Source: Thermodesulfobacterium sp.
GTDB taxonomy: Bacteria > Desulfobacterota > Thermodesulfobacteria > Thermodesulfobacteriales > Thermodesulfobacteriaceae
DNA length: 64,000 bases
Direction: 5' to 3'
Assembly: GCA_017656385.1 (NCBI GenBank)
Contig: JACDNX010000001.1
Location: 62,001-126,000, forward strand
The translations under genes and the position numbers were made by a program. Shown here piece after piece: positions 1 through 64,000 of this stretch; position 1 is the stretch's first letter; every line of letters starts with the position of its first letter. Below the pieces are notes generated by a model. It made no database searches. It was not told where the DNA came from and was given only the letters and a program-made list of their open reading frames with translations.

Positions 1-282
1 CCTGAGCCAAAACCTGTTCCTAAGAAAGGGGTTATTTTTAGAGGTGCTGATGTTCCTGTGGTGCCACCTGGTGAGGCATTTGCAGCTATAGAATCTCCAA
101 AAGGTGAATTATCAGTTTATGTAGTAAGTGATGGTTCAAGTAAGCCATGGAGATTGAGAGTGAGAACACCCTCCTTTGTGCACATCTCAGCTATTCCTTA
201 TATGACTAAAAACCACATGATTGCAGACCTTATAGCTATAATAGGAACTTTGGATATAGTTTTAGGTGATTCTGATAGATAA
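1..282 (+). CDS. nuoD: NADH-quinone oxidoreductase subunit D, C-terminal part
   Basis: The reading frame is open from the first base and ends at a TAA at 280-282, so only the last 93 or so residues of the 49-kDa subunit are here. The tail shows features conserved in NuoD: APKGE-type segment (SPKGEL), YVVSDG, the PSFVH segment and the ending DIVLGDSDR. NuoD lines the quinone-binding cavity in the peripheral arm of complex I. An internal GTG at 58 could be mistaken for a start, but the upstream codons continue the same frame and encode a plausible NuoD sequence. The next gene is nuoH, nine bases downstream. Identification is firm; the 5' end lies outside the window. Confidence 0.93.
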   Translation, partial: PEPKPVPKKGVIFRGADVPVVPPGEAFAAIESPKGELSVYVVSDGSSKPWRLRVRTPSFVHISAIPYMTKNHMIADLIAIIGTLDIVLGDSDR

Positions 283-291
283 GGGGGGAAA

Positions 292-1272
292 ATGGGAGAG
301 CTAATAGATAAATTAATATTTACAGTAATAGCTGCGGTTATTTTATTAGTTATAGCATTACTTCATGTAGCTTATTTGACCTATGCAGAAAGAAAAATTA
401 TTGCTCGTATGCAGCAAAGACTTGGACCTAATAGAGTAGGTCCAAGAGGTTTACTTCAGCCCATTGCAGATATGTTAAAGCTTTTAACCAAAGAAGATAT
501 TGTGCCTTATGGAGTTGACAAGCCCATATTTTACATAGCACCTTTTATTTCTCTTGTTTGTGCAGGAACAGGAGTTGCCCTTATTCCTTTATGGGAGAAG
601 TTTGTTTTAAGTAACATAAATGTGGGACTCTTATTTATCCTGGCTTTAAGTTCTCTTAGTGCTTATGGAGTAATTCTTTCTGGATGGGCTTCTAATTCAA
701 GATATGCTTTTTTAGGTGGTTTAAGAGCAAGTGCTCAGGTTGTGAGTTATGAAATTGCTATGAGCTTAGCCCTTTTAAGTGTGGTTTTAATGGCAGGAAG
801 TCTTAATTTGATGGATATTGTTAAAGCTCAAATTAATTCTCCCTATAAAATTTATCTTATCCCTCAGATAATAGCCTTTTTTGTATTCATAATTTCAGCA
901 ATAGCAGAATGTAACAGAGTGCCCTTTGACCTACCTGAGGCTGAAACAGAGCTTGTTGCAGGATATTTTGTAGAATATAGTGCTATGAGATTTGCCATAT
1001 TTTATCTTGCAGAGTACTTTGGAATGGTTGTAATGAGTGCACTTGCTGTTACTTGTTTCTTAGGTGGATGGATAGGACCTTTTGAAGTTCCTTATATTCC
1101 TTTCTTCTGGTTTTTAATAAAACTGTATTTTATCCTTTTTGTTTATATTTGGGTAAGAGCAACACTGCCTCGTTATCGTTATGACCAGCTTATGGGACTT
1201 GGTTGGAAGGTGCTAATTCCTGTAGCTATTGTTAATCTATTTTTGACAGCCTTTTTGAAACTAATAGTTTAA
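292..1272 (+). CDS. nuoH: NADH-quinone oxidoreductase subunit H (membrane)
   Basis: This 326-residue, highly hydrophobic protein is the ND1 homologue that joins the peripheral and membrane arms of complex I and forms part of the quinone tunnel. Family signatures are visible: YAERKIIARMQQRLGPNRVG near the N-terminus, the acidic loop with AECNRVPFDLPEAETELV around residues 205-222, and a C-terminal RATLPRYRYDQLM segment. Its length is normal for the family. A strong AAGGGGGG ribosome binding site precedes the ATG. It directly follows nuoD, so no nuoE, nuoF or nuoG lies between them, unlike the order in Escherichia coli. Confidence 0.97.
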   Translation: MGELIDKLIFTVIAAVILLVIALLHVAYLTYAERKIIARMQQRLGPNRVGPRGLLQPIADMLKLLTKEDIVPYGVDKPIFYIAPFISLVCAGTGVALIPLWEKFVLSNINVGLLFILALSSLSAYGVILSGWASNSRYAFLGGLRASAQVVSYEIAMSLALLSVVLMAGSLNLMDIVKAQINSPYKIYLIPQIIAFFVFIISAIAECNRVPFDLPEAETELVAGYFVEYSAMRFAIFYLAEYFGMVVMSALAVTCFLGGWIGPFEVPYIPFFWFLIKLYFILFVYIWVRATLPRYRYDQLMGLGWKVLIPVAIVNLFLTAFLKLIV

Positions 1273-1284
1273 GAGGGTGAGGTA

Positions 1285-1827
1285 ATGAAGATACTGGAAA
1301 AAGCTCTGCTTATTGAGATTTTAAAAGGGCTTGCTTTAACTTTAAGAAAAATGTTATTTGCTAAACCTGTAACAATTGAGTATTTTGACAAAGTTAGACC
1401 TGTTCCTGCTCCTGGATTTAGAGGACGTCATGCTTTGGTAAGAGATGAAAAAACAGGTGATACTCTTTGTATAGCCTGTATGCGCTGTGTAAGAGTTTGT
1501 CCTTCTAAGTGCATTAATGTGGAATATGAAGTTGATAAGGAAACCAAGAAAAGAAAAGTTGTTAAGTATGAGATAGATGCTCTAAGATGTGTATATTGTG
1601 GATATTGTGAAGAAGTTTGTCCGGTTAATGCTGTAGTGCTTACAGAATGGTATGAATATGTAGGGTTAAAGAGAGAGGATCTATTTTTTGATAAAGAAAA
1701 ACTACTTAAAAATTGGGATGAATTTATAGCTACTCAGAAAAGACCATATTTAAATCCTTTCTGGAAACCAAGAGGTATTCCCAAAAAATTTTTACCTGCA
1801 AAAAAACGCCAGTTTACAGGAGTATAG
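1285..1827 (+). CDS. nuoI: NADH-quinone oxidoreductase subunit I, 2x[4Fe-4S] ferredoxin-like
   Basis: The protein has 180 residues with an N-terminal amphipathic or membrane-facing helix and two CxxCxxCxxxCP cluster motifs, CIACMRCVRVCP and CVYCGYCEEVCP. These bind the N6a and N6b [4Fe-4S] clusters that pass electrons toward the quinone site. GFRGRHAL before the first motif is typical of NuoI. The gene lies 12 bases after nuoH and two bases before nuoJ, so it is part of the same operon. All eight cluster cysteines are present. Confidence 0.96.
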   Translation: MKILEKALLIEILKGLALTLRKMLFAKPVTIEYFDKVRPVPAPGFRGRHALVRDEKTGDTLCIACMRCVRVCPSKCINVEYEVDKETKKRKVVKYEIDALRCVYCGYCEEVCPVNAVVLTEWYEYVGLKREDLFFDKEKLLKNWDEFIATQKRPYLNPFWKPRGIPKKFLPAKKRQFTGV

Positions 1828-1829
1828 GT

Positions 1830-2354
1830 ATGAATTGGGATTTAGTTATTTTTTACTATTTAGCTATTGCTATGATATTTTCAAGTGTATTTGCCATATT
1901 TTCCAGACATCCGGTATATACAGTTTTATTGGTATTAGTAATGATAGTTCATCAGGCTTTTTTACTTTTAACACTTGGAGCTGAATTTTTGACAGCTGTT
2001 CAGATAATAGTATATGCAGGAGCAATTTTAGTTCTCTTTCTATTTGTGGTTTATTTGATTAATTTAAGAAAGGAAACCAAAAAAAATATCTTTATAAGAA
2101 AAGTTAGTTTAATAACTATAGTTTTCTTACTTTTTGGAGCGCTTTTAGTGAAAAATCTTTTAATTTTAATTTCTTTGAAACCATCTTTTAAAGCTTATCT
2201 TCCTTTTAATGTAGAAGAAAAAAGCAATGTTTGGTGGATAGCCAATTATCTTTTTAAAAATTATCTTCTTCAATTTGAGATAATAGGTGTAATTTTATTG
2301 GTGGCTATACTTGGTGCAGTATTTTTAATAAGAAAGGTAAAAACTGCTGAATAG
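1830..2354 (+). CDS. nuoJ: NADH-quinone oxidoreductase subunit J
   Basis: This 174-residue membrane protein shows the ND6-type pattern of several hydrophobic helices. The conserved segment AVQIIVYAGAILVLFLFVVY, at about residues 55-74, carries the pi-bulge helix important for coupling in complex I. It starts two bases after nuoI and is followed by nuoK in the canonical order. The C-terminal helix ends in a short basic tail. Sequence divergence is usual for NuoJ, but position and the conserved helix make the call secure. Confidence 0.93.
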   Translation: MNWDLVIFYYLAIAMIFSSVFAIFSRHPVYTVLLVLVMIVHQAFLLLTLGAEFLTAVQIIVYAGAILVLFLFVVYLINLRKETKKNIFIRKVSLITIVFLLFGALLVKNLLILISLKPSFKAYLPFNVEEKSNVWWIANYLFKNYLLQFEIIGVILLVAILGAVFLIRKVKTAE

Positions 2355-2369
2355 AGGTGAGGGGGTAAG

Positions 2370-2672
2370 ATGCCTACTTTAGAACAGTATGTTATTTTAT
2401 CAATAATTCTTCTTTTAATAGGACTCTTTGGATTTATTTCAAGGAGAAATCTTATTGTAATTCTAATTTCCATAGAGATAATGCTAAACGGATTGATTAT
2501 ATTATTTGCTGCTCTTTCACATTTTACCAAGGATATAAGTGGATATATTATAGTGTTTTTTATAATAGCTATGGCTGCTGCAGAGGCTGCTATAGGGTTA
2601 AGTTTAGTTGTGTTAATATACAAAAGACTTAAAACAGTTTATTCAGATGAGATTACAAATTTTAAGGGGTAG
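2370..2672 (+). CDS. nuoK: NADH-quinone oxidoreductase subunit K
   Basis: A 100-residue protein with three predicted transmembrane helices, the expected size for the ND4L homologue. The second helix has the family signature ISIEIMLNGLIILF with the membrane glutamate, and the third has a second glutamate in AMAAAEAAIGLSLVV; both take part in proton translocation. A GAGGTGAGGGGG ribosome binding site lies just upstream. It sits between nuoJ and nuoL and is three bases short of nuoL. Confidence 0.96.
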   Translation: MPTLEQYVILSIILLLIGLFGFISRRNLIVILISIEIMLNGLIILFAALSHFTKDISGYIIVFFIIAMAAAEAAIGLSLVVLIYKRLKTVYSDEITNFKG

Positions 2673-2675
2673 GAT

Positions 2676-4649
2676 ATGGTTGAGAAGCATTTTGAAATAG
2701 TGACTAATTTTGATATTTATGTATTTCTGATACCATTTTTACCTTTGGTTGCAAGTATTATAACCCTTCTTTTTGGTAAAAGATATTTTAGAGACAAATC
2801 TCATATTTTACCTATACTGGCTTTATTTTTTAGTTTTTTGCTTTCTATTAAGGTATTGATAGAGGTTATTCACGGTAAAATTTATCATTTTGATGTATAT
2901 ACTTGGATGTTTGCTTATGATCTGAAAGTGGGATTAGGATTTCTGGTTGATCCTCTTTCTGCAGCTATGATGACAATGGTCACTTGTGTAGCTTTTTTAA
3001 TTCATGTGTATTCTGTAGGTTATATGGGTGGTGATCCAGGATATTATAGATTTTTTTCCTATATTTCATTGTTTGTCTTTTTTATGTTAATGCTTGTTCT
3101 TTCTAACAATTTAGCTCAGCTTTACTTAGGATGGGAAGGAGTTGGACTTTGTTCTTATTTTCTTATTGGTTTTTGGTATCAGAAAAAGAGTGCTTCTGAT
3201 GCTGGAAAGAAGGCTTTTATAGTTAACAGAGTAGGGGACTTTGGTTTTGCCTTAGGAATTTTTATGGCATTTTATTTCTTAGGAACTTTGTATTATAACG
3301 AAATCTTTCCCAAGCTTCCAGAGATTGCTAATAAATACATAGGGGTTCTTGGTTACGAAGTGCATGTTCCCTTTTTGATTGCTTTTCTTTTATTCTGTGG
3401 AGCTATGGGTAAAAGTGCTCAGTTTCCGCTTCATGTATGGCTTCCTGATGCCATGGAAGGTCCTACTCCTGTTTCAGCTTTGATTCATGCTGCTACTATG
3501 GTTACTGCTGGTGTTTTTATGGTTTGTAGACTTCATCCTCTTTTTGAGCTTTCTGATGCTATGATGTTTATTGTAGCTATAATAGGAGCATTTACCTGTT
3601 TTATGTCAGCAACCATTGCACCAACCCAGTTTGATATAAAAAGAGTTATAGCATATTCAACGCTTTCACAACTTGGTTATATGTTTATGGCTTGTGGAGT
3701 AGGGGCATTTATTGCAGGGATGTTTCATTTACTAACTCATGCATATTTTAAAGCACTTTTATTTCTTGGAGCAGGAAGTATTATTCATGCTTTACATCAT
3801 GCTCCAGATCCAAATGACATAAGAATTATGGGAGGACTGAAGAAATATATGCCTCTTACCTTCTGGACTTTTTTTATAGCAAGCTTGTCTATATCTGGAA
3901 TACCAGGATTTGCTGGATTTTTTAGTAAGGATGAAATACTGGCTCAGGCTTTCTTTTCTAAGTATCCTTGGGGTAAGTTTATATGGTTTGTTGGATGGGT
4001 AGTTGCTTCTATGACAGCTTTCTATACTTTCAGAATCTTTTTTAAAGCCTTTTACGGAGAATTCAGAGGTAAGGAGGTAATTCACGGATATCCTCATGAA
4101 TCTCCGAGAGTTATGACTATTCCTCTGATTTTTCTTGCTATTGGATCTGTATTTGCTGGATGGATAGGAATTCCTAAAATTCTGGGTGGAAGCAATCATA
4201 TAGAACAATTTTTAGCTCCTATACTTGGACATCCAAGGATTGTTCACGAAGTTTCACATTCAACTGAATATCTTCTTATGCTTCTTTCAATCGGAGCAGG
4301 GCTTTTTGGAATCTTTTTAGCTTGGTTAGTGTATGTTAAGAAACCGAGTTTGGAAACATTTTTCTCCAAGAACTTTAGACCAGTTTATGTATTCTTATTT
4401 AGAAAATGGTATTTTGACGAATTATATCATTATACTATTGTTAAACCAACTTTATGGATTGCAAGAAAGGTTATTCGTGGAGTTGCAGACAATACAATTA
4501 TAGAAGGAATAGTCAATGGTAGCGCTAGACTTGTAAATATTACTGGGACAGGGTTAAGAATTTTACACACTGGAATTATAAACCATTATTCTACCTTTAT
4601 TTTGATTGGTATATTAGTATACCTCTTAGTTTATCTATATTTGAAATAG
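2676..4649 (+). CDS. nuoL: NADH-quinone oxidoreductase subunit L, antiporter-like
   Basis: A 657-residue polytopic protein, the distal proton-pumping subunit of complex I and homologous to Mrp antiporter subunits. Conserved features include WEGVGLCSYFLIGFW, PLHVWLPDAMEGPTPVSALI with the key lysine/histidine helix nearby, and SQLGYMF. The C-terminal region after about residue 520 continues into the long lateral helix and a final membrane anchor, as expected for NuoL rather than NuoM. It starts three bases after nuoK. Length and order are normal. Confidence 0.97.
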   Translation: MVEKHFEIVTNFDIYVFLIPFLPLVASIITLLFGKRYFRDKSHILPILALFFSFLLSIKVLIEVIHGKIYHFDVYTWMFAYDLKVGLGFLVDPLSAAMMTMVTCVAFLIHVYSVGYMGGDPGYYRFFSYISLFVFFMLMLVLSNNLAQLYLGWEGVGLCSYFLIGFWYQKKSASDAGKKAFIVNRVGDFGFALGIFMAFYFLGTLYYNEIFPKLPEIANKYIGVLGYEVHVPFLIAFLLFCGAMGKSAQFPLHVWLPDAMEGPTPVSALIHAATMVTAGVFMVCRLHPLFELSDAMMFIVAIIGAFTCFMSATIAPTQFDIKRVIAYSTLSQLGYMFMACGVGAFIAGMFHLLTHAYFKALLFLGAGSIIHALHHAPDPNDIRIMGGLKKYMPLTFWTFFIASLSISGIPGFAGFFSKDEILAQAFFSKYPWGKFIWFVGWVVASMTAFYTFRIFFKAFYGEFRGKEVIHGYPHESPRVMTIPLIFLAIGSVFAGWIGIPKILGGSNHIEQFLAPILGHPRIVHEVSHSTEYLLMLLSIGAGLFGIFLAWLVYVKKPSLETFFSKNFRPVYVFLFRKWYFDELYHYTIVKPTLWIARKVIRGVADNTIIEGIVNGSARLVNITGTGLRILHTGIINHYSTFILIGILVYLLVYLYLK

Positions 4650-4667
4650 TTTGGATGGGGGAGTACT

Positions 4668-6134
4668 ATGGAAATTTTATTAAATAATCTGCTTTCCTGG
4701 ATTATCTGGTTTCCTCTGATAGGGATATTAATAATACTTTTTACTAATAGAAAAAACGAATCCTTTATAAAGTGGGTATCTTTAATTACTATTATCATTG
4801 ATACTATTTTATCAATTTATTTACTTATAAATTTTGATTTTTCCAAAACAGGTTTTCAATTCGTAGAAAAAAAGCATTGGATAGACTTTATCAATTCTTA
4901 TTATTTCTTGGGTGTTGATGGTGTTAGTATTTTATTCATTCCGCTTTCAACCTTAACCACTCTTCTTTGTATATTGATTTCTTGGGATTCAATAAAGTCA
5001 ATGGTTAAGGAGTTTTATCTGGCTTTGCTTTTTACTAATATTGCTATGGTAGGAACATTTTGTGCTCTTGATCTGGTAGTATTTTATATTTTCTGGGAAG
5101 CAATTTTAATTCCTATGTATTTGATTATTGGAATTTGGGGTGGACCAAGAAGAATATATTCTACTATAAAGTTCTTTCTCTATACTTTCTTTGGCTCGGT
5201 TTTCATGCTAATTGGAATAATTTATCTTTATATTAAATTTGGAACCTTTGATTATACAATTCTTGTTAATCAAAAATATCCTTTCTTAGTAGAAAGTCTT
5301 CTTTTCTTGGCTTTTGCAATTGCTTTTGCCATAAAAGTGCCTATGTGGCCAGTTCATACATGGCTTCCTGATGCTCACACAGAGGCTCCCACTGCAGGAT
5401 CTGTTATATTAGCAGGAATCTTAATTAAATTAGGAGGTTATGGATTTATCAGATTTGCTATACCAATGTTTCCACAAGCAGCGATTTATTTTTCTAAACT
5501 ATTTTTGGTTCTTTCTGTTATTGCAATTATTTATGCAGGGCTTGTATGTTTAGTAGAGGACGATTTAAAAAGGCTTATTGCTTACAGTTCAGTTAGCCAC
5601 ATGGGATTTGTTACCTTAGGTATTTTTTCTTTTAATCCTATCGCTATGAAAGGTGCAATTTTGCAGATGATAAATCATGGAATTGTTACAGGTGCTCTCT
5701 TTATGTGTGTAGGAATAGTTTATGATAGAACTCATAGCAGAGCTATAAGTTATTATGGAGGACTTGCTACCTCTATGCCTATATATGCTGCATTTTTTAT
5801 GGTATTTACTTTGGCTTCCATAGGTCTTCCTGGAACTAACGGGTTTATAGGAGAATTTCTCATACTTCTTGGAACTTTTCTTTCCAATAAAACAATGGTA
5901 GTTTTTGGAGCTACAGGAGTAATTATAGGAGCAGCTTACATGTTATGGCTTTATCAAAGAGTATTTTTCCAAGAGCTTAATCCAAATGTTGCAGAGATGC
6001 TACCTTTAAAGAAAAATGAACTTATAGCCCTTATTTTACCAACTTTACTTATATTCTGGATAGGTTTATATCCTAACATCTTTTTAAACTTTATGACAAC
6101 TTCAGTGCAAAATTTATTAATGAATTTGAGGTAA
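4668..6134 (+). CDS. nuoM: NADH-quinone oxidoreductase subunit M, antiporter-like
   Basis: A 488-residue polytopic membrane protein of the ND4 family, the middle antiporter-like proton pump of complex I. Family marks are GVDGVSILFIPLSTL near residue 83, FWEAILIPMYLIIGIWGG with the essential glutamate, PVHTWLPDAHTEAPTAGSVI, and SYSSVSHMGF-type segment (IAYSSVSHMGFV). A GGGGGAG ribosome binding site precedes the ATG. It follows nuoL by 18 bases and nuoN follows by 13. Confidence 0.97.
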   Translation: MEILLNNLLSWIIWFPLIGILIILFTNRKNESFIKWVSLITIIIDTILSIYLLINFDFSKTGFQFVEKKHWIDFINSYYFLGVDGVSILFIPLSTLTTLLCILISWDSIKSMVKEFYLALLFTNIAMVGTFCALDLVVFYIFWEAILIPMYLIIGIWGGPRRIYSTIKFFLYTFFGSVFMLIGIIYLYIKFGTFDYTILVNQKYPFLVESLLFLAFAIAFAIKVPMWPVHTWLPDAHTEAPTAGSVILAGILIKLGGYGFIRFAIPMFPQAAIYFSKLFLVLSVIAIIYAGLVCLVEDDLKRLIAYSSVSHMGFVTLGIFSFNPIAMKGAILQMINHGIVTGALFMCVGIVYDRTHSRAISYYGGLATSMPIYAAFFMVFTLASIGLPGTNGFIGEFLILLGTFLSNKTMVVFGATGVIIGAAYMLWLYQRVFFQELNPNVAEMLPLKKNELIALILPTLLIFWIGLYPNIFLNFMTTSVQNLLMNLR

Positions 6135-6147
6135 TTTGGAGGGATAT

Positions 6148-7596
6148 ATGGGGATTACTTTAAATTTTTCTGTAATATTAACAGAGATAATATTTATTCT
6201 TGTTTCATCTTTCATATTTCTTATAGATAAATTTGTAAAAAACAAAAACTATGCTTTTTATATTACCCTTGTGACCCTTATATTAGCTTCTTACTTAATC
6301 TTGTTTGTTCCTTTTGGAGAGTTTACTTATGCTTACAAAGCTGATTTTTATTCTTCAACTTTAAAGCTTTTCTTAGTATGTGGTGCATTGTTGATTTCCT
6401 TACTTTCTTATAATTATCTTCAGTATTACATCAGTTTGAATTCTGGAGAATATTACGGATTTTTACTTTTTTCTATGGTAGGAGCGTTTTTAATGCTTTC
6501 TGGAATGGATTTGGTTACCATATATTTAGCTATGGAATTGATGAGTTTCCCTGTTTATTTTCTTATTGCCTTAAATTACGCTTACAACAGGCCATCCTTA
6601 GAGGGTGCTTTAAAATATTTTATCGTAGGAAGTCTTGGATCAGTTTTTATCCTTTTAGGCTTAGGAATAATTTATTACTTTGCTGGAACTTTTGTTCTTC
6701 AAGAAATATACCAAGTTTTGGCACAGAATTTATATCTGAAAGAGCTTTTAATAGGTTTTATTTTTATTCTTGTAGGTTTTTCAATTAAGTTATCTTTAGT
6801 TCCCTTCCATATGTGGGCTCCTGATGCTTATGAGAGTGCTCCAGTTCCTATAACTTCATTTATAGCAGGTATAGTTAAGTTTGCTGTAATAGCTACTTTG
6901 GTAAAAATAATTTTACTTGGTTTTAATCCTTTGAAATTAGAAATAGGAGAAGTTCTTATACCTATAATTTTAGCCAGTATTTTAATTGGAAATATAATGG
7001 CAATTAAACAGGATAATATTATAAGAATGTTAGCTTATTCCTCTATTGCACATGCAGGTTATGCAGGGTTAGGAATTATTAGTGCAGATTATGTGGGCTA
7101 TAGTTTCACTGTATTCTATATGTTAGTTTATCTAATTATGACCATTGGAATATTTGGTGTTCTTGTATTTTTAGCCAATTTTAAGAAAGAACTACTTTAT
7201 ATCCCTAATATGGCAGCCTTAAGTGAGAGGGCACCATTTGTAAGTCTTTTAATCTTGATTTTGATGTTCTCCTTAGCTGGTATACCTCCTACAGCAGGAT
7301 TTATAGCTAAATTTTATGTTTTTATGAGTCTGATCAAAACTAAATATGTATGGGTAGCCCTTATTGCTATTTTATTTGCTGTAATAGGTGCTTATCCTTA
7401 TTTAAGGGTTTTAAAAGTTGTATATATGGATAAACAGAAGTTAGAGTTTAATTTTAAATACGACTTTACTTTCTTAATACCAGTATGCATAGCTGTTCTT
7501 TTAGTGATTATTATAGGTATTTATCCAAAACCTTGGACAGATATGATTTATAAGACCATGTATTTTTATATCAGCTCCCTATTTTACTCTTTCTAA
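6148..7596 (+). CDS. nuoN: NADH-quinone oxidoreductase subunit N, antiporter-like
   Basis: A polytopic protein of about 482 residues, the ND2 homologue and last gene of the operon. It carries FYLAMELMSFPVY-type residues (YLAMELMSFPVYFLIAL), KLSLVPFHMWAPDAYESAPVP and LAYSSIAHAGYAGLG. I place the start at the ATG at 6148 because a GGAGGG ribosome binding site at 6138-6143 lies just before it. The longer frame from TTG at 6136 would put that site inside the gene. No obvious terminator follows; the next 160 bases lead to the fliK promoter. Confidence 0.95.
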   Translation: MGITLNFSVILTEIIFILVSSFIFLIDKFVKNKNYAFYITLVTLILASYLILFVPFGEFTYAYKADFYSSTLKLFLVCGALLISLLSYNYLQYYISLNSGEYYGFLLFSMVGAFLMLSGMDLVTIYLAMELMSFPVYFLIALNYAYNRPSLEGALKYFIVGSLGSVFILLGLGIIYYFAGTFVLQEIYQVLAQNLYLKELLIGFIFILVGFSIKLSLVPFHMWAPDAYESAPVPITSFIAGIVKFAVIATLVKIILLGFNPLKLEIGEVLIPIILASILIGNIMAIKQDNIIRMLAYSSIAHAGYAGLGIISADYVGYSFTVFYMLVYLIMTIGIFGVLVFLANFKKELLYIPNMAALSERAPFVSLLILILMFSLAGIPPTAGFIAKFYVFMSLIKTKYVWVALIAILFAVIGAYPYLRVLKVVYMDKQKLEFNFKYDFTFLIPVCIAVLLVIIIGIYPKPWTDMIYKTMYFYISSLFYSF

Positions 7597-7707
7597 ATAC
7601 ATTAAACTTGAAAAAATTTCCTCTTACCACCTCTTAAAATAGGAAAAAATTTCTTTATTCTATCAAAAATTCCTCTCTAAAACCCTTTAAAAATCTTATT
7701 TTATTTT

Positions 7708-7723
7708 TGGCATACATCTTGCT
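7708..7723 (+). promoter_or_regulatory. Sigma-54 promoter of the hook operon
   Basis: TGGCAT-N5-TTGCT with the invariant GG and GC dinucleotides separated by exactly ten bases matches the -24/-12 consensus TGGCAC-N5-TTGCA. Transcription would start near 7734, giving a leader of roughly 30 bases before the GTG of fliK at 7763. The setting fits, since sigma-54 commonly drives hook and basal body genes and two sigma-54 activators are encoded in the flagellar cluster at 35-40 kb. Confidence 0.8.
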
Positions 7724-7762
7724 ATTAAAGAAAATAAAAGATTGGATAGAGGGGAGTAAGAG

Positions 7763-9376
7763 GTGATTAAACTGGTAAATTGTTCACCAAATTCTTGTAC
7801 CTTAGCTTCTGACAAAACTTTTTCTAATAAATTTGATGGCAAGATATCTGATTGGTTTCAATTAATTCTTTTAAGTTTGATAGATAAAACTATCTTATCT
7901 GGTGAGAACGATTCAGAAGATAATTTGTTCTCAGAAAAACTTGCTGATGTTTTAAATGACAGCAAAAATTTATCAAAAGAGCTATCAGGAAATAAAGGTT
8001 TAGAAGAGCTAAATCTATCTCTTGGATACATACTCAGAAGTAATATATTTCAACAAAACAACTTTTCTGCTACTTTAAATGAAGATGGTTTAACCAGATC
8101 ACAGAAGATTTCCTTGTGGAATAATTTTATAACCCAATTATTGAATAATTTTAAGACTGAAGAAGAAAAAAATTCCTTTATTGAGGAAATAATTTCCTTT
8201 CTATCTCAACATGAAGGTTTAGAAAGTGAAAGCATTTTTAATTCTCGAATAAATCAAGTTTTAGCCAAAATCTTATCTGAATTTAACGAGAATGAGTTAT
8301 TAGAACTGCAAAATGAGATAGTCGGGAGAACAGATCTTTTAAAACTTCAGGAAAATAAGAAGGTTTTAAATAATGATGTGGTGCCTTCTTTTGAAGATAG
8401 GGCAAAGTGGTTGGAAATTCTTAGGTTATTGAAAGAGCTACAAAGTTTGACAAAGATGCAGAATAGTGATGTTTTAAACTCTCAGGCACAGGTTAATAAT
8501 TTGAATAGAGATAACTTTCAAGGTCTTGTAAATAATTTTCAAATTAATACTGCAGGAAAATTAATTTCAGAAAATAAGAACTTAGAGGAAATTTTAAAAT
8601 CTCAATTAGATAAAGTTGAGAGAAAATCATTTGTAACAGATAATGTAAAATTTTTAAATTCATCTAAAAATTATTCAAATTTAGATGGGCAAAAGGATGG
8701 ACTCAAAGAGTTTTTCAATTTTGATGATATTGTAAGAATTGTAGTTTCAGAGAATGATAATTCAACAAGTAAAAAGGCGGGTTTGTTGAAAAAGAACCTA
8801 AGTTTTTATGATATTTTAAATAAAAGATTTGAAACACAGATAAATCCCTTTCAAAAAATAGTGAATAATGAGTTGGTAAAAAGTGTTTTTGATGTGGAAA
8901 ATGTAAATAAGACCGAAGATATTAAAAATGCTAATTTTTACAGGCTACCTGATACATTTATGGAAATAGTTAAAGATATGGTTTTGGAGATACAACCAGA
9001 AGGTGAAAAGAAGGCTTTAATAAAGCTTGAACCACCAGAGATGGGCTCTCTTGATTTAGAAATAAAAGTAAAAAACAAAGATATAGAAATAGTTGCAAGA
9101 ATTGAAAAGCAGGAAGTGTTACAGGAAATTAAACAAAATTTACATCATATAAAGGCGAGTTTAGAAGAATCGGGATTTAATTTAAAAAATTTTCAATTAC
9201 TTCTGGGGTCTGGATTTGATGGTGGCAGTTTTGTAAAAAATTTTCAAAGAGAGGAAGAAAAATATTTCTATGGAGAAAAGAGTGAAAAAGTAGAAGAAGT
9301 AAATGAAGATACGATAAAGAATGAGGATTTGGTTAAATTTTATAATAAAAAAGGTAACTACTATTATATCGTTTAG
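7763..9376 (+). CDS. fliK: Flagellar hook-length control protein FliK-like
   Basis: A 537-residue, low-complexity, Asn/Lys/Glu-rich protein. The C-terminal domain at about residues 410-480 matches the Flg_hook (FliK C-terminal) pattern: IKLEPPEMGSLDLEIKVKN, then VARIEKQEVLQEIKQNLHHI and ASLEESGFNL. FliK is secreted during hook growth and switches the export gate from hook to filament substrates. The N-terminal 400 residues are poorly conserved in the family and serve as the ruler. The start is a GTG with GGGGAG upstream. It is the first gene of the operon, 14 bases before flgD, and lies behind a sigma-54 promoter. Confidence 0.85.
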   Translation: MIKLVNCSPNSCTLASDKTFSNKFDGKISDWFQLILLSLIDKTILSGENDSEDNLFSEKLADVLNDSKNLSKELSGNKGLEELNLSLGYILRSNIFQQNNFSATLNEDGLTRSQKISLWNNFITQLLNNFKTEEEKNSFIEEIISFLSQHEGLESESIFNSRINQVLAKILSEFNENELLELQNEIVGRTDLLKLQENKKVLNNDVVPSFEDRAKWLEILRLLKELQSLTKMQNSDVLNSQAQVNNLNRDNFQGLVNNFQINTAGKLISENKNLEEILKSQLDKVERKSFVTDNVKFLNSSKNYSNLDGQKDGLKEFFNFDDIVRIVVSENDNSTSKKAGLLKKNLSFYDILNKRFETQINPFQKIVNNELVKSVFDVENVNKTEDIKNANFYRLPDTFMEIVKDMVLEIQPEGEKKALIKLEPPEMGSLDLEIKVKNKDIEIVARIEKQEVLQEIKQNLHHIKASLEESGFNLKNFQLLLGSGFDGGSFVKNFQREEEKYFYGEKSEKVEEVNEDTIKNEDLVKFYNKKGNYYYIV

Positions 9377-9390
9377 AGAGGTGGTGCTAA

Positions 9391-10053
9391 ATGGTGTCTC
9401 AAGTTAGCAATATAAGTGCTACAGGAAATTCTAATACACAGAGGGTTGCTAAAAAGGTTTTAGATATGCAGGACTTCATTCAACTGTTTATTACTCAATT
9501 ACAGTATCAGGATCCTATGAATCCTATAGAAAACAACGAGATGGCGATTCAGCTTGCTCTTTTTAACCAGGTAGATCAGCTTTTTAAAATTAATGAAACA
9601 CTTGATACCTTGGTTAGTATGGCTAAATCTCTTGATTTGGCTTATGTTTCAAATCTTGTTGGTAAAAGAGTAAAAATTGAAAGTAATATAGGAAGAGTAG
9701 AAAATGGAGAGTTTTTAGGAGGAGAATTTACCTTGGAGGAGCCTGTAAATTATTTAGAAATTGTAATAAGAGATAGTAAAGGAAGTTTAATTGACAAACT
9801 ACAACTTAGTGGACTTCAGGCTGGGACTTATAAAATTGACTGGGATGCAACAGATAAAAATGGAAATAAAGTTTCAGATGGTAATTACACATTTTCTATA
9901 GTAATTCCCTATGAAAATACAACCCAAACTATAACCCCTACCATGATAGCCGAGGTAACAGGAGCTAAGCTTGGAGATAATATTCAAATAGTTGTTAATG
10001 ATAACTATACTGTAGATATGGAAAATATAAAAGAATTGATAAGAGGGGAGTAA
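9391..10053 (+). CDS. flgD: Flagellar hook assembly scaffold FlgD
   Basis: A 220-residue protein with the diagnostic N-terminal FlgD segment DFIQLFITQLQYQDPMNP followed by NNEMAIQLALFNQVDQL. The middle holds a FlgD Ig-like/FnIII-type domain with GTYKIDWDATDKNGNKVSDG. FlgD caps the growing hook and is lost afterwards. It lies between fliK and the hook genes with a GAGAGGTGGTG ribosome binding site. The length is normal. Confidence 0.94.
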   Translation: MVSQVSNISATGNSNTQRVAKKVLDMQDFIQLFITQLQYQDPMNPIENNEMAIQLALFNQVDQLFKINETLDTLVSMAKSLDLAYVSNLVGKRVKIESNIGRVENGEFLGGEFTLEEPVNYLEIVIRDSKGSLIDKLQLSGLQAGTYKIDWDATDKNGNKVSDGNYTFSIVIPYENTTQTITPTMIAEVTGAKLGDNIQIVVNDNYTVDMENIKELIRGE

Positions 10054-10055
10054 AT

Positions 10056-11465
10056 ATGGGTGTATTTGGCACTATTTATACATGTTATAGTGGAGTTTGT
10101 ACAGCTACCACAGGTATGAAAGTAGTTGCTGACAATATTGCAAATCTTAATACCACGGGTTTTAAAAGAAGCAGATACGAGTTTGCAAACGAAATAGCTA
10201 CAGCAATTCAAGAAGTATTTGTTAAGGAAAAAGGATTGGGAAGTATGGTAAAAAGCATAAGAACCTTATACACTCAAGGAGGGATTACTACAACTGATGT
10301 TCCCACTGATCTTGCTATTTCTGGTAAAGGATTTTTTATAGTTTCAGACCAAAATGGTAATATTTTCTATACAAGAGATGGGCAGTTTTTTGTAAATGAA
10401 GTTGACGAAAATCACTTTGCCCTTCAAAACAGTCTTGATCTTTATCTTCTTGGTGCTGATCCTGCAGCAACAACTGCAGATTTAACCTCTCTCAGAACAT
10501 ATCTTATTCCAAAAGTAATGCCACCTCAGGGGACAAGTGAAGTAAACCTTCAGGTAATATTTGACAGCAGGAAATCTTTAGAAACTACAGATGATCCTCT
10601 GTGGCAAAATTATGATGCAACCAGAGAAACGGCTCTTGAAGATGGTAAATACGATTTTGTTTGGAGTTTACCTATTTATGACAGTTTGGGTGAACAGAGA
10701 ACCCTTCAACTTTATGCAGACAGAACTTCCAACCCAAATGAATATGAACTTTTAGTTGCTCTTGATGATCCTTCTCTTGATGGAAGGGGGCAAGGTCCTT
10801 ATCAGGGGGCATTTCTTTATGGTATTCTAACCTTTGGAGGAAATGGAGATGTTACAGATGCAAGATTTTGGGAGATTACCGATCCATCCTCTTTTGATCC
10901 CAATGATCCCAATACTAATCCTATGGATTTAACCACACTTGGAAGGCCTCAATTTACTTTAAATATTCAGGGCAACACCCAAACCATAACTTTAGACCTC
11001 GGATTTCAGGTTGAACCAGATGGAAGTATAACCAGAACTTCTTATGCAAGTAAACTTTTAGCCAATCCTTTTGTTCAACTTTATTACAATCAAAATGGAT
11101 ATGCTCAGGGTATTTTTGACAAAATAGAAGTTATTACAGAGGAAGGATTAATCAGAGCTTGGTATACAAATGGACAAAATATAGAAGTAGCCAAAATATT
11201 TTTGGCTGATTTTACTGGATATGAGGACTCTTTAGTAAAAATAGGATCAAACCTTTTTCAGGCAAAAGAAGGCGTAACACCCTTTATATTTGCTCCCGGA
11301 CTTTACAAAAGGGGAAGGCTTATTTCTGGAGCTCTTGAGGGATCTAATGTGGATCTGGCAACAGAATTTATTGATTTAATTGTTTTACAGAGAGCTTTTC
11401 AGAGTAATGTAAGAGCAATTGTTACAGCAGATCAGACCTTGGAAGATTTTTTAAATAAAACATAA
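10056..11465 (+). CDS. flgE: Flagellar hook protein FlgE-family, first copy
   Basis: A 469-residue flagellar rod/hook-family protein. The N-terminal D0 region has ADNIANLNTTGFKRSR, followed by PTDLAISGKGFFIV and YTRDGQF as in hook proteins. A FlaE-type central domain (residues about 155-330) contains PIYDSLGEQRTLQLY. The C-terminal helix EGSNVDLATEFIDLIVLQRA is the other half of D0. It begins two bases after flgD. It is clearly paralogous to the next gene but shorter and diverged in the middle, so the two may build different hook segments or one may be a specialised variant. Which one is the main hook protein cannot be told from sequence alone. Confidence 0.85.
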   Translation: MGVFGTIYTCYSGVCTATTGMKVVADNIANLNTTGFKRSRYEFANEIATAIQEVFVKEKGLGSMVKSIRTLYTQGGITTTDVPTDLAISGKGFFIVSDQNGNIFYTRDGQFFVNEVDENHFALQNSLDLYLLGADPAATTADLTSLRTYLIPKVMPPQGTSEVNLQVIFDSRKSLETTDDPLWQNYDATRETALEDGKYDFVWSLPIYDSLGEQRTLQLYADRTSNPNEYELLVALDDPSLDGRGQGPYQGAFLYGILTFGGNGDVTDARFWEITDPSSFDPNDPNTNPMDLTTLGRPQFTLNIQGNTQTITLDLGFQVEPDGSITRTSYASKLLANPFVQLYYNQNGYAQGIFDKIEVITEEGLIRAWYTNGQNIEVAKIFLADFTGYEDSLVKIGSNLFQAKEGVTPFIFAPGLYKRGRLISGALEGSNVDLATEFIDLIVLQRAFQSNVRAIVTADQTLEDFLNKT

Positions 11466-11501
11466 AAATAGCCGATAAAAAATAAGGGGGGGTGAATAGA
11501 T

Positions 11502-13169
11502 ATGGGTTTAACTGATGCTTTATTTACAGGAACAAGTGGATTGAGAGCCCTTGGACATGGGATGAGTGTTGTAGGAGACAATGTAGCTAATCTTAATACT
11601 ACTGCATTTAAAGGTGCAAGGATATCTTTTAGCGATATAATGGCTCAGAGCATAAACACTGCTGCAGGGTCAGGACAGCTTGGAAGAGGAGCAACTCTTC
11701 AAGCACTCTATCCAATATTTACCCAGGGTTCTTTTGAATCAACAGCAAATCCAACAGACCTTGCCATTGCAGGAAATGGCTTTTTTATTGTGAAAGATCC
11801 GAAAACTACAGGTAATGTCTTTTACACAAGAGATGGACAATTTATGATTGATAAAGAGGGATATCTTGTTAATGCAGCAGGGCTTAGGGTTCAGGGATGG
11901 AGAATAGATGAAGATACAGGAGACATAACAGGTGCTATTACAGACATCAGAATTGATAGAAGTTCACCCCCAGTAAAAACAAGCTTGGTTGAGGTAGTTA
12001 CCAATCTCAATGCTGAGGCTGAAAGAAATGTAACCATAGATACTACGGATTCTACATCTTCATCATATGTTAATTTTTTAAGCAATGATATTACAGATGA
12101 TAGTGGTGTTACTCTCTACGGGAAATGGAATGCTACCTTAGCCACTCCTCTTGCGACCACGGATTATGACTACAGGACATCTCTTTATGTTTATGATTCT
12201 TTGGGAACTCCTCACGAGATTACTATCTACTATAAAGCAGCTAACTTAATTACATCAGACGGAACCACACCTGTATATGAATTTCTTGTTACCTGCAATC
12301 CTGAGGAAGACATGAGACAAGGATTTAATGATCAGAATAGCCCACTTTATCAAAAAAAAGGAGTTTTGATGTATGGAATGCTTGAGTTTGATACACAGGG
12401 TAATGTGAAAAACTTTTTAAATGTGTATAGATATGGATGGTATGATGGAGATGATTCAGATCCTGCTAATAATTATTATCAATTAGTTAGAATAGTTGAT
12501 GATTCAGGAAATCCTATAGATACTTCTACTCTTTCTTCATATGATGCTTTTGCAAATAGTGATAATTTTACCACTACTATCGACGCACTTGGTCCTAATG
12601 GTTATCCTGTTTTTATAGCTGATTTTTTGGACATTGAAGTAGCTCCAGACGGAGCTACTGAAGATCCAGCAGCAACACAAAATCTTCAGCCTATTGAACT
12701 CAATTTTGGATACTATTATGATGGATCCTCTTGGCGTTCTGAAACAGTTAGAACAACTCAGTATTCAGCTCCTTTTGCAACTTTGTTTTATGATCAGAAT
12801 GGCTTTGGACCTGGAACTTTGGAAAGCATAGCTGCTGACAATGAAGGAAGAATTACTGGTTATTATTCAAACGGAAGAGTTATTCCTCTCTGGATGGTTG
12901 CACTTGCCAATTTTAACGCTCCGGAGAGACTGCAAAAAGTGGGGGGAAATCTGTTTAAAGAAACTACGCATTCTGGTCCGCCTGTTACCGGTAAACCGGG
13001 AACCAACGGACTCGGTACCATTGCTCCAAACTCCATAGAACAGTCCAATGTTGACCTCGGGGAGCAGTTCGTTAAGATGATTATTTTTCAGAGGGGATTT
13101 CAGGCGGATGCAAGGATTATTACTGTCTCAGACAGCATGCTTGAAGAGTTGATCAATCTTAAGAGATAG
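11502..13169 (+). CDS. flgE: Flagellar hook protein FlgE, second copy
   Basis: A 555-residue hook protein with the full set of marks: GDNVANLNTTAFKGARISFSD near the N-terminus, PTDLAIAGNGFFIV, YTRDGQFMIDKEGYLVN, a long central FlaE-type region with YVYDSLGTPHEITIY, and the C-terminal QSNVDLGEQFVKMIIFQRGF. An AAGGGGGGTGA ribosome binding site lies upstream. It follows its shorter paralogue by 36 bases. The last 250 bases are visibly GC-richer than the rest of the gene. The gene ends eight bases before the convergent fabH stop. Confidence 0.9.
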   Translation: MGLTDALFTGTSGLRALGHGMSVVGDNVANLNTTAFKGARISFSDIMAQSINTAAGSGQLGRGATLQALYPIFTQGSFESTANPTDLAIAGNGFFIVKDPKTTGNVFYTRDGQFMIDKEGYLVNAAGLRVQGWRIDEDTGDITGAITDIRIDRSSPPVKTSLVEVVTNLNAEAERNVTIDTTDSTSSSYVNFLSNDITDDSGVTLYGKWNATLATPLATTDYDYRTSLYVYDSLGTPHEITIYYKAANLITSDGTTPVYEFLVTCNPEEDMRQGFNDQNSPLYQKKGVLMYGMLEFDTQGNVKNFLNVYRYGWYDGDDSDPANNYYQLVRIVDDSGNPIDTSTLSSYDAFANSDNFTTTIDALGPNGYPVFIADFLDIEVAPDGATEDPAATQNLQPIELNFGYYYDGSSWRSETVRTTQYSAPFATLFYDQNGFGPGTLESIAADNEGRITGYYSNGRVIPLWMVALANFNAPERLQKVGGNLFKETTHSGPPVTGKPGTNGLGTIAPNSIEQSNVDLGEQFVKMIIFQRGFQADARIITVSDSMLEELINLKR

Positions 13170-13177
13170 TCTTTTGA

Positions 13178-14170
13178 TTACCAGCGGAGGAGGGCTCCTC
13201 CAAAAGTGAACCCTCCTCCAAAAGCTACAAGCAACACAAGATCTCCCTCTTTAAGTTTCCCTTCTTTTTCTGCTTCATATAAAGCAAGTGGAATGCTTGC
13301 AGCTGAAGTGTTTCCATACTTATGTATATTTACATACACTTTTTCCTTTGGAAGATTTAATCTTTCTCTGAGATATTCAATAATTCTCAGGTTTGCTTGG
13401 TGGGGAACAAGAAGTTTTATATCATCAGTTGTTAAGCTGTTTCTTTTTAAAAGTTCAAGAGCAATTTTTTCCATCATTCTTGTTGCAACTTTAAAAACCT
13501 CTCTCCCCTGCATTTTTATGTAGTACTCCTCCTCGGGGAGCCTTTTATCAAAGGGTGGATAACAGGACCCCCCACCCTTTAGAGTGAGCAGGGTCCACTG
13601 AGAACCATCGGCACCGAGGAAAACATCTATAATACCTCTCTTTTCGGGCTCCGGACTGCTACCCATCACCACTGCTCCTGCACCATCTCCAAGAAGCACA
13701 CAAATAGTTCTATCTTTCCAGTTTGTTTTGCGTGATAAAGCTTCTGCTCCTATAACAAGAATTTTCCAGTCAGGATTGTTTTTTATAAATTGATCTGCTA
13801 CTGCTAAACCATAGATGAAACCAGAACAAGTAGCAGAAAGATCAAAGGCACCTGCATTTACAGCCTTAATTCCTTCCTGCACTAATACAGATAAGGAAGG
13901 AATGAGGTAATCTGGAGTAACTGTAGCACATATAATGAGATTTAGTTCTTCAGGAGATACTTTTGCTCTTTCAAGAGCTTCAAGACTTGCCTTTATAGCA
14001 TATTGGCTTATGTTTTCTTCGTCTTCTAAAATTCTTCTTTCTTTTATTCCTGTTCTTTCTGTAATCCACTTATCTGAAGTTTCTACCATTTTTTCCAAAT
14101 CAAAATTGGTAAGAACCTTAGAGGGAACAGCCATTCCTATACCAAGCACAGCAGATTTTACTATACTCAT
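13178..14170 (-). CDS. fabH: Beta-ketoacyl-ACP synthase III
   Basis: A 330-residue condensing enzyme that starts type II fatty acid synthesis by joining acetyl-CoA to malonyl-ACP. The catalytic triad is intact: Cys115 in SATCSGF, His257 in PHQAN and Asn287 in GNTSAAS. The GDGAGAVV glycine-rich loop and the C-terminal GGGFTFGGALL match FabH. The ATG overlaps the plsX stop by four bases, a common plsX-fabH coupling in the rpmF-plsX-fabH cluster. Confidence 0.96.
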   Translation of the reverse strand: MSIVKSAVLGIGMAVPSKVLTNFDLEKMVETSDKWITERTGIKERRILEDEENISQYAIKASLEALERAKVSPEELNLIICATVTPDYLIPSLSVLVQEGIKAVNAGAFDLSATCSGFIYGLAVADQFIKNNPDWKILVIGAEALSRKTNWKDRTICVLLGDGAGAVVMGSSPEPEKRGIIDVFLGADGSQWTLLTLKGGGSCYPPFDKRLPEEEYYIKMQGREVFKVATRMMEKIALELLKRNSLTTDDIKLLVPHQANLRIIEYLRERLNLPKEKVYVNIHKYGNTSAASIPLALYEAEKEGKLKEGDLVLLVAFGGGFTFGGALLRW

Positions 14171-15165
14171 TTCTTTTCTTCTACCTCCAAAGTTTTTGTA
14201 ATAGCAGTTTCTAATTGTTCAATTAGATTAAATTTTATAAAATTAATAGCCACCTTTATTGCGTTTTTAATAGCTTTTGGATCAGATCTCCCATGAGCGA
14301 TTATAACATTTCCTTTTACTCCGAGAAGAGGAGCTCCTCCATATTCTCTCCAGTCAGCTTTTTTTCTAAAATTTTTAATAGCCCCTTTAGCAAGTCTCAT
14401 TCCTAAGAGATAAATAAAAGAATTTTTAACCTCATTTTTAAGCATCTCCAGAATTACTTCTGCCAAACCTTCGGATAATTTAAGACAGATGTTTCCAATA
14501 AATCCATCGCAAACAACCACATCTACATCTCCCCAAAAAATATCCTTGCTTTCTATGTTACCTACATAATTAAGTTGGGAATTTGTAAATAGCTGGTGAG
14601 TCTTTTTTACTAAAGTATTACCTTTACCTGTTTCTTCTCCTATGGAAAGAAGAGCGATTTTGGGATTTTTTCTTTTCCAGACCTTTTCAAGAAAGATACT
14701 TCCCATTAATCCAAACTGAAACAAATCAAAAGGTTTGGAGTCTACATTTGCACCTGCATCAATCAGAACGAAAGGCTCTTTTAAAGTAGGGATTAAAGTA
14801 GCTATAGCAGGACGCCTTACTCCTTCAAGTCTTCCAAGAGTAAAAATAGCACCAGCAACAATTGCTCCAGAATTGCCAGCAGAAACAAAAGCCTGAGCTT
14901 TTCCATTTTTTAATAATTCAAGACCTTTAAAAATTGAAGAATTTTTCTTTTTTAAAGCATTTTTGGGAGTTTCTTCCATTTTAACCACTTCTTCAGCATA
15001 ACAAAGAGAAACCCTCTCCTTTCTTTTCCAATCTTTCAAGACAGACTCTTTTCCAACCAGATACAGGTGGAGTTCTGGGAAACTTTGAAGAGCTAACTCA
15101 GCTCCCTGAAGGGTTGAAGAGGGAGCTAAGTCACCTCCCATTACATCCAATACAACTTTATACAT
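14167..15165 (-). CDS. plsX: Phosphate acyltransferase PlsX
   Basis: A 332-residue protein that makes acyl-phosphate from acyl-ACP for the first acylation of glycerol-3-phosphate in phospholipid synthesis. The N-terminus VVLDVMGGDLAPS and the segments FVSAGNSGAIV, LIDAGANVDSKPF and ALLSIGEETGKGN are characteristic. It sits between rpmF and fabH in the classic lipid-synthesis cluster, 19 bases after rpmF. Confidence 0.96.
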   Translation of the reverse strand: MYKVVLDVMGGDLAPSSTLQGAELALQSFPELHLYLVGKESVLKDWKRKERVSLCYAEEVVKMEETPKNALKKKNSSIFKGLELLKNGKAQAFVSAGNSGAIVAGAIFTLGRLEGVRRPAIATLIPTLKEPFVLIDAGANVDSKPFDLFQFGLMGSIFLEKVWKRKNPKIALLSIGEETGKGNTLVKKTHQLFTNSQLNYVGNIESKDIFWGDVDVVVCDGFIGNICLKLSEGLAEVILEMLKNEVKNSFIYLLGMRLAKGAIKNFRKKADWREYGGAPLLGVKGNVIIAHGRSDPKAIKNAIKVAINFIKFNLIEQLETAITKTLEVEEKK

Positions 15166-15184
15166 TTTTTGATTTTAGAGACAA

Positions 15185-15367
15185 TTAAACTTCTTCTTTT
15201 TCTATAAAAGCCTTGCCTTTATAATATCCACAGTTAGGACATACTCTATGTGGCAGTTTAGGAGATTTACACTTAGGACATAAAGAAAGAGAAGGAGATA
15301 CTAAATGTTTGTGAGCTCTTCTTTTCCCTCTTCTTGATCTGGAAGTTTTTCTCTTAGGAACTGCCAT
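15185..15367 (-). CDS. rpmF: 50S ribosomal protein L32, zinc-ribbon form
   Basis: A 60-residue basic protein beginning [20 protein letters not shown], the standard L32 start. It carries the zinc-ribbon cysteines in CPKCKS and CPNCGYY, so this is the zinc-binding (C+) form. It lies between the DUF177 gene and plsX, as in many bacteria. A GGAGGTTAAT ribosome binding site precedes the ATG. Confidence 0.97.
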
Positions 15368-15385
15368 GATAAATTAACCTCCTTT

Positions 15386-15919
15386 CTAAATTTTTTTGTC
15401 AGAAAAAAGCTCTTTCAAAATAGCAAAAGGGCTGTCTTTCTTATAACTCTTACACTTACATACATTTTTGTTTAAATTTGTTCCACAAACAGGGCAGAGC
15501 CCTTTGCAATCGGGCTGACAAAGCTTTTTATAGGGCAGACTTAAAAAAATTTCTTCTTTCAATAACTCGAAAAAAGAAATCCAAGAGTTTTCGTAAAAAC
15601 TAACTTCCATTTCTTCTTCGGAAAGTTCTTTTTCTTCTTCTATATTAAGAGAAGCAAGAGGTAAAATATTTAATTTAAAAGTATGCTCAATAGGAAATTC
15701 GTAAGGACTTAAACATCTATCACACTCAAGAATAACTACACCTTTTAAAAAGCCCTCTAATTTTACCTCAATTCCCAATTTTTTCAATTTAAAATACCCA
15801 GAAAAAGGCTCTTTTATGTTAAGCTCTTTGCCCAGATCAGAGATATTTTCAAATTCAACTTTAAGCCCTTCTGGAGGAATGTCTTCTAAAGAGACTCCCC
15901 AATTTTTAAGATCATACAT
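15386..15919 (-). CDS. DUF177 (YceD) family protein, 23S rRNA accumulation factor
   Basis: A protein of about 177 residues with the DUF177 central motif CDRCLSPYEFPIEHTFKL and a C-terminal cysteine cluster (CQPDCKGLCPVCGTNLN, then CKC) likely to bind zinc. Family members act in 23S rRNA accumulation and are nearly always next to rpmF, as here. I use the ATG at 15919, which has an AAGGAGAA ribosome binding site at proper distance. An in-frame TTG at 15928 would lie against that site. It is probably translated first in the rpmF-plsX-fabH operon. Confidence 0.85.
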   Translation of the reverse strand: MYDLKNWGVSLEDIPPEGLKVEFENISDLGKELNIKEPFSGYFKLKKLGIEVKLEGFLKGVVILECDRCLSPYEFPIEHTFKLNILPLASLNIEEEKELSEEEMEVSFYENSWISFFELLKEEIFLSLPYKKLCQPDCKGLCPVCGTNLNKNVCKCKSYKKDSPFAILKELFSDKKI

Positions 15920-15950
15920 AATATTCAATTCTCCTTGTAAAATTTGTTAA

Positions 15951-15978
15951 AAGATAACTCTAAAAAAGATTTTGTCAA
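15951..15978 (-). promoter_or_regulatory. Sigma-70 type promoter of DUF177-rpmF-plsX-fabH
   Basis: Reading on the minus strand, TTGACA (15978-15973) and TATCTT (15956-15951) are separated by 16 bases. Transcription would begin near 15944, about 25 bases before the DUF177 ATG. The -35 box overlaps the stop codon of the upstream lipid kinase-like gene, so the lipid cluster may have its own promoter as well as read-through. Confidence 0.5.
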
Positions 15979-16538
15979 ATAAAACTTAATAATTTTAAAT
16001 ATAGGCTTCCTGCAACAGGTATCCAGAAGTTATCTCTTTTAGTGAAAAATTCAGTTAAGGAAAGAAAAAGGCAAAATAAAAGCATAGAAAAGCAAAAAAA
16101 CCCGGTATGAAAGTAGGTAATAAGAAGAGAAGTTATAAAAAAAGCCAGAGTTCCTTCTAAGGTTTTGTTGTTTTTGAGCTTTTTTCTTCCAATAAGGTTT
16201 CCAGCTATTGAAGCAGATGGATCTGCTATGGTTAAGATTAAGACAATAACCTGAAAGGATCTCAGATCCAGAATAGCCCAACTTAAAATAAGTCCAGCTA
16301 AAAAATACCAAGCATCATTAAGTCTTGTAAATTCCTCTTTTTTAAGAAGAGGCACCCATAAGGATTTTAAAGGAAGAGCTTTATAAAAAAATAGACGGAA
16401 TACTTCAAAAAAAGAAAGTCCTATCCATAGAAAAACTAAAATTAAACCTAAAATAAAGAAAGGTAGTTTATAGCTTAGAGCGTATATGATTAATCCTGAA
16501 GTTATGTGAAAAAGCTTTCTATAAAGATTTATTCCCAT
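15975..16538 (-). CDS. CTP-dependent diacylglycerol/polyprenol kinase family protein
   Basis: A 187-residue integral membrane protein with about five or six hydrophobic segments. Two motifs place it in the DGK1/SEC59/VTE5 (phytol, dolichol and diacylglycerol kinase) family, related to Cds[10 protein letters not shown] at residues 7-15, and [18 protein letters not shown] with [11 protein letters not shown] at about residues 104-133. Members transfer phosphate from CTP to a lipid alcohol; the substrate here cannot be told. The start overlaps the guaA stop by ten bases. A CdsA-like cytidylyltransferase is the alternative, but the RKLFH start and short length favour the kinase. Confidence 0.72.
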
Positions 16539-18076
16539 TCAATAGTTGCTGGTGGTTTTGATGAAATATCATAAACAACTCGGTTTACTCCTTTAACTTC
16601 ATTAATTATTCTATTTGATAGTCTTTCAAGCAACTCATAAGGGAGTTTAACCCAGTCAGCAGTCATAGCATCTTGGCTTTCAACGCATCTTATAGCGATG
16701 ACATATTCATAAGTTCTGTAATCTCCCATAACACCAACTGTTTTTACAGGAACAAGCACAGCAAAACTCTGCCAGACCTTGTAATACCACCCTGATTTAA
16801 GCATCTCTTCTGTTACAATGGCATCGGCTTCTCTAAGAATATTTAATTTCTCCTCATCAACTTCCCCAATGATCCTTATAGCTAATCCTGGACCAGGAAA
16901 GGGTTGTCTCCAAATTATATGTTTGGGAAGACCTAAATATTCTGCAATTTTCCTTACCTCATCTTTGAAAAGTTCTCTCAAAGGTTCTATCAGTTTTAAA
17001 TTCATTTTCTCTGGGAGTCCACCTACATTGTGATGAGTTTTGATTGTAACTGAAGGGCCTTTAAAGGATACACTCTCTATTACATCAGGATAGAGAGTCC
17101 CTTGAGCAAGGTATTTTACATTTTCAATCTTTTTGGCTTCCTTTTCAAAAATTTCTATAAAGGTTTCTCCAATGATCTTTCTCTTTTTCTCTGGATCTTT
17201 AATGCCTTTTAAACGAGACAAAAAGATAGTGGAGGCATCTACATAATGGACTTTCAATCCAAGTTCTTTCATCAATTTTAAAACTTCTTCAGGCTCATTT
17301 TTTCTCAAAACTCCGTTATTGACAAAAATAGAAATAAGCCTTTCTCCTATAGCTTTATGAACAAGTATAGCAGTAACAGTAGAATCTATACCTCCTGAGA
17401 GGCCACAGATGACTCTCCCATCTTTTCCTACCAGATTTTTAATTTTCTTTACAGTTTCTTCGACAAATGAAGGCATACTCCATTCAGCCTTACATTTACA
17501 GATTTCAAAAACAAAGTTGTGCAAAATTTTTGTTCCTATTTCAGTATGTATAACTTCTGGATGAAATTGTACCCCATACAGAGCCTTTTCTCTATGAGCT
17601 ATTACTGCAAAGGGCGAATTTTCAGTCTTTGCCAGAGCATAAAAATTTTCAGGAAGAGCTTCAATTCTGTCACTATGGCTCATCCATACTTTATATTTTT
17701 TATTTTTTTTAAGTCCTTTAAGAAGTTTATCTTTTTCCAATACTTCTATGTAAGCCAGTCCAAATTCTCTTTTTTCACTTTTTTCAACTTTACCTCCCAG
17801 AAGATATATTATCAGTTGAGCACCATAACAAATTCCTAAGATCGGGATTCCTAAATCAAAAATTCTTTTATCGATTAAGGGAGCATTCTTATCATATACA
17901 CTGCCTGGACCACCAGAAAAGATAATACCAGAAGGAGAAAAATTTTTAATTTCTTCTATACTTGCAAAACAAGGCTTTATTTCGCTATACACCTCAAGTT
18001 CTCTTATTCTACGGGCAATAAGTTGAGTGGTTTGAGAACCAAAATCAAGAACTAAAATTTTGTCCTTTAAATCCAT
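16529..18076 (-). CDS. guaA: GMP synthase (glutamine-hydrolysing)
   Basis: A 515-residue enzyme that aminates XMP to GMP with glutamine. The N-terminal class I amidotransferase domain has Cys83 in GICYGAQL and His172/Glu174 in QFHPEV. The ATP pyrophosphatase P-loop SGGIDS is at residues 227-232. The C-terminal dimerisation domain has [13 protein letters not shown] and ends in PATIEWE. The length is normal and all catalytic residues are present. It is flanked by the psiE-like and lipid kinase genes in one minus-strand run. Confidence 0.98.
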
Positions 18077-18077
18077 T

Positions 18078-18551
18078 TTAACCTCTTCGCATTTTTCTCA
18101 ATACAATCAGTCCTGCAAGTAAAAGCAATATAAGAAAACCTACCTCTAATAATTCTATAAGAGCATATTTTATCTTTTCCACAGGTAATTCCTTAGAATG
18201 GGAAACTTCAAAGCTCAGAATAAGAAGTCTTCTTATAAGAGCTGTTATTGCTACTAAAAGAAAAGGTTCTACACATTTTATTGCACTTTCCTCTAACAGA
18301 GCAACCTGAACAGTATAAAAAATTTCTAAAAAAATTAAAGCAATTAAAAATTTGTCAAGAATGAGAATGGAGCTTTGAGTGAAGTCTTTGTAAGATGGAA
18401 TAAAAAAGAGGGTTTTAAAAGCGTCAAATACAACCAGGGCAAAACCAATTAGTAATCCTATGGAGATTACAAAATAACCTATTTCTTCAGCTTTTAAAAG
18501 AAAAAGTCTACTAAATATTCGTAGACTTTTAAATTCCGGGTGATTTTTCAT
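18078..18551 (-). CDS. PsiE-like phosphate-starvation-inducible family membrane protein
   Basis: A 157-residue protein with four predicted membrane helices and a basic C-terminus ending RKMRRG. The pattern, with [18 protein letters not shown] in the third helix region, resembles the PsiE family, whose function is unknown. Its start overlaps the end of pth by 23 bases, so the two are translationally coupled. Family assignment is moderate because it rests on topology and a short conserved stretch. Confidence 0.6.
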
Positions 18552-19116
18552 CCGAACACCTATTTAAAGAATTGTATTTGGTCATGGCTTTTAAGAGTCC
18601 TACATTAAGTATGTCTTCAAGGGCAGAGGAGGCAAGATCTAAAATTTTTATCACTTTTGGCATCTCCTCTTCTAAAAAAGGAGATAATACATAATCTTTT
18701 GCAGAACCAATTAAAGGTTTACCTATTCCCAACCTCATTCTTGGGAAGTCAGAAGTTCCTAAAGCCTCAATTATAGAGAGCATTCCTTTATGATTTCCGG
18801 CTCCACCCTTAGGAAGAATTTTAAGTTTCCCAAGGGGAAAATCCATATCATCATAGATCACAAGTAACCTCTCTACAGGGATACCTTCCTTTAATATCCA
18901 TTTTTTAACAGCTCTTCCAGAGAGGTTCATATAAGTAAGAGGTTTTACAAGTATTGCTTTATCTTTATAAAAAACAGCCTCACTTTCCAGGTCTTTGTAG
19001 ATTTTAAAATTTAAGCTATACTTTTTAGCAAAGGTATCCAGAACTAAAAATCCAAAGTTATGTCTGGTGTTTTTATACTTTTCTCCAGGATTTCCAAGCC
19101 CACAAAAAAGCCACAT
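18529..19116 (-). CDS. pth: Peptidyl-tRNA hydrolase
   Basis: A 195-residue enzyme that releases peptides from peptidyl-tRNA dropped by ribosomes. The family marks are GLGNPGEKYKNTRHNFGF at the start (with catalytic His19 and Asn9), LTYMNLSGRAV, VIYDDMDFPLGKLK, and GAGNHKGMLSII. It follows rplY by six bases, a frequent rplY-pth pairing. The C-terminal tail is slightly longer than in short homologues. Confidence 0.97.
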   Translation of the reverse strand: MWLFCGLGNPGEKYKNTRHNFGFLVLDTFAKKYSLNFKIYKDLESEAVFYKDKAILVKPLTYMNLSGRAVKKWILKEGIPVERLLVIYDDMDFPLGKLKILPKGGAGNHKGMLSIIEALGTSDFPRMRLGIGKPLIGSAKDYVLSPFLEEEMPKVIKILDLASSALEDILNVGLLKAMTKYNSLNRCSDEKSPGI

Positions 19117-19122
19117 AAAATT

Positions 19123-19737
19123 TTATTCACTTGGGGTTTCTGGAGTTTCTTCTACTTCCTTTTCTGCCTCTTCTTTAGCTTCAGCTACTATAGTAAGAAC
19201 TGTCTCCTCTGGATCATCAAGAATTTTAATCCCTTCAGGAACTTTAATATTTTTAACATGCAAAACATCACCAATATCAAGATTGCTTATATCTACACTT
19301 ATTTTATCAGGAATGGCAGAAGGAAGACATTCTACAGTTAATTCATGCAAAAGAATTTCCAGAATACCACCTTTACTGATTCCTACAGGTTTACCTACAA
19401 ATTCCAGAGGAACATCTATAGAAATGGTTTCTTTTTCGTGTACAGCAAGAAAATCAATATGAATGATTTTATCTGTAATAGGATGCGTCTGATACTCCTT
19501 TAAAAGTGCCTGGACTTTTGTTAATTCACCATTGTTTAATTGTAAAGTAAAGAGAATGGTTTCCCCTTTGTGTTTTATTAATATACTTTCTAATTCATTC
19601 GCTTTTACAGCAATGGGTAGAGGCTGAAAGCGTGGTCCGTAAACAATAGCAGGAATTAATCCCTGTTTTCTCAATTTTTTGCAATACTCCTTACCCGTTT
19701 TCTCTCTTTTAATAGCACTTAGTATAACCTGTTTCAT
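19123..19737 (-). CDS. rplY: 50S ribosomal protein L25, CTC/TL5 form
   Basis: A 204-residue member of the L25/TL5/CTC family that binds 5S rRNA. The N-terminal domain has IPAIVYGPRFQPLPIAV and ITDKIIHIDFLAV. The C-terminal TL5 extension has IDVPLEFVGKPVGISKGGIL and continues to an acidic tail. A strong AGGAGGTGAG ribosome binding site precedes the ATG. It lies between prs and pth, a common order in bacteria with the long form. Confidence 0.96.
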   Translation of the reverse strand: MKQVILSAIKREKTGKEYCKKLRKQGLIPAIVYGPRFQPLPIAVKANELESILIKHKGETILFTLQLNNGELTKVQALLKEYQTHPITDKIIHIDFLAVHEKETISIDVPLEFVGKPVGISKGGILEILLHELTVECLPSAIPDKISVDISNLDIGDVLHVKNIKVPEGIKILDDPEETVLTIVAEAKEEAEKEVEETPETPSE

Positions 19738-19759
19738 TTTCTCTCACCTCCTGTATTTT

Positions 19760-20707
19760 TTAAATAAATAGAGAACTTATAGACTCATCAGTATGAATTC
19801 TTTTTATAGCTTCCCCCAAAAGATTAGCAACAGATAAAACTTTTATTTTTCCGAGCTCTTTAGATTCATCTCTTAAGGGGATGGTGTCACTTACGAATAG
19901 AGCTTTTAAAGAAGACTTTTTGATTTTCTCTACAGCATTTCCTGAAAGTACGGGATGAGTAGCCATTCCATAAACTTCAATAGCCCCTCTTTCCATTATG
20001 GCATCCGCTGCCTGACACATAGTTCCTGCAGTATCTATCATGTCATCTATAATAATAGCCACCTTGTTTTTTACATCACCTACAATATTCATTACAGCAC
20101 TTTCATTTGGTCTTTCTCTTCTTTTATCCACTATAGCAATTCCTGCGTTTAACCTTTTAGCATATTCTCTTGCTCTTTCAACTCCTCCTGCATCTGGAGA
20201 AACAATAATGATGTCATTATTGGGGAAGCTTTCCTTTATATGTTTAAGAAAAACAGGTAAAGCATATAGGTGATCAACAGGAATATCAAAAAATCCTTGA
20301 ATTTGCCCTGCGTGTAGATCCATAGTAAGAACTCTTCTTGCACCTGCGGTAACTATTAAATTGGCAATCAGCTTAGCAGAAATAGGGGTTCTGGGAGCTG
20401 TTTTTCTGTCCTGTCTCGCATATCCATAATAGGGAACTACTGCAGTAATTCTTCTTGCAGAGGCTCGGCGAGCAGCATCAACCATAATAAGAAGTTCCAT
20501 TAAATGCTCATTAACAGGAGGACACGTGGGCTGAATAATGAAAACATCAGCACCTCTTATGTTTTCTTTTATTTCCACAAAAATTTCTCCATCGCTAAAT
20601 CTTTTAATTATGCATTCTCCCAAAGGTATGTTTAAATAATCACAAATTTTTTTAGCAAGTTCTAAATTAGCAGTTCCTGAAAAGACTTTAAACTGGTTTA
20701 TAGGCAT
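19760..20707 (-). CDS. prs: Ribose-phosphate pyrophosphokinase
   Basis: A 315-residue PRPP synthetase. Diagnostic segments are [34 protein letters not shown] with the catalytic loop residues, [18 protein letters not shown], and the PRPP loop [15 protein letters not shown]. It supplies PRPP for purine, pyrimidine, histidine and tryptophan synthesis. Its place between ispE and rplY is the usual one. The length is normal. Confidence 0.98.
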
Positions 20708-20728
20708 GAGATACCCCCCTCTTAAAAA

Positions 20729-21562
20729 TTATTCCCAATTTTTAACCAGAAATATATTACAATCCTTTATAAGCAATTTTAAGTATTTATAAATAAAAAA
20801 GGGTGCATCACCGTCAAATACAGCAAAAATAGAAGGTCCTGTTCCACTTAAACTTACTGCAGAGGCTCCCAAATTTTTTAAAGTTTCTTTATATTTCTGT
20901 AAAATTTTATATTTTTTAAAAACTAATGGTTCAAAATCATTAATAAGTCCCTGGGGTTGATACCAGGGAGGGATTTCGCTCGTATAATAAATCGGATTTT
21001 TTGATTTTGTCAATCCCAAATTTTCATAAGCCCATTTGGTGCTAATCTGAAAATTGGGAGATATCAGAACATACCAGGCAGAAAAATTAGGAAAAGGATT
21101 AAGCTCATCCCCTATTCCTTTACCTATGGCAGATGGATAGGGAGTTAGAAAAAAGGTAACATCAGCTCCCAGAGTTTTAGCTAATGGATAAAGATTTTCT
21201 ACTTTTATACCATAAAGATAAGCCAATCCCTTAAGGACAGAGGCTGCATTACTACTGCCACCTCCTAATCCTGCACAAATGGGTATTGTCTTTTTTACTT
21301 TTATAGCCACATCTTCTTTGATATTAAAGTTTTTTTTAAAAAGTTTATAAGCTTTATAAACTAAATTCTCTTCTAAAGGTATAGGGACATTACAGAAGAA
21401 TTCCAGAGAGAAACTTCTAACTCCCCTTCTTATTTCAATTTCATCAAAAAGATCAATTTTTTGAAAGATAGTATATATTTCGTGATAGTTGTCTTTTCTT
21501 TTTTTTAAGACCTGAAGAGTGAGATTAATTTTTGCAGGAGAAAGGATGAAATAATTTTTCAT
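20729..21562 (-). CDS. ispE: 4-(cytidine 5'-diphospho)-2-C-methyl-D-erythritol kinase
   Basis: A 277-residue GHMP kinase of the MEP isoprenoid pathway. It has AKINLTLQVLKKRKDNYHE at the N-terminus, the ATP-binding PICAGLGGGSSNAA loop, and LSGTGPSIFAVF near the C-terminus. The MEP pathway is supported by dxr elsewhere in this window (50054-51211). It sits directly before prs in the same minus-strand operon. Confidence 0.96.
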   Translation of the reverse strand: MKNYFILSPAKINLTLQVLKKRKDNYHEIYTIFQKIDLFDEIEIRRGVRSFSLEFFCNVPIPLEENLVYKAYKLFKKNFNIKEDVAIKVKKTIPICAGLGGGSSNAASVLKGLAYLYGIKVENLYPLAKTLGADVTFFLTPYPSAIGKGIGDELNPFPNFSAWYVLISPNFQISTKWAYENLGLTKSKNPIYYTSEIPPWYQPQGLINDFEPLVFKKYKILQKYKETLKNLGASAVSLSGTGPSIFAVFDGDAPFFIYKYLKLLIKDCNIFLVKNWE

Positions 21563-21571
21563 AATTAAAAG

Positions 21572-21844
21572 CTATTCAACCAATTTCAAGAACTTTATTT
21601 TGAGCTCGTAAATGATGCTTTGTAAAAGTTTTTCTTCATCTGCAGAAAGATTGCCCTTTGTTTTTTCTTTTAGCATTTCCAGAGTGTCTATGGTTTGTTT
21701 AGCAAGAGTTAAATTGACCTGCTTTTTATTAGTTATAGGATCAGGAATTTCTCCCAAATGAACTAAAGCAGCGGTATTTAAAGAAAGGATAAAAGTACTA
21801 AAAGTTATGAGATTGGAAAAAAGTTCATCATGTTCTTTACTCAT
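21572..21844 (-). CDS. DUF1844 family protein
   Basis: A 90-residue protein with the DUF1844 pattern: LFSNLITFSTFILSLNTAALVHLGE at the start, the PDP-type loop (PDPITNKKQVNLTLAKQTID) and a helical C-terminus with LSADEEKLLQSIIYELK. Function is unknown. Members sit next to housekeeping genes in deltaproteobacteria and thermophiles, as here between the FmdB-type gene and ispE. Confidence 0.82.
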   Translation of the reverse strand: MSKEHDELFSNLITFSTFILSLNTAALVHLGEIPDPITNKKQVNLTLAKQTIDTLEMLKEKTKGNLSADEEKLLQSIIYELKIKFLKLVE

Positions 21845-21846
21845 AA

Positions 21847-22215
21847 TTACTTCACCTTTTTCTTGGTTACTATAAGCTCAGTTTTACACAAATAACCACC
21901 TTTTACAGGTTTTCTTTCTGCTAAATTATCGTAAAGTTTTTTAACTTTATCAGTAGGATAAAATTCCTTAGCTTTTTCTAAAAAGCGTTTTGCATCTTTA
22001 ACTTTTCCGTCTATCAAATAATCCCTTGCTCTTTTTAAAATAGCTTTTTCTCTTTCTGACACCCTTGCATTTTTATCTTGAAATCCAAACACAGAAGGCA
22101 ATTTTATTACATAGTTAGAATTACACCTCGGACAGGGCGGAAAATCCTCTCCTATTTTTTGTAGAGTTTCAAAAATTTCTCCACAGGCTTCACATTTAAA
22201 TTCATAAATAGGCAT
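21847..22215 (-). CDS. FmdB-family zinc ribbon protein
   Basis: A 122-residue protein whose first 42 residues form the FmdB regulatory zinc ribbon: MPIYEFKCEACGEIFE with CEAC, then CPRC, followed by a short hydrophobic stretch. The rest is helical and charged and contains what may be a tetratricopeptide-like helix pair (residues 60-105). The role is unknown; some family members regulate amidase or formamidase genes. It is the first gene of the minus-strand operon and appears to be translated from a leaderless mRNA. Confidence 0.8.
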   Translation of the reverse strand: MPIYEFKCEACGEIFETLQKIGEDFPPCPRCNSNYVIKLPSVFGFQDKNARVSEREKAILKRARDYLIDGKVKDAKRFLEKAKEFYPTDKVKKLYDNLAERKPVKGGYLCKTELIVTKKKVK

Positions 22216-22221
22216 GTTTTT

Positions 22222-22243
22222 ATTATAATATTTATTTTAAACT
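22222..22243 (-). promoter_or_regulatory. Sigma-70 type promoter giving a leaderless fmdB-type mRNA
   Basis: On the minus strand a perfect TATAAT (22227-22222) lies exactly six bases before the ATG at 22215, so the expected +1 is the A of the start codon. A TTGTAA -35 box is 16 bases further upstream. There is no ribosome binding site in the space available. This is one of three promoters in the window with that geometry. Confidence 0.6.
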
Positions 22244-22337
22244 TTACAATAAACCGTAAAACCTTTTAAGCACCTTTCAAATTTATCAAATTGCTTTATA
22301 CTAATCAGAATTAAAAAATAGAGAAGCCGGATAAAAA

Positions 22338-23387
22338 ATGTTCAAATACTTAGGGAATTGGATATTATTAACTTTTGTATTAATTATATTTATATTTTTT
22401 GTTTACTTGCTGAGTCCTTTATTTTACATCTTTTGCTGGGCAGCTATTTTGGCTTTTTTTATCTATCCAATTTATAAGTTTGTCAATTTAAAATTTAGAA
22501 ATCATAAGAGAATTTCTGCAATTTTTGTAATAGTGAGTTTCCTGTTATTCATAATAATTCCCTTTAGTTTAATATTATTAAATTTATATTCACAAACGCT
22601 TTCGTTTTTAGAAACTTTGAAACCACTTACTCAAAAAGATCTAACAGAGTTTATTGAGAGCTTAAAGAAATATCCTCATATTTATCCTTTAATTTCCAAG
22701 ATTCTTAATCAGATTCAACCATATCTTCCCCAGATTCAAGAAAGATTTGTCCAATTTGTTTCAAATTTGTTTCAAGGTGGATTTAAGTTTTTAAAAGATT
22801 TTGTTAAGTTTCTTTTTTCTTTTGGTTTTCAGCTGGCGTTTACTTTGATTGCTTTATATTATTTCTTAATTGATGGTGAAAAATTTTTAAATGAAATAAT
22901 TGCTCTTATTCCAGGAGAAAAAGAAGAAAAAGAAAAAATTTTACAGAAAGTTTCTCTTATTTTAAAGGGGGTTTTGTATGGAAATATTTTAACAGGAATT
23001 ATACAAGGTTTTTTGGCATTTCTTATATATTTTATATTAGGTATTCCTCAGTATTTACTTTGGGCTTTTCTCACTGTGATAGCATCTTTTATACCGGTTT
23101 TTGGAACAGGTCTAATCTGGGGGCCTATCATTATATACTTACTAATTATTGGTAGTTACATAAAAGCATTTATTCTATTTCTTTGCGCTATACTGCTCAT
23201 TGCTCAGGTTGACAACTTTTTAAAACCCCTTCTTATTGGAGAAAAAACCAAAATTCACAACCTTCTCATATTCTTTTCCGTTCTTGGAGGTCTTGTTAAA
23301 TTTGGTGCTTTGGGACTATTTCTTGGTCCAGTAATTCTCGGTTTTGTTCTTTCAATAATAGAAATATATAAAATAAAAGTTCTTTAG
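22338..23387 (+). CDS. AI-2E family transporter
   Basis: A 349-residue membrane protein with eight or so predicted helices, of the TqsA/PerM (AI-2 exporter) family. Typical segments are FFVYLLSPLFYIFCWAAILAF-like helices at the start, LYYFLIDGEKF, ALIPGEKEEKEKI, GNILTGIIQGFLAFLIYF, LTVIASFIPVFGTGLIWGP and the C-terminal FLGPVILGF. Substrates in the family vary (autoinducer-2, Na+/H+ exchange), so no substrate is assigned. It is followed eight bases later by mutM. Confidence 0.88.
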   Translation: MFKYLGNWILLTFVLIIFIFFVYLLSPLFYIFCWAAILAFFIYPIYKFVNLKFRNHKRISAIFVIVSFLLFIIIPFSLILLNLYSQTLSFLETLKPLTQKDLTEFIESLKKYPHIYPLISKILNQIQPYLPQIQERFVQFVSNLFQGGFKFLKDFVKFLFSFGFQLAFTLIALYYFLIDGEKFLNEIIALIPGEKEEKEKILQKVSLILKGVLYGNILTGIIQGFLAFLIYFILGIPQYLLWAFLTVIASFIPVFGTGLIWGPIIIYLLIIGSYIKAFILFLCAILLIAQVDNFLKPLLIGEKTKIHNLLIFFSVLGGLVKFGALGLFLGPVILGFVLSIIEIYKIKVL

Positions 23388-23395
23388 TAGTTTTT

Positions 23396-24214
23396 ATGCC
23401 CGAGCTTCCTGAAGTAGAGACCATCAAAAGAGGTTTAAAAAGGAAGTTAATAGGTCAAAAATTGAAAAATATTGAAATTTTTGATAGTAACTACCTTTTA
23501 AAAAATAAAGTTAAAAATTTAAATATAATAGTTGGAGAAAAACTTTCTTCGATTAAAAGAAAGGGGAAATACATAATTTTCTTTTTTGAAAAAAATCTAC
23601 TTCTTTTTCATTTAGGTTTGACAGGATATTTCCTCTTTATTGAGAAAAATGAATTAGATAAGGGAAAAAAGCATATTATACTAATTTTTGAATTTGAAAA
23701 AGACAGATTGGGCTACTTTGATATAAGAAAATTTGGAAAAATTAAAAAAGTAAAAGTTGAAGAATTTTCAACTCTCAAAGAATTGAAAAAGCTCGGTAAA
23801 GATGCTTTAGAAATAAATTTAGATGAGTTTAAAAGCATATTTTGGCAAAGAAATAGGGGTGTTAAAAATTTGCTGATGGATCAGAAAGTTATATCAGGCT
23901 TGGGGAATATTTATGTAAATGAACTCCTTTTTAGAGCTAAAATAAATCCATTTAAGAAATCCAGAGATCTTAGAGAAGAAGAGATAGAAAGGTTATTTTT
24001 TCAGATGAAAAGCTTGCTTGGAGAAGCTATAGATTTAAAGGGATCTTCAATAAAAAATTATATAGATACTGAAGGTAAAAAAGGAGAATTTCAAAAAACT
24101 TTTTTAGTTTATGGCAAAAAAGGTTTTTCTTGTCCCAGATGTGGAAATGATTTAAAATATCAAAAAATAGCTCAAAGAGGAACATTTTATTGTCCGAAAT
24201 GTCAATCCCTCTAA
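23396..24214 (+). CDS. mutM: Formamidopyrimidine-DNA glycosylase
   Basis: A 272-residue base-excision repair enzyme for oxidised purines. It begins MPELPEVETI, so Pro2 and Glu3 form the catalytic N-terminus after Met removal. The helix-two-turn-helix region VISGLGNIYVNELLF and the C-terminal zinc finger (Cys246, Cys249, Cys266, Cys269) are intact. SSIKNYIDTEGKKGEFQ is the expected segment before the finger. It lies eight bases after the AI-2E gene. Confidence 0.96.
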   Translation: MPELPEVETIKRGLKRKLIGQKLKNIEIFDSNYLLKNKVKNLNIIVGEKLSSIKRKGKYIIFFFEKNLLLFHLGLTGYFLFIEKNELDKGKKHIILIFEFEKDRLGYFDIRKFGKIKKVKVEEFSTLKELKKLGKDALEINLDEFKSIFWQRNRGVKNLLMDQKVISGLGNIYVNELLFRAKINPFKKSRDLREEEIERLFFQMKSLLGEAIDLKGSSIKNYIDTEGKKGEFQKTFLVYGKKGFSCPRCGNDLKYQKIAQRGTFYCPKCQSL

Positions 24215-24227
24215 GCTATTTTTTCAA

Positions 24228-24251
24228 AGATTTATTTTTTTTGATAAATCT
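24228..24251 (+). terminator. Weak hairpin after mutM
   Basis: An eight-base-pair inverted repeat (AGATTTAT and ATAAATCT, with an eight-base T-rich loop) lies shortly after the mutM stop. It is all A/T apart from one G-C pair and is followed by a mixed T-rich stretch, so it is a weak candidate terminator only. Confidence 0.28.
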
Positions 24252-24272
24252 GCAATTTTCTTTAAAAAAAAC

Positions 24273-24300
24273 TTGACAAAAATTGAGAAATCTTTATAAA
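24273..24300 (+). promoter_or_regulatory. Sigma-70 type promoter of hup
   Basis: TTGACA (24273-24278) and TATAAA (24295-24300) are separated by 16 bases. The expected start is near 24307, leaving a leader of about 30 bases that includes a strong AGGAGGG ribosome binding site before the ATG at 24339. Confidence 0.75.
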
Positions 24301-24338
24301 AAATAAAAATAAGAAAAACTCAATAAAAGGAGGGCAGT

Positions 24339-24617
24339 ATGAATAAGGCAGAATTAGTAAAAAGAATGGCAGAAATTGCAGAAGTACCCAAAGCAGCTGC
24401 AGAAAAACTTTTGGATGCTTTTATGAAGGCTGTTGAAGAAGCAATTTCTAAAGGGGATAAGGTTGTATTGGTAGGATTTGGAAGTTTCCAGGTGACTAAA
24501 AGAGCTGCAAGGGAAGGAAGAAATCCAAGAACTGGTAAACCTATTAAGATTCCTGCCAAAAAGGTAGTAAAGTTTAAACCCGGTAAAAAACTTGAAGAAG
24601 CTGCTAAAAAAAGCTAA
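24339..24617 (+). CDS. hup: HU/IHF-family DNA-binding protein
   Basis: A 92-residue histone-like protein beginning MNKAELVKRMAEIAEV. It contains the HU core VGFGSFQVTKRAAREGRNPRTGKPI and ends with a lysine-rich tail. It dimerises and bends DNA in the nucleoid. The ribosome binding site is near-perfect and the gene has its own promoter and a candidate terminator, so it is probably monocistronic and well expressed. Confidence 0.97.
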   Translation: MNKAELVKRMAEIAEVPKAAAEKLLDAFMKAVEEAISKGDKVVLVGFGSFQVTKRAAREGRNPRTGKPIKIPAKKVVKFKPGKKLEEAAKKS

Positions 24618-24635
24618 TTGAATTTTTTATCTTTA

Positions 24636-24662
24636 AAGCGGGGAAGACTTTCTTCCCCGCTT
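24636..24662 (+). terminator. Terminator hairpin between convergent hup and the 840-residue protein gene
   Basis: A 12-base-pair inverted repeat built on GCGGGGAAGA (24638-24647) and TCTTCCCCGC (24651-24660) with a three-base CTT loop. It lies between the hup stop and the stop of the convergent gene at 24696. It is followed on the plus strand by TAAATTATTTT, a moderate T-rich tract, so it probably ends hup transcription and may also help from the other side. Confidence 0.75.
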
Positions 24663-24695
24663 AAATTATTTTAGTACTCTAAATTTTTAACTTCT

Positions 24696-27218
24696 TCAGA
24701 AGTTAAAAAAAACCGCTTTAAAGTTTGAAATTTTTCTTCTTTTTAAATAGTGAGGTAGTCTCCAGTTGTGCGTAAGAAAATCTTTTTTGGTTATTACAAC
24801 CATTTGATAGTTTTTAAATAATTTTAGGAAATTTTTAATATTTTCTGCTAAATTTTCTACCTTTAAAACTTGGGCTTCATAAAAATTTTCAAAATTAAAT
24901 TTCTGGAAATTTTCATAAGATTTAAATAGTGAGTATAAATATTCTTTATAAAGTGGATTTAAAAGATCTATCTCAGGTAACTTGTGAACATCTTCTTGGG
25001 AAAGTCCTTTTAATCCATTAGTTAAAACCTTTGATACTAATTTAGAATCAGTTCCTATAGCAAAAACTTTAACCTTTTTTGCCTTAGCCCAATTTATCAA
25101 TTTTAAAGTATTTATGGCATTGAAATTTTCTATGCCTTTTAATTTTTTTTCTAACTGAGTTTCTGAGAGTTTGTTTTTAAAATAGTCTTCCAGAATTTCC
25201 TGAAAAGAAGGTGGTAGATCCAGTAATAAGAGAATATGGTTGTTAAAATTATAAATATTTTCAACAAAATCTTTATAAAATTCTTTACAAGCTGAAGTTT
25301 TATTGTCTATTCCAACTAAGATTATTTGAGAATTAATTAAATTTAAAGCTAACTTTCTTAGTGAAATATTTATTTTTGCACATTTTTCCGTAGAAAAAGG
25401 ATTTATAAAGACAGGGATACCTTCGCAGGGATGGTCTTTTCTTTTAAAAATAATTTTTTGAGATTGGATGTATATTTCTGAATACATATCTAAGGATTTC
25501 AGATTTTCTAAACCTGCTTCTAAATCTTTCTCAGAAAAGGCATATAAATAGGCTATACCATATTTAGGATTAGAAGGATTGGGTATAACCTTCAAATAAA
25601 AACCTTTTTCAGGAGAAGCAAATTGCCAGGGAATAGGAGATGTATGTAAATAAATTATGTTTCGCGATTTATTGGAGAGATTGGGAACATTTAGAGATGT
25701 GAAAGATAGCTCATAACCAATATTTCTGAAGTAATTAATAAATTTCCTATAAATTGGGAAATTAAATTTGCTGACAATTAGTGTGCCTGGAGAATGAAAA
25801 ATTCTGGCTATACAATTTGGAATTTCATTAAAATCTAAATTTCTCCAAAGCATATACTCGGGATCAAGGTACAAAACCTCTGGTTTGCCTTTAACAGAAA
25901 TGTGAAAATCTTGTTTTGCATTTTCAAGTTTTAAAAGAAAAGATTGGATGCCATTTTCTGTTTTAACTTTAAGATGGACAGGAATTGATTTAATGAAGTT
26001 TTCAAAAGGAGGGTTTACCTTAAGGGTTAACTCTATCAGATAAGAATTTTTTTCTTCTTTAACGGATTTAATTTCAGTCTTTAAATTTAGTTTTTTAAAC
26101 TCGGAGTAAGGAAATATGAAATTTTTAAATTCTGGATGGCTTTTTTTGATTGAGCTTAGGAAATCTTCCCATGTTTTAAAGCTAAAAATGTTATTTTCAT
26201 AAAAATTTCTAAAAAGGTTTATAAACCTCTCTTCACCTATATTTTGGGACAGAAACAATAAATAAAAGAAAGCTTTTGTTTCCTTTGTGGGAAAAGAAAG
26301 TTTTAATTTTCTAAAAAGTTTCTTGTCTTCAGCAAGTTGATAATCTATTAAATAGGTAATTAATCCTTCCTTTATTTCCTCGTTTTTAAGAAATAGTGCC
26401 TCTTCCAGTTTCTTTTCTGCAAGATAATGTAAAAGTTGTTTTGAATTGTTTAAGATTGGAGAGCTGATGAATAAGACATTTGAGAAGCTTTTGGTGTATG
26501 AAAGATTATCAGGAGTAACAAAAATATAAAGTTTTCTAAAAGGATATATAGAGCCTCCTATGTTTTCTAAAAAATGAAAATTCGTTTTAAGAGTTTTAAA
26601 AAGATTTTTGAAGTCTTGATAAGTAGGAGAATTAAGTGTGGAAAGATAGTAAAACTCAATATTCAGGTTTTTATGAAAAAATTTAATCTTTTTTAACTTA
26701 GATGTAGTCATAATTATACAGGGTTTTAAAATCGGTTTTCTAATTTTAAAAGTGTAAAATAAAAAATTTCTGGTTTTTTTTATTTCTATCTCTTCAGATG
26801 GAATAAAAATTTCTATGTTTTGGAAAGGTCTGGGAATTTTGAGGGTTATTTTATAGATAAAAGGTTTGTCAGGATAAGGGAAAGGAGGATGTATAATTGT
26901 AATAGGTAAAACCCAGGGATTAACAGATTTTTCAAAAGCTATATATAAGCTACTTCTCTCTTTTGTATTAAAAATTTTTAAAACACCTTTTTTTTCAAGT
27001 GATACCACATTAGAAGATGTTTTAATATTTTTTATTGAAAGGTTAGAAGTTATAAGTTTATACTCTTTTTGGGAATTCAGTTTGGTAAAAACTTCTCCTC
27101 TGAGGAGATTTAATTTGGGATAAAATTCTAAGTTTATTTTAAGGGAAAGAGGAGCAGAAAAGGAAAATTCAGGAAAAAAAAGTATCAATATCAATAAAAA
27201 AGAAACAAAAAAAACCAT
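24696..27218 (-). CDS. Exported protein: degenerate M1-peptidase-like plus degenerate ChaN-like domain
   Basis: An 840-residue protein with a hydrophobic signal peptide (likely cut near residue 22, FSFSA). Residues 25-400 resemble an M1 aminopeptidase: a beta-rich N-terminal domain, then a helical region with HYLAEKKLEEALF and EGLITYLIDYQL where M1 enzymes have HExxH and the EGxAxY segment. The HExxH motif itself is absent. Residues about 625-840 align by eye with ChaN/DUF399: LLLLDLPPSFQ, GLKGLSQEDVHKLPEIDLLNPLYKEYL, NFYEAQVLKVENLAENI and LTHNWRLPHYL. The ChaN histidine-bearing segments are replaced (VGIDNKTSA, VVITKKDFLTH). Function is unknown; both halves look catalytically inactive. It is a lone gene between hup and purQ. 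Confidence 0.6.
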   Translation of the reverse strand: MVFFVSFLLILILFFPEFSFSAPLSLKINLEFYPKLNLLRGEVFTKLNSQKEYKLITSNLSIKNIKTSSNVVSLEKKGVLKIFNTKERSSLYIAFEKSVNPWVLPITIIHPPFPYPDKPFIYKITLKIPRPFQNIEIFIPSEEIEIKKTRNFLFYTFKIRKPILKPCIIMTTSKLKKIKFFHKNLNIEFYYLSTLNSPTYQDFKNLFKTLKTNFHFLENIGGSIYPFRKLYIFVTPDNLSYTKSFSNVLFISSPILNNSKQLLHYLAEKKLEEALFLKNEEIKEGLITYLIDYQLAEDKKLFRKLKLSFPTKETKAFFYLLFLSQNIGEERFINLFRNFYENNIFSFKTWEDFLSSIKKSHPEFKNFIFPYSEFKKLNLKTEIKSVKEEKNSYLIELTLKVNPPFENFIKSIPVHLKVKTENGIQSFLLKLENAKQDFHISVKGKPEVLYLDPEYMLWRNLDFNEIPNCIARIFHSPGTLIVSKFNFPIYRKFINYFRNIGYELSFTSLNVPNLSNKSRNIIYLHTSPIPWQFASPEKGFYLKVIPNPSNPKYGIAYLYAFSEKDLEAGLENLKSLDMYSEIYIQSQKIIFKRKDHPCEGIPVFINPFSTEKCAKINISLRKLALNLINSQIILVGIDNKTSACKEFYKDFVENIYNFNNHILLLLDLPPSFQEILEDYFKNKLSETQLEKKLKGIENFNAINTLKLINWAKAKKVKVFAIGTDSKLVSKVLTNGLKGLSQEDVHKLPEIDLLNPLYKEYLYSLFKSYENFQKFNFENFYEAQVLKVENLAENIKNFLKLFKNYQMVVITKKDFLTHNWRLPHYLKRRKISNFKAVFFNF

Positions 27219-27248
27219 AAGAAGTCAAATTTTTGAAAAATAAAATTT

Positions 27249-27277
27249 TTGAAATATAATAACAGAGTTACTATACT
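27249..27277 (+). promoter_or_regulatory. Sigma-70 type promoter of purQ-tatC
   Basis: TTGAAA (27249-27254) and TATACT (27272-27277) are separated by 17 bases. Transcription would begin near 27284, leaving a short leader with an AAAGG ribosome binding site ahead of the ATG at 27308. Confidence 0.6.
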
Positions 27278-27307
27278 AAGGAAATCCGTTTTTGTAAAGG
27301 AATATAT

Positions 27308-28120
27308 ATGAAAAAAGTCAAAGTTATGGTTCTTTGGGGATATGGGATAAATTGTGAGGTAGAAACTGCTTATGCTTTTAAAATCTCTGGAGCAGACCCT
27401 GAGATAGTTCATTTATCTGAGATTTTTCTGGGAGGAAAAAGGATTACTGATTATCAAATCTTATGTTTTCCTGGGGGGTTTTTGGATGGAGATCATTTAG
27501 GTAGTGCTCAGGCATGTGCTCATCGTTTTAGATTTCTTAAGATTCAAAAGAAAATTTCTCTCTGGGAAGAATTAATAAAATTTTTAGACCAGGGAGGTCT
27601 TATAATTGGAATATGTAATGGTTTTCAACTTTTGGTAAAAATGGGGTTACTTCCTGGAGGTCATTACTTTGGAAAGAGGAGGGTTTCTCTTACTTATAAT
27701 GATTCAGGTAAATTTGAAGATAGATGGGTTTATGTTAGAGTAAATCCTAATACTCCCTGTATTTTTTTAAAAGGACTTGAAGAGCTTTATCTTCCTGTCA
27801 GACACGGAGAAGGCAAATTTGTAGCTGAAAATAAAGAAATTTTGGAAGAACTAAAAAAAAATAACCAGATTGCTCTTCAATATATGGATCCTGAAACCAG
27901 AGAACCTACTTTTAAATATCCTTTTAATCCTAATGGTTCTCAGGAAGCTATAGCAGGGATATGTGATCCTTCAGGTAGGATATTTGGACTTATGCCTCAT
28001 CCAGAGGCTTTTAATCATTGGACAAATCATCCTCGCTGGACCAGAGAGAAAAACAGGATAGCTCAAGGTCTTTATATTTTTAAAAATGCTGTGAAATGGG
28101 TTAAGGAAAATATTCTTTGA
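27308..28120 (+). CDS. purQ: Phosphoribosylformylglycinamidine synthase, glutaminase subunit
   Basis: A 270-residue class I glutamine amidotransferase for the fourth step of purine synthesis. It has VMVLWGYGINCEVETAYAF, the CFPGGFLDGDHLGSA segment, the nucleophile in GICNGFQLL, and HPEAF for the His/Glu dyad. At 270 residues it is longer than the classic bacterial PurQ (about 230) and resembles the longer form found in some thermophiles. It normally works with PurL and PurS, which are not in this window. It is followed immediately by tatC. Confidence 0.93.
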   Translation: MKKVKVMVLWGYGINCEVETAYAFKISGADPEIVHLSEIFLGGKRITDYQILCFPGGFLDGDHLGSAQACAHRFRFLKIQKKISLWEELIKFLDQGGLIIGICNGFQLLVKMGLLPGGHYFGKRRVSLTYNDSGKFEDRWVYVRVNPNTPCIFLKGLEELYLPVRHGEGKFVAENKEILEELKKNNQIALQYMDPETREPTFKYPFNPNGSQEAIAGICDPSGRIFGLMPHPEAFNHWTNHPRWTREKNRIAQGLYIFKNAVKWVKENIL

Positions 28121-28854
28121 TGAATTCTAAAAAAATAGCTCATTTTTTAAAAAGATTAATAAAATTATGGAAGCAAAAAGGAATTTTAATAATATTTTTA
28201 TTACTTGCTATTTATTTGTCTTTTTTCTGGTCTTCTCCTTATATTTTAAAATATCTTCAAACCAATTATAATCAAAAGTTTATTTTTTATAGTGTGTCAG
28301 AACCTCTGGTTTCTCTTCTAAAATTTTCCTTTGTTTTGACTTTTATCCTTATCTTTCCCTTTCTCTGGTACTTTTTGATCTCTTTTTTTAATTTTCTTTT
28401 TTCCTTTAAAAAAAGTTTATTTTGGTTGTTTTATCTCTTGGGAGTTTTTCTGTTTTATTTAGGGGTTTTTTTTAGTTATGAAGTTACTCTTCCATACGGA
28501 ATAAAATTTCTTATTTCTTTTAAAACAGAGAAAATTGAGCCTGCTATTTCTCTTGGACATTTTGTCAACTTTTTCAGCTTTTTTGTTCTTGCTTTTGGAT
28601 TAATTTTTGAATTACCTTTATTCATATGTTTTTTATCTATGGCAAGAATTATAAATCCTTTAAAACTGGGCAGATACAGGAAAGAAATTTTTTTTATTAT
28701 TGTAGTAATTGCTGCTTTAGTTACTCCTACTCCAGATGCCTTTAATATGTCTTTGCTTGCCATCCCTCTTTATATACTGTTTGAATTAGGATTACTTTTA
28801 AGCAGGATTTTTCAAAAGTCGGAAATTTCTTCAGATGTTCCTAATACTCCTTAG
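28120..28854 (+). CDS. tatC: Sec-independent protein translocase TatC
   Basis: A protein of about 244 residues with six predicted membrane helices. The TatC marks are SEPLVSLLKFSFVLTF after the first helix, the loop with GIKFLISF, FGLIFELPLFICFL with the conserved glutamate, and the final region with AALVTPTPDAFNMSLLAIPLYILFE. It is the receptor for twin-arginine signal peptides. I place the start at ATG 28120, which shares its A with the purQ stop (TGATG). Its last codons overlap the end of the convergent motE-like gene by 14 bases. No tatA or tatB is adjacent. Confidence 0.94.
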   Translation: MNSKKIAHFLKRLIKLWKQKGILIIFLLLAIYLSFFWSSPYILKYLQTNYNQKFIFYSVSEPLVSLLKFSFVLTFILIFPFLWYFLISFFNFLFSFKKSLFWLFYLLGVFLFYLGVFFSYEVTLPYGIKFLISFKTEKIEPAISLGHFVNFFSFFVLAFGLIFELPLFICFLSMARIINPLKLGRYRKEIFFIIVVIAALVTPTPDAFNMSLLAIPLYILFELGLLLSRIFQKSEISSDVPNTP

Positions 28855-29377
28855 GGGGGTATCCTGAGAGAGCTTCTGAGAGTGATGCTGCTTTGTCTGG
28901 AGGCATGGCACTAAGAATACTTGCAACCTGTGAACTTTTTAATTGACTTAATAGTTTTACAGCCATCTTTTTGTCCATATTTAATAACATTTCAGCAGCT
29001 TTGGATGCTTTCATTTCAGATAGTGCTTTAACCAGAAGTTTAACTCTCTGATCTTGAATAGTTTTAATTTCATTAAGTTTTTTATCTATAATAGTTTCCA
29101 GATCTTTTAAAGATGCCATTTGTTCTTGGATACGTTTCTCTAAAATTTTTAATTCCTTTTCTCTTAATTCTATTTTTTTAGCTTTTTCATACAGTTTAGC
29201 TCTTTCTAAAACAAGCAATTCAGAAAATTCGGGTGGACAGCCTGAAAATACATTTTCTTCTTTTGCTTCAACTCTGTAAGCCTCGGTAGCAATTAAAGTT
29301 ACAATCAGGAAAAATTTAGTTATTCCTAAGAATATCAAAAGCCAGAGAAAGTTTTTTGTCTTTAAAAGTTTATGCAT
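28841..29377 (-). CDS. MotE-like flagellar protein with MgtE N-terminal-type repeat
   Basis: A 178-residue protein with an N-terminal membrane anchor (residues 12-30), a long coiled coil (about 50-115) and a C-terminal MgtE-N-like helical repeat: LVKALSEMKASKAAEMLLNM and AVKLLSQLKSSQVASILSAM. This layout matches MotE, a periplasmic chaperone for the stator protein MotB in other flagellated bacteria, or similar proteins found after fliJ. It is the last gene of the flagellar run, overlapping fliJ by eight bases. MotA and MotB are not in this window. Confidence 0.7.
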   Translation of the reverse strand: MHKLLKTKNFLWLLIFLGITKFFLIVTLIATEAYRVEAKEENVFSGCPPEFSELLVLERAKLYEKAKKIELREKELKILEKRIQEQMASLKDLETIIDKKLNEIKTIQDQRVKLLVKALSEMKASKAAEMLLNMDKKMAVKLLSQLKSSQVASILSAMPPDKAASLSEALSGYPPKEY

Positions 29378-29810
29378 GTTTTCTTCCCGTTCTTAAAAGT
29401 ATTAAGTCATCCATTTCCCTGTAGAATTTTTTAATGTTTTCTGCATTCCATAATTGCTGAACTTTGTTTTTTGAAGTTTCCATTAACTTTCTTTCTTTAT
29501 AGGCTTTTTCTAAGAGACCAAGAAGATTTTCAAGTTCCTTTTTTTGCATATCAATTTTTTGGCTCAGTTTATTTTCAAATTCTGAGCTCCTTTCTGCCAG
29601 AAATAGCATATATTTCAGTTCCTCTCCATTTAAAATGCGCTCCTTTTCTAATGTATTATAACAATTTTTTCTAAAAGAAATAACTGCGTCTTTTTCTTTT
29701 AACAATTTTTCCAGATTTATTTTACAATTTACCACCCTTATTTTAGCCTGTTCTTCCTGTAGGTGTTTATACCATGTTAAAAGTTTTAAGACTTCCAGTT
29801 TTCTTTTCAT
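29370..29810 (-). CDS. fliJ: Flagellar export protein FliJ
   Basis: A 146-residue, almost entirely coiled-coil protein with the FliJ size and composition. The sequence is weakly conserved in the family, so the call depends on position: it overlaps fliI by four bases and precedes the motE-like gene. FliJ acts as the central stalk in the FliI ATPase ring and as an escort for export chaperones. Confidence 0.82.
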   Translation of the reverse strand: MKRKLEVLKLLTWYKHLQEEQAKIRVVNCKINLEKLLKEKDAVISFRKNCYNTLEKERILNGEELKYMLFLAERSSEFENKLSQKIDMQKKELENLLGLLEKAYKERKLMETSKNKVQQLWNAENIKKFYREMDDLILLRTGRKHA

Positions 29811-31123
29811 GCCTTTTTATTTAATATTTCTTTTAATAAGTTTATAGAATCTTCTAGAGAATAGCGCTCTTCGATAGATTGTTTCAAAAAGTTTTTCAAA
29901 TCCTTTATCAAAGAAATAGCTCTATCAATTTCTGGATTGGAACCTTTTACATAGGCTCCTATATTTATAAGATCTTCAGCCTTTTTATAGGTGGCCAGAA
30001 TAGCAATAGTTTGATAAGCTAAATTTAGATGTTCTTGAGAAACAATGTCTTTCATTACTCTGCTTATACTTGAGAGAATATCAATAGGAGGATAATGTCC
30101 CTCGTGAGCCAGGTCTCTTGAGAGAACAATATGTCCATCTACAATACTTCTCACTGAATCTGCTATCGGGTCATTTAGGTCGTCTCCTTCTACCAGAACA
30201 CTGTATATTCCGGTAATATCTCCTGCACCGATTTTAGGACCAACCCTTTCTAAAAGTTTTGGAAGCAAGGCAAATACCGATGGTGTGTATCCACGAGCTG
30301 TAGGAGGTTCTCCAGAAGCAAGCCCTATTTCTCTACCTGCCATGCAAAATCTGGTTAAAGAATCCATGAGAAGAAGAACTTTTTTTCCCTTATCTCTAAA
30401 ATATTCAGCTAAGGAAGTTGCATAATAGGCTGCTCTTATTCTCATTGAAGGAGCTTCGTCAGAAGTAGCTACTACAACAACAGACCTTTTTAATCCGTCC
30501 TCTTTAAGATCTCGTTCTATAAATTCTCTTACTTCTCTTCCTCTTTCTCCTATCAGAGCAATTACATTCACATCTGCGGTGGTATATCTTGCCATCATTC
30601 CAAGAAGAGTGCTTTTGCCTATTCCTGAGCCTGCCATTATTGCAACTCTTTGCCCTCTCCCTATAGTTAAAAGGGCGTTGATAGCTTTTACTCCCACATC
30701 CAAAACATCTTTAATTGGAGCTCTTTCTAAGGGTTTTAAAGGCTCTCCATAAAGGGGATAATAATCTGAAACTTTAGGTTTTTTCTTATTATCTAAGGGC
30801 TCTCCCAGAGCATTTACTATTCTTCCTAAAAAATTTTCTCCCACAGGAGCATATGAAGAACCAATGGGGAAAACCTTGGCACCTACCTCAATTCCTTTTA
30901 TATCTCCTAAAGCAGTAAGTAGAAGTTTATTGTCCTTAAAACCTATAACTTCTGCAATTAAACTTGCATTTTGTCCCTCAATTTTACACAGATCCCCCAC
31001 TTTTAAAAAGGGACCACTGCTTTCAATAGTTAACCCCAGAAGTTTAGTTACATGTCCATAAATCTCAAAAGGAATTAATCGAGACAATTCTTTTCTGTAT
31101 CCTTCTAAGCTTTTAATCTTCAT
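29807..31123 (-). CDS. fliI: Flagellum-specific ATPase FliI
   Basis: A 438-residue F1-beta-like ATPase of the flagellar type III export apparatus. It shows GRIVNALGEPLD, the Walker A loop MAGSGIGKSTLLGMM, ALIGERGREVREFI, Walker B LLLMDSLTRFCMAGREIGL and GEPPTARGYTPSVFALLPKL. The N-terminal beta domain and C-terminal helices have normal length. It overlaps fliH by 11 bases and fliJ by four. Confidence 0.97.
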   Translation of the reverse strand: MKIKSLEGYRKELSRLIPFEIYGHVTKLLGLTIESSGPFLKVGDLCKIEGQNASLIAEVIGFKDNKLLLTALGDIKGIEVGAKVFPIGSSYAPVGENFLGRIVNALGEPLDNKKKPKVSDYYPLYGEPLKPLERAPIKDVLDVGVKAINALLTIGRGQRVAIMAGSGIGKSTLLGMMARYTTADVNVIALIGERGREVREFIERDLKEDGLKRSVVVVATSDEAPSMRIRAAYYATSLAEYFRDKGKKVLLLMDSLTRFCMAGREIGLASGEPPTARGYTPSVFALLPKLLERVGPKIGAGDITGIYSVLVEGDDLNDPIADSVRSIVDGHIVLSRDLAHEGHYPPIDILSSISRVMKDIVSQEHLNLAYQTIAILATYKKAEDLINIGAYVKGSNPEIDRAISLIKDLKNFLKQSIEERYSLEDSINLLKEILNKKA

Positions 31124-31841
31124 TTTTCACAAGTGTTTCTAAAAGTTTTTTCCATCTCTTTTCAAATGTTGCATCAATAACTCCTAAGGAAGTTTCAATA
31201 AAAATGCCTCCCTTTGAGATAGATTCATCAGGAATGAGTTTAATCTTCTGAGAAGGAGCAATATATTTTGATAAATTTTCCTCTAAAAATTTGTATTCTT
31301 CAGGATTTACTTTTATATTTAATTTTGTCCCTTCAGCAATGTAATTTAAAGCCTCTTTTATAATTCTTATAGGAACTTCGGGATCTATTTTGATTTCTTT
31401 TAAAACCAATTTATTAGCTATCTCCAAGGCTAAATTTAAAATTTCTTTATCCATGTTTATGATTAAATTTTGTACTTCGTTTTCTAAATTTTTTAAAAAA
31501 TTTTCTATAAATTGTATTTTTTCTTGAAAATCTTTTTTTAAATTTATCTCAAGTTCTTTATATTTTTTCTCTGCATCCTTCTTACCGGTTTCAAATCCAT
31601 CTTTATATCCTTTTTCCTGTCCTTCTGCATAACCTTTTTCAAACCCTTTCTCAAATCCTTTTTTGTAACCTTTTTGGAATATCTCCTTTTTTATTTTTTC
31701 TTCTGAAGATTCAAGTTCCCCCCCTTTTTTATTTATATCTATTTCAAAAAGAGATTTAAACACTTCATTTTTTATAGGACTTAGATCTGGTGTAATAATA
31801 GAAATATCACTCAATTTTTTAGTTTTTAAAATCTTAGACAA
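31113..31841 (-). CDS. fliH: Flagellar assembly protein FliH
   Basis: A 242-residue protein that regulates FliI. Its N-terminal half contains the FliH glycine-repeat stretch of the KGFEKGFEKGYAEGQEKG type (about residues 57-90), which forms closely packed helices through GxxxG contacts. A C-terminal ATP-synthase-delta-like region follows (about 120-240) with ALEIANKLVLKEIKIDPEV. It lies between fliG and fliI with short overlaps at both ends. Confidence 0.92.
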   Translation of the reverse strand: MSKILKTKKLSDISIITPDLSPIKNEVFKSLFEIDINKKGGELESSEEKIKKEIFQKGYKKGFEKGFEKGYAEGQEKGYKDGFETGKKDAEKKYKELEINLKKDFQEKIQFIENFLKNLENEVQNLIINMDKEILNLALEIANKLVLKEIKIDPEVPIRIIKEALNYIAEGTKLNIKVNPEEYKFLEENLSKYIAPSQKIKLIPDESISKGGIFIETSLGVIDATFEKRWKKLLETLVKNED

Positions 31842-32844
31842 ATTCCTCTTCTCCTCTTGTTAAAACTATTTTACCTTCCTGTTCTAATTTTTTAGCGGTT
31901 CTGATGATATTTTGCTGTGCCTTTTCAACTTCTGTAATTCTTACAGGGGGCATCATTTCTAATTCTTCTTTTAATAAGTCTGCAGCGCGTTTACTCATAT
32001 TTCTAAAGAATTTTTCTTTTACTTCTGGAGATGCACCTTTTAGGGCCAATTTAAGATCGTCAGTTGAAATTTCCCTGAGCAAGGTCTGAATAGCAAAATC
32101 ATCAACTTTAATAAAGTCTTCAAAGGTAAAGAGATATTTTCTTATTTCTTCAGCCAATGCAGGGTTGTCATCCTCTATTTCTGTTAGAAGTTCATCTTCC
32201 AATTCTCTACCTGCATGGGATAAGACTTCTGCAGCTTTTTCAGGTCCTCCTATTTTTTTGCCTAAGGCTCCTCCTACACTTTGAAGTTCAGCTTCTAAGG
32301 AATCGCTTATTTCTTTTACGATTTCAGGATCAACTTTGTCTAAGAGAGCAATTCTTAATAGCACTTCCCCTCTTATTCTTTCTGGAAGAAGTTGTAATAC
32401 CTGTCCAGCTAAAAAGGGATCAAGGTGAACCAGAATAATAGCAATAGTCTGAGGATGCTCATTAGAAAGAAAACTTGCAATGGTTTTTGGATCAAGTTTC
32501 CTCAATTTTTTAAAAGTTTCAGGACCGATCTCTTTTTTAATCTCCTCATATAGTTCTTTACCTTTTTCTCCATAAGCTTTTAATAAACTTTGTTTTAAAA
32601 ATTCTTCAGGAGTAACATTGATATCCCCTAACATTTCTTTAGCTTCAATATTAGCCTCTTCTAAAACTTTTTTAACTGCCTCAGCAGGAATATATTCAAT
32701 TTTAGCCATTTCAATTCCAATTCTTTTAATATCTTCTTCGTCTAAATGTTTATACACTTCTGATGTAAATTCTTCCCCCATCAGCATAAGAAAAATAGCT
32801 GCTTTCTGTGGACCTGTTAATTTATCAGGGTCTATTTTAGCCAT
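31834..32844 (-). CDS. fliG: Flagellar motor switch protein FliG
   Basis: A 336-residue rotor protein. It has the N-terminal KLTGPQKAAIFLMLMGEE, the middle-domain EHPQ motif in NEHPQTIAIILVHL, and the C-terminal region FTFEDFIKVDDFAIQTLLREI with the charged helix (about 280-300) that meets the stator. Two bases separate it from fliF. Length and domains are normal. Confidence 0.97.
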   Translation of the reverse strand: MAKIDPDKLTGPQKAAIFLMLMGEEFTSEVYKHLDEEDIKRIGIEMAKIEYIPAEAVKKVLEEANIEAKEMLGDINVTPEEFLKQSLLKAYGEKGKELYEEIKKEIGPETFKKLRKLDPKTIASFLSNEHPQTIAIILVHLDPFLAGQVLQLLPERIRGEVLLRIALLDKVDPEIVKEISDSLEAELQSVGGALGKKIGGPEKAAEVLSHAGRELEDELLTEIEDDNPALAEEIRKYLFTFEDFIKVDDFAIQTLLREISTDDLKLALKGASPEVKEKFFRNMSKRAADLLKEELEMMPPVRITEVEKAQQNIIRTAKKLEQEGKIVLTRGEEEFV

Positions 32845-32846
32845 TT

Positions 32847-34394
32847 TTAATATCCAGCTTCGGAAAGAGCTTTTTTCCTTTCTTCAAGAGTTTCTTCTAA
32901 AAGCCATTTTTTAACAAGCATAGCAGCTTTTTCAGGTTGACTTTTTATAATTCCCAAAGCTATCTCTTGAGGCATTGGACCTACTTCTTCCTCAGGAATA
33001 GGTGGTGAAGGTACTTCTGGTCGGGCAGCAGGTGCTTCAACAGGTGTAGGTTTGGGTGCAAGGGCTTTAATAAGCGGTCTTACAACGAAGATAAATATTA
33101 AAAGCAAAGCCCCTATCAGTAAAATAGGTCTATAAAATTGTGCAACATAATCCATAATTCCAGGTTTTGGCATAGGTATTTTCACAAATTCTTCAGTTTG
33201 AACTTTGATTTCATCTCCCCTCTCAGGATTATAACCAATAGCACCTTTAACCAGTTCTTCAATCCAGGAAAGTTTTGCAGTAGCATTTTTACCTAAGGCG
33301 TTTTTATCAACCAATACCGCTACACTTATTTTTTTAATACTTCCCGGAGAAATTTCAAGATTTCTGACTTTTCTGCTCACTTCATAATTTTTAATATTTC
33401 TTTTTTTCAGGTATGTTTCTCCCTGAATTTGAGGAGAAGTTGCTTCCATTTTTTGAAGCAGTGTTCCTTTTATACCTGCTTCTCCCCCTTCTTGAGGAGT
33501 TTTACTTATCTTTTGTTCCTCTTCTGTTTCTTCAGAAACAACAGCTATACCTTCAGGATCATAGGTTTCTTCCACAATACTTTCTTTATCAAAAGAAAGT
33601 TCTACCCACACTTGAGCTATGGCTTTTCCATATCCCAAGGCTCCTGAAAGAATTTCTTCTATTTTGTTTTTTAAATGTCTTTCAAGTTTTTCTTTATAAG
33701 CAAGTTTGTTAATTGGTATTTCATCTTCCTCAGAAGGAAGATAAAGGCTTTTTCCGGTATTAGCATCAACTATGGTTACATTTTTAGGTTCAAGTTTGGG
33801 AACAGCTCCACTTACTAAATTAATAATTCCTCTTATTTGAGAAGAGGTTAATTGATATCCTGGTCTCAACTCTATTAATACAGAGGCTTTTGGAGGCTTT
33901 TCTTCTTCTATAAAAATGGTCTCCTTGGGCAGGGCAAGATGAACTCTTGCAGATTTTATTCCTCTGATACCCATAATAGTTCTTGCAAGCTCACCTTCTA
34001 ATGCTCTCTGATAAGTCACTTTTTCTTGAAATTCTGTAAGCCCCATTTTATCCTTGTCAAAAAGCTCAAATCCTGGCCCAGCTCCGCCGATCAGTCCCTT
34101 ACTTGCTACCTCCATTCTTACTTCGGGCACTTTATCTCTGGGAACATAAATACTCCCATCCAGTTCCACTTTATAAGGAATTCGCTGGTTCTTCAGATAT
34201 TGAACAATCTGGCCTGTCGTCTGTTCATCAAGTCCTCTATAAAGAAGTCCCCAGTTAGCTTGATTGTATAACCATATACTAAGAACTAAAAGCAAGGTTA
34301 TACCTACAGTACCACCTATAAGTAAAATTTTTTGCCTTCGATCTAATCTACTCCAAGAGCTTTTTAACTGCTCAAAAAGTGTTCTCAAATCCAT
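32847..34394 (-). CDS. fliF: Flagellar MS-ring protein FliF
   Basis: A 515-residue ring protein with two membrane anchors, one at about residues 23-43 and one at about 421-440. Between them is the periplasmic YscJ/FliF domain with PYKVELDGSIYVP, TYQRALEGELARTI, and ARVHLALPKE. The C-terminal tail after the second anchor, ending LEERKKALSEAGY, binds FliG. An AGGAGAA ribosome binding site precedes the ATG. Confidence 0.97.
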   Translation of the reverse strand: MDLRTLFEQLKSSWSRLDRRQKILLIGGTVGITLLLVLSIWLYNQANWGLLYRGLDEQTTGQIVQYLKNQRIPYKVELDGSIYVPRDKVPEVRMEVASKGLIGGAGPGFELFDKDKMGLTEFQEKVTYQRALEGELARTIMGIRGIKSARVHLALPKETIFIEEEKPPKASVLIELRPGYQLTSSQIRGIINLVSGAVPKLEPKNVTIVDANTGKSLYLPSEEDEIPINKLAYKEKLERHLKNKIEEILSGALGYGKAIAQVWVELSFDKESIVEETYDPEGIAVVSEETEEEQKISKTPQEGGEAGIKGTLLQKMEATSPQIQGETYLKKRNIKNYEVSRKVRNLEISPGSIKKISVAVLVDKNALGKNATAKLSWIEELVKGAIGYNPERGDEIKVQTEEFVKIPMPKPGIMDYVAQFYRPILLIGALLLIFIFVVRPLIKALAPKPTPVEAPAARPEVPSPPIPEEEVGPMPQEIALGIIKSQPEKAAMLVKKWLLEETLEERKKALSEAGY

Positions 34395-34428
34395 ACTTTT
34401 CTCCTTGAGAATTTACTTCTCAACAAAA

Positions 34429-34722
34429 TTAAATTTGCATTCTCATAATTTCCTGATAAGCCTCAAGAATTTTATTTCTTACTCTTAAAAGTAGTTTAAA
34501 ATCTACATCAGCCTTAGAGATAGCAAGAGCAACTTCTGAAAAATCTACATCTTCACCTTTGGCTAAAGCCTCTAACATTTTTTGAGCTTCTTTTTGAGAG
34601 GCATCAATCTCTTTTATTTTTTCAAAAAGAAAATTCTTAAAATCTAATTTATTATTTTTAACGGATTTATCTTGCAAAGATAGTAAATTTTTAATTTGAG
34701 GATTTAAATTAGAAATTTTCAT
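34429..34722 (-). CDS. fliE: Flagellar hook-basal body complex protein FliE
   Basis: A 97-residue protein with the FliE pattern: FKNFLFEKIKEIDASQKEAQ-like helix (KNFLFEKIKEIDASQKEAQ), GEDVDFSEVALAISKADVDF and the final KILEAYQEIMRMQI. FliE joins the MS ring to the proximal rod. It lies 12 bases after flgC in the common flgB-flgC-fliE-fliF order. Confidence 0.95.
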   Translation of the reverse strand: MKISNLNPQIKNLLSLQDKSVKNNKLDFKNFLFEKIKEIDASQKEAQKMLEALAKGEDVDFSEVALAISKADVDFKLLLRVRNKILEAYQEIMRMQI

Positions 34723-34734
34723 TTTTACCCCCTT

Positions 34735-35145
34735 TTATTTTAATAAATCTAAGCATCTGAGAATCATGCTCTTTGTAGTAGAAAGGACAGTGAGGTTTGC
34801 TTCATAAGCTCTTCCTGCAGAAAGGAGTTCTACCATTTCAGTAATCACATCAACATTAGGATATTTTACAATTCCTCTCTCATCAGCATCAGGGTGTCCA
34901 GGATCATAAACTTCCTTAAAAGGTGAAGGATCATCAGCTATTTTTTCCACCTTTACTGCTTTCAATTCAGGATTTTTTTCAGAAATAGGAACAGCTTTTA
35001 GGACTACGACTTTGGCTCTGTAGGGACCTCCCTCAAGTGTCCTTGTTACTTCAGAATTAGCAATATTTGTTGCTGCAATATTTAATCTTATTCTTTGAGC
35101 CAGAAGCCCACTACCAGCTATTTGAGATATTTTAAGTAGATTCAT
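34735..35145 (-). CDS. flgC: Flagellar basal-body rod protein FlgC
   Basis: A 136-residue rod protein with the N-terminal RIRLNIAATNIANSEVTRT segment, DPGHPDADERGIVKYPNVDVITEMVEL in the middle and the C-terminal YEANLTVLSTTKSM helix. The length is typical. It is two bases from flgB. Confidence 0.96.
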   Translation of the reverse strand: MNLLKISQIAGSGLLAQRIRLNIAATNIANSEVTRTLEGGPYRAKVVVLKAVPISEKNPELKAVKVEKIADDPSPFKEVYDPGHPDADERGIVKYPNVDVITEMVELLSAGRAYEANLTVLSTTKSMILRCLDLLK

Positions 35146-35147
35146 AA

Positions 35148-35543
35148 CTATCTACCTCCTTCAGTAATTGCTTCCTTTAGTCTTTCTAACTCCTTAGAAA
35201 GTGCTTTAAGTGTGGCTTCATACAGTAACTGATTTTCTGTAAGCTGAACCAATTCTTCTTCAAGATTAACATTATTGGGGGTTCCTAAGGTCTCTTCTTC
35301 ATAAGTTTTTATCAGCTCGTTTATGTCTTTTCTGAAGCCTTTGAAATGCTTAGGATGTGTGGTTTTAAGAAGTCCCTCTTGAGAAAGATAGCTTTGCATA
35401 ATTTTTTCAAAAGGTATATCCTTTCTTCTATATCCAGGAGTATCAACATTGGCTATATTTGAGGCTAAAAGAGTGTGCTTGTGTGATCTTATTTTTAAAG
35501 CTGTTTTAACAAGATTAAAGGTTTTACCAAAAATACCTAACAT
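35148..35543 (-). CDS. flgB: Flagellar basal-body rod protein FlgB
   Basis: A 131-residue rod protein with LLASNIANVDTPGYRRKDIPFEKIM near the N-terminus (the family signature NIANVDTPGY) and a C-terminal NNVNLEEELVQLTENQLLYE helix. It is the first structural gene of the basal-body run, nine bases after the sigma-54 activator gene. A consensus sigma-54 promoter about 180 bases upstream, within that activator gene, points at it. Confidence 0.96.
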   Translation of the reverse strand: MLGIFGKTFNLVKTALKIRSHKHTLLASNIANVDTPGYRRKDIPFEKIMQSYLSQEGLLKTTHPKHFKGFRKDINELIKTYEEETLGTPNNVNLEEELVQLTENQLLYEATLKALSKELERLKEAITEGGR

Positions 35544-35552
35544 AAGACACCC

Positions 35553-36878
35553 CTATAACAAACCTTCTTTTTCATACTGTTTAAGCTTGTTTCTTAAAGT
35601 TCTAACAGTAATTCCTAAAAGTTCAGCAGCTCTTGTCTTGTTCCCCTTGCACACTTCCAAAGCCTTTAAAATGGCTTCCCTTTCAAGTTCTGAAAGAGGT
35701 TTTATTTCTGTATAATTTTTAGCAAAATCCGTGCCAGTACTTAAAGAGGAAGAGTTATAAGAAAATGGATTTGTAAGATGTTCCAGATCTATTAAATTTT
35801 CTTCACAGGTAAGAACTGCCCGCTCAAGCATGTTTTTTAATTCTCTCACATTACCAGGAAAAGAATAATTTTTCAGAAAAGAAAGAGCCCTATCTGTGAA
35901 GCCCCTTATATTTTTATTATAAAGAGAGGAAAATTTTTCCAAGAAATAAAAAGCTAAAAATTCTATATCCTCTTTTCTTTCTCTTAATGACGGAATTTTG
36001 ACAGTAATGACATTAATCCTGTAAAAAAGATCTGCTCTGAAACGACCTTCAGCAACTTCTTTTTCTATATCTCTATTAGTAGTGGATATAAGTCTTATAT
36101 CTACTTTTATCGGTTGATAACCACCCAATCTATCTACCTCTTCTTCCTGAAGGACTCTTAAAAGCTTGCTTTGAAGATGTGGATGCATTTCTGTAATTTC
36201 ATCTAAGAGAAGGGTGCCTTTATCTGCAAGTTCAATTTTCCCTTTTTTTCTAAAAGTTGCACCAGAAAAAGCACCCTTTTCATATCCAAAAAGTTCAGAT
36301 TCCAGAAGAGATTCAGGCAGAGCTGCACAATTTATAGCTATAAAGGGTCCAAATTTTCTGGGACTTTTTTGGTGGATATATTTAGAAAGCAACTCCTTTC
36401 CTGTTCCTGATTCACCTATTAAAAGAACAGGAGCTTTACTGGAAGCTATATTTTCCAGTTTTTTAAGTATTTTCAACATATAAGGATTTTTGGTGAGAAA
36501 AGCTTCATTTTGCCAGAAAATTCTTTTTTCCTCCAGTGCATAAAGAATAGTTTTTTCCACAATTTCAAAAGGTGTTGAAAGAAGTTTAAAGTCATAAGCT
36601 CCTTTTTTAATAAACTCTATAGCATTTTCCAGATCTGCCTTTTCAGCTAAGAACACAAGAGATTTTAATCCTGCTTTAAAAAAATTATCAACTATAGAGG
36701 AATCTTTTGTTTCTTCATATGAAAGCTCATATACCATTACATCTATAGAAGAAGGAATTTTTTGAAGATCAAATTCTGACTTTTTAAAATATAGAACCTC
36801 CAGTTCCCGTTCTGAAAGAGAATCTCTAAGCAGTTTAACTTCTATGCTATCTCCACATAAACATATTTTTCCTTTCAT
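35553..36878 (-). CDS. Sigma-54-dependent activator with degenerate receiver domain
   Basis: A 441-residue NtrC-type activator. Residues 1-118 have receiver-domain shape, but the phosphoacceptor position is Glu51 (VYELS) and the invariant lysine near GAYDF appears replaced (LLSTPF). The AAA+ domain (about 130-365) has Walker A GESGTGKE at 155-162, GAFSGA at 202-207 instead of the usual GAFTGA, and Walker B LLLDEIT. The C-terminal Fis-type helix-turn-helix is at about 398-441. It probably controls the flagellar genes downstream, in the manner of FlrC/FleR, possibly without phosphorylation. It follows the TPR gene by 12 bases. Confidence 0.87.
   Translation of the reverse strand: MKGKICLCGDSIEVKLLRDSLSERELEVLYFKKSEFDLQKIPSSIDVMVYELSYEETKDSSIVDNFFKAGLKSLVFLAEKADLENAIEFIKKGAYDFKLLSTPFEIVEKTILYALEEKRIFWQNEAFLTKNPYMLKILKKLENIASSKAPVLLIGESGTGKELLSKYIHQKSPRKFGPFIAINCAALPESLLESELFGYEKGAFSGATFRKKGKIELADKGTLLLDEITEMHPHLQSKLLRVLQEEEVDRLGGYQPIKVDIRLISTTNRDIEKEVAEGRFRADLFYRINVITVKIPSLRERKEDIEFLAFYFLEKFSSLYNKNIRGFTDRALSFLKNYSFPGNVRELKNMLERAVLTCEENLIDLEHLTNPFSYNSSSLSTGTDFAKNYTEIKPLSELEREAILKALEVCKGNKTRAAELLGITVRTLRNKLKQYEKEGLL
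35721..35736 (-). promoter_or_regulatory. Intragenic sigma-54 promoter upstream of flgB
   Basis: On the minus strand, TGGCAC-N5-TTGCT matches the full sigma-54 consensus, with GG and GC ten bases apart. It lies inside the activator gene, over the codons for residues 381-386 in the linker between the AAA domain and the helix-turn-helix. Transcription would start near 35711, giving flgB-flgC-fliEFGHIJ-motE a leader of about 165 bases. Confidence 0.72.
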
Positions 36879-36890
36879 AAGCTTTTAATA

Positions 36891-38771
36891 TTAAAAAACC
36901 ATTTGATGAGTTTTTTCTATAAGATACTTCATTTTTTCGTAACTTTTAGCAAGTTCATTTTCCAGTGAATTACCTTGTGTTAATTCCCTCCATATTTTTG
37001 TAGAAGCTCTAATATTTCCTATATTTTCTAAGTAATAAGCTTCCAACCATTTTATCTTTGAATTGTTAGGAAATTTCTTCTTAGCATATCTTAGGATTTT
37101 TTCAAATAAATTTTGATCTTTGTAAAAGGTTTCCAGAAGCAAAATTAAGTAATCATCAGCTTTAGCATTAAAAAGAGGATGGTTTGTATACTCTAAAGCT
37201 TTAGCGTAATTTTTTAAAGAAAGAGCCCTGTCACGAAAATATCTTAGAAGCTTTTCTTTAAATCTCTCTGGTAAAGAGGAATCTAATGCCAGATTTAAAT
37301 AAATTTCACCTTTTTTTAAATCATTCTGCATTTCATAAAGGGCTTTTAAGTAAAAGTAATAGGGATCCCTTTTTAAGTTTTTACTGCCTTTTTTGGTTAA
37401 AAAGCTAAATATTTCTTTAAACAAACTTTTTTTATCTTCCTCTAAAGCCAGCACCCCTAATCTGAGTAAAACCTTAGAAATAAGATCTCCTTTTCCTCCT
37501 GTTTCGTAAGCCTTAATAAAACAATATGAAGCTTTGGTATAAAAGTTATAATCTAAATAAATATTTCCCAAAATGTAGTAAGCTTTTCCGCATTTTGTTC
37601 TTTTTAAAAATTCCTTATCTTCTTTTTCTATCTGAACAATTAAAGAAGGATTTCTTTTTTCAGAACTTTTTTCAAATAGCTGGCTTACACTTTCACAGTA
37701 ATATATTTTTACCTTTTCAATTAACGGACTTTTTTTATAAATTTCTAAAAATTTTATAGCGTTTTTTCTGGCTAAAAGGTAATTTTTATCTTCAAAGTAG
37801 GTTTTAATAATTGTAAGGCTTGCTTCCTCTGCTATTTTTTCTTCAGGATATCTGGTTTTGATTGCTGTTGCAAAAGAAATTAAGTCCTGTTTTGTTTTTT
37901 TAGGAATAAGTTCCTTAATTAGAATTTTTTCATAAGCCATTTGATAAAGCCTAAATTTAGAGAAAAGAGCTTCTTTAGTGCCATCCCAGTTAGTAATAAT
38001 TAATTCATAAAAGATCTTTGCTTTATCCTTTTTATCTTTTTTTAGATAGGCTTCAGCCAAGCTATACATTAGTTCTGAACCCTCTTTAAAAGTTCCATAT
38101 ACATTTATATAGGTAAAAAAGTCTTCTTCAGCTTTCTTCAATTCCCCTCTTTTTATGAAATAAAACCCTCTTAGTTTGTAAATTTCTCCCAAAACTTTTT
38201 TAATTAGATCTTTATTTATCTCTTTTAACTCTTTCTCAGGCAGTTCTTTAATAAAATAAAGCAATATCTTAGCTTCCTTTTTAAGGGTTTCGTTACAATA
38301 GGAGTTTAAAAAATCTTTTAATTCCTTTTTAGCATTTTTATAATCTCCTTTTATTATAAACCCTTTGTTTTTTATAAGATTTGCTATGCAGGCTTCATGA
38401 GTTCCCTTTTTTACAGAAATCACCTTTTCAGAAAATTCAATAGCTTTTTCAGGAAAACCTGAGTTTAAAAAACTTTCAGAAATTATAAGATTTTCTTCAG
38501 GAGTTAAAGAAAAATCAGGAGGCAAATTACTCAAAAGTTCTATAACTTTATGATAAAGCTTTTTATTATAAGCAGATTTAATTTGTTTAACCGTTTCTTC
38601 AGCTTTCTTTATCTCTTCTTCTTTTTCTTTTTTTCTTGTTTCATTTGACATTAGTAGAAATATAAGGCTCTTTTTTTCTTTGGAGGCTGCAACAGAAAAG
38701 GACATAAAAAAAGCGAATAAAAATACTAAAAATCCTATTAAGATGGTAGGAGGGAATTTAAAATTTTTCAT
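36891..38771 (-). CDS. Exported TPR-repeat protein
   Basis: A 626-residue protein with a signal peptide or N-terminal anchor (residues 9-29, ending FSVAASKEKK) and then a charged, lysine/glutamate-rich helical solenoid. Repeating patterns such as EEDFFTYINVYGTFKEGSELMYSLAEAYLKK are typical of tetratricopeptide repeats and cover most of the protein. I recognise no further domain. It sits between two sigma-54 activators ahead of the flagellar operon, so a part in flagellar assembly or placement is a fair inference but is not shown by sequence. A candidate sigma-54 promoter lies just before it. Confidence 0.7.
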   Translation of the reverse strand: MKNFKFPPTILIGFLVFLFAFFMSFSVAASKEKKSLIFLLMSNETRKKEKEEEIKKAEETVKQIKSAYNKKLYHKVIELLSNLPPDFSLTPEENLIISESFLNSGFPEKAIEFSEKVISVKKGTHEACIANLIKNKGFIIKGDYKNAKKELKDFLNSYCNETLKKEAKILLYFIKELPEKELKEINKDLIKKVLGEIYKLRGFYFIKRGELKKAEEDFFTYINVYGTFKEGSELMYSLAEAYLKKDKKDKAKIFYELIITNWDGTKEALFSKFRLYQMAYEKILIKELIPKKTKQDLISFATAIKTRYPEEKIAEEASLTIIKTYFEDKNYLLARKNAIKFLEIYKKSPLIEKVKIYYCESVSQLFEKSSEKRNPSLIVQIEKEDKEFLKRTKCGKAYYILGNIYLDYNFYTKASYCFIKAYETGGKGDLISKVLLRLGVLALEEDKKSLFKEIFSFLTKKGSKNLKRDPYYFYLKALYEMQNDLKKGEIYLNLALDSSLPERFKEKLLRYFRDRALSLKNYAKALEYTNHPLFNAKADDYLILLLETFYKDQNLFEKILRYAKKKFPNNSKIKWLEAYYLENIGNIRASTKIWRELTQGNSLENELAKSYEKMKYLIEKTHQMVF

Positions 38772-38786
38772 TTACTAATTGAAAGA

Positions 38787-38802
38787 AGCAAAAATTATAC
38801 CA
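38787..38802 (-). promoter_or_regulatory. Candidate sigma-54 promoter of the TPR gene
   Basis: On the minus strand, TGGTAT-N5-TTGCT keeps the GG and GC dinucleotides at the correct ten-base spacing. It overlaps the stop codon of the upstream sigma-54 activator. The start would fall near 38777, only about six bases before the TPR gene ATG at 38771. The -24 half deviates from TGGCAC at two places, so confidence is moderate. Confidence 0.5.
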
Positions 38803-39781
38803 GATTATACTTTTTAAGTTTTTCTATAAAGGTTGTGCGGTTAAGTCCTAACAGTTTAGCAGCCTTTGTTTTTACTCCTTTTGATATTTCAAGAGCTTTT
38901 TTAAGATAATACACTTCTATATCCTTTAAAAGTTTGTTTAATTCAATTCCATCTTCTGAGATCTCTGGAAGAGCATATTTTAGCAACATGTCTTTATCTT
39001 CTGCCAAACTTTCTTTTATTTTGAATTTTAAATCAAAAGAAGGTAAAGAGAGATCTTTCACATCTATGGTATTATTTTCTGAAAGTATAACCAGTCTTTC
39101 TATAAGGTTTTCAAGTTCTCTTATATTACCAGGCCAAGGATAGTTAATAAGTGCTTCCATAGCTTGTGAAGTGAGTTTTTTTTCTTCAATTCCCTCTCTT
39201 TCACATATTTTTTTTAAAAAAAACTGTGCAAGTATTGGAATATCTTCTTTTCTTTCTCTTAGTGGAGGTAATTTTATGGGAATCACATTTAATCTAAAAA
39301 AAAGATCTTCTCTAAATCTTCCTTGCTGAACCTCTTTTTCTAAATCCTTATTAGTAGCAGCAAGTATTCTTACTTCAACTTTTATAGCTTTGTCACTACC
39401 TAATCTTTCTACTTGTTTTTCCTGAATTACTCTTAGAAGCTTAGCCTGTAATTTGGGGCTTAGATCTCCTATTTCATCAAGAAAGATAGTCCCTTTGTGT
39501 GCCTTTTCAAATTTGCCTGGTTTACTTTTTATAGCTCCTGTAAAAGCACCTTTTTCATATCCAAAAAGTTCAGCCTCTAAAAGTTCTTCTGGAATAGCGG
39601 CACAATTTATAGGCACAAAAGGACCTTTTCTTTTACTGCAAAAATGAATATACTTTGCTAAAACTTCTTTACCTGTTCCTGATTCTCCAAGAATAAGGAC
39701 TGTGCTTGAAGATGGAGCAACCTTTTTTACAAGCTCATAAATTTTCTTCATTTTTTGATTGTGAGTTTCCAGTAAATACAT
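38795..39781 (-). CDS. Sigma-54-dependent activator lacking a receiver domain
   Basis: A 328-residue protein made only of an AAA+ sigma-54 interaction domain and a C-terminal Fis-type helix-turn-helix (about 285-328, KAAKLLGLNRTTFIEKLKKY). Walker A GESGTGKE (residues 32-39), GAFTGA (78-83), Walker B TIFLDEIGD and the PGNIREL-type motif (PWPGNIRELENLIE) are intact. With no sensor domain it may be constitutively active or controlled by level or by a partner, as with HrpS or PspF. It opens the regulatory part of the flagellar cluster. Its promoter places +1 at or next to the start codon. Confidence 0.9.
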   Translation of the reverse strand: MYLLETHNQKMKKIYELVKKVAPSSSTVLILGESGTGKEVLAKYIHFCSKRKGPFVPINCAAIPEELLEAELFGYEKGAFTGAIKSKPGKFEKAHKGTIFLDEIGDLSPKLQAKLLRVIQEKQVERLGSDKAIKVEVRILAATNKDLEKEVQQGRFREDLFFRLNVIPIKLPPLRERKEDIPILAQFFLKKICEREGIEEKKLTSQAMEALINYPWPGNIRELENLIERLVILSENNTIDVKDLSLPSFDLKFKIKESLAEDKDMLLKYALPEISEDGIELNKLLKDIEVYYLKKALEISKGVKTKAAKLLGLNRTTFIEKLKKYNLV

Positions 39782-39788
39782 ATTTAAA

Positions 39789-39818
39789 ATTATATCACGA
39801 TTTTGACAGAACTGTCAA
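39789..39818 (-). promoter_or_regulatory. Sigma-70 promoter of the receiver-less activator, near-leaderless
   Basis: On the minus strand, TTGACA (39818-39813) and TATAAT (39794-39789) are separated by 18 bases; both boxes are perfect. The ATG at 39781 lies seven bases after the -10 box, so the mRNA would have zero or one base before the start codon. No ribosome binding site is present. Confidence 0.7.
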
Positions 39819-39819
39819 A
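39802..39819. promoter_or_regulatory. Palindrome overlapping the -35 box
   Basis: TTTGACAG and CTGTCAAA form a perfect eight-base inverted repeat with a two-base AA spacer. It covers the -35 box of the activator promoter on the minus strand, so a dimeric protein bound here would block or modulate transcription of the flagellar regulator. No regulator is identified. Confidence 0.5.
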
Positions 39820-39828
39820 TTTTTGAAA

Positions 39829-41667
39829 TCATTTATTTATATACTTATGAGCGTATTTTCTTACATAATGTCCTTCCAGGACATGAAAAATTCGTATTTT
39901 TTCAAGAAAATTTTTTGAAAAAGATCCAATTGGTAAGAAGATTATTTTTTTACCTTGGGCAGAGGCAAAATGTTTAGCAAATTTAGTGGGAGGACTTTTT
40001 GCTACATAAACTACATATTTTTCTAAGCTATAATCTATTCCAGCTAAAAGGAGTCTTTCTGCTTTATCTTTTGCTATATCAAAGTATGGATCCTCCCAGA
40101 TATCATAAACTCTCATAGGAGGATAGGTAAGCATGAAGCCTCCATATTTTGCCTTTGCGATACCAGGACCAACTACATTTTCTTTTGGATCTGTAGCATA
40201 AAAAGCCATATCAGATTCTTGATGATGCTCCCCGTGCCAGGTGAAGTTCCAAGGATATTTTTCCCTTCCTGTTACTGGATCAGGGTCTTTTTCAAAAATT
40301 ATTACCACTGAACCTGCTTTTGCACGAGAATGGGGGTCTTCTTTGACATAGGGTGTTTCTTCAAAAATCCATTTTCTGATGGTTTCTCTTAAATCCAGAC
40401 CATCTTTTAAAGAGGCAATAAAGGGTTCAACTTTCCTTAAGTTTTCTGTAATAACTTTAAGTCCCTTCTCCATAATCTTTCTTCCAAAAGTTTCAACTAC
40501 TACATCCTCTGGGGGAAAGGAACAGATAACTTTACCAGAAAAGCCCTTCTTAAAAAGCTTTCTTTCTTCCCTTGTAGTAAATCTCTTTAAGAATCTTAAG
40601 CTACTTCTCAGGCTTTTTATTTTCCTGAAAAGTCTTAACCTCTTTGAAGGAAGATTTAAGTCCTCAGGAGAAAGATTTATAAGAGGAAAGGGAGAAACGG
40701 CTTTTTCTTGAAATTCGTAAAAAGTTGCAATTTCCCAGAACCAGAAAGAAAGTTCATCTCCTCCTATTCCCCTTACTGCCAAAAGAAGTGTATAAAGGTC
40801 AGGAATGTATTGACCCTTAATTAAAAGCAGATTTCTTAAAAATTGTCCAAATACCTGAAGATCTTTTGGTGAAAGTTCTGTACCGGTTTCTTTATAATAT
40901 TTTTGTCTTGCTCTCTCAAAGATTTCCTCAAATATGGTAATTCTGTCAAGATAAAAGTTTTCTTCTTCCATCAATCTTTTTCTGTTTTTTTCATACACAC
41001 TTTGAAAATATCCCGGTTCAGAAAGAATTTCTCTAATGCTTTTAGGATGCAAGCTAAAAATTTCTATTTCTTTGGGTATGTTTTTAGGAAGGTATAACAG
41101 TCCTGATGTTAATTCCAGAGCTTTAATTACTCCTTTTACCTGATAAAAAGGTAAAATAACAGCTACAGAACTGTATTTTTGAGAAATCTCACAGATCTTT
41201 TCTGCTATATATTTTTCTCTTTCTGTGATAAATTCTTCAAAAAATGAAAGAGTGGATTCCACATATTTGTTAAATCCAAGGTTTTTAATAAGATAAGGAG
41301 AAAGAGGCATAGAATGGGATAAATTTTCTTGGGGTACTTCTTTTGGGAGATCTATAAAAAATAAAGGTGTATTGGAAAGAAAAGCATATCTTGTTGTCTC
41401 AACTAAAGGGCAGAGAGGTTCCACGATTAGATATTCAGTTTTTTTATCTTTGTATATAAGCGCAACTATAGAGATCTTAGGAAGGTTTTTTACAGCAATT
41501 ATCCATTTTTCTTTTACAAAAAAGGGAAGGGTTATAGCTAAAGCAGAGGGTTTAATTTGGCCTAAAAGTTTTATAATACTTTGAGTAATTTCAAGGTTGC
41601 CAGGAAAGAAAGGCAGAAAGTAAATGGTTGAAATCTTATTTTGAAACTTTTTTTCAATTTTAAGCAT
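39829..41667 (-). CDS. Uncharacterised 612-residue protein paired with a MoxR-type AAA ATPase
   Basis: I do not recognise this protein with confidence. Residues 10-110 alternate strands and helices and include IKPSALAITLPFF, YLIVEPLCPLVETTRYAFL and PLFFIDLPKEV, a pattern reminiscent of DUF5682 and related Tiki/EreA-like proteins, which are also encoded next to MoxR ATPases. Residues 220-380 are helical and strongly charged. The C-terminal part (440-612) has a distinctive His/Glu/Asp stretch WHGEHHQESD at 477-486 and KAKYGGFMLTYPP, suggesting a metal or active site. No signal peptide or membrane helix is evident, so it is probably cytoplasmic. Its start is eight bases after the ATPase gene, so the two are one operon. 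Confidence 0.55.
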   Translation of the reverse strand: MLKIEKKFQNKISTIYFLPFFPGNLEITQSIIKLLGQIKPSALAITLPFFVKEKWIIAVKNLPKISIVALIYKDKKTEYLIVEPLCPLVETTRYAFLSNTPLFFIDLPKEVPQENLSHSMPLSPYLIKNLGFNKYVESTLSFFEEFITEREKYIAEKICEISQKYSSVAVILPFYQVKGVIKALELTSGLLYLPKNIPKEIEIFSLHPKSIREILSEPGYFQSVYEKNRKRLMEEENFYLDRITIFEEIFERARQKYYKETGTELSPKDLQVFGQFLRNLLLIKGQYIPDLYTLLLAVRGIGGDELSFWFWEIATFYEFQEKAVSPFPLINLSPEDLNLPSKRLRLFRKIKSLRSSLRFLKRFTTREERKLFKKGFSGKVICSFPPEDVVVETFGRKIMEKGLKVITENLRKVEPFIASLKDGLDLRETIRKWIFEETPYVKEDPHSRAKAGSVVIIFEKDPDPVTGREKYPWNFTWHGEHHQESDMAFYATDPKENVVGPGIAKAKYGGFMLTYPPMRVYDIWEDPYFDIAKDKAERLLLAGIDYSLEKYVVYVAKSPPTKFAKHFASAQGKKIIFLPIGSFSKNFLEKIRIFHVLEGHYVRKYAHKYINK

Positions 41668-41675
41668 AAAATAAA

Positions 41676-42563
41676 CTAATCTAAGGGACGAAGCAAAGGT
41701 TTAGTGGGCTTTCTATCTTCTAAGAGCTCTTTCAGATACACCAGAGCCTGTGAGCCAAGTATAATTGAAATGGCTTCTTTAAGGAGGGGCAAAAAATCTG
41801 AAGAATTATCAGTAGGTATCTTTAAAAATTTGAGTTTTTTAAGAATGTATCTCCCTATACTTACCCCATCTCTTACACTGTAAAGCTCACCATATTCATG
41901 AGCTATCTGTAAAAATCTGACTATATAATCAAGAAGTCCCTCATCAGCCCATGGTAAATTAGTTTTTAAAATAGCTTTTTCTTCTTCATAAGAGGGAAAG
42001 TCTATAAAGATTTGAGGTTGAAGCCTTGACTGGATATACTCAGGGAGTTCAAATGTTGAAGCATCTTCATTCATAGTAACACATAGTCTAAAATCTGGAT
42101 GTGCTTTTATTTTTATTCCTGCAATAATAGATTCCACATATCTTCTGGCATCAAGAAGAGGAGCAAGAGATGCCCAAGACTTTTCACTCATTCTATTTGC
42201 CTCGTCAATTATAGCTACTTCACCTCTTATCATCGCAGTAACAATTGGACTTGCTACATATCTTATTTTTTTGTCTTCTGAAATCACAGGTGTTATTATG
42301 AGGTCTTCTGGTCGTGTATCCACAGTTGCTTGAAATATGTAAACTTCTTTATTTAATTTTTTGGCAGCAGCATAGGCAAGAGTAGTTTTACCAACCCCTG
42401 GTTTTCCTATAAGACGAGGAGTTAGTGGGATATCCTTTTCATCAAGAACAAGCCAGCAGGCAAGTATTTGTTCAATAACCTCTTCCCGAGGATAAAGAGG
42501 GATATTTAACTCATCAGGATGAGAAAGATATAAAGTTACTCCATCAATTGTAACAGTCTCCAT
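41676..42563 (-). CDS. MoxR/AAA_5-type AAA+ ATPase
   Basis: A 295-residue AAA+ ATPase. Walker A is GKPGVGKTT at residues 53-61, Walker B AIIDEANRM at 117-125, sensor 1 lies in CVTMNEDAS (asparagine 165), and an arginine in QSRLQP (180) may be the finger. The order and the DEANR signature match the MoxR/AAA_5 branch. These ATPases usually remodel a partner protein, often with a von Willebrand A domain protein, but none is encoded here. The only operon partner is the 612-residue gene downstream. A -10-like TATACT lies ten bases before the ATG. Confidence 0.85.
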   Translation of the reverse strand: METVTIDGVTLYLSHPDELNIPLYPREEVIEQILACWLVLDEKDIPLTPRLIGKPGVGKTTLAYAAAKKLNKEVYIFQATVDTRPEDLIITPVISEDKKIRYVASPIVTAMIRGEVAIIDEANRMSEKSWASLAPLLDARRYVESIIAGIKIKAHPDFRLCVTMNEDASTFELPEYIQSRLQPQIFIDFPSYEEEKAILKTNLPWADEGLLDYIVRFLQIAHEYGELYSVRDGVSIGRYILKKLKFLKIPTDNSSDFLPLLKEAISIILGSQALVYLKELLEDRKPTKPLLRPLD

Positions 42564-42572
42564 AACAATTTT

Positions 42573-42601
42573 AGTATATCTCAGTTTAAAAAAATTACCA
42601 C
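42573..42601 (-). promoter_or_regulatory. Possible promoter of the AAA ATPase operon
   Basis: On the minus strand TATACT (42578-42573) is ten bases before the ATG at 42563, so the mRNA would have only a few leader bases. The -35 region (42601-42596, GTGGTA at 17 bases) is a poor match, so this is tentative. Confidence 0.35.
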
Positions 42602-42618
42602 AATAAATTTTTAAGAGC

Positions 42619-42647
42619 TTGACAATAAAGGCTTAAAAAGATATAAA
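42619..42647 (+). promoter_or_regulatory. Sigma-70 promoter giving a leaderless SNF-transporter mRNA
   Basis: TTGACA (42619-42624) and TATAAA (42642-42647) are separated by 17 bases. Exactly six bases later comes the ATG at 42654, so the expected +1 is the A of the start codon. There is no Shine-Dalgarno sequence. It is divergent from the AAA ATPase promoter. Confidence 0.75.
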
Positions 42648-42653
42648 AAATCT

Positions 42654-44147
42654 ATGCAAAAAAGAGAAACCTGGGCTACCAGAATAGGTCTTGTTTTTGC
42701 AGCAGCAGGAAATGCTATTGGTCTTGGCAATCTCCTAAGATTTCCCTCAAAGGTGGCTCTTTATGGTGGTGGAGCATTTATTATTCCTTATTTTATTTCT
42801 TTTTTTCTTCTTGGGATACCTCTTATGATTTTGGAGTGGACAATAGGAAGATATGCAGGCTCAAAAGGTCATGGTTCTATGATAGGTATTATGGGAGAGT
42901 TTTTTAATCATTCCTATCTGGCAAGAATAATAGGAAGCCTTGGAGTAGCTATTCCTTTTCTTATTGTATGTTATTACATCTATATTGAATCTTGGACTTT
43001 AGGTTTTGCTTTTTTATCTCTATTTCAAAAGCTACCATTACCTACACAAACAGGTGATCCTCAATTAATGATGATGCCATTTTTAAAATTTTACAAAAGT
43101 TATACTCAGCCTTCATTCTGGGCAGTTCTTTTTTTGATAATTACCCTTGTTATTAACTGGTATATATTAAACAGAGGGATAATAAGAGGAATTGAAATTA
43201 CAGCTAAAATAGGTATTCCCGCCCTTCTTTTAATGGGGGTTTTTCTTTCCTTTGTTTCACTTTCTATAAATGACTGGAAGGGACTGGAAGGGCTTTGCTT
43301 CATTTTTAAACCAGACTTTTCAAGACTTCTTGATCCTCAAGTATGGGTAGAGGCTTCTGGACAAATCTTTTTCACTTTGTCTCTTGCTATGGGAGCTATT
43401 GCAACTTATGCAAGCTATGTAAAGAAAAATGAAGATGTTTTAAAAACAGGCCTTTATACAGCAGGTCTTAATGAATTTGTGGAGATAGTTATAGGTGCAT
43501 CTATTGCTATTCCAGCTGCATTTGCTATGTTCGGTGCTTCATCAATTCCTGAGCTTGCCAAAGAAGGAACTTTTAGAATTGGCTTTATGAGTATGCCAGC
43601 AATCTTAATGGCTTTACCTTTTGGTTCTTATCTTTCTTTTATATGGTTTTTTCTTCTTTTTATAGCAGCCCTTACTTCATCTTTAGCTCTTTCTCAACCT
43701 TTGGTTGCTCTTTTTGAAGATGAGCTTAAATTTCCTCGTTCCAAAGCTGTTAATGTTTCTATGATAATGATTTCTATTGGAGCTTTTTTTTCTGCTTTTG
43801 TTCCTGATTTCCTTGATGAACTTGATTTCTGGGCTGGCACTTTATTTTTAATAGTTTTTGGATTTATAGAAATTTTAGCCTTTGTATGGATTTTTGGAGT
43901 AGAAAATTTTTACAGAGAACTTACCAGAGATGTATTTTTCAAAATTCCCAAGACTATGGTTTATATTTTTTATGGCGCTTCATCTATATTTATAGGAGTG
44001 CTTTTTTACTTCTGGACAACTGTTAAGCTTCCTGAATATCTTGGTCAAATATCTTGGAATTTGATAATTTCAAGAGGTTTTATAATTACATCACTACTTA
44101 TATTGATTTTGATAGCTATAGAAAGCAAAAAATATATAAATTCTTAA
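42654..44147 (+). CDS. Sodium-dependent transporter, SNF family (LeuT-like)
   Basis: A 497-residue protein with about 11-12 membrane helices. The N-terminus WATRIGLVFAAAGNAIGLGN with LLRFP is the first LeuT-fold helix with its unwound sodium and substrate site. LEWTIGRYAGSKGHG and the GQIFFTLSLAMGAIATYASY helix (LeuT helix 6 counterpart) are also typical. It imports amino acids or similar solutes with sodium; the substrate is unknown. The start follows a promoter with no leader. Its stop codon shares TTAA with the stop of the convergent DAACS gene. Confidence 0.93.
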   Translation: MQKRETWATRIGLVFAAAGNAIGLGNLLRFPSKVALYGGGAFIIPYFISFFLLGIPLMILEWTIGRYAGSKGHGSMIGIMGEFFNHSYLARIIGSLGVAIPFLIVCYYIYIESWTLGFAFLSLFQKLPLPTQTGDPQLMMMPFLKFYKSYTQPSFWAVLFLIITLVINWYILNRGIIRGIEITAKIGIPALLLMGVFLSFVSLSINDWKGLEGLCFIFKPDFSRLLDPQVWVEASGQIFFTLSLAMGAIATYASYVKKNEDVLKTGLYTAGLNEFVEIVIGASIAIPAAFAMFGASSIPELAKEGTFRIGFMSMPAILMALPFGSYLSFIWFFLLFIAALTSSLALSQPLVALFEDELKFPRSKAVNVSMIMISIGAFFSAFVPDFLDELDFWAGTLFLIVFGFIEILAFVWIFGVENFYRELTRDVFFKIPKTMVYIFYGASSIFIGVLFYFWTTVKLPEYLGQISWNLIISRGFIITSLLILILIAIESKKYINS

Positions 44148-45334
44148 TTTAAAAGTTTATCAACAATCTTTGCCCCAGTTAAATCACCCCAAACATTTAC
44201 TGCAGTTCTGAGCATATCTAAAAACCTATCCACAGCTAAGATAATTCCCATTCCTTCTAAGGGAATACCAACAGAAGTAAGAACTAAGGTTAACATTACA
44301 AGTCCTGCCCCTGGGATTGCAGCTGCACCTATGGAGGCTAAGGTAGCTGTTAAAAAAATGATAAAAAGTTGAGAAAAACTTAAGGAAATTCCATAAATAT
44401 TCGCTATAAAAACAGCAGCTACAGCCTCATACAAAGCTGTTCCATCCATATTTATAGTTGCACCTAAGGGGAGAACAAAACCAGCAACTTCATTTTTAAT
44501 TTTCCCCTTTTCTTCTGCTAACTCTAAGGTAACAGGCAAAGTAGCTGCACTTGAGGCAGTAGAAAATGCAAGAAATAGAGCCTCTCTAACCTTTATCAAA
44601 TATAAGTAGGGATTGTATTTACCCAGAAAAAAACCAAGTAAAGCAAGAGTAAAAAAGGCGTGTATCAAGAGTCCTAAAATTACTGTAATAACATACTTTC
44701 CCAGAGGAAAAAGAATACCAACTCCTACCTCTGCAACAGTATAACTTACTAAGGAAAAAACTCCAACAGGAGTTAATTTTATAATCCACTTTGTAAGGTT
44801 TATAAGGGCATGATTTAGAGCATCAAAAAAGTTAATAAGAGATGATATTTTGTTTTTATCTAAGGTTAGTACTGAGAGACCAAAAATAACAGAGAAAAAA
44901 ATTATTTGAAGAATTTTTCCTTTAACAAAACTTTCAAAAGGGTTAGAGGGAATTATGTTCCAGATAAGTTCTTTAAAAGAAAGTGTTTCAATTTTTGAGA
45001 CATTCTCTATTGTAAAAGAAGTTTGAAAGTTTTCTCCTGGTTTTATGAGATTTACCAGAATAAGTCCAAGAATTATTGAAAACCCTGTAGTAGCAAAGTA
45101 ATACATAAATGTTTTTGTACCCAAGTTTTTGAATCTTTTTATGTTGCCAAGAGAGATTATGGCTACAAAAACAGAGGTGAATACCAGAGGCACAATAATA
45201 AGTTTTAAAAGAGTGAGAAATATTTCTCCCAGAAATTGTATTTTTTTAGAAAAATCCGGGAAATAAACCCCTAATAAAAATCCAGATATTATTCCTATAA
45301 GAGTTAGATTTTCGGTATTCAAAAGTTTTTTCAT
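44144..45334 (-). CDS. Dicarboxylate/amino acid:cation symporter (DAACS family)
   Basis: A 396-residue symporter of the GltPh/GltP/DctA family with eight helices and two re-entrant loops. Visible marks are the hairpin 1 serine loop AFSTASSAATLPVTLE, the helix 7 motif ATINMDGTALYE (NMDGT sodium and substrate site), hairpin 2 AAIPGAGLVML, and helix 8 AVDRFLDMLRTAVNVWGD with the substrate arginine region. Substrate is likely glutamate, aspartate or a C4 acid. It is convergent with the SNF gene and divergent from rmuC. Confidence 0.93.
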   Translation of the reverse strand: MKKLLNTENLTLIGIISGFLLGVYFPDFSKKIQFLGEIFLTLLKLIIVPLVFTSVFVAIISLGNIKRFKNLGTKTFMYYFATTGFSIILGLILVNLIKPGENFQTSFTIENVSKIETLSFKELIWNIIPSNPFESFVKGKILQIIFFSVIFGLSVLTLDKNKISSLINFFDALNHALINLTKWIIKLTPVGVFSLVSYTVAEVGVGILFPLGKYVITVILGLLIHAFFTLALLGFFLGKYNPYLYLIKVREALFLAFSTASSAATLPVTLELAEEKGKIKNEVAGFVLPLGATINMDGTALYEAVAAVFIANIYGISLSFSQLFIIFLTATLASIGAAAIPGAGLVMLTLVLTSVGIPLEGMGIILAVDRFLDMLRTAVNVWGDLTGAKIVDKLLN

Positions 45335-45374
45335 AAATTTTTAAAAGAGACTTGAGATTTAGATTTTTCTTTTG

Positions 45375-45403
45375 ATTATAGGTTAAATTTAAATTATTGT
45401 AAA
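45375..45403 (-). promoter_or_regulatory. Sigma-70 promoter of the DAACS symporter
   Basis: On the minus strand, TTTACA (45403-45398) and a perfect TATAAT (45380-45375) are separated by 17 bases. The start would be near 45368, about 34 bases before the ATG at 45334. Confidence 0.65.
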
Positions 45404-45441
45404 GGTTTGAGATAATGGTAAATTTTGTTAGGGAGTAGAAA

Positions 45442-46317
45442 ATGATTACTTATTTTTTGCTTGGTGTAGTTATAATTCTTCTGGGTATAATAATTTTTCT
45501 TTTATTAAAGAGAGAAAAAATTGAAAAAGAAGATATAGAGAATGTTATATTAAAAATTTGGAATGAATCTGGGCTTAATGAAAGAATAGGGGAGTTAGGT
45601 CTTCATGCTAAGGAGATTAAAGAAGCTCATAAATCCATAGAAAGGATGTTGCGAGTTCCTTTTGAAAGAGGCTCTTTTGGAGAGATAGTTCTTGAGACCA
45701 TTCTTTCAGATCAGCTCCCTCCAGATATGTTTGGTATAAGAAAAAAAGTACTGGATGGTAAAATTCCTGATGCTTACATTAAATCAACTGTTGGGATTAT
45801 CTGTATAGATTCTAAGTTTCCTCTTGAAAATTACAGAAAAATGATTGAAAGCGAAGATCCCAAGGAAAAAGAGATATATAAAAATAATTTTTTGAGGGAT
45901 GTAAAATTTCATCTTGAGAAAATAGCGAATGATTATGTATGTCCTGAAAAGGGTTCTGCAGGGTTTGCTTTTGCTTATATTCCTTCTGAGAGTGTTTACT
46001 GGTTTTTGGTAAATTCTGCTTTTGAGATGTTAAGAGATTATGTTAAGAAGGGTGTTCAGGTGGTCTCACCTTTAACTTTATCACACAAAATTGAGCTTAT
46101 TAAAGCTGGAGTTCATGCAAAGAAGCTTTCAGAAGAGGCAGAAAGGGTAAACAATGCTATTCTTGAGCTTTCTCGAGAGTTTGAAAAAATTGATAAAGTT
46201 TGGAAAACTTTTTATGGGACTCATCTTAAAAATCTGGTTGGCAAAGCTGAGGAGCTTGATGGTGCATATAAAAGATTAAAAGAAGAGTTTGATAAGATAT
46301 CAAAGTTATCAAATTAA
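45442..46317 (+). CDS. rmuC: RmuC-family DNA recombination protein, short form
   Basis: A 291-residue protein with an N-terminal membrane anchor (residues 1-22) followed by helices and the RmuC nuclease-like domain. The recognisable core runs from VPFERGSFGEIVLETILSD through PDAYIKSTVGIICIDSKFPLENY, with the Asp/Lys residues of a PD-(D/E)XK fold, to GSAGFAFAYIPSE and VQVVSPLTL. RmuC limits inversions and illegitimate recombination in Escherichia coli. This copy is shorter than the 400-500 residue proteins because the coiled coil is reduced. A GGGAG ribosome binding site precedes the ATG. Confidence 0.87.
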   Translation: MITYFLLGVVIILLGIIIFLLLKREKIEKEDIENVILKIWNESGLNERIGELGLHAKEIKEAHKSIERMLRVPFERGSFGEIVLETILSDQLPPDMFGIRKKVLDGKIPDAYIKSTVGIICIDSKFPLENYRKMIESEDPKEKEIYKNNFLRDVKFHLEKIANDYVCPEKGSAGFAFAYIPSESVYWFLVNSAFEMLRDYVKKGVQVVSPLTLSHKIELIKAGVHAKKLSEEAERVNNAILELSREFEKIDKVWKTFYGTHLKNLVGKAEELDGAYKRLKEEFDKISKLSN

Positions 46318-46341
46318 GGAATAAGGGGAAAAAATACTGTC

Positions 46342-46369
46342 TTGACAAAGAAAAATTTGAGAATATATT
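46342..46369 (+). promoter_or_regulatory. Sigma-70 promoter of tRNA-Leu
   Basis: TTGACA (46342-46347) and TATATT (46364-46369) are separated by 16 bases. The predicted start near 46376 is about four bases before the mature tRNA 5' end, so the precursor has almost no leader. Confidence 0.7.
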
Positions 46370-46379
46370 AAAATTTAAC

Positions 46380-46466
46380 GCCGAGGTGGCGGAATTGGAA
46401 GACGCGCTGGCTTGAGGGGCTAGTGGACGTAAGTCCGTGCGGGTTCGAGTCCCGCCCTCGGCACCA
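46380..46466 (+). tRNA. tRNA-Leu (anticodon GAG)
   Basis: An 87-base class II tRNA with encoded CCA (46464-46466). The acceptor arms GCCGAGG (46380-46386) and CCTCGGC (46456-46462) pair fully, followed by discriminator A. The anticodon stem CTGGC/GCTAG encloses the loop TTGAGGG, giving anticodon GAG for leucine CUC and CUU codons. A long variable arm (GGACGTAAGTCC) and the T arm GCGGGTTCGAGTCCCGC are clear. It lies convergent with oppC, five bases from its stop. No integrase or duplicated tRNA 3' end was noticed. Confidence 0.97.
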
Positions 46467-46471
46467 TAAAA

Positions 46472-47305
46472 TCATCTTATTTCTCTCTTGGGATTTAAAA
46501 CTTCTTGTAAGGTTTCCCCCAGTAAAGTAAATGCAAGAACAGTTATAAGAATAGCAAGTCCTGGAAATACTGATAACCACCAGGCAATCTCTAAGGTCTC
46601 TTTACCTTCTATTAAAATATTACCCCAAGATGGTATAGGCGGCTGAACCCCAATTCCTAAAAAAGATAAAGCAGATTCAATAAGAATAGCCTGTCCCAAA
46701 CCCAGAGAAGCAGAAACCAGAACAGGTGGCAAAGCATTGGGAAGAAGATGCCTGAATATAATTCTAAAAGTTCCTGCTCCATAAACCCTTGCTATTAAAA
46801 CAAAATCCCTTTCTTTTAAAGACATTATTTCCGCTCTTACCAGCCTTGCAACTCCCATCCAGCTTGTAGCACCAATTACGATCATTATAGTTAATATAGA
46901 AGGTTCTAAATAGGCAATTACTGCTAAAATCAGAAAAATAGTGGGAAAACAAAGCATTATATCTATAAAACGAGAAATTATCTGATCAACTATTCCTCCC
47001 AAATAACCTGCAAGGGATCCTAAGAAAATTCCTATTCCTATAGAAATTCCTACTGCAACTAAACTCACTTCTAAAGAAATTCTTGAAGCATAAATCATTC
47101 TGCTCAAAACATCTCTTCCCAAAAGATCTGTTCCTAAGGGATGTTTAAGAGAGGGAGGCAGGAGAATTTCATTTACATTTATTTCAAAGGGATCATAGGG
47201 GGATAAGTACGGAGCAAATAGTGCAAGCACTACTAAAATAAAAATAACTATTAAAGAGGCACAACCTATTTTATGTTTTATTAGTTCTTTTAAAAGTTCT
47301 CTCAT
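46472..47305 (-). CDS. Peptide/nickel-type ABC transporter permease, OppC/DppC
   Basis: A 277-residue inner membrane permease with five or six helices. It has the DppC-type N-terminus, HPLGTDLLGRDVLSRMIYASRISL, the EAA loop at LVRAEIMSLKERDFVLIARVYGAG with HLLPNALPPVLV, and AILIESALSFLGIGVQPPIPSWGN. It overlaps the oppB gene by four bases. No substrate-binding protein or ATPase gene of this class lies nearby in the window, so its substrate cannot be inferred. It ends next to the tRNA-Leu gene. Confidence 0.92.
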   Translation of the reverse strand: MRELLKELIKHKIGCASLIVIFILVVLALFAPYLSPYDPFEINVNEILLPPSLKHPLGTDLLGRDVLSRMIYASRISLEVSLVAVGISIGIGIFLGSLAGYLGGIVDQIISRFIDIMLCFPTIFLILAVIAYLEPSILTIMIVIGATSWMGVARLVRAEIMSLKERDFVLIARVYGAGTFRIIFRHLLPNALPPVLVSASLGLGQAILIESALSFLGIGVQPPIPSWGNILIEGKETLEIAWWLSVFPGLAILITVLAFTLLGETLQEVLNPKREIR

Positions 47306-48285
47306 TTACTTTCCAGTCTTATTCTTGGATCAGCAAGTGCATAACCTATATCTGCAAGAAAATTTCCCAGAAGGGTGAGGAAAGAAATTAAAAATAGGTT
47401 TGCCATAATTACTGGATAATCTCTTGCCATTACAGCCTGCCACATCAGTTGTCCTACACCAGGAATTCCAAAAATGGTTTCAAATATTACACTCCCTCCT
47501 ACCAATCCAGGTATGGAAAGTCCTAAAATAGTTATCAGAGGCAAAAGAGCATTTCTTAAAGCATGTTTATAGATTACTACCCTTTCTGGAAGTCCCTTTG
47601 CTCTGGCAAAAAGTATAAAATCTGATTTTAAAACCTCATACATTGAATTTCTCACATATCTTAAAACTCCTGCCAGTCCTCCAAAGGTAGCTACAAATAA
47701 TGGACAAATAAGGTGTTTTGTCCAGTCCCATACCTTTTGAAAAAGGTTCATTTCATCATAACCAATGGTTGAATGAAGTCCTGAAATTGGAAGCCACTGA
47801 AGTTTTACTCCAAAAATCATCATCAGTATTATAGCTAACCAGAAACTTGGCATAGCATAACCAATAAAGGTAACCACCGTGGTTATTCTATCAAAGGCAC
47901 TTTCTGCTTTTACCGCAGAGTAAACCCCCATAGGAATGGCAATCAAAAGGATTAGAAATAAAGACAGAGCATTTATAAAAAGAGTTACAGGAAGTCTTTC
48001 TTTTATTTTGTCCCATACAGGTCTTTGATCTAAAGAAAAAGATCTGCCAAAATCCAGTTTAATAATACCTTTTAACCACTTCCAGTATTGGACATAAAGG
48101 GGTTTGTCAAGTCCATACATTTTTACAAGTTTTTCTCTGTATTCAGGGGTAATTTTGGGATTAAATTCTGTAAGAGGACTTAGTGGTCCTCCAGGTGCAA
48201 GATGAATAATTGAAAAACTTATTATGGTTATTCCTAAAAGGGTAATTATAAGAGTTAAAAATCTTTTTAAAAGAAAAGCAATCAT
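47302..48285 (-). CDS. Peptide/nickel-type ABC transporter permease, OppB/DppB
   Basis: A 327-residue permease with the OppB/DppB layout: first helix, periplasmic region with GPLSPLTEFNPKITPEYREKLVKMYGL, YVQYWKWLKGIIKLDFGRSF, the EAA loop SDFILFARAKGLPERVVIYK with HALRNALLPLITILG, and the last helices with GSVIFETIFGIPGVGQLMWQA. It overlaps tsaB by four bases upstream and oppC by four downstream. The pair sits at the end of a housekeeping operon rather than with oppA, oppD and oppF. Confidence 0.92.
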   Translation of the reverse strand: MIAFLLKRFLTLIITLLGITIISFSIIHLAPGGPLSPLTEFNPKITPEYREKLVKMYGLDKPLYVQYWKWLKGIIKLDFGRSFSLDQRPVWDKIKERLPVTLFINALSLFLILLIAIPMGVYSAVKAESAFDRITTVVTFIGYAMPSFWLAIILMMIFGVKLQWLPISGLHSTIGYDEMNLFQKVWDWTKHLICPLFVATFGGLAGVLRYVRNSMYEVLKSDFILFARAKGLPERVVIYKHALRNALLPLITILGLSIPGLVGGSVIFETIFGIPGVGQLMWQAVMARDYPVIMANLFLISFLTLLGNFLADIGYALADPRIRLESK

Positions 48286-48983
48286 GTTACCCTCAGTCCG
48301 CTTTTTCTCTCAGCTTCAGAGGGTTTTAAATATAAAGGCAGAATTTTTTCAGCATCTTTTATTTCCGCTATCCCCTGTTTTAATTTTATATAAGCTAATT
48401 TAGCAACCAGCCCTGCACTTAGATTTGGGGGAAAGATTGGCTCAATAAAAAAATCTTTTAAATTCTCTTTTAAAAAGTCTTTCCATTTTCCAAGAGTTTC
48501 ACTTACAAAAAGAGAGGGAGCATTTATATAAAGAGGCAAGTCTTTTAAGGGAATACATTTTGGAGAAAGCAAAGTTTTTAGATGAAAATTTTCCCATCTA
48601 TAGGAAGCTAAAAAGACCTCTTTGCTGTAAGCATCAACTAAGCTAACTATGTTTTCAGAGTAACTTATGAAATTAGTTGCTAAAATCTCTAAACTTGATA
48701 CTGTAATAACTGGTTTAGGGTAAACCAAGCACAATCCCTTCAGAATAGAAAGCCCGATTCTTAAGCCTGTAAAACTCCCAGGTCCTATATCAATAGCATA
48801 ATAGTTCAACTCATCTAAGGAAAAACCTAAGATTTTTTCAAGAAAGGGTAAAGACTTAAAGATAATATTAGAATAGGACTCTTTTGAGAATAAAGCTATT
48901 TCACCTAATAAACTTTCTCTAAAAAGGGCAATTCCTCCTGTTTTTCCAGAGGTTTCAATAGCAAGGATTAAGGGAGCCTCCAT
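48282..48983 (-). CDS. tsaB: tRNA threonylcarbamoyladenosine biosynthesis protein TsaB
   Basis: A 233-residue ASKHA-fold protein that partners TsaD in making the t6A modification at position 37 of ANN-decoding tRNAs. The marks are ILAIETSGKTGGIALF at the start and DIGPGSFTGLRIGLSILKGL, a near-perfect TsaB signature. The C-terminal part, LSAGLVAKLAYIKL and PLYLKPSEAE, is also typical. It overlaps the rseP stop by 16 bases. Confidence 0.94.
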   Translation of the reverse strand: MEAPLILAIETSGKTGGIALFRESLLGEIALFSKESYSNIIFKSLPFLEKILGFSLDELNYYAIDIGPGSFTGLRIGLSILKGLCLVYPKPVITVSSLEILATNFISYSENIVSLVDAYSKEVFLASYRWENFHLKTLLSPKCIPLKDLPLYINAPSLFVSETLGKWKDFLKENLKDFFIEPIFPPNLSAGLVAKLAYIKLKQGIAEIKDAEKILPLYLKPSEAERKSGLRVT

Positions 48984-50050
48984 CCTCTAAGAAGTTTTAA
49001 AATATCGTTATAAAAAACTGCTATGCTTAGAGCGAGTATTAGAAATAATCCGATTTTGAAAATTAACTCCTGAGTTTTTAAAGACAGAGGTTTTCTTCTT
49101 ATAGCTTCAATTCCAAAAAGGACAAGATGTCCTCCATCAAGCATAGGAAGAGGCAATATGTTAATAACACCCAGGTTTACAGAAAGAAGTGCTGTAAATG
49201 ATAAAAGATATGATATACCCATTTTTGCAGTTTCTCCTGCCATTTTCCCTATGGTAATAGGACCTCCCAAAGTAGAGAAAGGTATTTCTCCAGTAAAGAG
49301 TTTATAAATAGCTACAAAGATAAGTCCGGTCAGTTCTACTACCTTCTTAACAGCCAGGTTAAAAGCAGAAATTATGTCATATTTCTGATGAATAATTTCT
49401 TGAGTAGATTTAATTCCTATTATAGGAACTTTTGTTTTTTTTCCAAATATATTATAACCTTCTTTCAACTCTGGTTTTATGTTTACTTCAAAAATTTGAT
49501 CCTTTCTTTTTATTGTTAAAATTACTGATTTTGAAATCTTTTTGGATCTTAGTAAAAACACGAGTTCTTGGAAGGATTTTACTTTTTTCCCATTAACTTT
49601 GATTATCTCATCTCCGGGTTTAAGTCCTGCTTTTTCTGCAGGAGAACCTGGCATGACCTCTCCGATTTTAGCTGGCAATATAAAACTTCCTACACTGGCA
49701 AATAAAAGCCAGAAGATAAAAACAGCTAAAATAAAATTAGCCAATGGTCCTGCAATTACTATAATAGCTTTTTCCCAAGGCTTTTTAAAGGCAAAAGCTC
49801 TTTCAGGTTTTTCTACAAGAGGAATAGTTTCAGGATGTTCTCCATAAAGTTTAACATATCCTCCCAAGGGAATAAGAGAAAGCCTATATTCTGTTTCTCC
49901 GGCTTTAAATCCGATAAGACGAGGACCAAACCCCAGAGAAAAAACTTCAACCTTAACCTTTAACAGTTTGGCTGCTAAAAAATGTCCCAATTCATGAACA
50001 AAAATTAAAGCACCTATTACCAGAATGGCAACAATTACAGTTGTAACCAT
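48968..50050 (-). CDS. rseP: RIP metalloprotease RseP (site-2 protease)
   Basis: A 360-residue intramembrane zinc protease. The first helix contains HELGH (His19, Glu20, His23) in FVHELGHFLAAKLL. A single PDZ domain spans about residues 125-200 with IGEVMPGSPAEKAGLKPGDEI. The last catalytic region NILPLPMLDGGHLVLF carries the metal aspartate. It lies four bases after dxr, the common dxr-rseP order. Confidence 0.96.
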   Translation of the reverse strand: MVTTVIVAILVIGALIFVHELGHFLAAKLLKVKVEVFSLGFGPRLIGFKAGETEYRLSLIPLGGYVKLYGEHPETIPLVEKPERAFAFKKPWEKAIIVIAGPLANFILAVFIFWLLFASVGSFILPAKIGEVMPGSPAEKAGLKPGDEIIKVNGKKVKSFQELVFLLRSKKISKSVILTIKRKDQIFEVNIKPELKEGYNIFGKKTKVPIIGIKSTQEIIHQKYDIISAFNLAVKKVVELTGLIFVAIYKLFTGEIPFSTLGGPITIGKMAGETAKMGISYLLSFTALLSVNLGVINILPLPMLDGGHLVLFGIEAIRRKPLSLKTQELIFKIGLFLILALSIAVFYNDILKLLRGWRLP

Positions 50051-50053
50051 TTT

Positions 50054-51211
50054 TTAAGATTTTTTAATTAGGTTTTCAGTAAATTCGCAAACCCTTTGGT
50101 GAAGCCCCAGTGTTTCGTAAATATTTTTAAAATTAATAGAAGGTATTTTAAATTCATTTAAAGTTTTTTCAAGGAAATAAGGAATTTTATCAAAACTAAT
50201 TTTACGGTCTAAAAAGGCAGAAACAACCACTTCATCAGCAGCTTCTAACACTAAAGGATAGGCCCCTCCCAGTTTCCCTGCTTTGTAGGCTAACTTTAAA
50301 CAGGGAAATTTCTTTAAACTCGGTTTTTTAAAAATCAGTTTTTTCATTTGAATAAGATCAATGTTTTTTATCTGCATTTCAGCTCTTTCTGGATAGTTCA
50401 AAGCATAGGCTATGGGAATTTTCATATCAGGGGGACTTACATGCATTAAATAGCAACCATCTAAAAGCTTTATAATTCCGTGAACTAAGCTTTGGGGATG
50501 AATAACCACCTCAATTTTTTCTAAGGGGAAATCAAACAAAATCATTGCTTCCAACACTTCAAATCCTTTATTCATTAGGGTTGCAGAATCTACTGAAATC
50601 TTTTTACCCATCTTCCATGTAGGATGAGAAATCGCTTCTTCAGGGGTTATCTTAGGAAATTCTCTTAAAGGAGTTTTATAAAAAGGTCCACCTGAGGCAG
50701 TAAGAATAAGTTTTTCTATATATTCTTTTTTTTCTTTTTGTAATAACTGAAAAAAAGCCGAATGTTCACTATCTACAGGTAAAAGGTCTGCTCCACTCTT
50801 TTTAGCTACTTCTTTTAAAAAACTACCTACAGATATAATACATTCTTTATTTGCTATAGCTACTCTTTTGCCAGTTTTTAAGGCATAATAAGTAGGAATT
50901 AATGCTTTTATTCCTGATATTCCTATTACTGCTATGTCTATTTGTTCTAAAGAGGCAAGCTCTTTTAATCCATCATCTCCCCACAATATTTGAGCCTGAT
51001 AACTTAGTGATGTCTTTAAGTCTTTTGCATCTTCTTTTTTTTCCACTACTATATAGGGAACTTTAAAAGTTTCAGAAAGTTTTTGGAGTTCTTTAATTTT
51101 TGATTTTGCTGTAAGACCTACAATTTTGAATCTATCGGAATTATTCTTTATATACTCTATAGTTGACTTTCCAATAGATCCCGTAGCTCCAAAAATAACT
51201 ACATTTTTCAT
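50054..51211 (-). CDS. dxr: 1-deoxy-D-xylulose 5-phosphate reductoisomerase
   Basis: A 385-residue NADPH enzyme, second step of the MEP isoprenoid pathway. It has the dinucleotide motif FGATGSIGKST at residues 7-17, ANKECIISVGSF, LLPVDSEHSAFFQLL with metal-binding residues, LTASGGPFY, HPTWKMGKKISVDSATLMNKG and VHPQSLVHGII. The pathway link to ispE (20729-21562) is clear. Length and motifs are normal. Confidence 0.97.
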   Translation of the reverse strand: MKNVVIFGATGSIGKSTIEYIKNNSDRFKIVGLTAKSKIKELQKLSETFKVPYIVVEKKEDAKDLKTSLSYQAQILWGDDGLKELASLEQIDIAVIGISGIKALIPTYYALKTGKRVAIANKECIISVGSFLKEVAKKSGADLLPVDSEHSAFFQLLQKEKKEYIEKLILTASGGPFYKTPLREFPKITPEEAISHPTWKMGKKISVDSATLMNKGFEVLEAMILFDFPLEKIEVVIHPQSLVHGIIKLLDGCYLMHVSPPDMKIPIAYALNYPERAEMQIKNIDLIQMKKLIFKKPSLKKFPCLKLAYKAGKLGGAYPLVLEAADEVVVSAFLDRKISFDKIPYFLEKTLNEFKIPSINFKNIYETLGLHQRVCEFTENLIKKS

Positions 51212-51223
51212 TCTGAGCTTATT

Positions 51224-51577
51224 TTACTTGTTACTCTCTGGAATGGAAAGTGGCTCTTTGGGAGGTGTTGGTATAGGAACAGGTGTTGGAGGCAAAGTTT
51301 TATTAGAAGTTGAAGAAGCAGGAATTTCAGTTTTCAATACAGAGGGTTTATGTTTCTCAGTAAAAATTTTGGTAAGAAGCAGAGAATTGAGAAAAAAGAG
51401 CAAAACAAGAATCATAGTAACTTTATTTAAGAAGTTAGTAGGCCCTGCACCTCCAAAAATAGCTTCTGCACCTCTAAAAACTGCTCCATATTCAGAACCT
51501 TTGGTAACATTTATCAAAACTATAAGAATAATAAGAATTGCAAGAATTATTTGAAAAACTATTAAAAAGGTTTCCAT
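51224..51577 (-). CDS. secG: Preprotein translocase subunit SecG
   Basis: A 117-residue protein with an N-terminal membrane helix, the SecG loop GSEYGAVFRGAEAIFGGAGPTNFLNKVT, and a second helix FLNSLLLTKIF-type. A proline/serine-rich tail (PPTPVPIPTPP) of about 35 residues is added, as seen in several deltaproteobacterial SecG proteins. It lies 12 bases before dxr, with a GGAGG ribosome binding site. Confidence 0.9.
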   Translation of the reverse strand: METFLIVFQIILAILIILIVLINVTKGSEYGAVFRGAEAIFGGAGPTNFLNKVTMILVLLFFLNSLLLTKIFTEKHKPSVLKTEIPASSTSNKTLPPTPVPIPTPPKEPLSIPESNK

Positions 51578-51597
51578 TTTTACTTTTCCTCCGAAAG

Positions 51598-52788
51598 CTA
51601 TCTCATAGGAAATAGTTCTGCACCAGGTAGGCTATCAACAGGTTCAGTTAAAAGCATATCTCCGTTTTTTATCCAGCTTTTAAGAATTTCTGCAATTTCC
51701 CTTGCTCTGGAAAAGCTGGATACAGGGTAGGTAGGCACTTCTTTACCAAGTATTTTAATTTTCCCACTTTTTAGTTCTGCATAGCTTACAATACCATAGT
51801 TACGCTTTATTCCGTTTGGATAATCGTAGGAATAATCAACCACCTGGGTAAAGAGATCTTCATCAGAAAGTCCAGCCCATTCAGCAACTTGTTCATTCAA
51901 AATAGGTATAGGAATTCCCAGTCCTACCGCTAAGGAGCATCCATAACCTATGTGACTTGTTCCAACAAGCCACTTAGGGCTCATTTCCTTCAAATTTCCT
52001 ATAACCATAAGGGTGGCTGCAGGATGGATTGGAGCCCCCTTGGGAGTTCTTTTTACTTTCATAGTATGCTGAGTTCCACACCAGATTACATAACCCTTTG
52101 CTCCTCCGAGAAAGATCCTTGTTCCTATACCTATGGTTTTCAGATGAGGATCTTTAAGTAAAGGAGAGAGACACCCTGCAGTAGCATAATTGGCATTTCC
52201 AAGATCAGGTTTTAATACTCCCATATAGGTATATAAGATTTTATCAGAAAGATTTATAGCACAGTTATAGTTTTGGTAAGCATTTCTGGGATTACACAAA
52301 ACTGCATTTTTTAAATCATGAATAGTTATTTCTGTTTCATAGGTTCTTCTTGGATAACAGTGTGTGCCGTATCCTATAGCTCTTAGATAGATTTTTTTTC
52401 CAGCTACTAAATCATGAATTACATGTCCTCCACCGTAAAGAAACTGTCCAGGAAAGACCTTATTAAGAGGGTCATCTTCTTTTGTTTCTGTTGCACCTAT
52501 GTAGCAATCTACAGCAGCAAGCCCTCCATAAGCAGGAACATCATTCAACCACACCCTATAAGCCTTAATAGTAGGAACACTATGTCCAAAATTAATAAAA
52601 GCTCCTGAAGAGCACATGGGAGAAAAAGTCCCGGTTGTAACTACATCAACCTCCTTTGCTGCCTGTAAAGGTCCTACCTCATTTACAAGTTTTGAAAACT
52701 CTTCAGCAGTTAAAACTACAACCTCTCCTTTTTCTATTTTCTTATTTATTTCTTCTACAGTTCTTTTTACTTTGAATTCGTTATTCAT
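51598..52788 (-). CDS. Homocysteine biosynthesis protein, COG1900/DUF39 family
   Basis: A protein of about 396 residues matching the DUF39 family, which in methanogens is needed for homocysteine formation from aspartate semialdehyde and sulfide. Conserved segments include VDVVTTGTFSPMCSSGAFINFGH with the CSSG cysteine, YGGGHVIHDLVAGK, ATAGCLSPLL, GTRIFLGGAKGYVIWCGTQH and GTSHIGYGCSLAVGLGIPIPIL. I prefer the ATG at 52788 over the earlier in-frame one at 52821, which overlaps the CBS gene. The gene directly follows the CBS/ACT-type protein; in some methanogens the CBS pair is fused to this domain. Confidence 0.85.
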   Translation of the reverse strand: MNNEFKVKRTVEEINKKIEKGEVVVLTAEEFSKLVNEVGPLQAAKEVDVVTTGTFSPMCSSGAFINFGHSVPTIKAYRVWLNDVPAYGGLAAVDCYIGATETKEDDPLNKVFPGQFLYGGGHVIHDLVAGKKIYLRAIGYGTHCYPRRTYETEITIHDLKNAVLCNPRNAYQNYNCAINLSDKILYTYMGVLKPDLGNANYATAGCLSPLLKDPHLKTIGIGTRIFLGGAKGYVIWCGTQHTMKVKRTPKGAPIHPAATLMVIGNLKEMSPKWLVGTSHIGYGCSLAVGLGIPIPILNEQVAEWAGLSDEDLFTQVVDYSYDYPNGIKRNYGIVSYAELKSGKIKILGKEVPTYPVSSFSRAREIAEILKSWIKNGDMLLTEPVDSLPGAELFPMR

Positions 52789-52801
52789 TTTAAAACTCTC
52801 T

Positions 52802-53395
52802 TTATTCAAGTAGTGAAACAATTTTGTGACCAGAAGCTTCTAAATCTGAAGCTATTTTATCAAGGGCTATTTTTTCAAGTCTTATAAAATATACCTTTTC
52901 TCCATTTAAATTAACATCCATTCCAATAGAAATTATCTTTCCCCCTCCTTTTCTTATTATTTCCAGAACCTCATTTAAATTATCCTTTTTGGGGATTACA
53001 TCCAAACGAGAAGAAGATTTGAGAAGTCCCATTAGCTCAATAAAAGCTTCCAAAATATCTGTAATAGTGATAATCCCTATTAGTTTTCCTTTTCTAACCA
53101 CTGGAAGCCCACCTATTTTATACTTGTATATAATTCTTGCTGCTTCATCAATTGTAGTTTCAGGATCAACAGTAATTGGATTTAAAATCATAACTTCCTT
53201 TAAGGGAAATTGTAGTTTTTCAGAAGAAAGATAAGCTCTAAGATTACTCTCAGTTACAAGTCCTACAAGTTTGGCATTTTCTACCACTGGAATATGCCTT
53301 ATAGAAAAACGTCTCATCAACTGTATTGCTTCTTCTACAGTATCCTCAGGAGAAGCTGTAATTACTTCAGTAACCATCCAGCTTTTAACTTTCAT
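52802..53395 (-). CDS. CBS-pair and ACT-like domain protein
   Basis: A 197-residue protein. Residues 1-60 and 65-120 are two CBS motifs (SPEDTVEEAIQLMRRFSIRHIPVVE and DPETTIDEAARIIYKYKIGGLPVV with GIITITDILEAF). The rest, from about residue 135, resembles the ACT-like tail of AcuB-type proteins. It may bind an adenine nucleotide or S-adenosylmethionine and tune the adjacent homocysteine biosynthesis protein. The link is inferred from adjacency and from the fused form known in methanogens. Confidence 0.75.
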   Translation of the reverse strand: MKVKSWMVTEVITASPEDTVEEAIQLMRRFSIRHIPVVENAKLVGLVTESNLRAYLSSEKLQFPLKEVMILNPITVDPETTIDEAARIIYKYKIGGLPVVRKGKLIGIITITDILEAFIELMGLLKSSSRLDVIPKKDNLNEVLEIIRKGGGKIISIGMDVNLNGEKVYFIRLEKIALDKIASDLEASGHKIVSLLE

Positions 53396-53492
53396 AACAT
53401 CTAAATCCTTTTATTTAATTAAAACTTTTAAAACACTATACCACAAAAATTTAAAACGCAAAGAGAAAATTGGAAATACTTAGTTTTTATTC

Positions 53493-56400
53493 CTAAATGC
53501 TTAGATAACTTTTTAGAATTTCTGAGGTAGGTGTATGGGTTTTCAGAAAATTTTTTATAGGTCCTTCAAAAAGAAGGTACCCTCCTTTTTCTCCTCCCTC
53601 GGGTCCGAGCTCAATAATCCAGTCTGCCCATTTAATAAGTTCGGGATTATGTTCTATTACCACTACTGTGTGACCTTTTTCAATAAGCCCCTGTAGAACA
53701 TCTATCAACTTTTCTACATCATTTATATGAAGTCCTGTGGTTGGTTCATCTAAAATAAAGAGAGAACCTCCTTTTGAGGATTTAACAAATTCCTTAGCAA
53801 GTTTTATTCTCTGAGCTTCTCCTCCTGAAAGAGAAGGACTTGGTTGCCCAAGAGTTAAATAATCAAGACCTATCCTGCATACAGTATCCAGCTTTTGATA
53901 AATGGAAGAAAACTTTTTAAAGAATTCCCTTGCTTCAAAAAAGTCCATATTTAACACATCAGAAATGCTTTTCCCTCTGTAGTAAACCTCAAGGGTCTCT
54001 GGATTATATCTTTTGCCCTCACAGTATTCACATATCTGATACACTTCGGGTAAGAACTTAATTTCCACCTTTATAGATCCCTGTCCTTTGCAGTAGGGGC
54101 ATTGTCCTTCTTTGGTATTAAAAGAAAACCTTCCTTCTTTATAACCTCTTTCTCTTGCCAAAGGAGTTTTTGCAAAAACTTCTCTAATCTGACTGAAAAC
54201 ATTTATATAAGTTGAAGGAGTAGATCTTGGAGTATTTCCAATAGGAGAATGATCAACCAAGTAAACTCTTTTTATATTTTTAAAACCCTCTATATTTTTT
54301 AATCCCCATAATTCTGGCTTTGATTTAGATCTACTACTCAAAAGTCTTCTTAGATTTTCATAAAGAAGATCACATATAAGAGTTGATTTTCCAGAACCAG
54401 AAACACCTACAACCACTGTGAGGGCATTTAAAGGTATAGACACACTTATGTTTTTAAGATTTCTGAGAGAAGCATTTTCTAACTTGATAAACTTAGAGGG
54501 GATTCTCTTAAGACTTTTTAATTTTTTTCTCTTGTTGTTTCTCAAAGCTTTTGCAGTTTCTGATTTTTCATTTTTAAGAAGTTCAAAAGGAGAGCCTACA
54601 AACACGATTTCTCCTCCTTTTTTCCCTCCTCCGGGTCCGAGATCTATAACACAGTCAGCAGAAAGAATTGTTTCTTCATCATGCTCAACAACAATTACAG
54701 TATTTCCCTTATTTCTCAAAGATTTCAGCACATCTATCAATTTTGCATTGTCTTTAGGATGAAGCCCAATTGTTGGTTCATCAAGGATATAGGCAACACC
54801 TGTAAGGTTGCTTCCTATTTCAGCAGATATTCTTACCCTTTTAGCTTCACCAGAAGATAAAGTATCTGCAGACCTTCCGAGAGTTAAATAACCAACACCA
54901 AGCTGAATTAAACAATCAAGCCTTGATATAATTTCTGAAACAAGCCCCTCAGCTAATATTTTCTCTTTACCTTCAAGTTTAAGTCTCTCCAGGAACTTTT
55001 TTATCTTTTCAATGCTAAGTTCACACAGCTCTGGAAGAGAAAGTCCGTTTATTTTGTAATAAAAAACTTCTTTTTTATATCTACTTCCCTTGCATAAAGG
55101 ACATATTTCGTTTTCCACTTTTCCAAGACCCTGACAATAAGAACAGGCTCCTATTTTTGAATTAAAGGCAAATAACAGAGGATCAGGTTCTGGAAGACTG
55201 AGTCCACATTTTATACAGGCTCTTTTTTTACTGAAAAAAAATTCTTTTGAATTTATTAGAAGGAGAGCTTCTCCTTTACCTTCTTTTAAGGTTTTAAGAA
55301 AAAGGTCCTCAAAATTTTTAAAGTTTTTAAAACTTGTTTTACCAATTACAGCCTCAATGGTATGCTCTTTATATCTTGATAAAGAAGGAATAGGAGGAAG
55401 TTTGTAGAAAACTGAATCAATTCTTACTTCATGATATCCAGAATTTAAAAGTTTTTCAAAGAGATTTCTGTAAATTCCTTTGCGATGCTTTACTATGGGT
55501 GAAAGGAAGGTAATTTCAGCATTTTCAAGTCTTTCTTCTTTTAAAAGTTTTTTAGCAAGTTCAAGAAGTTCTTTTTCAGAACGAGGTATTAATTGAGCAT
55601 TACACTTGGGACAGTAGGTTTTACTTATTTTAGAGTAAAGGAGCCTTAGGTATGGTAGTATTTCTGTAAGTGTTCCTACTGTAGAACGAGGAGAAAGTTC
55701 TCCTGATCTCTGTTCCAGAGCCACTGTAGGAGGAATTCCTGAAATAAGATCGTAGTCTATTTCCTCATAAAGCTTTAAAAACTGTCTCAGATAGGCAGGC
55801 AGAGTTTCTAAGAATCTTCTCTGTCCTTCAGTAAATATCACATCAAAAGCCAAAGTTGATTTTCCAGACCCAGAAACACCGGTAATAACTATAAATTTCC
55901 CTCTGGGCAGATCTACATCTATGTTTTTTAAATTGTGATGTCTCACTCCTCTTAGTTTGATGTATTGGTCTTCGTATTGGTATGTTTTTTCTTTTAGAGT
56001 TTTTTCTTTTAGTTCTAAACCATTTAAATATTTTCTTAAATAATGAGCTGTAGGGCTTTTTTTATTTTTTAAATTTAAAAAATCTTTTAAGGAGCCTTCA
56101 AAAAGAAGGTAACCTCCCTTTTCTCCTCCCTCGGGTCCGAGTTCAATAATCCAGTCAGAGGATAGGACTATTTCTGGATTATGCTCAACTACCACTATAG
56201 TGTGTCCTTCTTCTTTGAGATATCTCAATGATGAGATGAGTTTTTCTATGTCTTTTAGATGGAGACCTACTGTAGGCTCATCAAGAAGAATGAGTGCTTT
56301 TTCTTTTTTTATTTGAGATAGAATTTCTGCAATTTTTAACCTTTGAGCCTCACCTCCAGAAAGTGTTGAAAGTGGCTGCCCCAGTTTTAAATAACCAAGA

Positions 56401-58751
56401 CCAAGATTTTGCAAAATTTTTAAAGGTTTGTTTATAAGAGGATGATTTCCAAAAAACTCAATAGCAGAGTTAACTGTAAGATCAAGTATTTCTACAATGT
56501 TTTTATTTTTCCACTTAACTTCAAGAACTTCCTCTCTGAATCTTTTACCTTTGCAGACCTCGCAAGGAAGAACAAGATCAGAAAGAAACTGCATTTCCAC
56601 TACTTCAAAACCAAGTCCTTTACATTCAGGACATTGAGAGATTTCAGAATTAAAGGAGAAAAATGTTTCTGTGTAACCGTATTTTTTTGCAAGGGGGGTG
56701 CTGGCAAGAAGTTTTCTAATATATGGAAAAATGTTTATGTAGGTGGCAACTATGCTTCTTGGAGACCTTGCCAGAGGCTCCTGAGTAATAAGAAGAACTT
56801 GTGAAAAATTTTCGTAGCCTTCTATAGCATCACAGAACTCGAAATTTGCTTTTCCTTTATAGGCATTAACTCCTTTATAGATTACTTCCTCAAGAAGGGT
56901 TGACTTGCCAGAGCCAGAAACTCCTACAATAGATGTAATTGCAGACACAGGAATAGAAATACTTATGTTTTTTAAATTGTGCTTTTTAGCTCCTATTATT
57001 TTTAATGTTTTAGAAAAGGTTTTATGAAAATTGAAGAAGGGTTTACGAGGGGTGCTCAGGACTTTAAGAGCAGATGCAGTAGGGGTGTTTTTTTCAAAAA
57101 TTTCCTTTGGGCTTCCTGCATGAAGAAGATAACCACCTTTCTCTCCTCCCTCAGGTCCGAGATCTATTAAATGGTCAGCCTGAGTAATAATTTCTGGATC
57201 GTGTTCAACTACAACAACTGTGTTGTTTTGGGAAACTAAATTTTCCATAAATTTAACTACCTTCTGAGTATCTGTAGGATGAAGCCCTGTGGTAGGTTCA
57301 TCAATGAGATAAAGTGTTTCAACTAAATTTGAGGAAAGGGCTCTAGTTAAAAGGCATCTACTTGCTTCACCTCCAGAAAGCGTTTTGCTTGCCCTGTTTA
57401 GAGTAAGATAGGAAAGTCCAACCTCTTCCAGATAGGAGAGCCTTTTTAAAATCTCTCTTGCAAGTCTTTCCTCAGCTGGAAGATTGGTCTGGGAAAGAAA
57501 TTCAGCAATAAATTTTTTTGCTTGAGATATCTCCAGAGAATAAAACTCTCCTATGTTTAAATCTCCGAGGTAAAAAAGTAGTGCCTGAGGATTAAAACGA
57601 GTTCCTTTACATACAGGACAGGCTACTTCTCTTCTCAGCTTTGATAGAAGAATTCTTATATGTTGTTTATATTTTTTGCTTTCAAGCCAGGCTATCACTT
57701 CTTTAAGTCCATACCAGTCTCCCTCTCCAGCAAATATTTTTTCTTTTATTTCTGTGGGAAGGCTGTTAAAGGGTAGATCAGGATTTATTTTTTGCTTTTC
57801 AAGAAAGTCCATAAGATCAATTTTTACTTCTAACATAAAAGGGTAGTCAAGAAGTGGAATTGCTCCATTCTTTATGGACTTTTCAGGGTATTTTACTAAG
57901 GATTCAAAGTCCACTATCAAAAGATTGCCAAAGCCCTTGCACTCAGGACAGGCTCCTTGAGATGTATTAAAAGAAAAAAGATTGGGATTTTTTTTAGGAA
58001 ATTTAAAACCACAAACTGGACAAACCAACTCTTGTATATAATTTATCTCTTCTCCATATAAAGTTTTTACTTTTAAACGATTGGAGATCTTAAAAGACTG
58101 TTCTACAGCATGGGCAATTTCTGGCAGATCTTCCTCTGAAGGTTTAATTCTATAAATAACTATCTCTACTTCTTCAGAGGGAAGCTCATTTATTTCTTCA
58201 AGCTCGCAGATTTTCCCATTCCAGAAAACTCTGCTAAATCCTGCAGAAAGAAGTCCCTGTTTGAGATGTTCAAATCTTACTTTTATTTTTTGAGGAGCAA
58301 GAAGATAAACAGGAATATTTTTAAATTTTTGAATAATCTCTCTTGCAATGGAATGGGGATCTTTTATGTAGATGTATTGATTACATCTGGGGCATTTTGG
58401 GATACCAGCTTTATAATAAAGCATTTTGGCAAAATGACTGATTTCAGTAAGCGTTGCCACTGTAGAACGGGAAGTTTTGATATAATTTCCTTGGGGAAAA
58501 GCAAGAGCAGGTGGAATGTTATTTATAGCTTCAGCTTTTGGCTTGGGTAGTTTTTCAAAATACTGTCTTACATAAGAGGAAAAGGTTTCTAAATATCTTC
58601 TCTGTCCTTCAGCATAAAGGGTGTCAAAAACTAAACTTGATTTGCCAGCTCCAGAAACTCCTGTAACTACGATAAGTTTGTAAAAAGGTAATTTTAGATC
58701 AAAACCTTTGAGGTTGTTTTGCGAGAGCTTAAAGATTTCTATAAATTTCAT
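53493..58751 (-). CDS. uvrA: Double-length UvrA (four ABC ATPase domains)
   Basis: A 1752-residue protein, nearly twice the usual 940 or so. It consists of two complete UvrA units in tandem. Walker A motifs are at about residues 31-39, 610-618, 958-966 and 1449-1457. Signatures are LSGGE at 458, 798 and 1641, and LSSGE at 1298. Zinc CxxC pairs occur in both units (for example 244/268, 707/730, 1179/1203, 1551/1574). Both N-terminal halves contain the UvrB-interaction and insertion regions. UvrA finds bulky DNA damage as a dimer, so this may act as a pre-joined dimer. Fused UvrA is known in Chlamydiae. It overlaps the dksA-like gene by four bases. Confidence 0.92.
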   Translation of the reverse strand: MKFIEIFKLSQNNLKGFDLKLPFYKLIVVTGVSGAGKSSLVFDTLYAEGQRRYLETFSSYVRQYFEKLPKPKAEAINNIPPALAFPQGNYIKTSRSTVATLTEISHFAKMLYYKAGIPKCPRCNQYIYIKDPHSIAREIIQKFKNIPVYLLAPQKIKVRFEHLKQGLLSAGFSRVFWNGKICELEEINELPSEEVEIVIYRIKPSEEDLPEIAHAVEQSFKISNRLKVKTLYGEEINYIQELVCPVCGFKFPKKNPNLFSFNTSQGACPECKGFGNLLIVDFESLVKYPEKSIKNGAIPLLDYPFMLEVKIDLMDFLEKQKINPDLPFNSLPTEIKEKIFAGEGDWYGLKEVIAWLESKKYKQHIRILLSKLRREVACPVCKGTRFNPQALLFYLGDLNIGEFYSLEISQAKKFIAEFLSQTNLPAEERLAREILKRLSYLEEVGLSYLTLNRASKTLSGGEASRCLLTRALSSNLVETLYLIDEPTTGLHPTDTQKVVKFMENLVSQNNTVVVVEHDPEIITQADHLIDLGPEGGEKGGYLLHAGSPKEIFEKNTPTASALKVLSTPRKPFFNFHKTFSKTLKIIGAKKHNLKNISISIPVSAITSIVGVSGSGKSTLLEEVIYKGVNAYKGKANFEFCDAIEGYENFSQVLLITQEPLARSPRSIVATYINIFPYIRKLLASTPLAKKYGYTETFFSFNSEISQCPECKGLGFEVVEMQFLSDLVLPCEVCKGKRFREEVLEVKWKNKNIVEILDLTVNSAIEFFGNHPLINKPLKILQNLGLGYLKLGQPLSTLSGGEAQRLKIAEILSQIKKEKALILLDEPTVGLHLKDIEKLISSLRYLKEEGHTIVVVEHNPEIVLSSDWIIELGPEGGEKGGYLLFEGSLKDFLNLKNKKSPTAHYLRKYLNGLELKEKTLKEKTYQYEDQYIKLRGVRHHNLKNIDVDLPRGKFIVITGVSGSGKSTLAFDVIFTEGQRRFLETLPAYLRQFLKLYEEIDYDLISGIPPTVALEQRSGELSPRSTVGTLTEILPYLRLLYSKISKTYCPKCNAQLIPRSEKELLELAKKLLKEERLENAEITFLSPIVKHRKGIYRNLFEKLLNSGYHEVRIDSVFYKLPPIPSLSRYKEHTIEAVIGKTSFKNFKNFEDLFLKTLKEGKGEALLLINSKEFFFSKKRACIKCGLSLPEPDPLLFAFNSKIGACSYCQGLGKVENEICPLCKGSRYKKEVFYYKINGLSLPELCELSIEKIKKFLERLKLEGKEKILAEGLVSEIISRLDCLIQLGVGYLTLGRSADTLSSGEAKRVRISAEIGSNLTGVAYILDEPTIGLHPKDNAKLIDVLKSLRNKGNTVIVVEHDEETILSADCVIDLGPGGGKKGGEIVFVGSPFELLKNEKSETAKALRNNKRKKLKSLKRIPSKFIKLENASLRNLKNISVSIPLNALTVVVGVSGSGKSTLICDLLYENLRRLLSSRSKSKPELWGLKNIEGFKNIKRVYLVDHSPIGNTPRSTPSTYINVFSQIREVFAKTPLARERGYKEGRFSFNTKEGQCPYCKGQGSIKVEIKFLPEVYQICEYCEGKRYNPETLEVYYRGKSISDVLNMDFFEAREFFKKFSSIYQKLDTVCRIGLDYLTLGQPSPSLSGGEAQRIKLAKEFVKSSKGGSLFILDEPTTGLHINDVEKLIDVLQGLIEKGHTVVVIEHNPELIKWADWIIELGPEGGEKGGYLLFEGPIKNFLKTHTPTSEILKSYLSI

Positions 58752-59110
58752 TCGCCTCTGATTTTTTCCATTCTCTCCTGAGCCCTTTTACATTCTATGC
58801 ATAAAGTAGCTTCGGGACGGGCTATAAGTCTCTTTTCATTTATGGGCTCTCCACAGACTTCACAGATTCCATAAGAACCATCTTCTATTTTTTTCAGAGC
58901 TTTTTCTATTTTTTTCAAGAGCTTTTGTTCTCTATCTCTTAACCTTAACTCAAAAGCAAGATCGCTTTCTCTGGCTGCTTGATCAAGGGCATCAGGAAGA
59001 GGCTCTCCTCTCTCAGTTAACTCTTTTTTAGTTTCCAGGGCTTCTCTTAAAATTTCTTCTTTCCTTTTTAAAAGTAATTGTTTAAAAAATTCAAGTTTTT
59101 TTCTTTCCAT
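58748..59110 (-). CDS. DksA/TraR-family zinc finger protein
   Basis: A protein of about 120 residues with a helical coiled coil (1-75) and the DksA/TraR finger CEVCGEPINEKRLIARPEATLCIECK at the C-terminus, all four cysteines present. DksA proteins bind the RNA polymerase secondary channel and act with ppGpp; rpoZ, another polymerase gene, lies nearby. I use the ATG at 59110 because a GGGAGG ribosome binding site is six bases upstream; a TTG at 59116 is less likely. Its stop overlaps uvrA. Confidence 0.88.
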   Translation of the reverse strand: MERKKLEFFKQLLLKRKEEILREALETKKELTERGEPLPDALDQAARESDLAFELRLRDREQKLLKKIEKALKKIEDGSYGICEVCGEPINEKRLIARPEATLCIECKRAQERMEKIRGE

Positions 59111-59121
59111 AAACAACCTCC

Positions 59122-59604
59122 CTACATATTTTCCAAGATAACTTCTCCGCTTTTTCCACCTGTTTTGTAAACCAAGCGGAGATTAGTTATTTTTATACCC
59201 TTATGTAAAGATTTACACATATCATAAATAGTAAGAGCTGCTACAGAAACAGCTGTTAAAGCTTCCATTTCCACTCCGGTTTTTGCAGTTGTTTTGACTT
59301 CCCCTGTAATTTCTAAAGCAAATTTTTCTGGAATAAAATTAAATTTTATATCTATCTTAGAAATAGGTAAAGGATGGCATAAGGGTATAAGTTCTGAAGT
59401 TCTTTTAGCTGCAAATATTCCTGCAACTTTTGCACAGGTTAAAAAGTCTCCCTTTGGCACATCTTGAGAAATTATTTTGGGATAAATCTCTTCTGGAAAA
59501 ATTACCTCTGCTTTTGCTATAGCAACTCTTTCTGTGTCTGCCTTTTTACTAATATCTACCATATGTAGTTCGCCTTTTTCTGTAAGATGAGAGAATTGAG
59601 ACAT
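59122..59604 (-). CDS. moaC: Cyclic pyranopterin monophosphate synthase MoaC
   Basis: A protein of about 160 residues, second enzyme of molybdopterin synthesis. It has the start SQFSHLTEKGELHMVDIS, ELIPLCHPLPISKIDI, TGVEMEALTAVSVAALTIYDMCK and RLVYKTGGKSGE. The ATG at 59604 matches the normal MoaC start, MSQLTHI-type, better than the TTG at 59625, which overlaps the dnaJ stop. No other molybdopterin gene is in the window. Confidence 0.94.
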   Translation of the reverse strand: MSQFSHLTEKGELHMVDISKKADTERVAIAKAEVIFPEEIYPKIISQDVPKGDFLTCAKVAGIFAAKRTSELIPLCHPLPISKIDIKFNFIPEKFALEITGEVKTTAKTGVEMEALTAVSVAALTIYDMCKSLHKGIKITNLRLVYKTGGKSGEVILENM

Positions 59605-59611
59605 ACTTACT

Positions 59612-60760
59612 TTATTTATTGCCAAAAATAAATTTTTCCCAAAATCTTTCTTTTTTCTTCTTTGAATTTTTTTGAGAATTCAAAAGCAGTTCGTTATCAA
59701 AACTTTTAATTCCCTCTATTTCAGCCAATTTTTTTAATAATTTTTCTCCTTCTTTGCTTAATTTTTTAGGTATTTCTATTTGAACTTTTAAAATTAAGTC
59801 TCCTCTTTTCCCTGTTTTTACATCAGGAAGCCCTTTTCCTTTAATGAGGATTTCTTCACCTGGCTGAATTCCAGGAGGGATTTTTATCTCCAGTTCTTCT
59901 TCAAAATAAGGAATTTTTATTTTATCTCCCAAAATAGCGGAAACAAAATTAATTTTTAGTTGTCCTATTACATTATTTTTTTCTCTATAAAAATAGCGAT
60001 GTGGTTTAATTTTTACTCTTATAAAAAGATCTCCTGGTTTTCCTCCAAAAAGTCCTGGTTCACCTTCTTTGGGAATCCTTAAGATACTTCCATCTTCAAT
60101 ACCAGCAGGAATAACAACTTCTAATTCCTTTTTATTCCATACTTTACCGGAGCCTTTACACTTCGGACATTTTTCTATATAAACTGTGCCTCTACCTTTA
60201 CAGTCTGGACAAGTATAGCTTATTCTGAAAAAACCTTCTGTATAGGTAACCCTTCCTTTGCCATTACATACATCACAATTTTTAACCCCTTTTTGAGGAT
60301 CATAGCCTAATCCCTTACAGAATTCACATACTTCAAACTTTTCAATTTCCAGTGTTATTTTTTTATCTTTGAAGAGATCTTCAAAATCTAAAACTACTTC
60401 ATAAGAAAGATCTGCTCCATTTCTTGGTCTGGTATGAAATTTTTCTTCAAAGGAAAAATCAAAAAAGTCTTCAAAAATATCAGAAAAAGTTTTAAAAATA
60501 TCTGAAATATCTTCAAATCCTCTATATCCTGAAGATTTTAAACCAGAATAACCGTAAGAGTCGTATATTGCTCTCTTTTCTGGATCAGAAAGGACTTCAT
60601 AGGCCTCTGATATTTCTTTAAATTTTTCTTCTGCTTCTTTATTTCCTGGATTTCTGTCTGGATGATACTTGAGTGCCAGTTTTCTATAGGCACGCTTTAT
60701 TTCTTCCTGAGTTGCATCCCGGGGAATTCCCAGGATGGCATAATAGTCTTTATAAGCCAT
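59612..60760 (-). CDS. dnaJ: Chaperone protein DnaJ
   Basis: A 382-residue type I DnaJ. The J domain has HPD at residues 33-35 and [23 protein letters not shown]. The linker is short in glycine and rich in Phe/Asp/Ser. Four CxxCxGxG zinc repeats follow: [24 protein letters not shown] and CPKCKGSG. The C-terminal substrate domains have [20 protein letters not shown] and [12 protein letters not shown]. It is not beside dnaK or grpE here, but between rpoZ and moaC. Confidence 0.94.
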
Positions 60761-60775
60761 TTTTAATTATAAAAA

Positions 60776-61042
60776 TTATTTATTAATACTTTTTTGTTTT
60801 AAGATTTCAGAAATTTCATAAGGAGAAGTAACTTTTTCTTTTTTATCCAATTCTTTTATATTTTCTGGGGTAACCAATCCTGCAGCAATTTCTCTCAAAG
60901 CAGTTACTATTTCTCTATTATTACACTCTACAAGAGGTTGAGCTCCTTCTCTCAATTGTTTAACTCTTTTTATAGTTAAATGAATTAATCTAAACCTACT
61001 CGGTATTTTTTTTAAACAATCTTCTACAGTAATTCTTGCCAT
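60776..61042 (-). CDS. rpoZ: DNA-directed RNA polymerase omega subunit
   Basis: An 88-residue protein with MARITVEDCLKKIPSRFRL at the start and REIVTALREIAAGLVTPENI in the middle, typical of omega. It helps assemble RNA polymerase. It lies 15 bases before dnaJ and is three genes upstream of the DksA-like gene. Length is normal. Confidence 0.93.
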   Translation of the reverse strand: MARITVEDCLKKIPSRFRLIHLTIKRVKQLREGAQPLVECNNREIVTALREIAAGLVTPENIKELDKKEKVTSPYEISEILKQKSINK

Positions 61043-61074
61043 TTTTTACCACCCCGAAGTTTTAAAATTTAATT

Positions 61075-61299
61075 TTAAACAGCTACTACTTCAGTGATTT
61101 CAGGAACTTCTCTTTTTAAATATTTCTCAATTCCCATTTTAAGAGTCATTTGAGACATTGGACATGATCCACAAGCACCTTTTAGTTTTACTTTTACCAC
61201 ACCATCTTCAGTAACTTCAACCAGTTCAACATCTCCTCCATCTGCCTGTAAATAAGGTCTTACTTTTTCTAAAGCTTTTTCTACATCCTCTCTGAGCAT
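61075..61299 (-). CDS. NifU-like C-terminal domain iron-sulfur scaffold
   Basis: A 74-residue protein of the NifU C-terminal (Nfu) family: [26 protein letters not shown], then [17 protein letters not shown] with the CGSC cluster-binding pair, and [12 protein letters not shown]. It can carry a [4Fe-4S] cluster to target enzymes. I use the ATG at 61299 because an AGGAGG ribosome binding site is just upstream; an in-frame start at 61362 would add 21 residues with no family match. It leads the minus-strand run to uvrA. Confidence 0.92.
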
Positions 61300-61423
61300 T
61301 AAAATACCTCCTAAGTAAAATTTTGATTTTTTTAAATTTAATACAATTTTTCTTGACAGCAAGGTTCTATTATTTAAAATTGATAATATTTAAAAAGTAA
61401 ACTTAAGAATTAAGGAGATAGTT

Positions 61424-63079
61424 ATGAGAAGTGACAAAGTAAAAAAAGGATTAGAAAGAGCTCCACACAGGTCTTTGTTTAAAGCTCTTGGTTTTACAGA
61501 TGAAGAACTTAAGAGACCATTGATTGGCATTGCCAATTCTTTTAATGAGATAGTTCCTGGTCATATTCATTTAAGACAGATTGTAGAGGCAGTAAAAGCA
61601 GGTATTAGAGAGAAGGGAGGAGTTCCTGTAGAGTTTGGTGTTATAGGAGTATGTGATGGTATTGCGATGAATCATGAAGGAATGAAATATTCTTTACCCA
61701 GCAGAGAAATTATTGCAGATTCTATAGAGATAATGGCTATGGCTCATGCTTTTGATGGTATGGTTTTGGTCACAAGCTGTGATAAGATCACTCCTGGTAT
61801 GCTTATGGCTATGTTTAGGGTTAACATTCCTTCTATAATTATAGCTGGTGGTCCTATGCTTTTAGGGAGCTACAGGGGAAAAAGAGCAAATCTTATTTCT
61901 GTTTTTGAAGGAATTGGAAAGGTAGAAGCTAAAGAAATGACTGAAGAAGAATTGAAAGAGCTTGAAGCCTGTGCATGTCCGACCTGTGGTTCCTGTTCAG
62001 GGATGTTTACTGCAAATTCTATGAACTGCCTTTCAGAAGCTATAGGACTTGCCCTTCCTGGAAACGGCACAATTCCCGCTGTATTTGCTGACAGAATAAG
62101 GCTTGCTAAGGAAACTGGAAGAAAGGTGATGGAGCTTGTCAAGAAAAACTTAACCCCTAAAAAATTGGTTACTAAAAAATCTTTTGAAAATGCTATAGCT
62201 GTTGATATGGCTCTGGGTTGTTCTACAAATACAGTTCTTCATCTCATGGCAATTGCCAAGGAGGCAGAAATTGATATTGATTTGAAAACCTTTGATAAAA
62301 TTTCCAGAAAAACTCCTGTTCTTGCAAAACTTATCCCTGCAGGAGAACACGGAGTCGTTGATCTCCATTTTGCAGGAGGAATACCAGCAATAATGAAGGA
62401 ACTATCTAAACTGGGAATAATACATCTTGATGTAAAAACCGTTACAGGAAAAACTTTAAAAGAAAATCTTGAGGGAGTAGAGGTTTTTGATCGAAATGTA
62501 ATAAGACCGGTTGAAGAACCTTATCATAAAGAAGGTGGAATAGCTATTCTTTACGGAACTTTAGCACCTGAAGGAGCAGTTGTAAAAACAAGTGCTATAG
62601 TTCCAAAGATGTTAAAGCATACTGGACCAGCAAAGGTTTTTAATTCCGAGGAAGAGGCTTATGAAGCTATTTTGAAAGGAAAGATAAAGCCGGGTGATGT
62701 AGTAGTTATAAGATATGAAGGCCCAAAAGGTGGACCTGGAATGAGAGAAATGCTTTCTCCTACTTCTGCAATTATAGGAATGGGATTAGGTGATTCAGTT
62801 GCCCTTATAACTGATGGAAGATTCAGTGGTGGAACGCAAGGTGCCTGTATTGGGCATGTTTCTCCAGAAGCAGCAGAAGGAGGTCCAATTGCACTTGTAA
62901 AAGACGGAGATATCATAGAAATAGACATTCCTCAGAGAAGACTTGATTTGAAAGTTTCTCAGGAAGAACTTAAAAAGAGAAAAAAAAGCTGGAAACCTAA
63001 GCAGAAAAAATTAAAAGGAATATTGAAAAAATATTACAATTTGGTACAATCAGGAGCCAAGGGAGCTATTTTAGAATGA
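61424..63079 (+). CDS. ilvD: Dihydroxy-acid dehydratase
   Basis: A 551-residue iron-sulfur enzyme for branched-chain amino acid and pantothenate synthesis. It has [47 protein letters not shown] with Cys119, the [17 protein letters not shown] segment with Cys191, and the C-terminal GEIGAD-like [21 protein letters not shown]. The oxygen-sensitive cluster suits an anaerobe. An AAGGAGA ribosome binding site is present. Its stop overlaps the mlaE start by four bases. Confidence 0.97.
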
Positions 63080-63843
63080 ATCCTTTCTTTCTTTTAGGAA
63101 GAGGTTTTCTTAAAATTCTTAGTGATTGTGGTGGAATTTTTCTCTTTTTCTTAAAAAGCCTTATCTATTCCTTTTCTCCTCCTTACAGGTTTAGGCTTCT
63201 TATAAAACACATGGAATTCATTGGAGTAAAATCCTGGTTGGTAGTGATTTTAACTTCTCTCTTTTCAGGAATGGTTACTGCCTATCAGGTAAATATAGCC
63301 TTATCTAAGGTAGGGTCTCAAAGTATTCTTGGAGGAGTAGTTGCTCTAACTCTTACAAGAGAGCTGGGTCCTGTGCTTACAGCAGTTGTTGTTATTGCAA
63401 GAGCAGGTTCTGCTATCTCTGCTGAACTTGGGAGTATGAGAATAACAGAACAAATTGATGCTCTTAAAATTATGGCAGTAAATCCAATTCAGTATCTAAT
63501 GAGCCCAAGACTGTGGGCTGCTATTTTTGTTTTGCCTCTTTTAACTGCTATTGCAGATTTGGTAGGTATTGCAGGAGGTTATTTTATAGGAACATTTTTA
63601 CTCCATATAGACCCTGGGCTTTTAACTGCAAGAATGATTGATATGGTGGAGTTTAAGGATATTATGAGCGGAATAGTTAAATCTGTCTTTTTTGGTGCCT
63701 ATCTGGTAACGGTTTGCGGTTATAAAGGCTTTTATGCTTCTGGAGGAGCAGAAGGAGTAGGAAAGGCAACTACTGAAGCTGTAGTTATTTCTACAGTAGG
63801 TATTTTGGTGTCTGACTATATTTTAACTACTATATTCTTTTAG
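63076..63843 (+). CDS. mlaE: MlaE-type ABC transporter permease
   Basis: A 255-residue MlaE family permease with five or six helices. The family pattern is clear in [74 protein letters not shown] and [18 protein letters not shown]. It belongs to the system that moves phospholipids between the inner and outer membrane. It is coupled to ilvD by a four-base overlap and followed at once by the mlaF ATPase gene. Confidence 0.94.
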
Positions 63844-63848
63844 AGCCT

Positions 63849-64000
63849 ATGATTACTATAAAAGAACTTAGAAAAAGTTTTGATGGTTTTGAGGTTTTAA
63901 GAGGGGTTAATTTAACTATTCCTGAGAATAAGATCACTTTTATAATGGGGCAGAGTGGAACAGGTAAAAGTGTATTGTTAAAACACATAGTAGGACTCTT
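63849..64000 (+). CDS. mlaF: MlaF-type ABC transporter ATP-binding protein, N-terminal part
   Basis: The reading frame starts at the ATG at 63849 and runs to the window end without a stop, giving about 50 residues. It reads ITIKELRKSFDGFEVLRGVN, then ITFIMGQSGTGKSVLLKH, where GQSGTGKS is the Walker A loop. The Walker A form and location after mlaE identify the MlaF ATPase of the same phospholipid transport system. Confidence 0.9.
   Translation, partial: MITIKELRKSFDGFEVLRGVNLTIPENKITFIMGQSGTGKSVLLKHIVGL

Follow-up and report, generated by a model that had tools for sequence, protein, structure and literature searches.

A MoxR-type ATPase and a 612-residue partner without a detectable von Willebrand A domain form a conserved gene pair in Desulfobacterota

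MoxR ATPases have almost always been described with a von Willebrand A (vWA) partner (PMC7159879, PMC13036017). A locus in Thermodesulfobacterium sp., a thermophilic sulfate reducer, raises the question of whether such an ATPase can work with a dedicated partner of another kind, and at what. We analysed 64,000 nucleotides of contig JACDNX010000001.1 (assembly GCA_017656385.1, positions 62,001 to 126,000), a stretch called here the window. In the window, a MoxR-type ATPase gene is followed by a gene encoding a protein of 612 residues, labelled EFF, and no gene for a vWA, SWIM, VMAP or other third component was found beside the pair. The original prediction had described an ATPase gene followed eight bases later by a large partner gene; both open reading frames were confirmed on the minus strand, with an intergenic gap of 8 nt (41668-41675). 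The features of the pair are the following.

41676-42563, minus strand: first gene of the pair, MoxR/AAA_5-type AAA+ ATPase of 295 aa (AAA_5 match)
42384-42407, minus strand: Walker A motif GKPGVGKT of the ATPase, residues 53-60 (sequence; invariant residues in relatives)
39829-41667, minus strand: second gene of the pair, EFF, the 612-aa partner protein (open reading frame; relatives across the phylum)
40963-41667, minus strand: EFF N-terminal domain, residues 1-235, DUF5682/TraB/EreA/ChaN-like (hhalign, motifs, structural matches)
40708-40962, minus strand: EFF helical region, residues 236-320 (the DUF5682-like stretch reaches about residue 304)
39832-40533, minus strand: EFF C-terminal domain (residues 379-612), best conserved portion of the protein, of no known family (alignment of 25 sequences)
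40078-40317, minus strand: core of the C-terminal domain, residues 451-530, GSVVxIF..W.GEH.QESDMAFYAT..GPG...YGGFMLTYPP (alignment)

Chance open reading frames can be excluded, since the longest open run in 500 shuffled versions of the stretch was 159 codons, both genes recur across the phylum and the dN/dS ratios between near relatives are low (0.09-0.14 for EFF and 0.04-0.08 for the ATPase). Strong purifying selection acts on both genes. The closest loci are 75-93% identical, which puts the window in Thermodesulfobacterium or in a very close genus.

The ATPase matches the AAA_5 family well above the cut-off (E = 4.5e-20; 72.5 bits for a cut-off of 22). Its Walker B (IIDEANRM) and sensor (TMNED) motifs are intact, and nine residues (G53, P55, G56, G58, K59, T60, D120, E121 and N165) are invariant in 22 relatives, a family in which the mean column identity is 68%. 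On sequence comparison alone, it aligns with CbbQ and NorQ across the helix-2 insert region of the MoxR clade. We then compared the family profile with known ATPases. Among solved proteins, midasin (about 87 bits) and CbbQ/NorQ (31-37 bits) come nearest, and six DUF5682-linked ATPases of the YehL type score from 0 to 11.5 bits. By these scores the protein classifies as a MoxR-type ATPase nearer to midasin and CbbQ/NorQ than to YehL. The likeness to midasin (Rea1) concerns its AAA+ domains; midasin combines six AAA+ units and a part with vWA in a single giant chain, and the ATPase of the pair has one AAA+ unit per chain.

These values bear on the origin of the pair. The DUF5682 operon (YehL-YehM-YehP-YehQ; elsewhere SWIM-DUF5691-AAA-DUF5682-vWA) also has a MoxR-type ATPase gene directly upstream of that of the partner, and the N-terminal 300 residues or so of its partner are homologous to those of EFF. 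Unlike this operon, the pair has an ATPase of another subfamily, an unrelated C-terminal half in EFF and no vWA, SWIM or DUF5691 gene. A trimmed YehL-YehM-YehP-YehQ operon was thus rejected: EFF shares an N-terminal module with DUF5682, but the ATPase comes from another branch. Of the two options left by the original prediction, a reduced or a new system, the first is not tenable for the YehLMPQ type and the second is partly supported. Judged by its profiles, the pair appears as a separate two-gene MoxR module with a dedicated non-vWA partner.

The original prediction also stated that the usual vWA and SWIM partners are absent. This is true of the neighbourhood and almost true of the genome as a whole. 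Profile searches of this genome detected no CoxE-type vWA protein and no DUF5682 match, and the SWIM search gave one marginal match of 21 residues with an internal stop. The only vWA protein is an AAA+/vWA fusion of 621 residues on another contig, which looks like a chelatase subunit of the BchD/ChlD kind and could in principle serve the ATPase. This fusion gene lies on contig 17 of the same genome (G000), at about 7700-10300 (L102, 217-2082), with another AAA_5 match just upstream.

We next considered EFF itself, beginning with its N-terminus. In hhalign comparisons, residues 13-304 align with DUF5682 (96.5%, E = 8.8e-10), and the TraB profile is also matched (83%, E = 8.7e-6). Moreover, 8 of 25 EFF relatives match PF18934 (DUF5682) directly (best E-value, 5.4e-10). 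The N-terminal 300 residues or so can thus be assigned, by profile, a distant relationship to DUF5682, and through this kinship they probably adopt a TraB/EreA/ChaN-like fold. A DUF5682-like N-terminus had been predicted, rightly at the level of the family; for the EFF of the window itself, the Pfam search gave no match up to E = 1. The AlphaFold model of EFF (pLDDT 82.4) places members of the TraB/PrgY, ChaN, EreA/EreC and TIKI superfamily among the best structural matches of the N-terminal domain, with VIA Z scores of 7.2 for ChaN, 7.0 for the HopBA1 protein and 6.0 for EreC, values which, being below 8, are no proof of kinship. The best structural match of all is a subunit of Tetrahymena mitochondrial complex IV (8b6h_DQ, 7w5z_E and 8bqs_DQ; Z 10-12).

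The motif order of this superfamily, H..E..(D)..RE..GxxH, is found in most EFF relatives, in the form of five motifs (LPxLHxRLEFA, VELP, FIDRD, RExxMA and VCGLAH). Unlike TraB, EreA, ChaN and TIKI, the domain is in EFF only one part of a larger protein, and its histidines are lost in Thermodesulfobacterium and in part in one other genome (G102). In Thermodesulfobacterium, the motif histidines and one glutamate have been lost (LPFFP, ITLP, ILPFYQ), so the N-terminal domain is unlikely to have the activity of the superfamily in the genus of the window.

The C-terminal domain presents the opposite picture. In its core (residues 451-530), 23 of 77 scored positions are invariant across 25 EFF sequences, whereas the N-terminal part is moderately conserved. 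The WHGEHHQESD stretch singled out in the original prediction is present and forms the core of this most conserved region: W477, G479, E480, E484, S485, D486 and M487 are invariant in the 25 sequences. The invariant polar residues of the domain include C382, E387, D388, D461, E480, E484, D486 and H595. The carboxy tail is also well conserved, with a YI-like motif at the end, or within a few residues of it, in nearly all relatives. Since the C-terminal domain is strictly conserved while the motifs of the N-terminal domain are lost in the genus of the window, the former is probably the indispensable part of EFF.

This domain resembles no family that we searched. The EFF of the window has no match in Pfam, NCBIfam, PHROGs or PADLOC, and sequence searches of the PDB returned nothing significant. 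With Foldseek, neither the full model nor a model of the C-terminal domain (pLDDT 75.6; its alignment was built after leaving out the row of the plasmid record) gave a match at E ≤ 0.001; in VIA alignments of the latter, coverage concerns mainly its helical start. RNase H-like proteins (ribosomal S11, the UvrC C-terminal domain, poxvirus resolvase, short Argonautes) account for many of the weak Foldseek matches of the C-terminal domain, and the succession of strands and helices in the prediction would agree with such a fold. An RNase H-like fold is nevertheless a weak lead only, because the E-values exceed 0.5 and confidence in the model is middling. Two other candidates were rejected: a hidden vWA domain (1% probability in the comparison with the vWA profile) and the C-terminal half of DUF5682 (0.2%; the DUF5682 alignment stops at residue 304). 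The pair gives a function-linked context to a family that, beyond its DUF5682-like N-terminus, is unnamed in the libraries searched. It also offers a lead on DUF5682, which no paper in the literature searched mentions by name.

To what extent do the two genes belong together? A survey of neighbours in other genomes had been proposed with the original prediction, and it revealed no loose association. EFF relatives occur in 30 of 148 Desulfobacterota genomes, and a separate search for the ATPase gave matches of at least 244 bits in exactly the same 30 genomes. The sole further ATPase match among the 148 (G131, 146 bits) is itself adjoined by a divergent EFF. The co-occurrence is highly significant (Fisher's test, p of about 5e-32), although this value overstates the independence of the events, as the genomes are related. 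In 23 of the 30 genomes the genes are close together, with the ATPase first. In the seven others (G005, G009, G023, G042, G047, G078 and G083), they are unlinked, lying about 10 kb from each other or on separate contigs, and both are kept. Such retention is the strongest sign that the two genes are tied by function and not simply by proximity. In addition, the distance matrices of the ATPase and EFF are correlated (r = 0.82, against at most 0.28 in 2000 shufflings of the labels), a correlation to which common descent contributes. The ATPase and EFF are therefore a conserved module, gained or lost together in the genomes searched.

In a wider draw, EFF was found in 63 of 395 genomes of the phylum, in one copy each apart from split or broken pieces, and in 28 of the 41 genomes of the class to which the window belongs. 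One genome (G416) carries on contig 179 (14086-14355) an EFF fragment with two internal stops, apparently a decayed copy. Outside Desulfobacterota, sampling covered plasmid, phage and viral collections only. A Neochlamydia plasmid carries both genes, annotated as an AAA family ATPase and a hypothetical protein; the presence of the pair in this amoebal symbiont would argue against a target restricted to sulfate respiration.

How could such a pair work? With modest confidence, we lean towards a single ATP-driven remodelling machine in which a dedicated partner docks in place of the vWA protein. EFF would most likely be an adaptor or a client enzyme of the ATPase. Like CbbQ and NorQ, the ATPase would assemble into a hexameric ring, and EFF would dock on it at the site that the vWA protein occupies in other MoxR systems. 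The C-terminal domain of EFF, perhaps with the conserved carboxy tail, would engage the ring or the target, while the TraB-like N-terminal domain would add binding or, where its histidines are kept, catalysis. ATP turnover would then reshape EFF or a third cellular target. In the NorQ/NorD structures, the partner inserts a finger into the pore of the ring and contacts the post-sensor-1 loop with its C-terminus (PMC13036017); the proposed mechanism is modelled on these structures, and the C-terminal contact is a parallel for what the tail of EFF would do. NorQ/NorD and CbbQ/CbbO resemble the pair: the ATPase is a small AAA_5 protein from the same broad clade, and it is co-encoded with one large dedicated partner. 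Unlike theirs, this partner has no detectable vWA domain, being made of a DUF5682/TraB-like part and an unnamed C-terminal domain, and the similarity between the ATPases is distant (31-37 bits). More tentatively, the pair might represent a separate MoxR branch in which the vWA co-chaperone has been replaced by a protein of TraB/DUF5682 fold with an undescribed C-terminal domain, vWA then being dispensable for MoxR function. If true, an obligate MoxR pair with another partner would show which mechanistic features are general.

A different and rather unlikely reading makes EFF an enzyme, with its active site in the C-terminal domain, and at the same time the client of the ATPase, which would insert a cofactor or restore the active state, as CbbQ-CbbO does for Rubisco. 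Invariant residues of the types C, E, D, H and R cluster in the C-terminal domain, and with so many invariant polar residues this domain could equally be a catalytic one. Obligate pairing would also fit an enzyme with a private chaperone. However, the MoxR chaperones known to act in this way depend on a vWA adaptor, and the pair has no gene for one linked to it; furthermore, the profile searches suggested at the outset for the 612-residue protein matched it to no known enzyme family.

We then investigated whether the surroundings of the pair point to a conflict or anti-phage system with EFF as effector, since defence had been among the roles initially predicted. One locus does so. In the genome with the divergent version (L101, 2400-16900, in G131), the pair lies among genes for ThsB-like TIR, RyR-AAA, TPR, SLATT-like, SLOG/TIR and NB-ARC-TIR proteins, apparently a cluster of conflict genes. 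The ATPase of this divergent pair scores 176 bits against the family profile, its EFF is devoid of the GEHxQESD core, and no further copy of this version was found in the 395 genomes. The patchy distribution (63 of 395 genomes), the plasmid copy of Neochlamydia and two copies that abut prophages could also be expected of a defence system.

Everywhere else, little supports this role, which we regard as improbable. Among 73 proteins encoded beside the pair at 16 loci, housekeeping families predominate (enolase, EF-G, SAICAR synthetase), with no family common to more than three; the PADLOC matches among them are few and of generic kinds, and 25 members of the EFF family have no PADLOC or PHROG match. 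The genes are in single copy, without a variable effector part, and their separation in 7 of 30 genomes is unusual for defence cassettes. Moreover, among 2.9 million viral contigs only 2 carry the family, and no phage record does. The two viral-collection contigs (L063, 368-4583; L064, 125-6926) carry it at the edge of a prophage, where it probably belongs to the host flank. On L063, a phage-type integrase gene begins about 170 bases past the EFF gene. MoxR-vWA ternary conflict systems (VMAP, iSTAND, FtsH, beta-propeller; PMC7159879) likewise join a MoxR ATPase to a further large component, but the pair has neither their vWA component nor a variable effector domain. The function looks like single-copy chromosomal maturation or repair rather than that of a weapon.

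Two other features of the neighbourhood were considered. In two genomes of one genus, a gene that looks by eye like XdhC/CoxI lies 3' of the unlinked ATPase gene (L106, 8837-10781; L108, 217-2412). Such a link, which recalls Cox-type maturation, was not seen beyond these two genomes and was not retained.

Lastly, in Thermodesulfobacterium loci long enough to show it, the pair lies just upstream of a sigma-54 activator gene and of flgB-flgC-fliE-fliF-fliG, but a service in flagellar assembly is highly improbable and was rejected as a general function, because the other genera examined, Thermosulfurimonas among them, have different neighbours and do not show this order, and because a consensus promoter of its own separates the cluster from the pair. 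This promoter, located at 39781-39823 of the window (minus strand) and 5' of the activator gene just named, is a perfect sigma-70 promoter (TTGACA-18-TATAAT with TG), the -35 element of which lies within the palindrome TTTGACAGTTCTGTCAAA. Eight related loci also have the promoter and near-palindrome, which are missing from one other (L058). Since the -10 element ends about 7 nt ahead of the ATG, the transcript of the sigma-54 activator gene may be leaderless.
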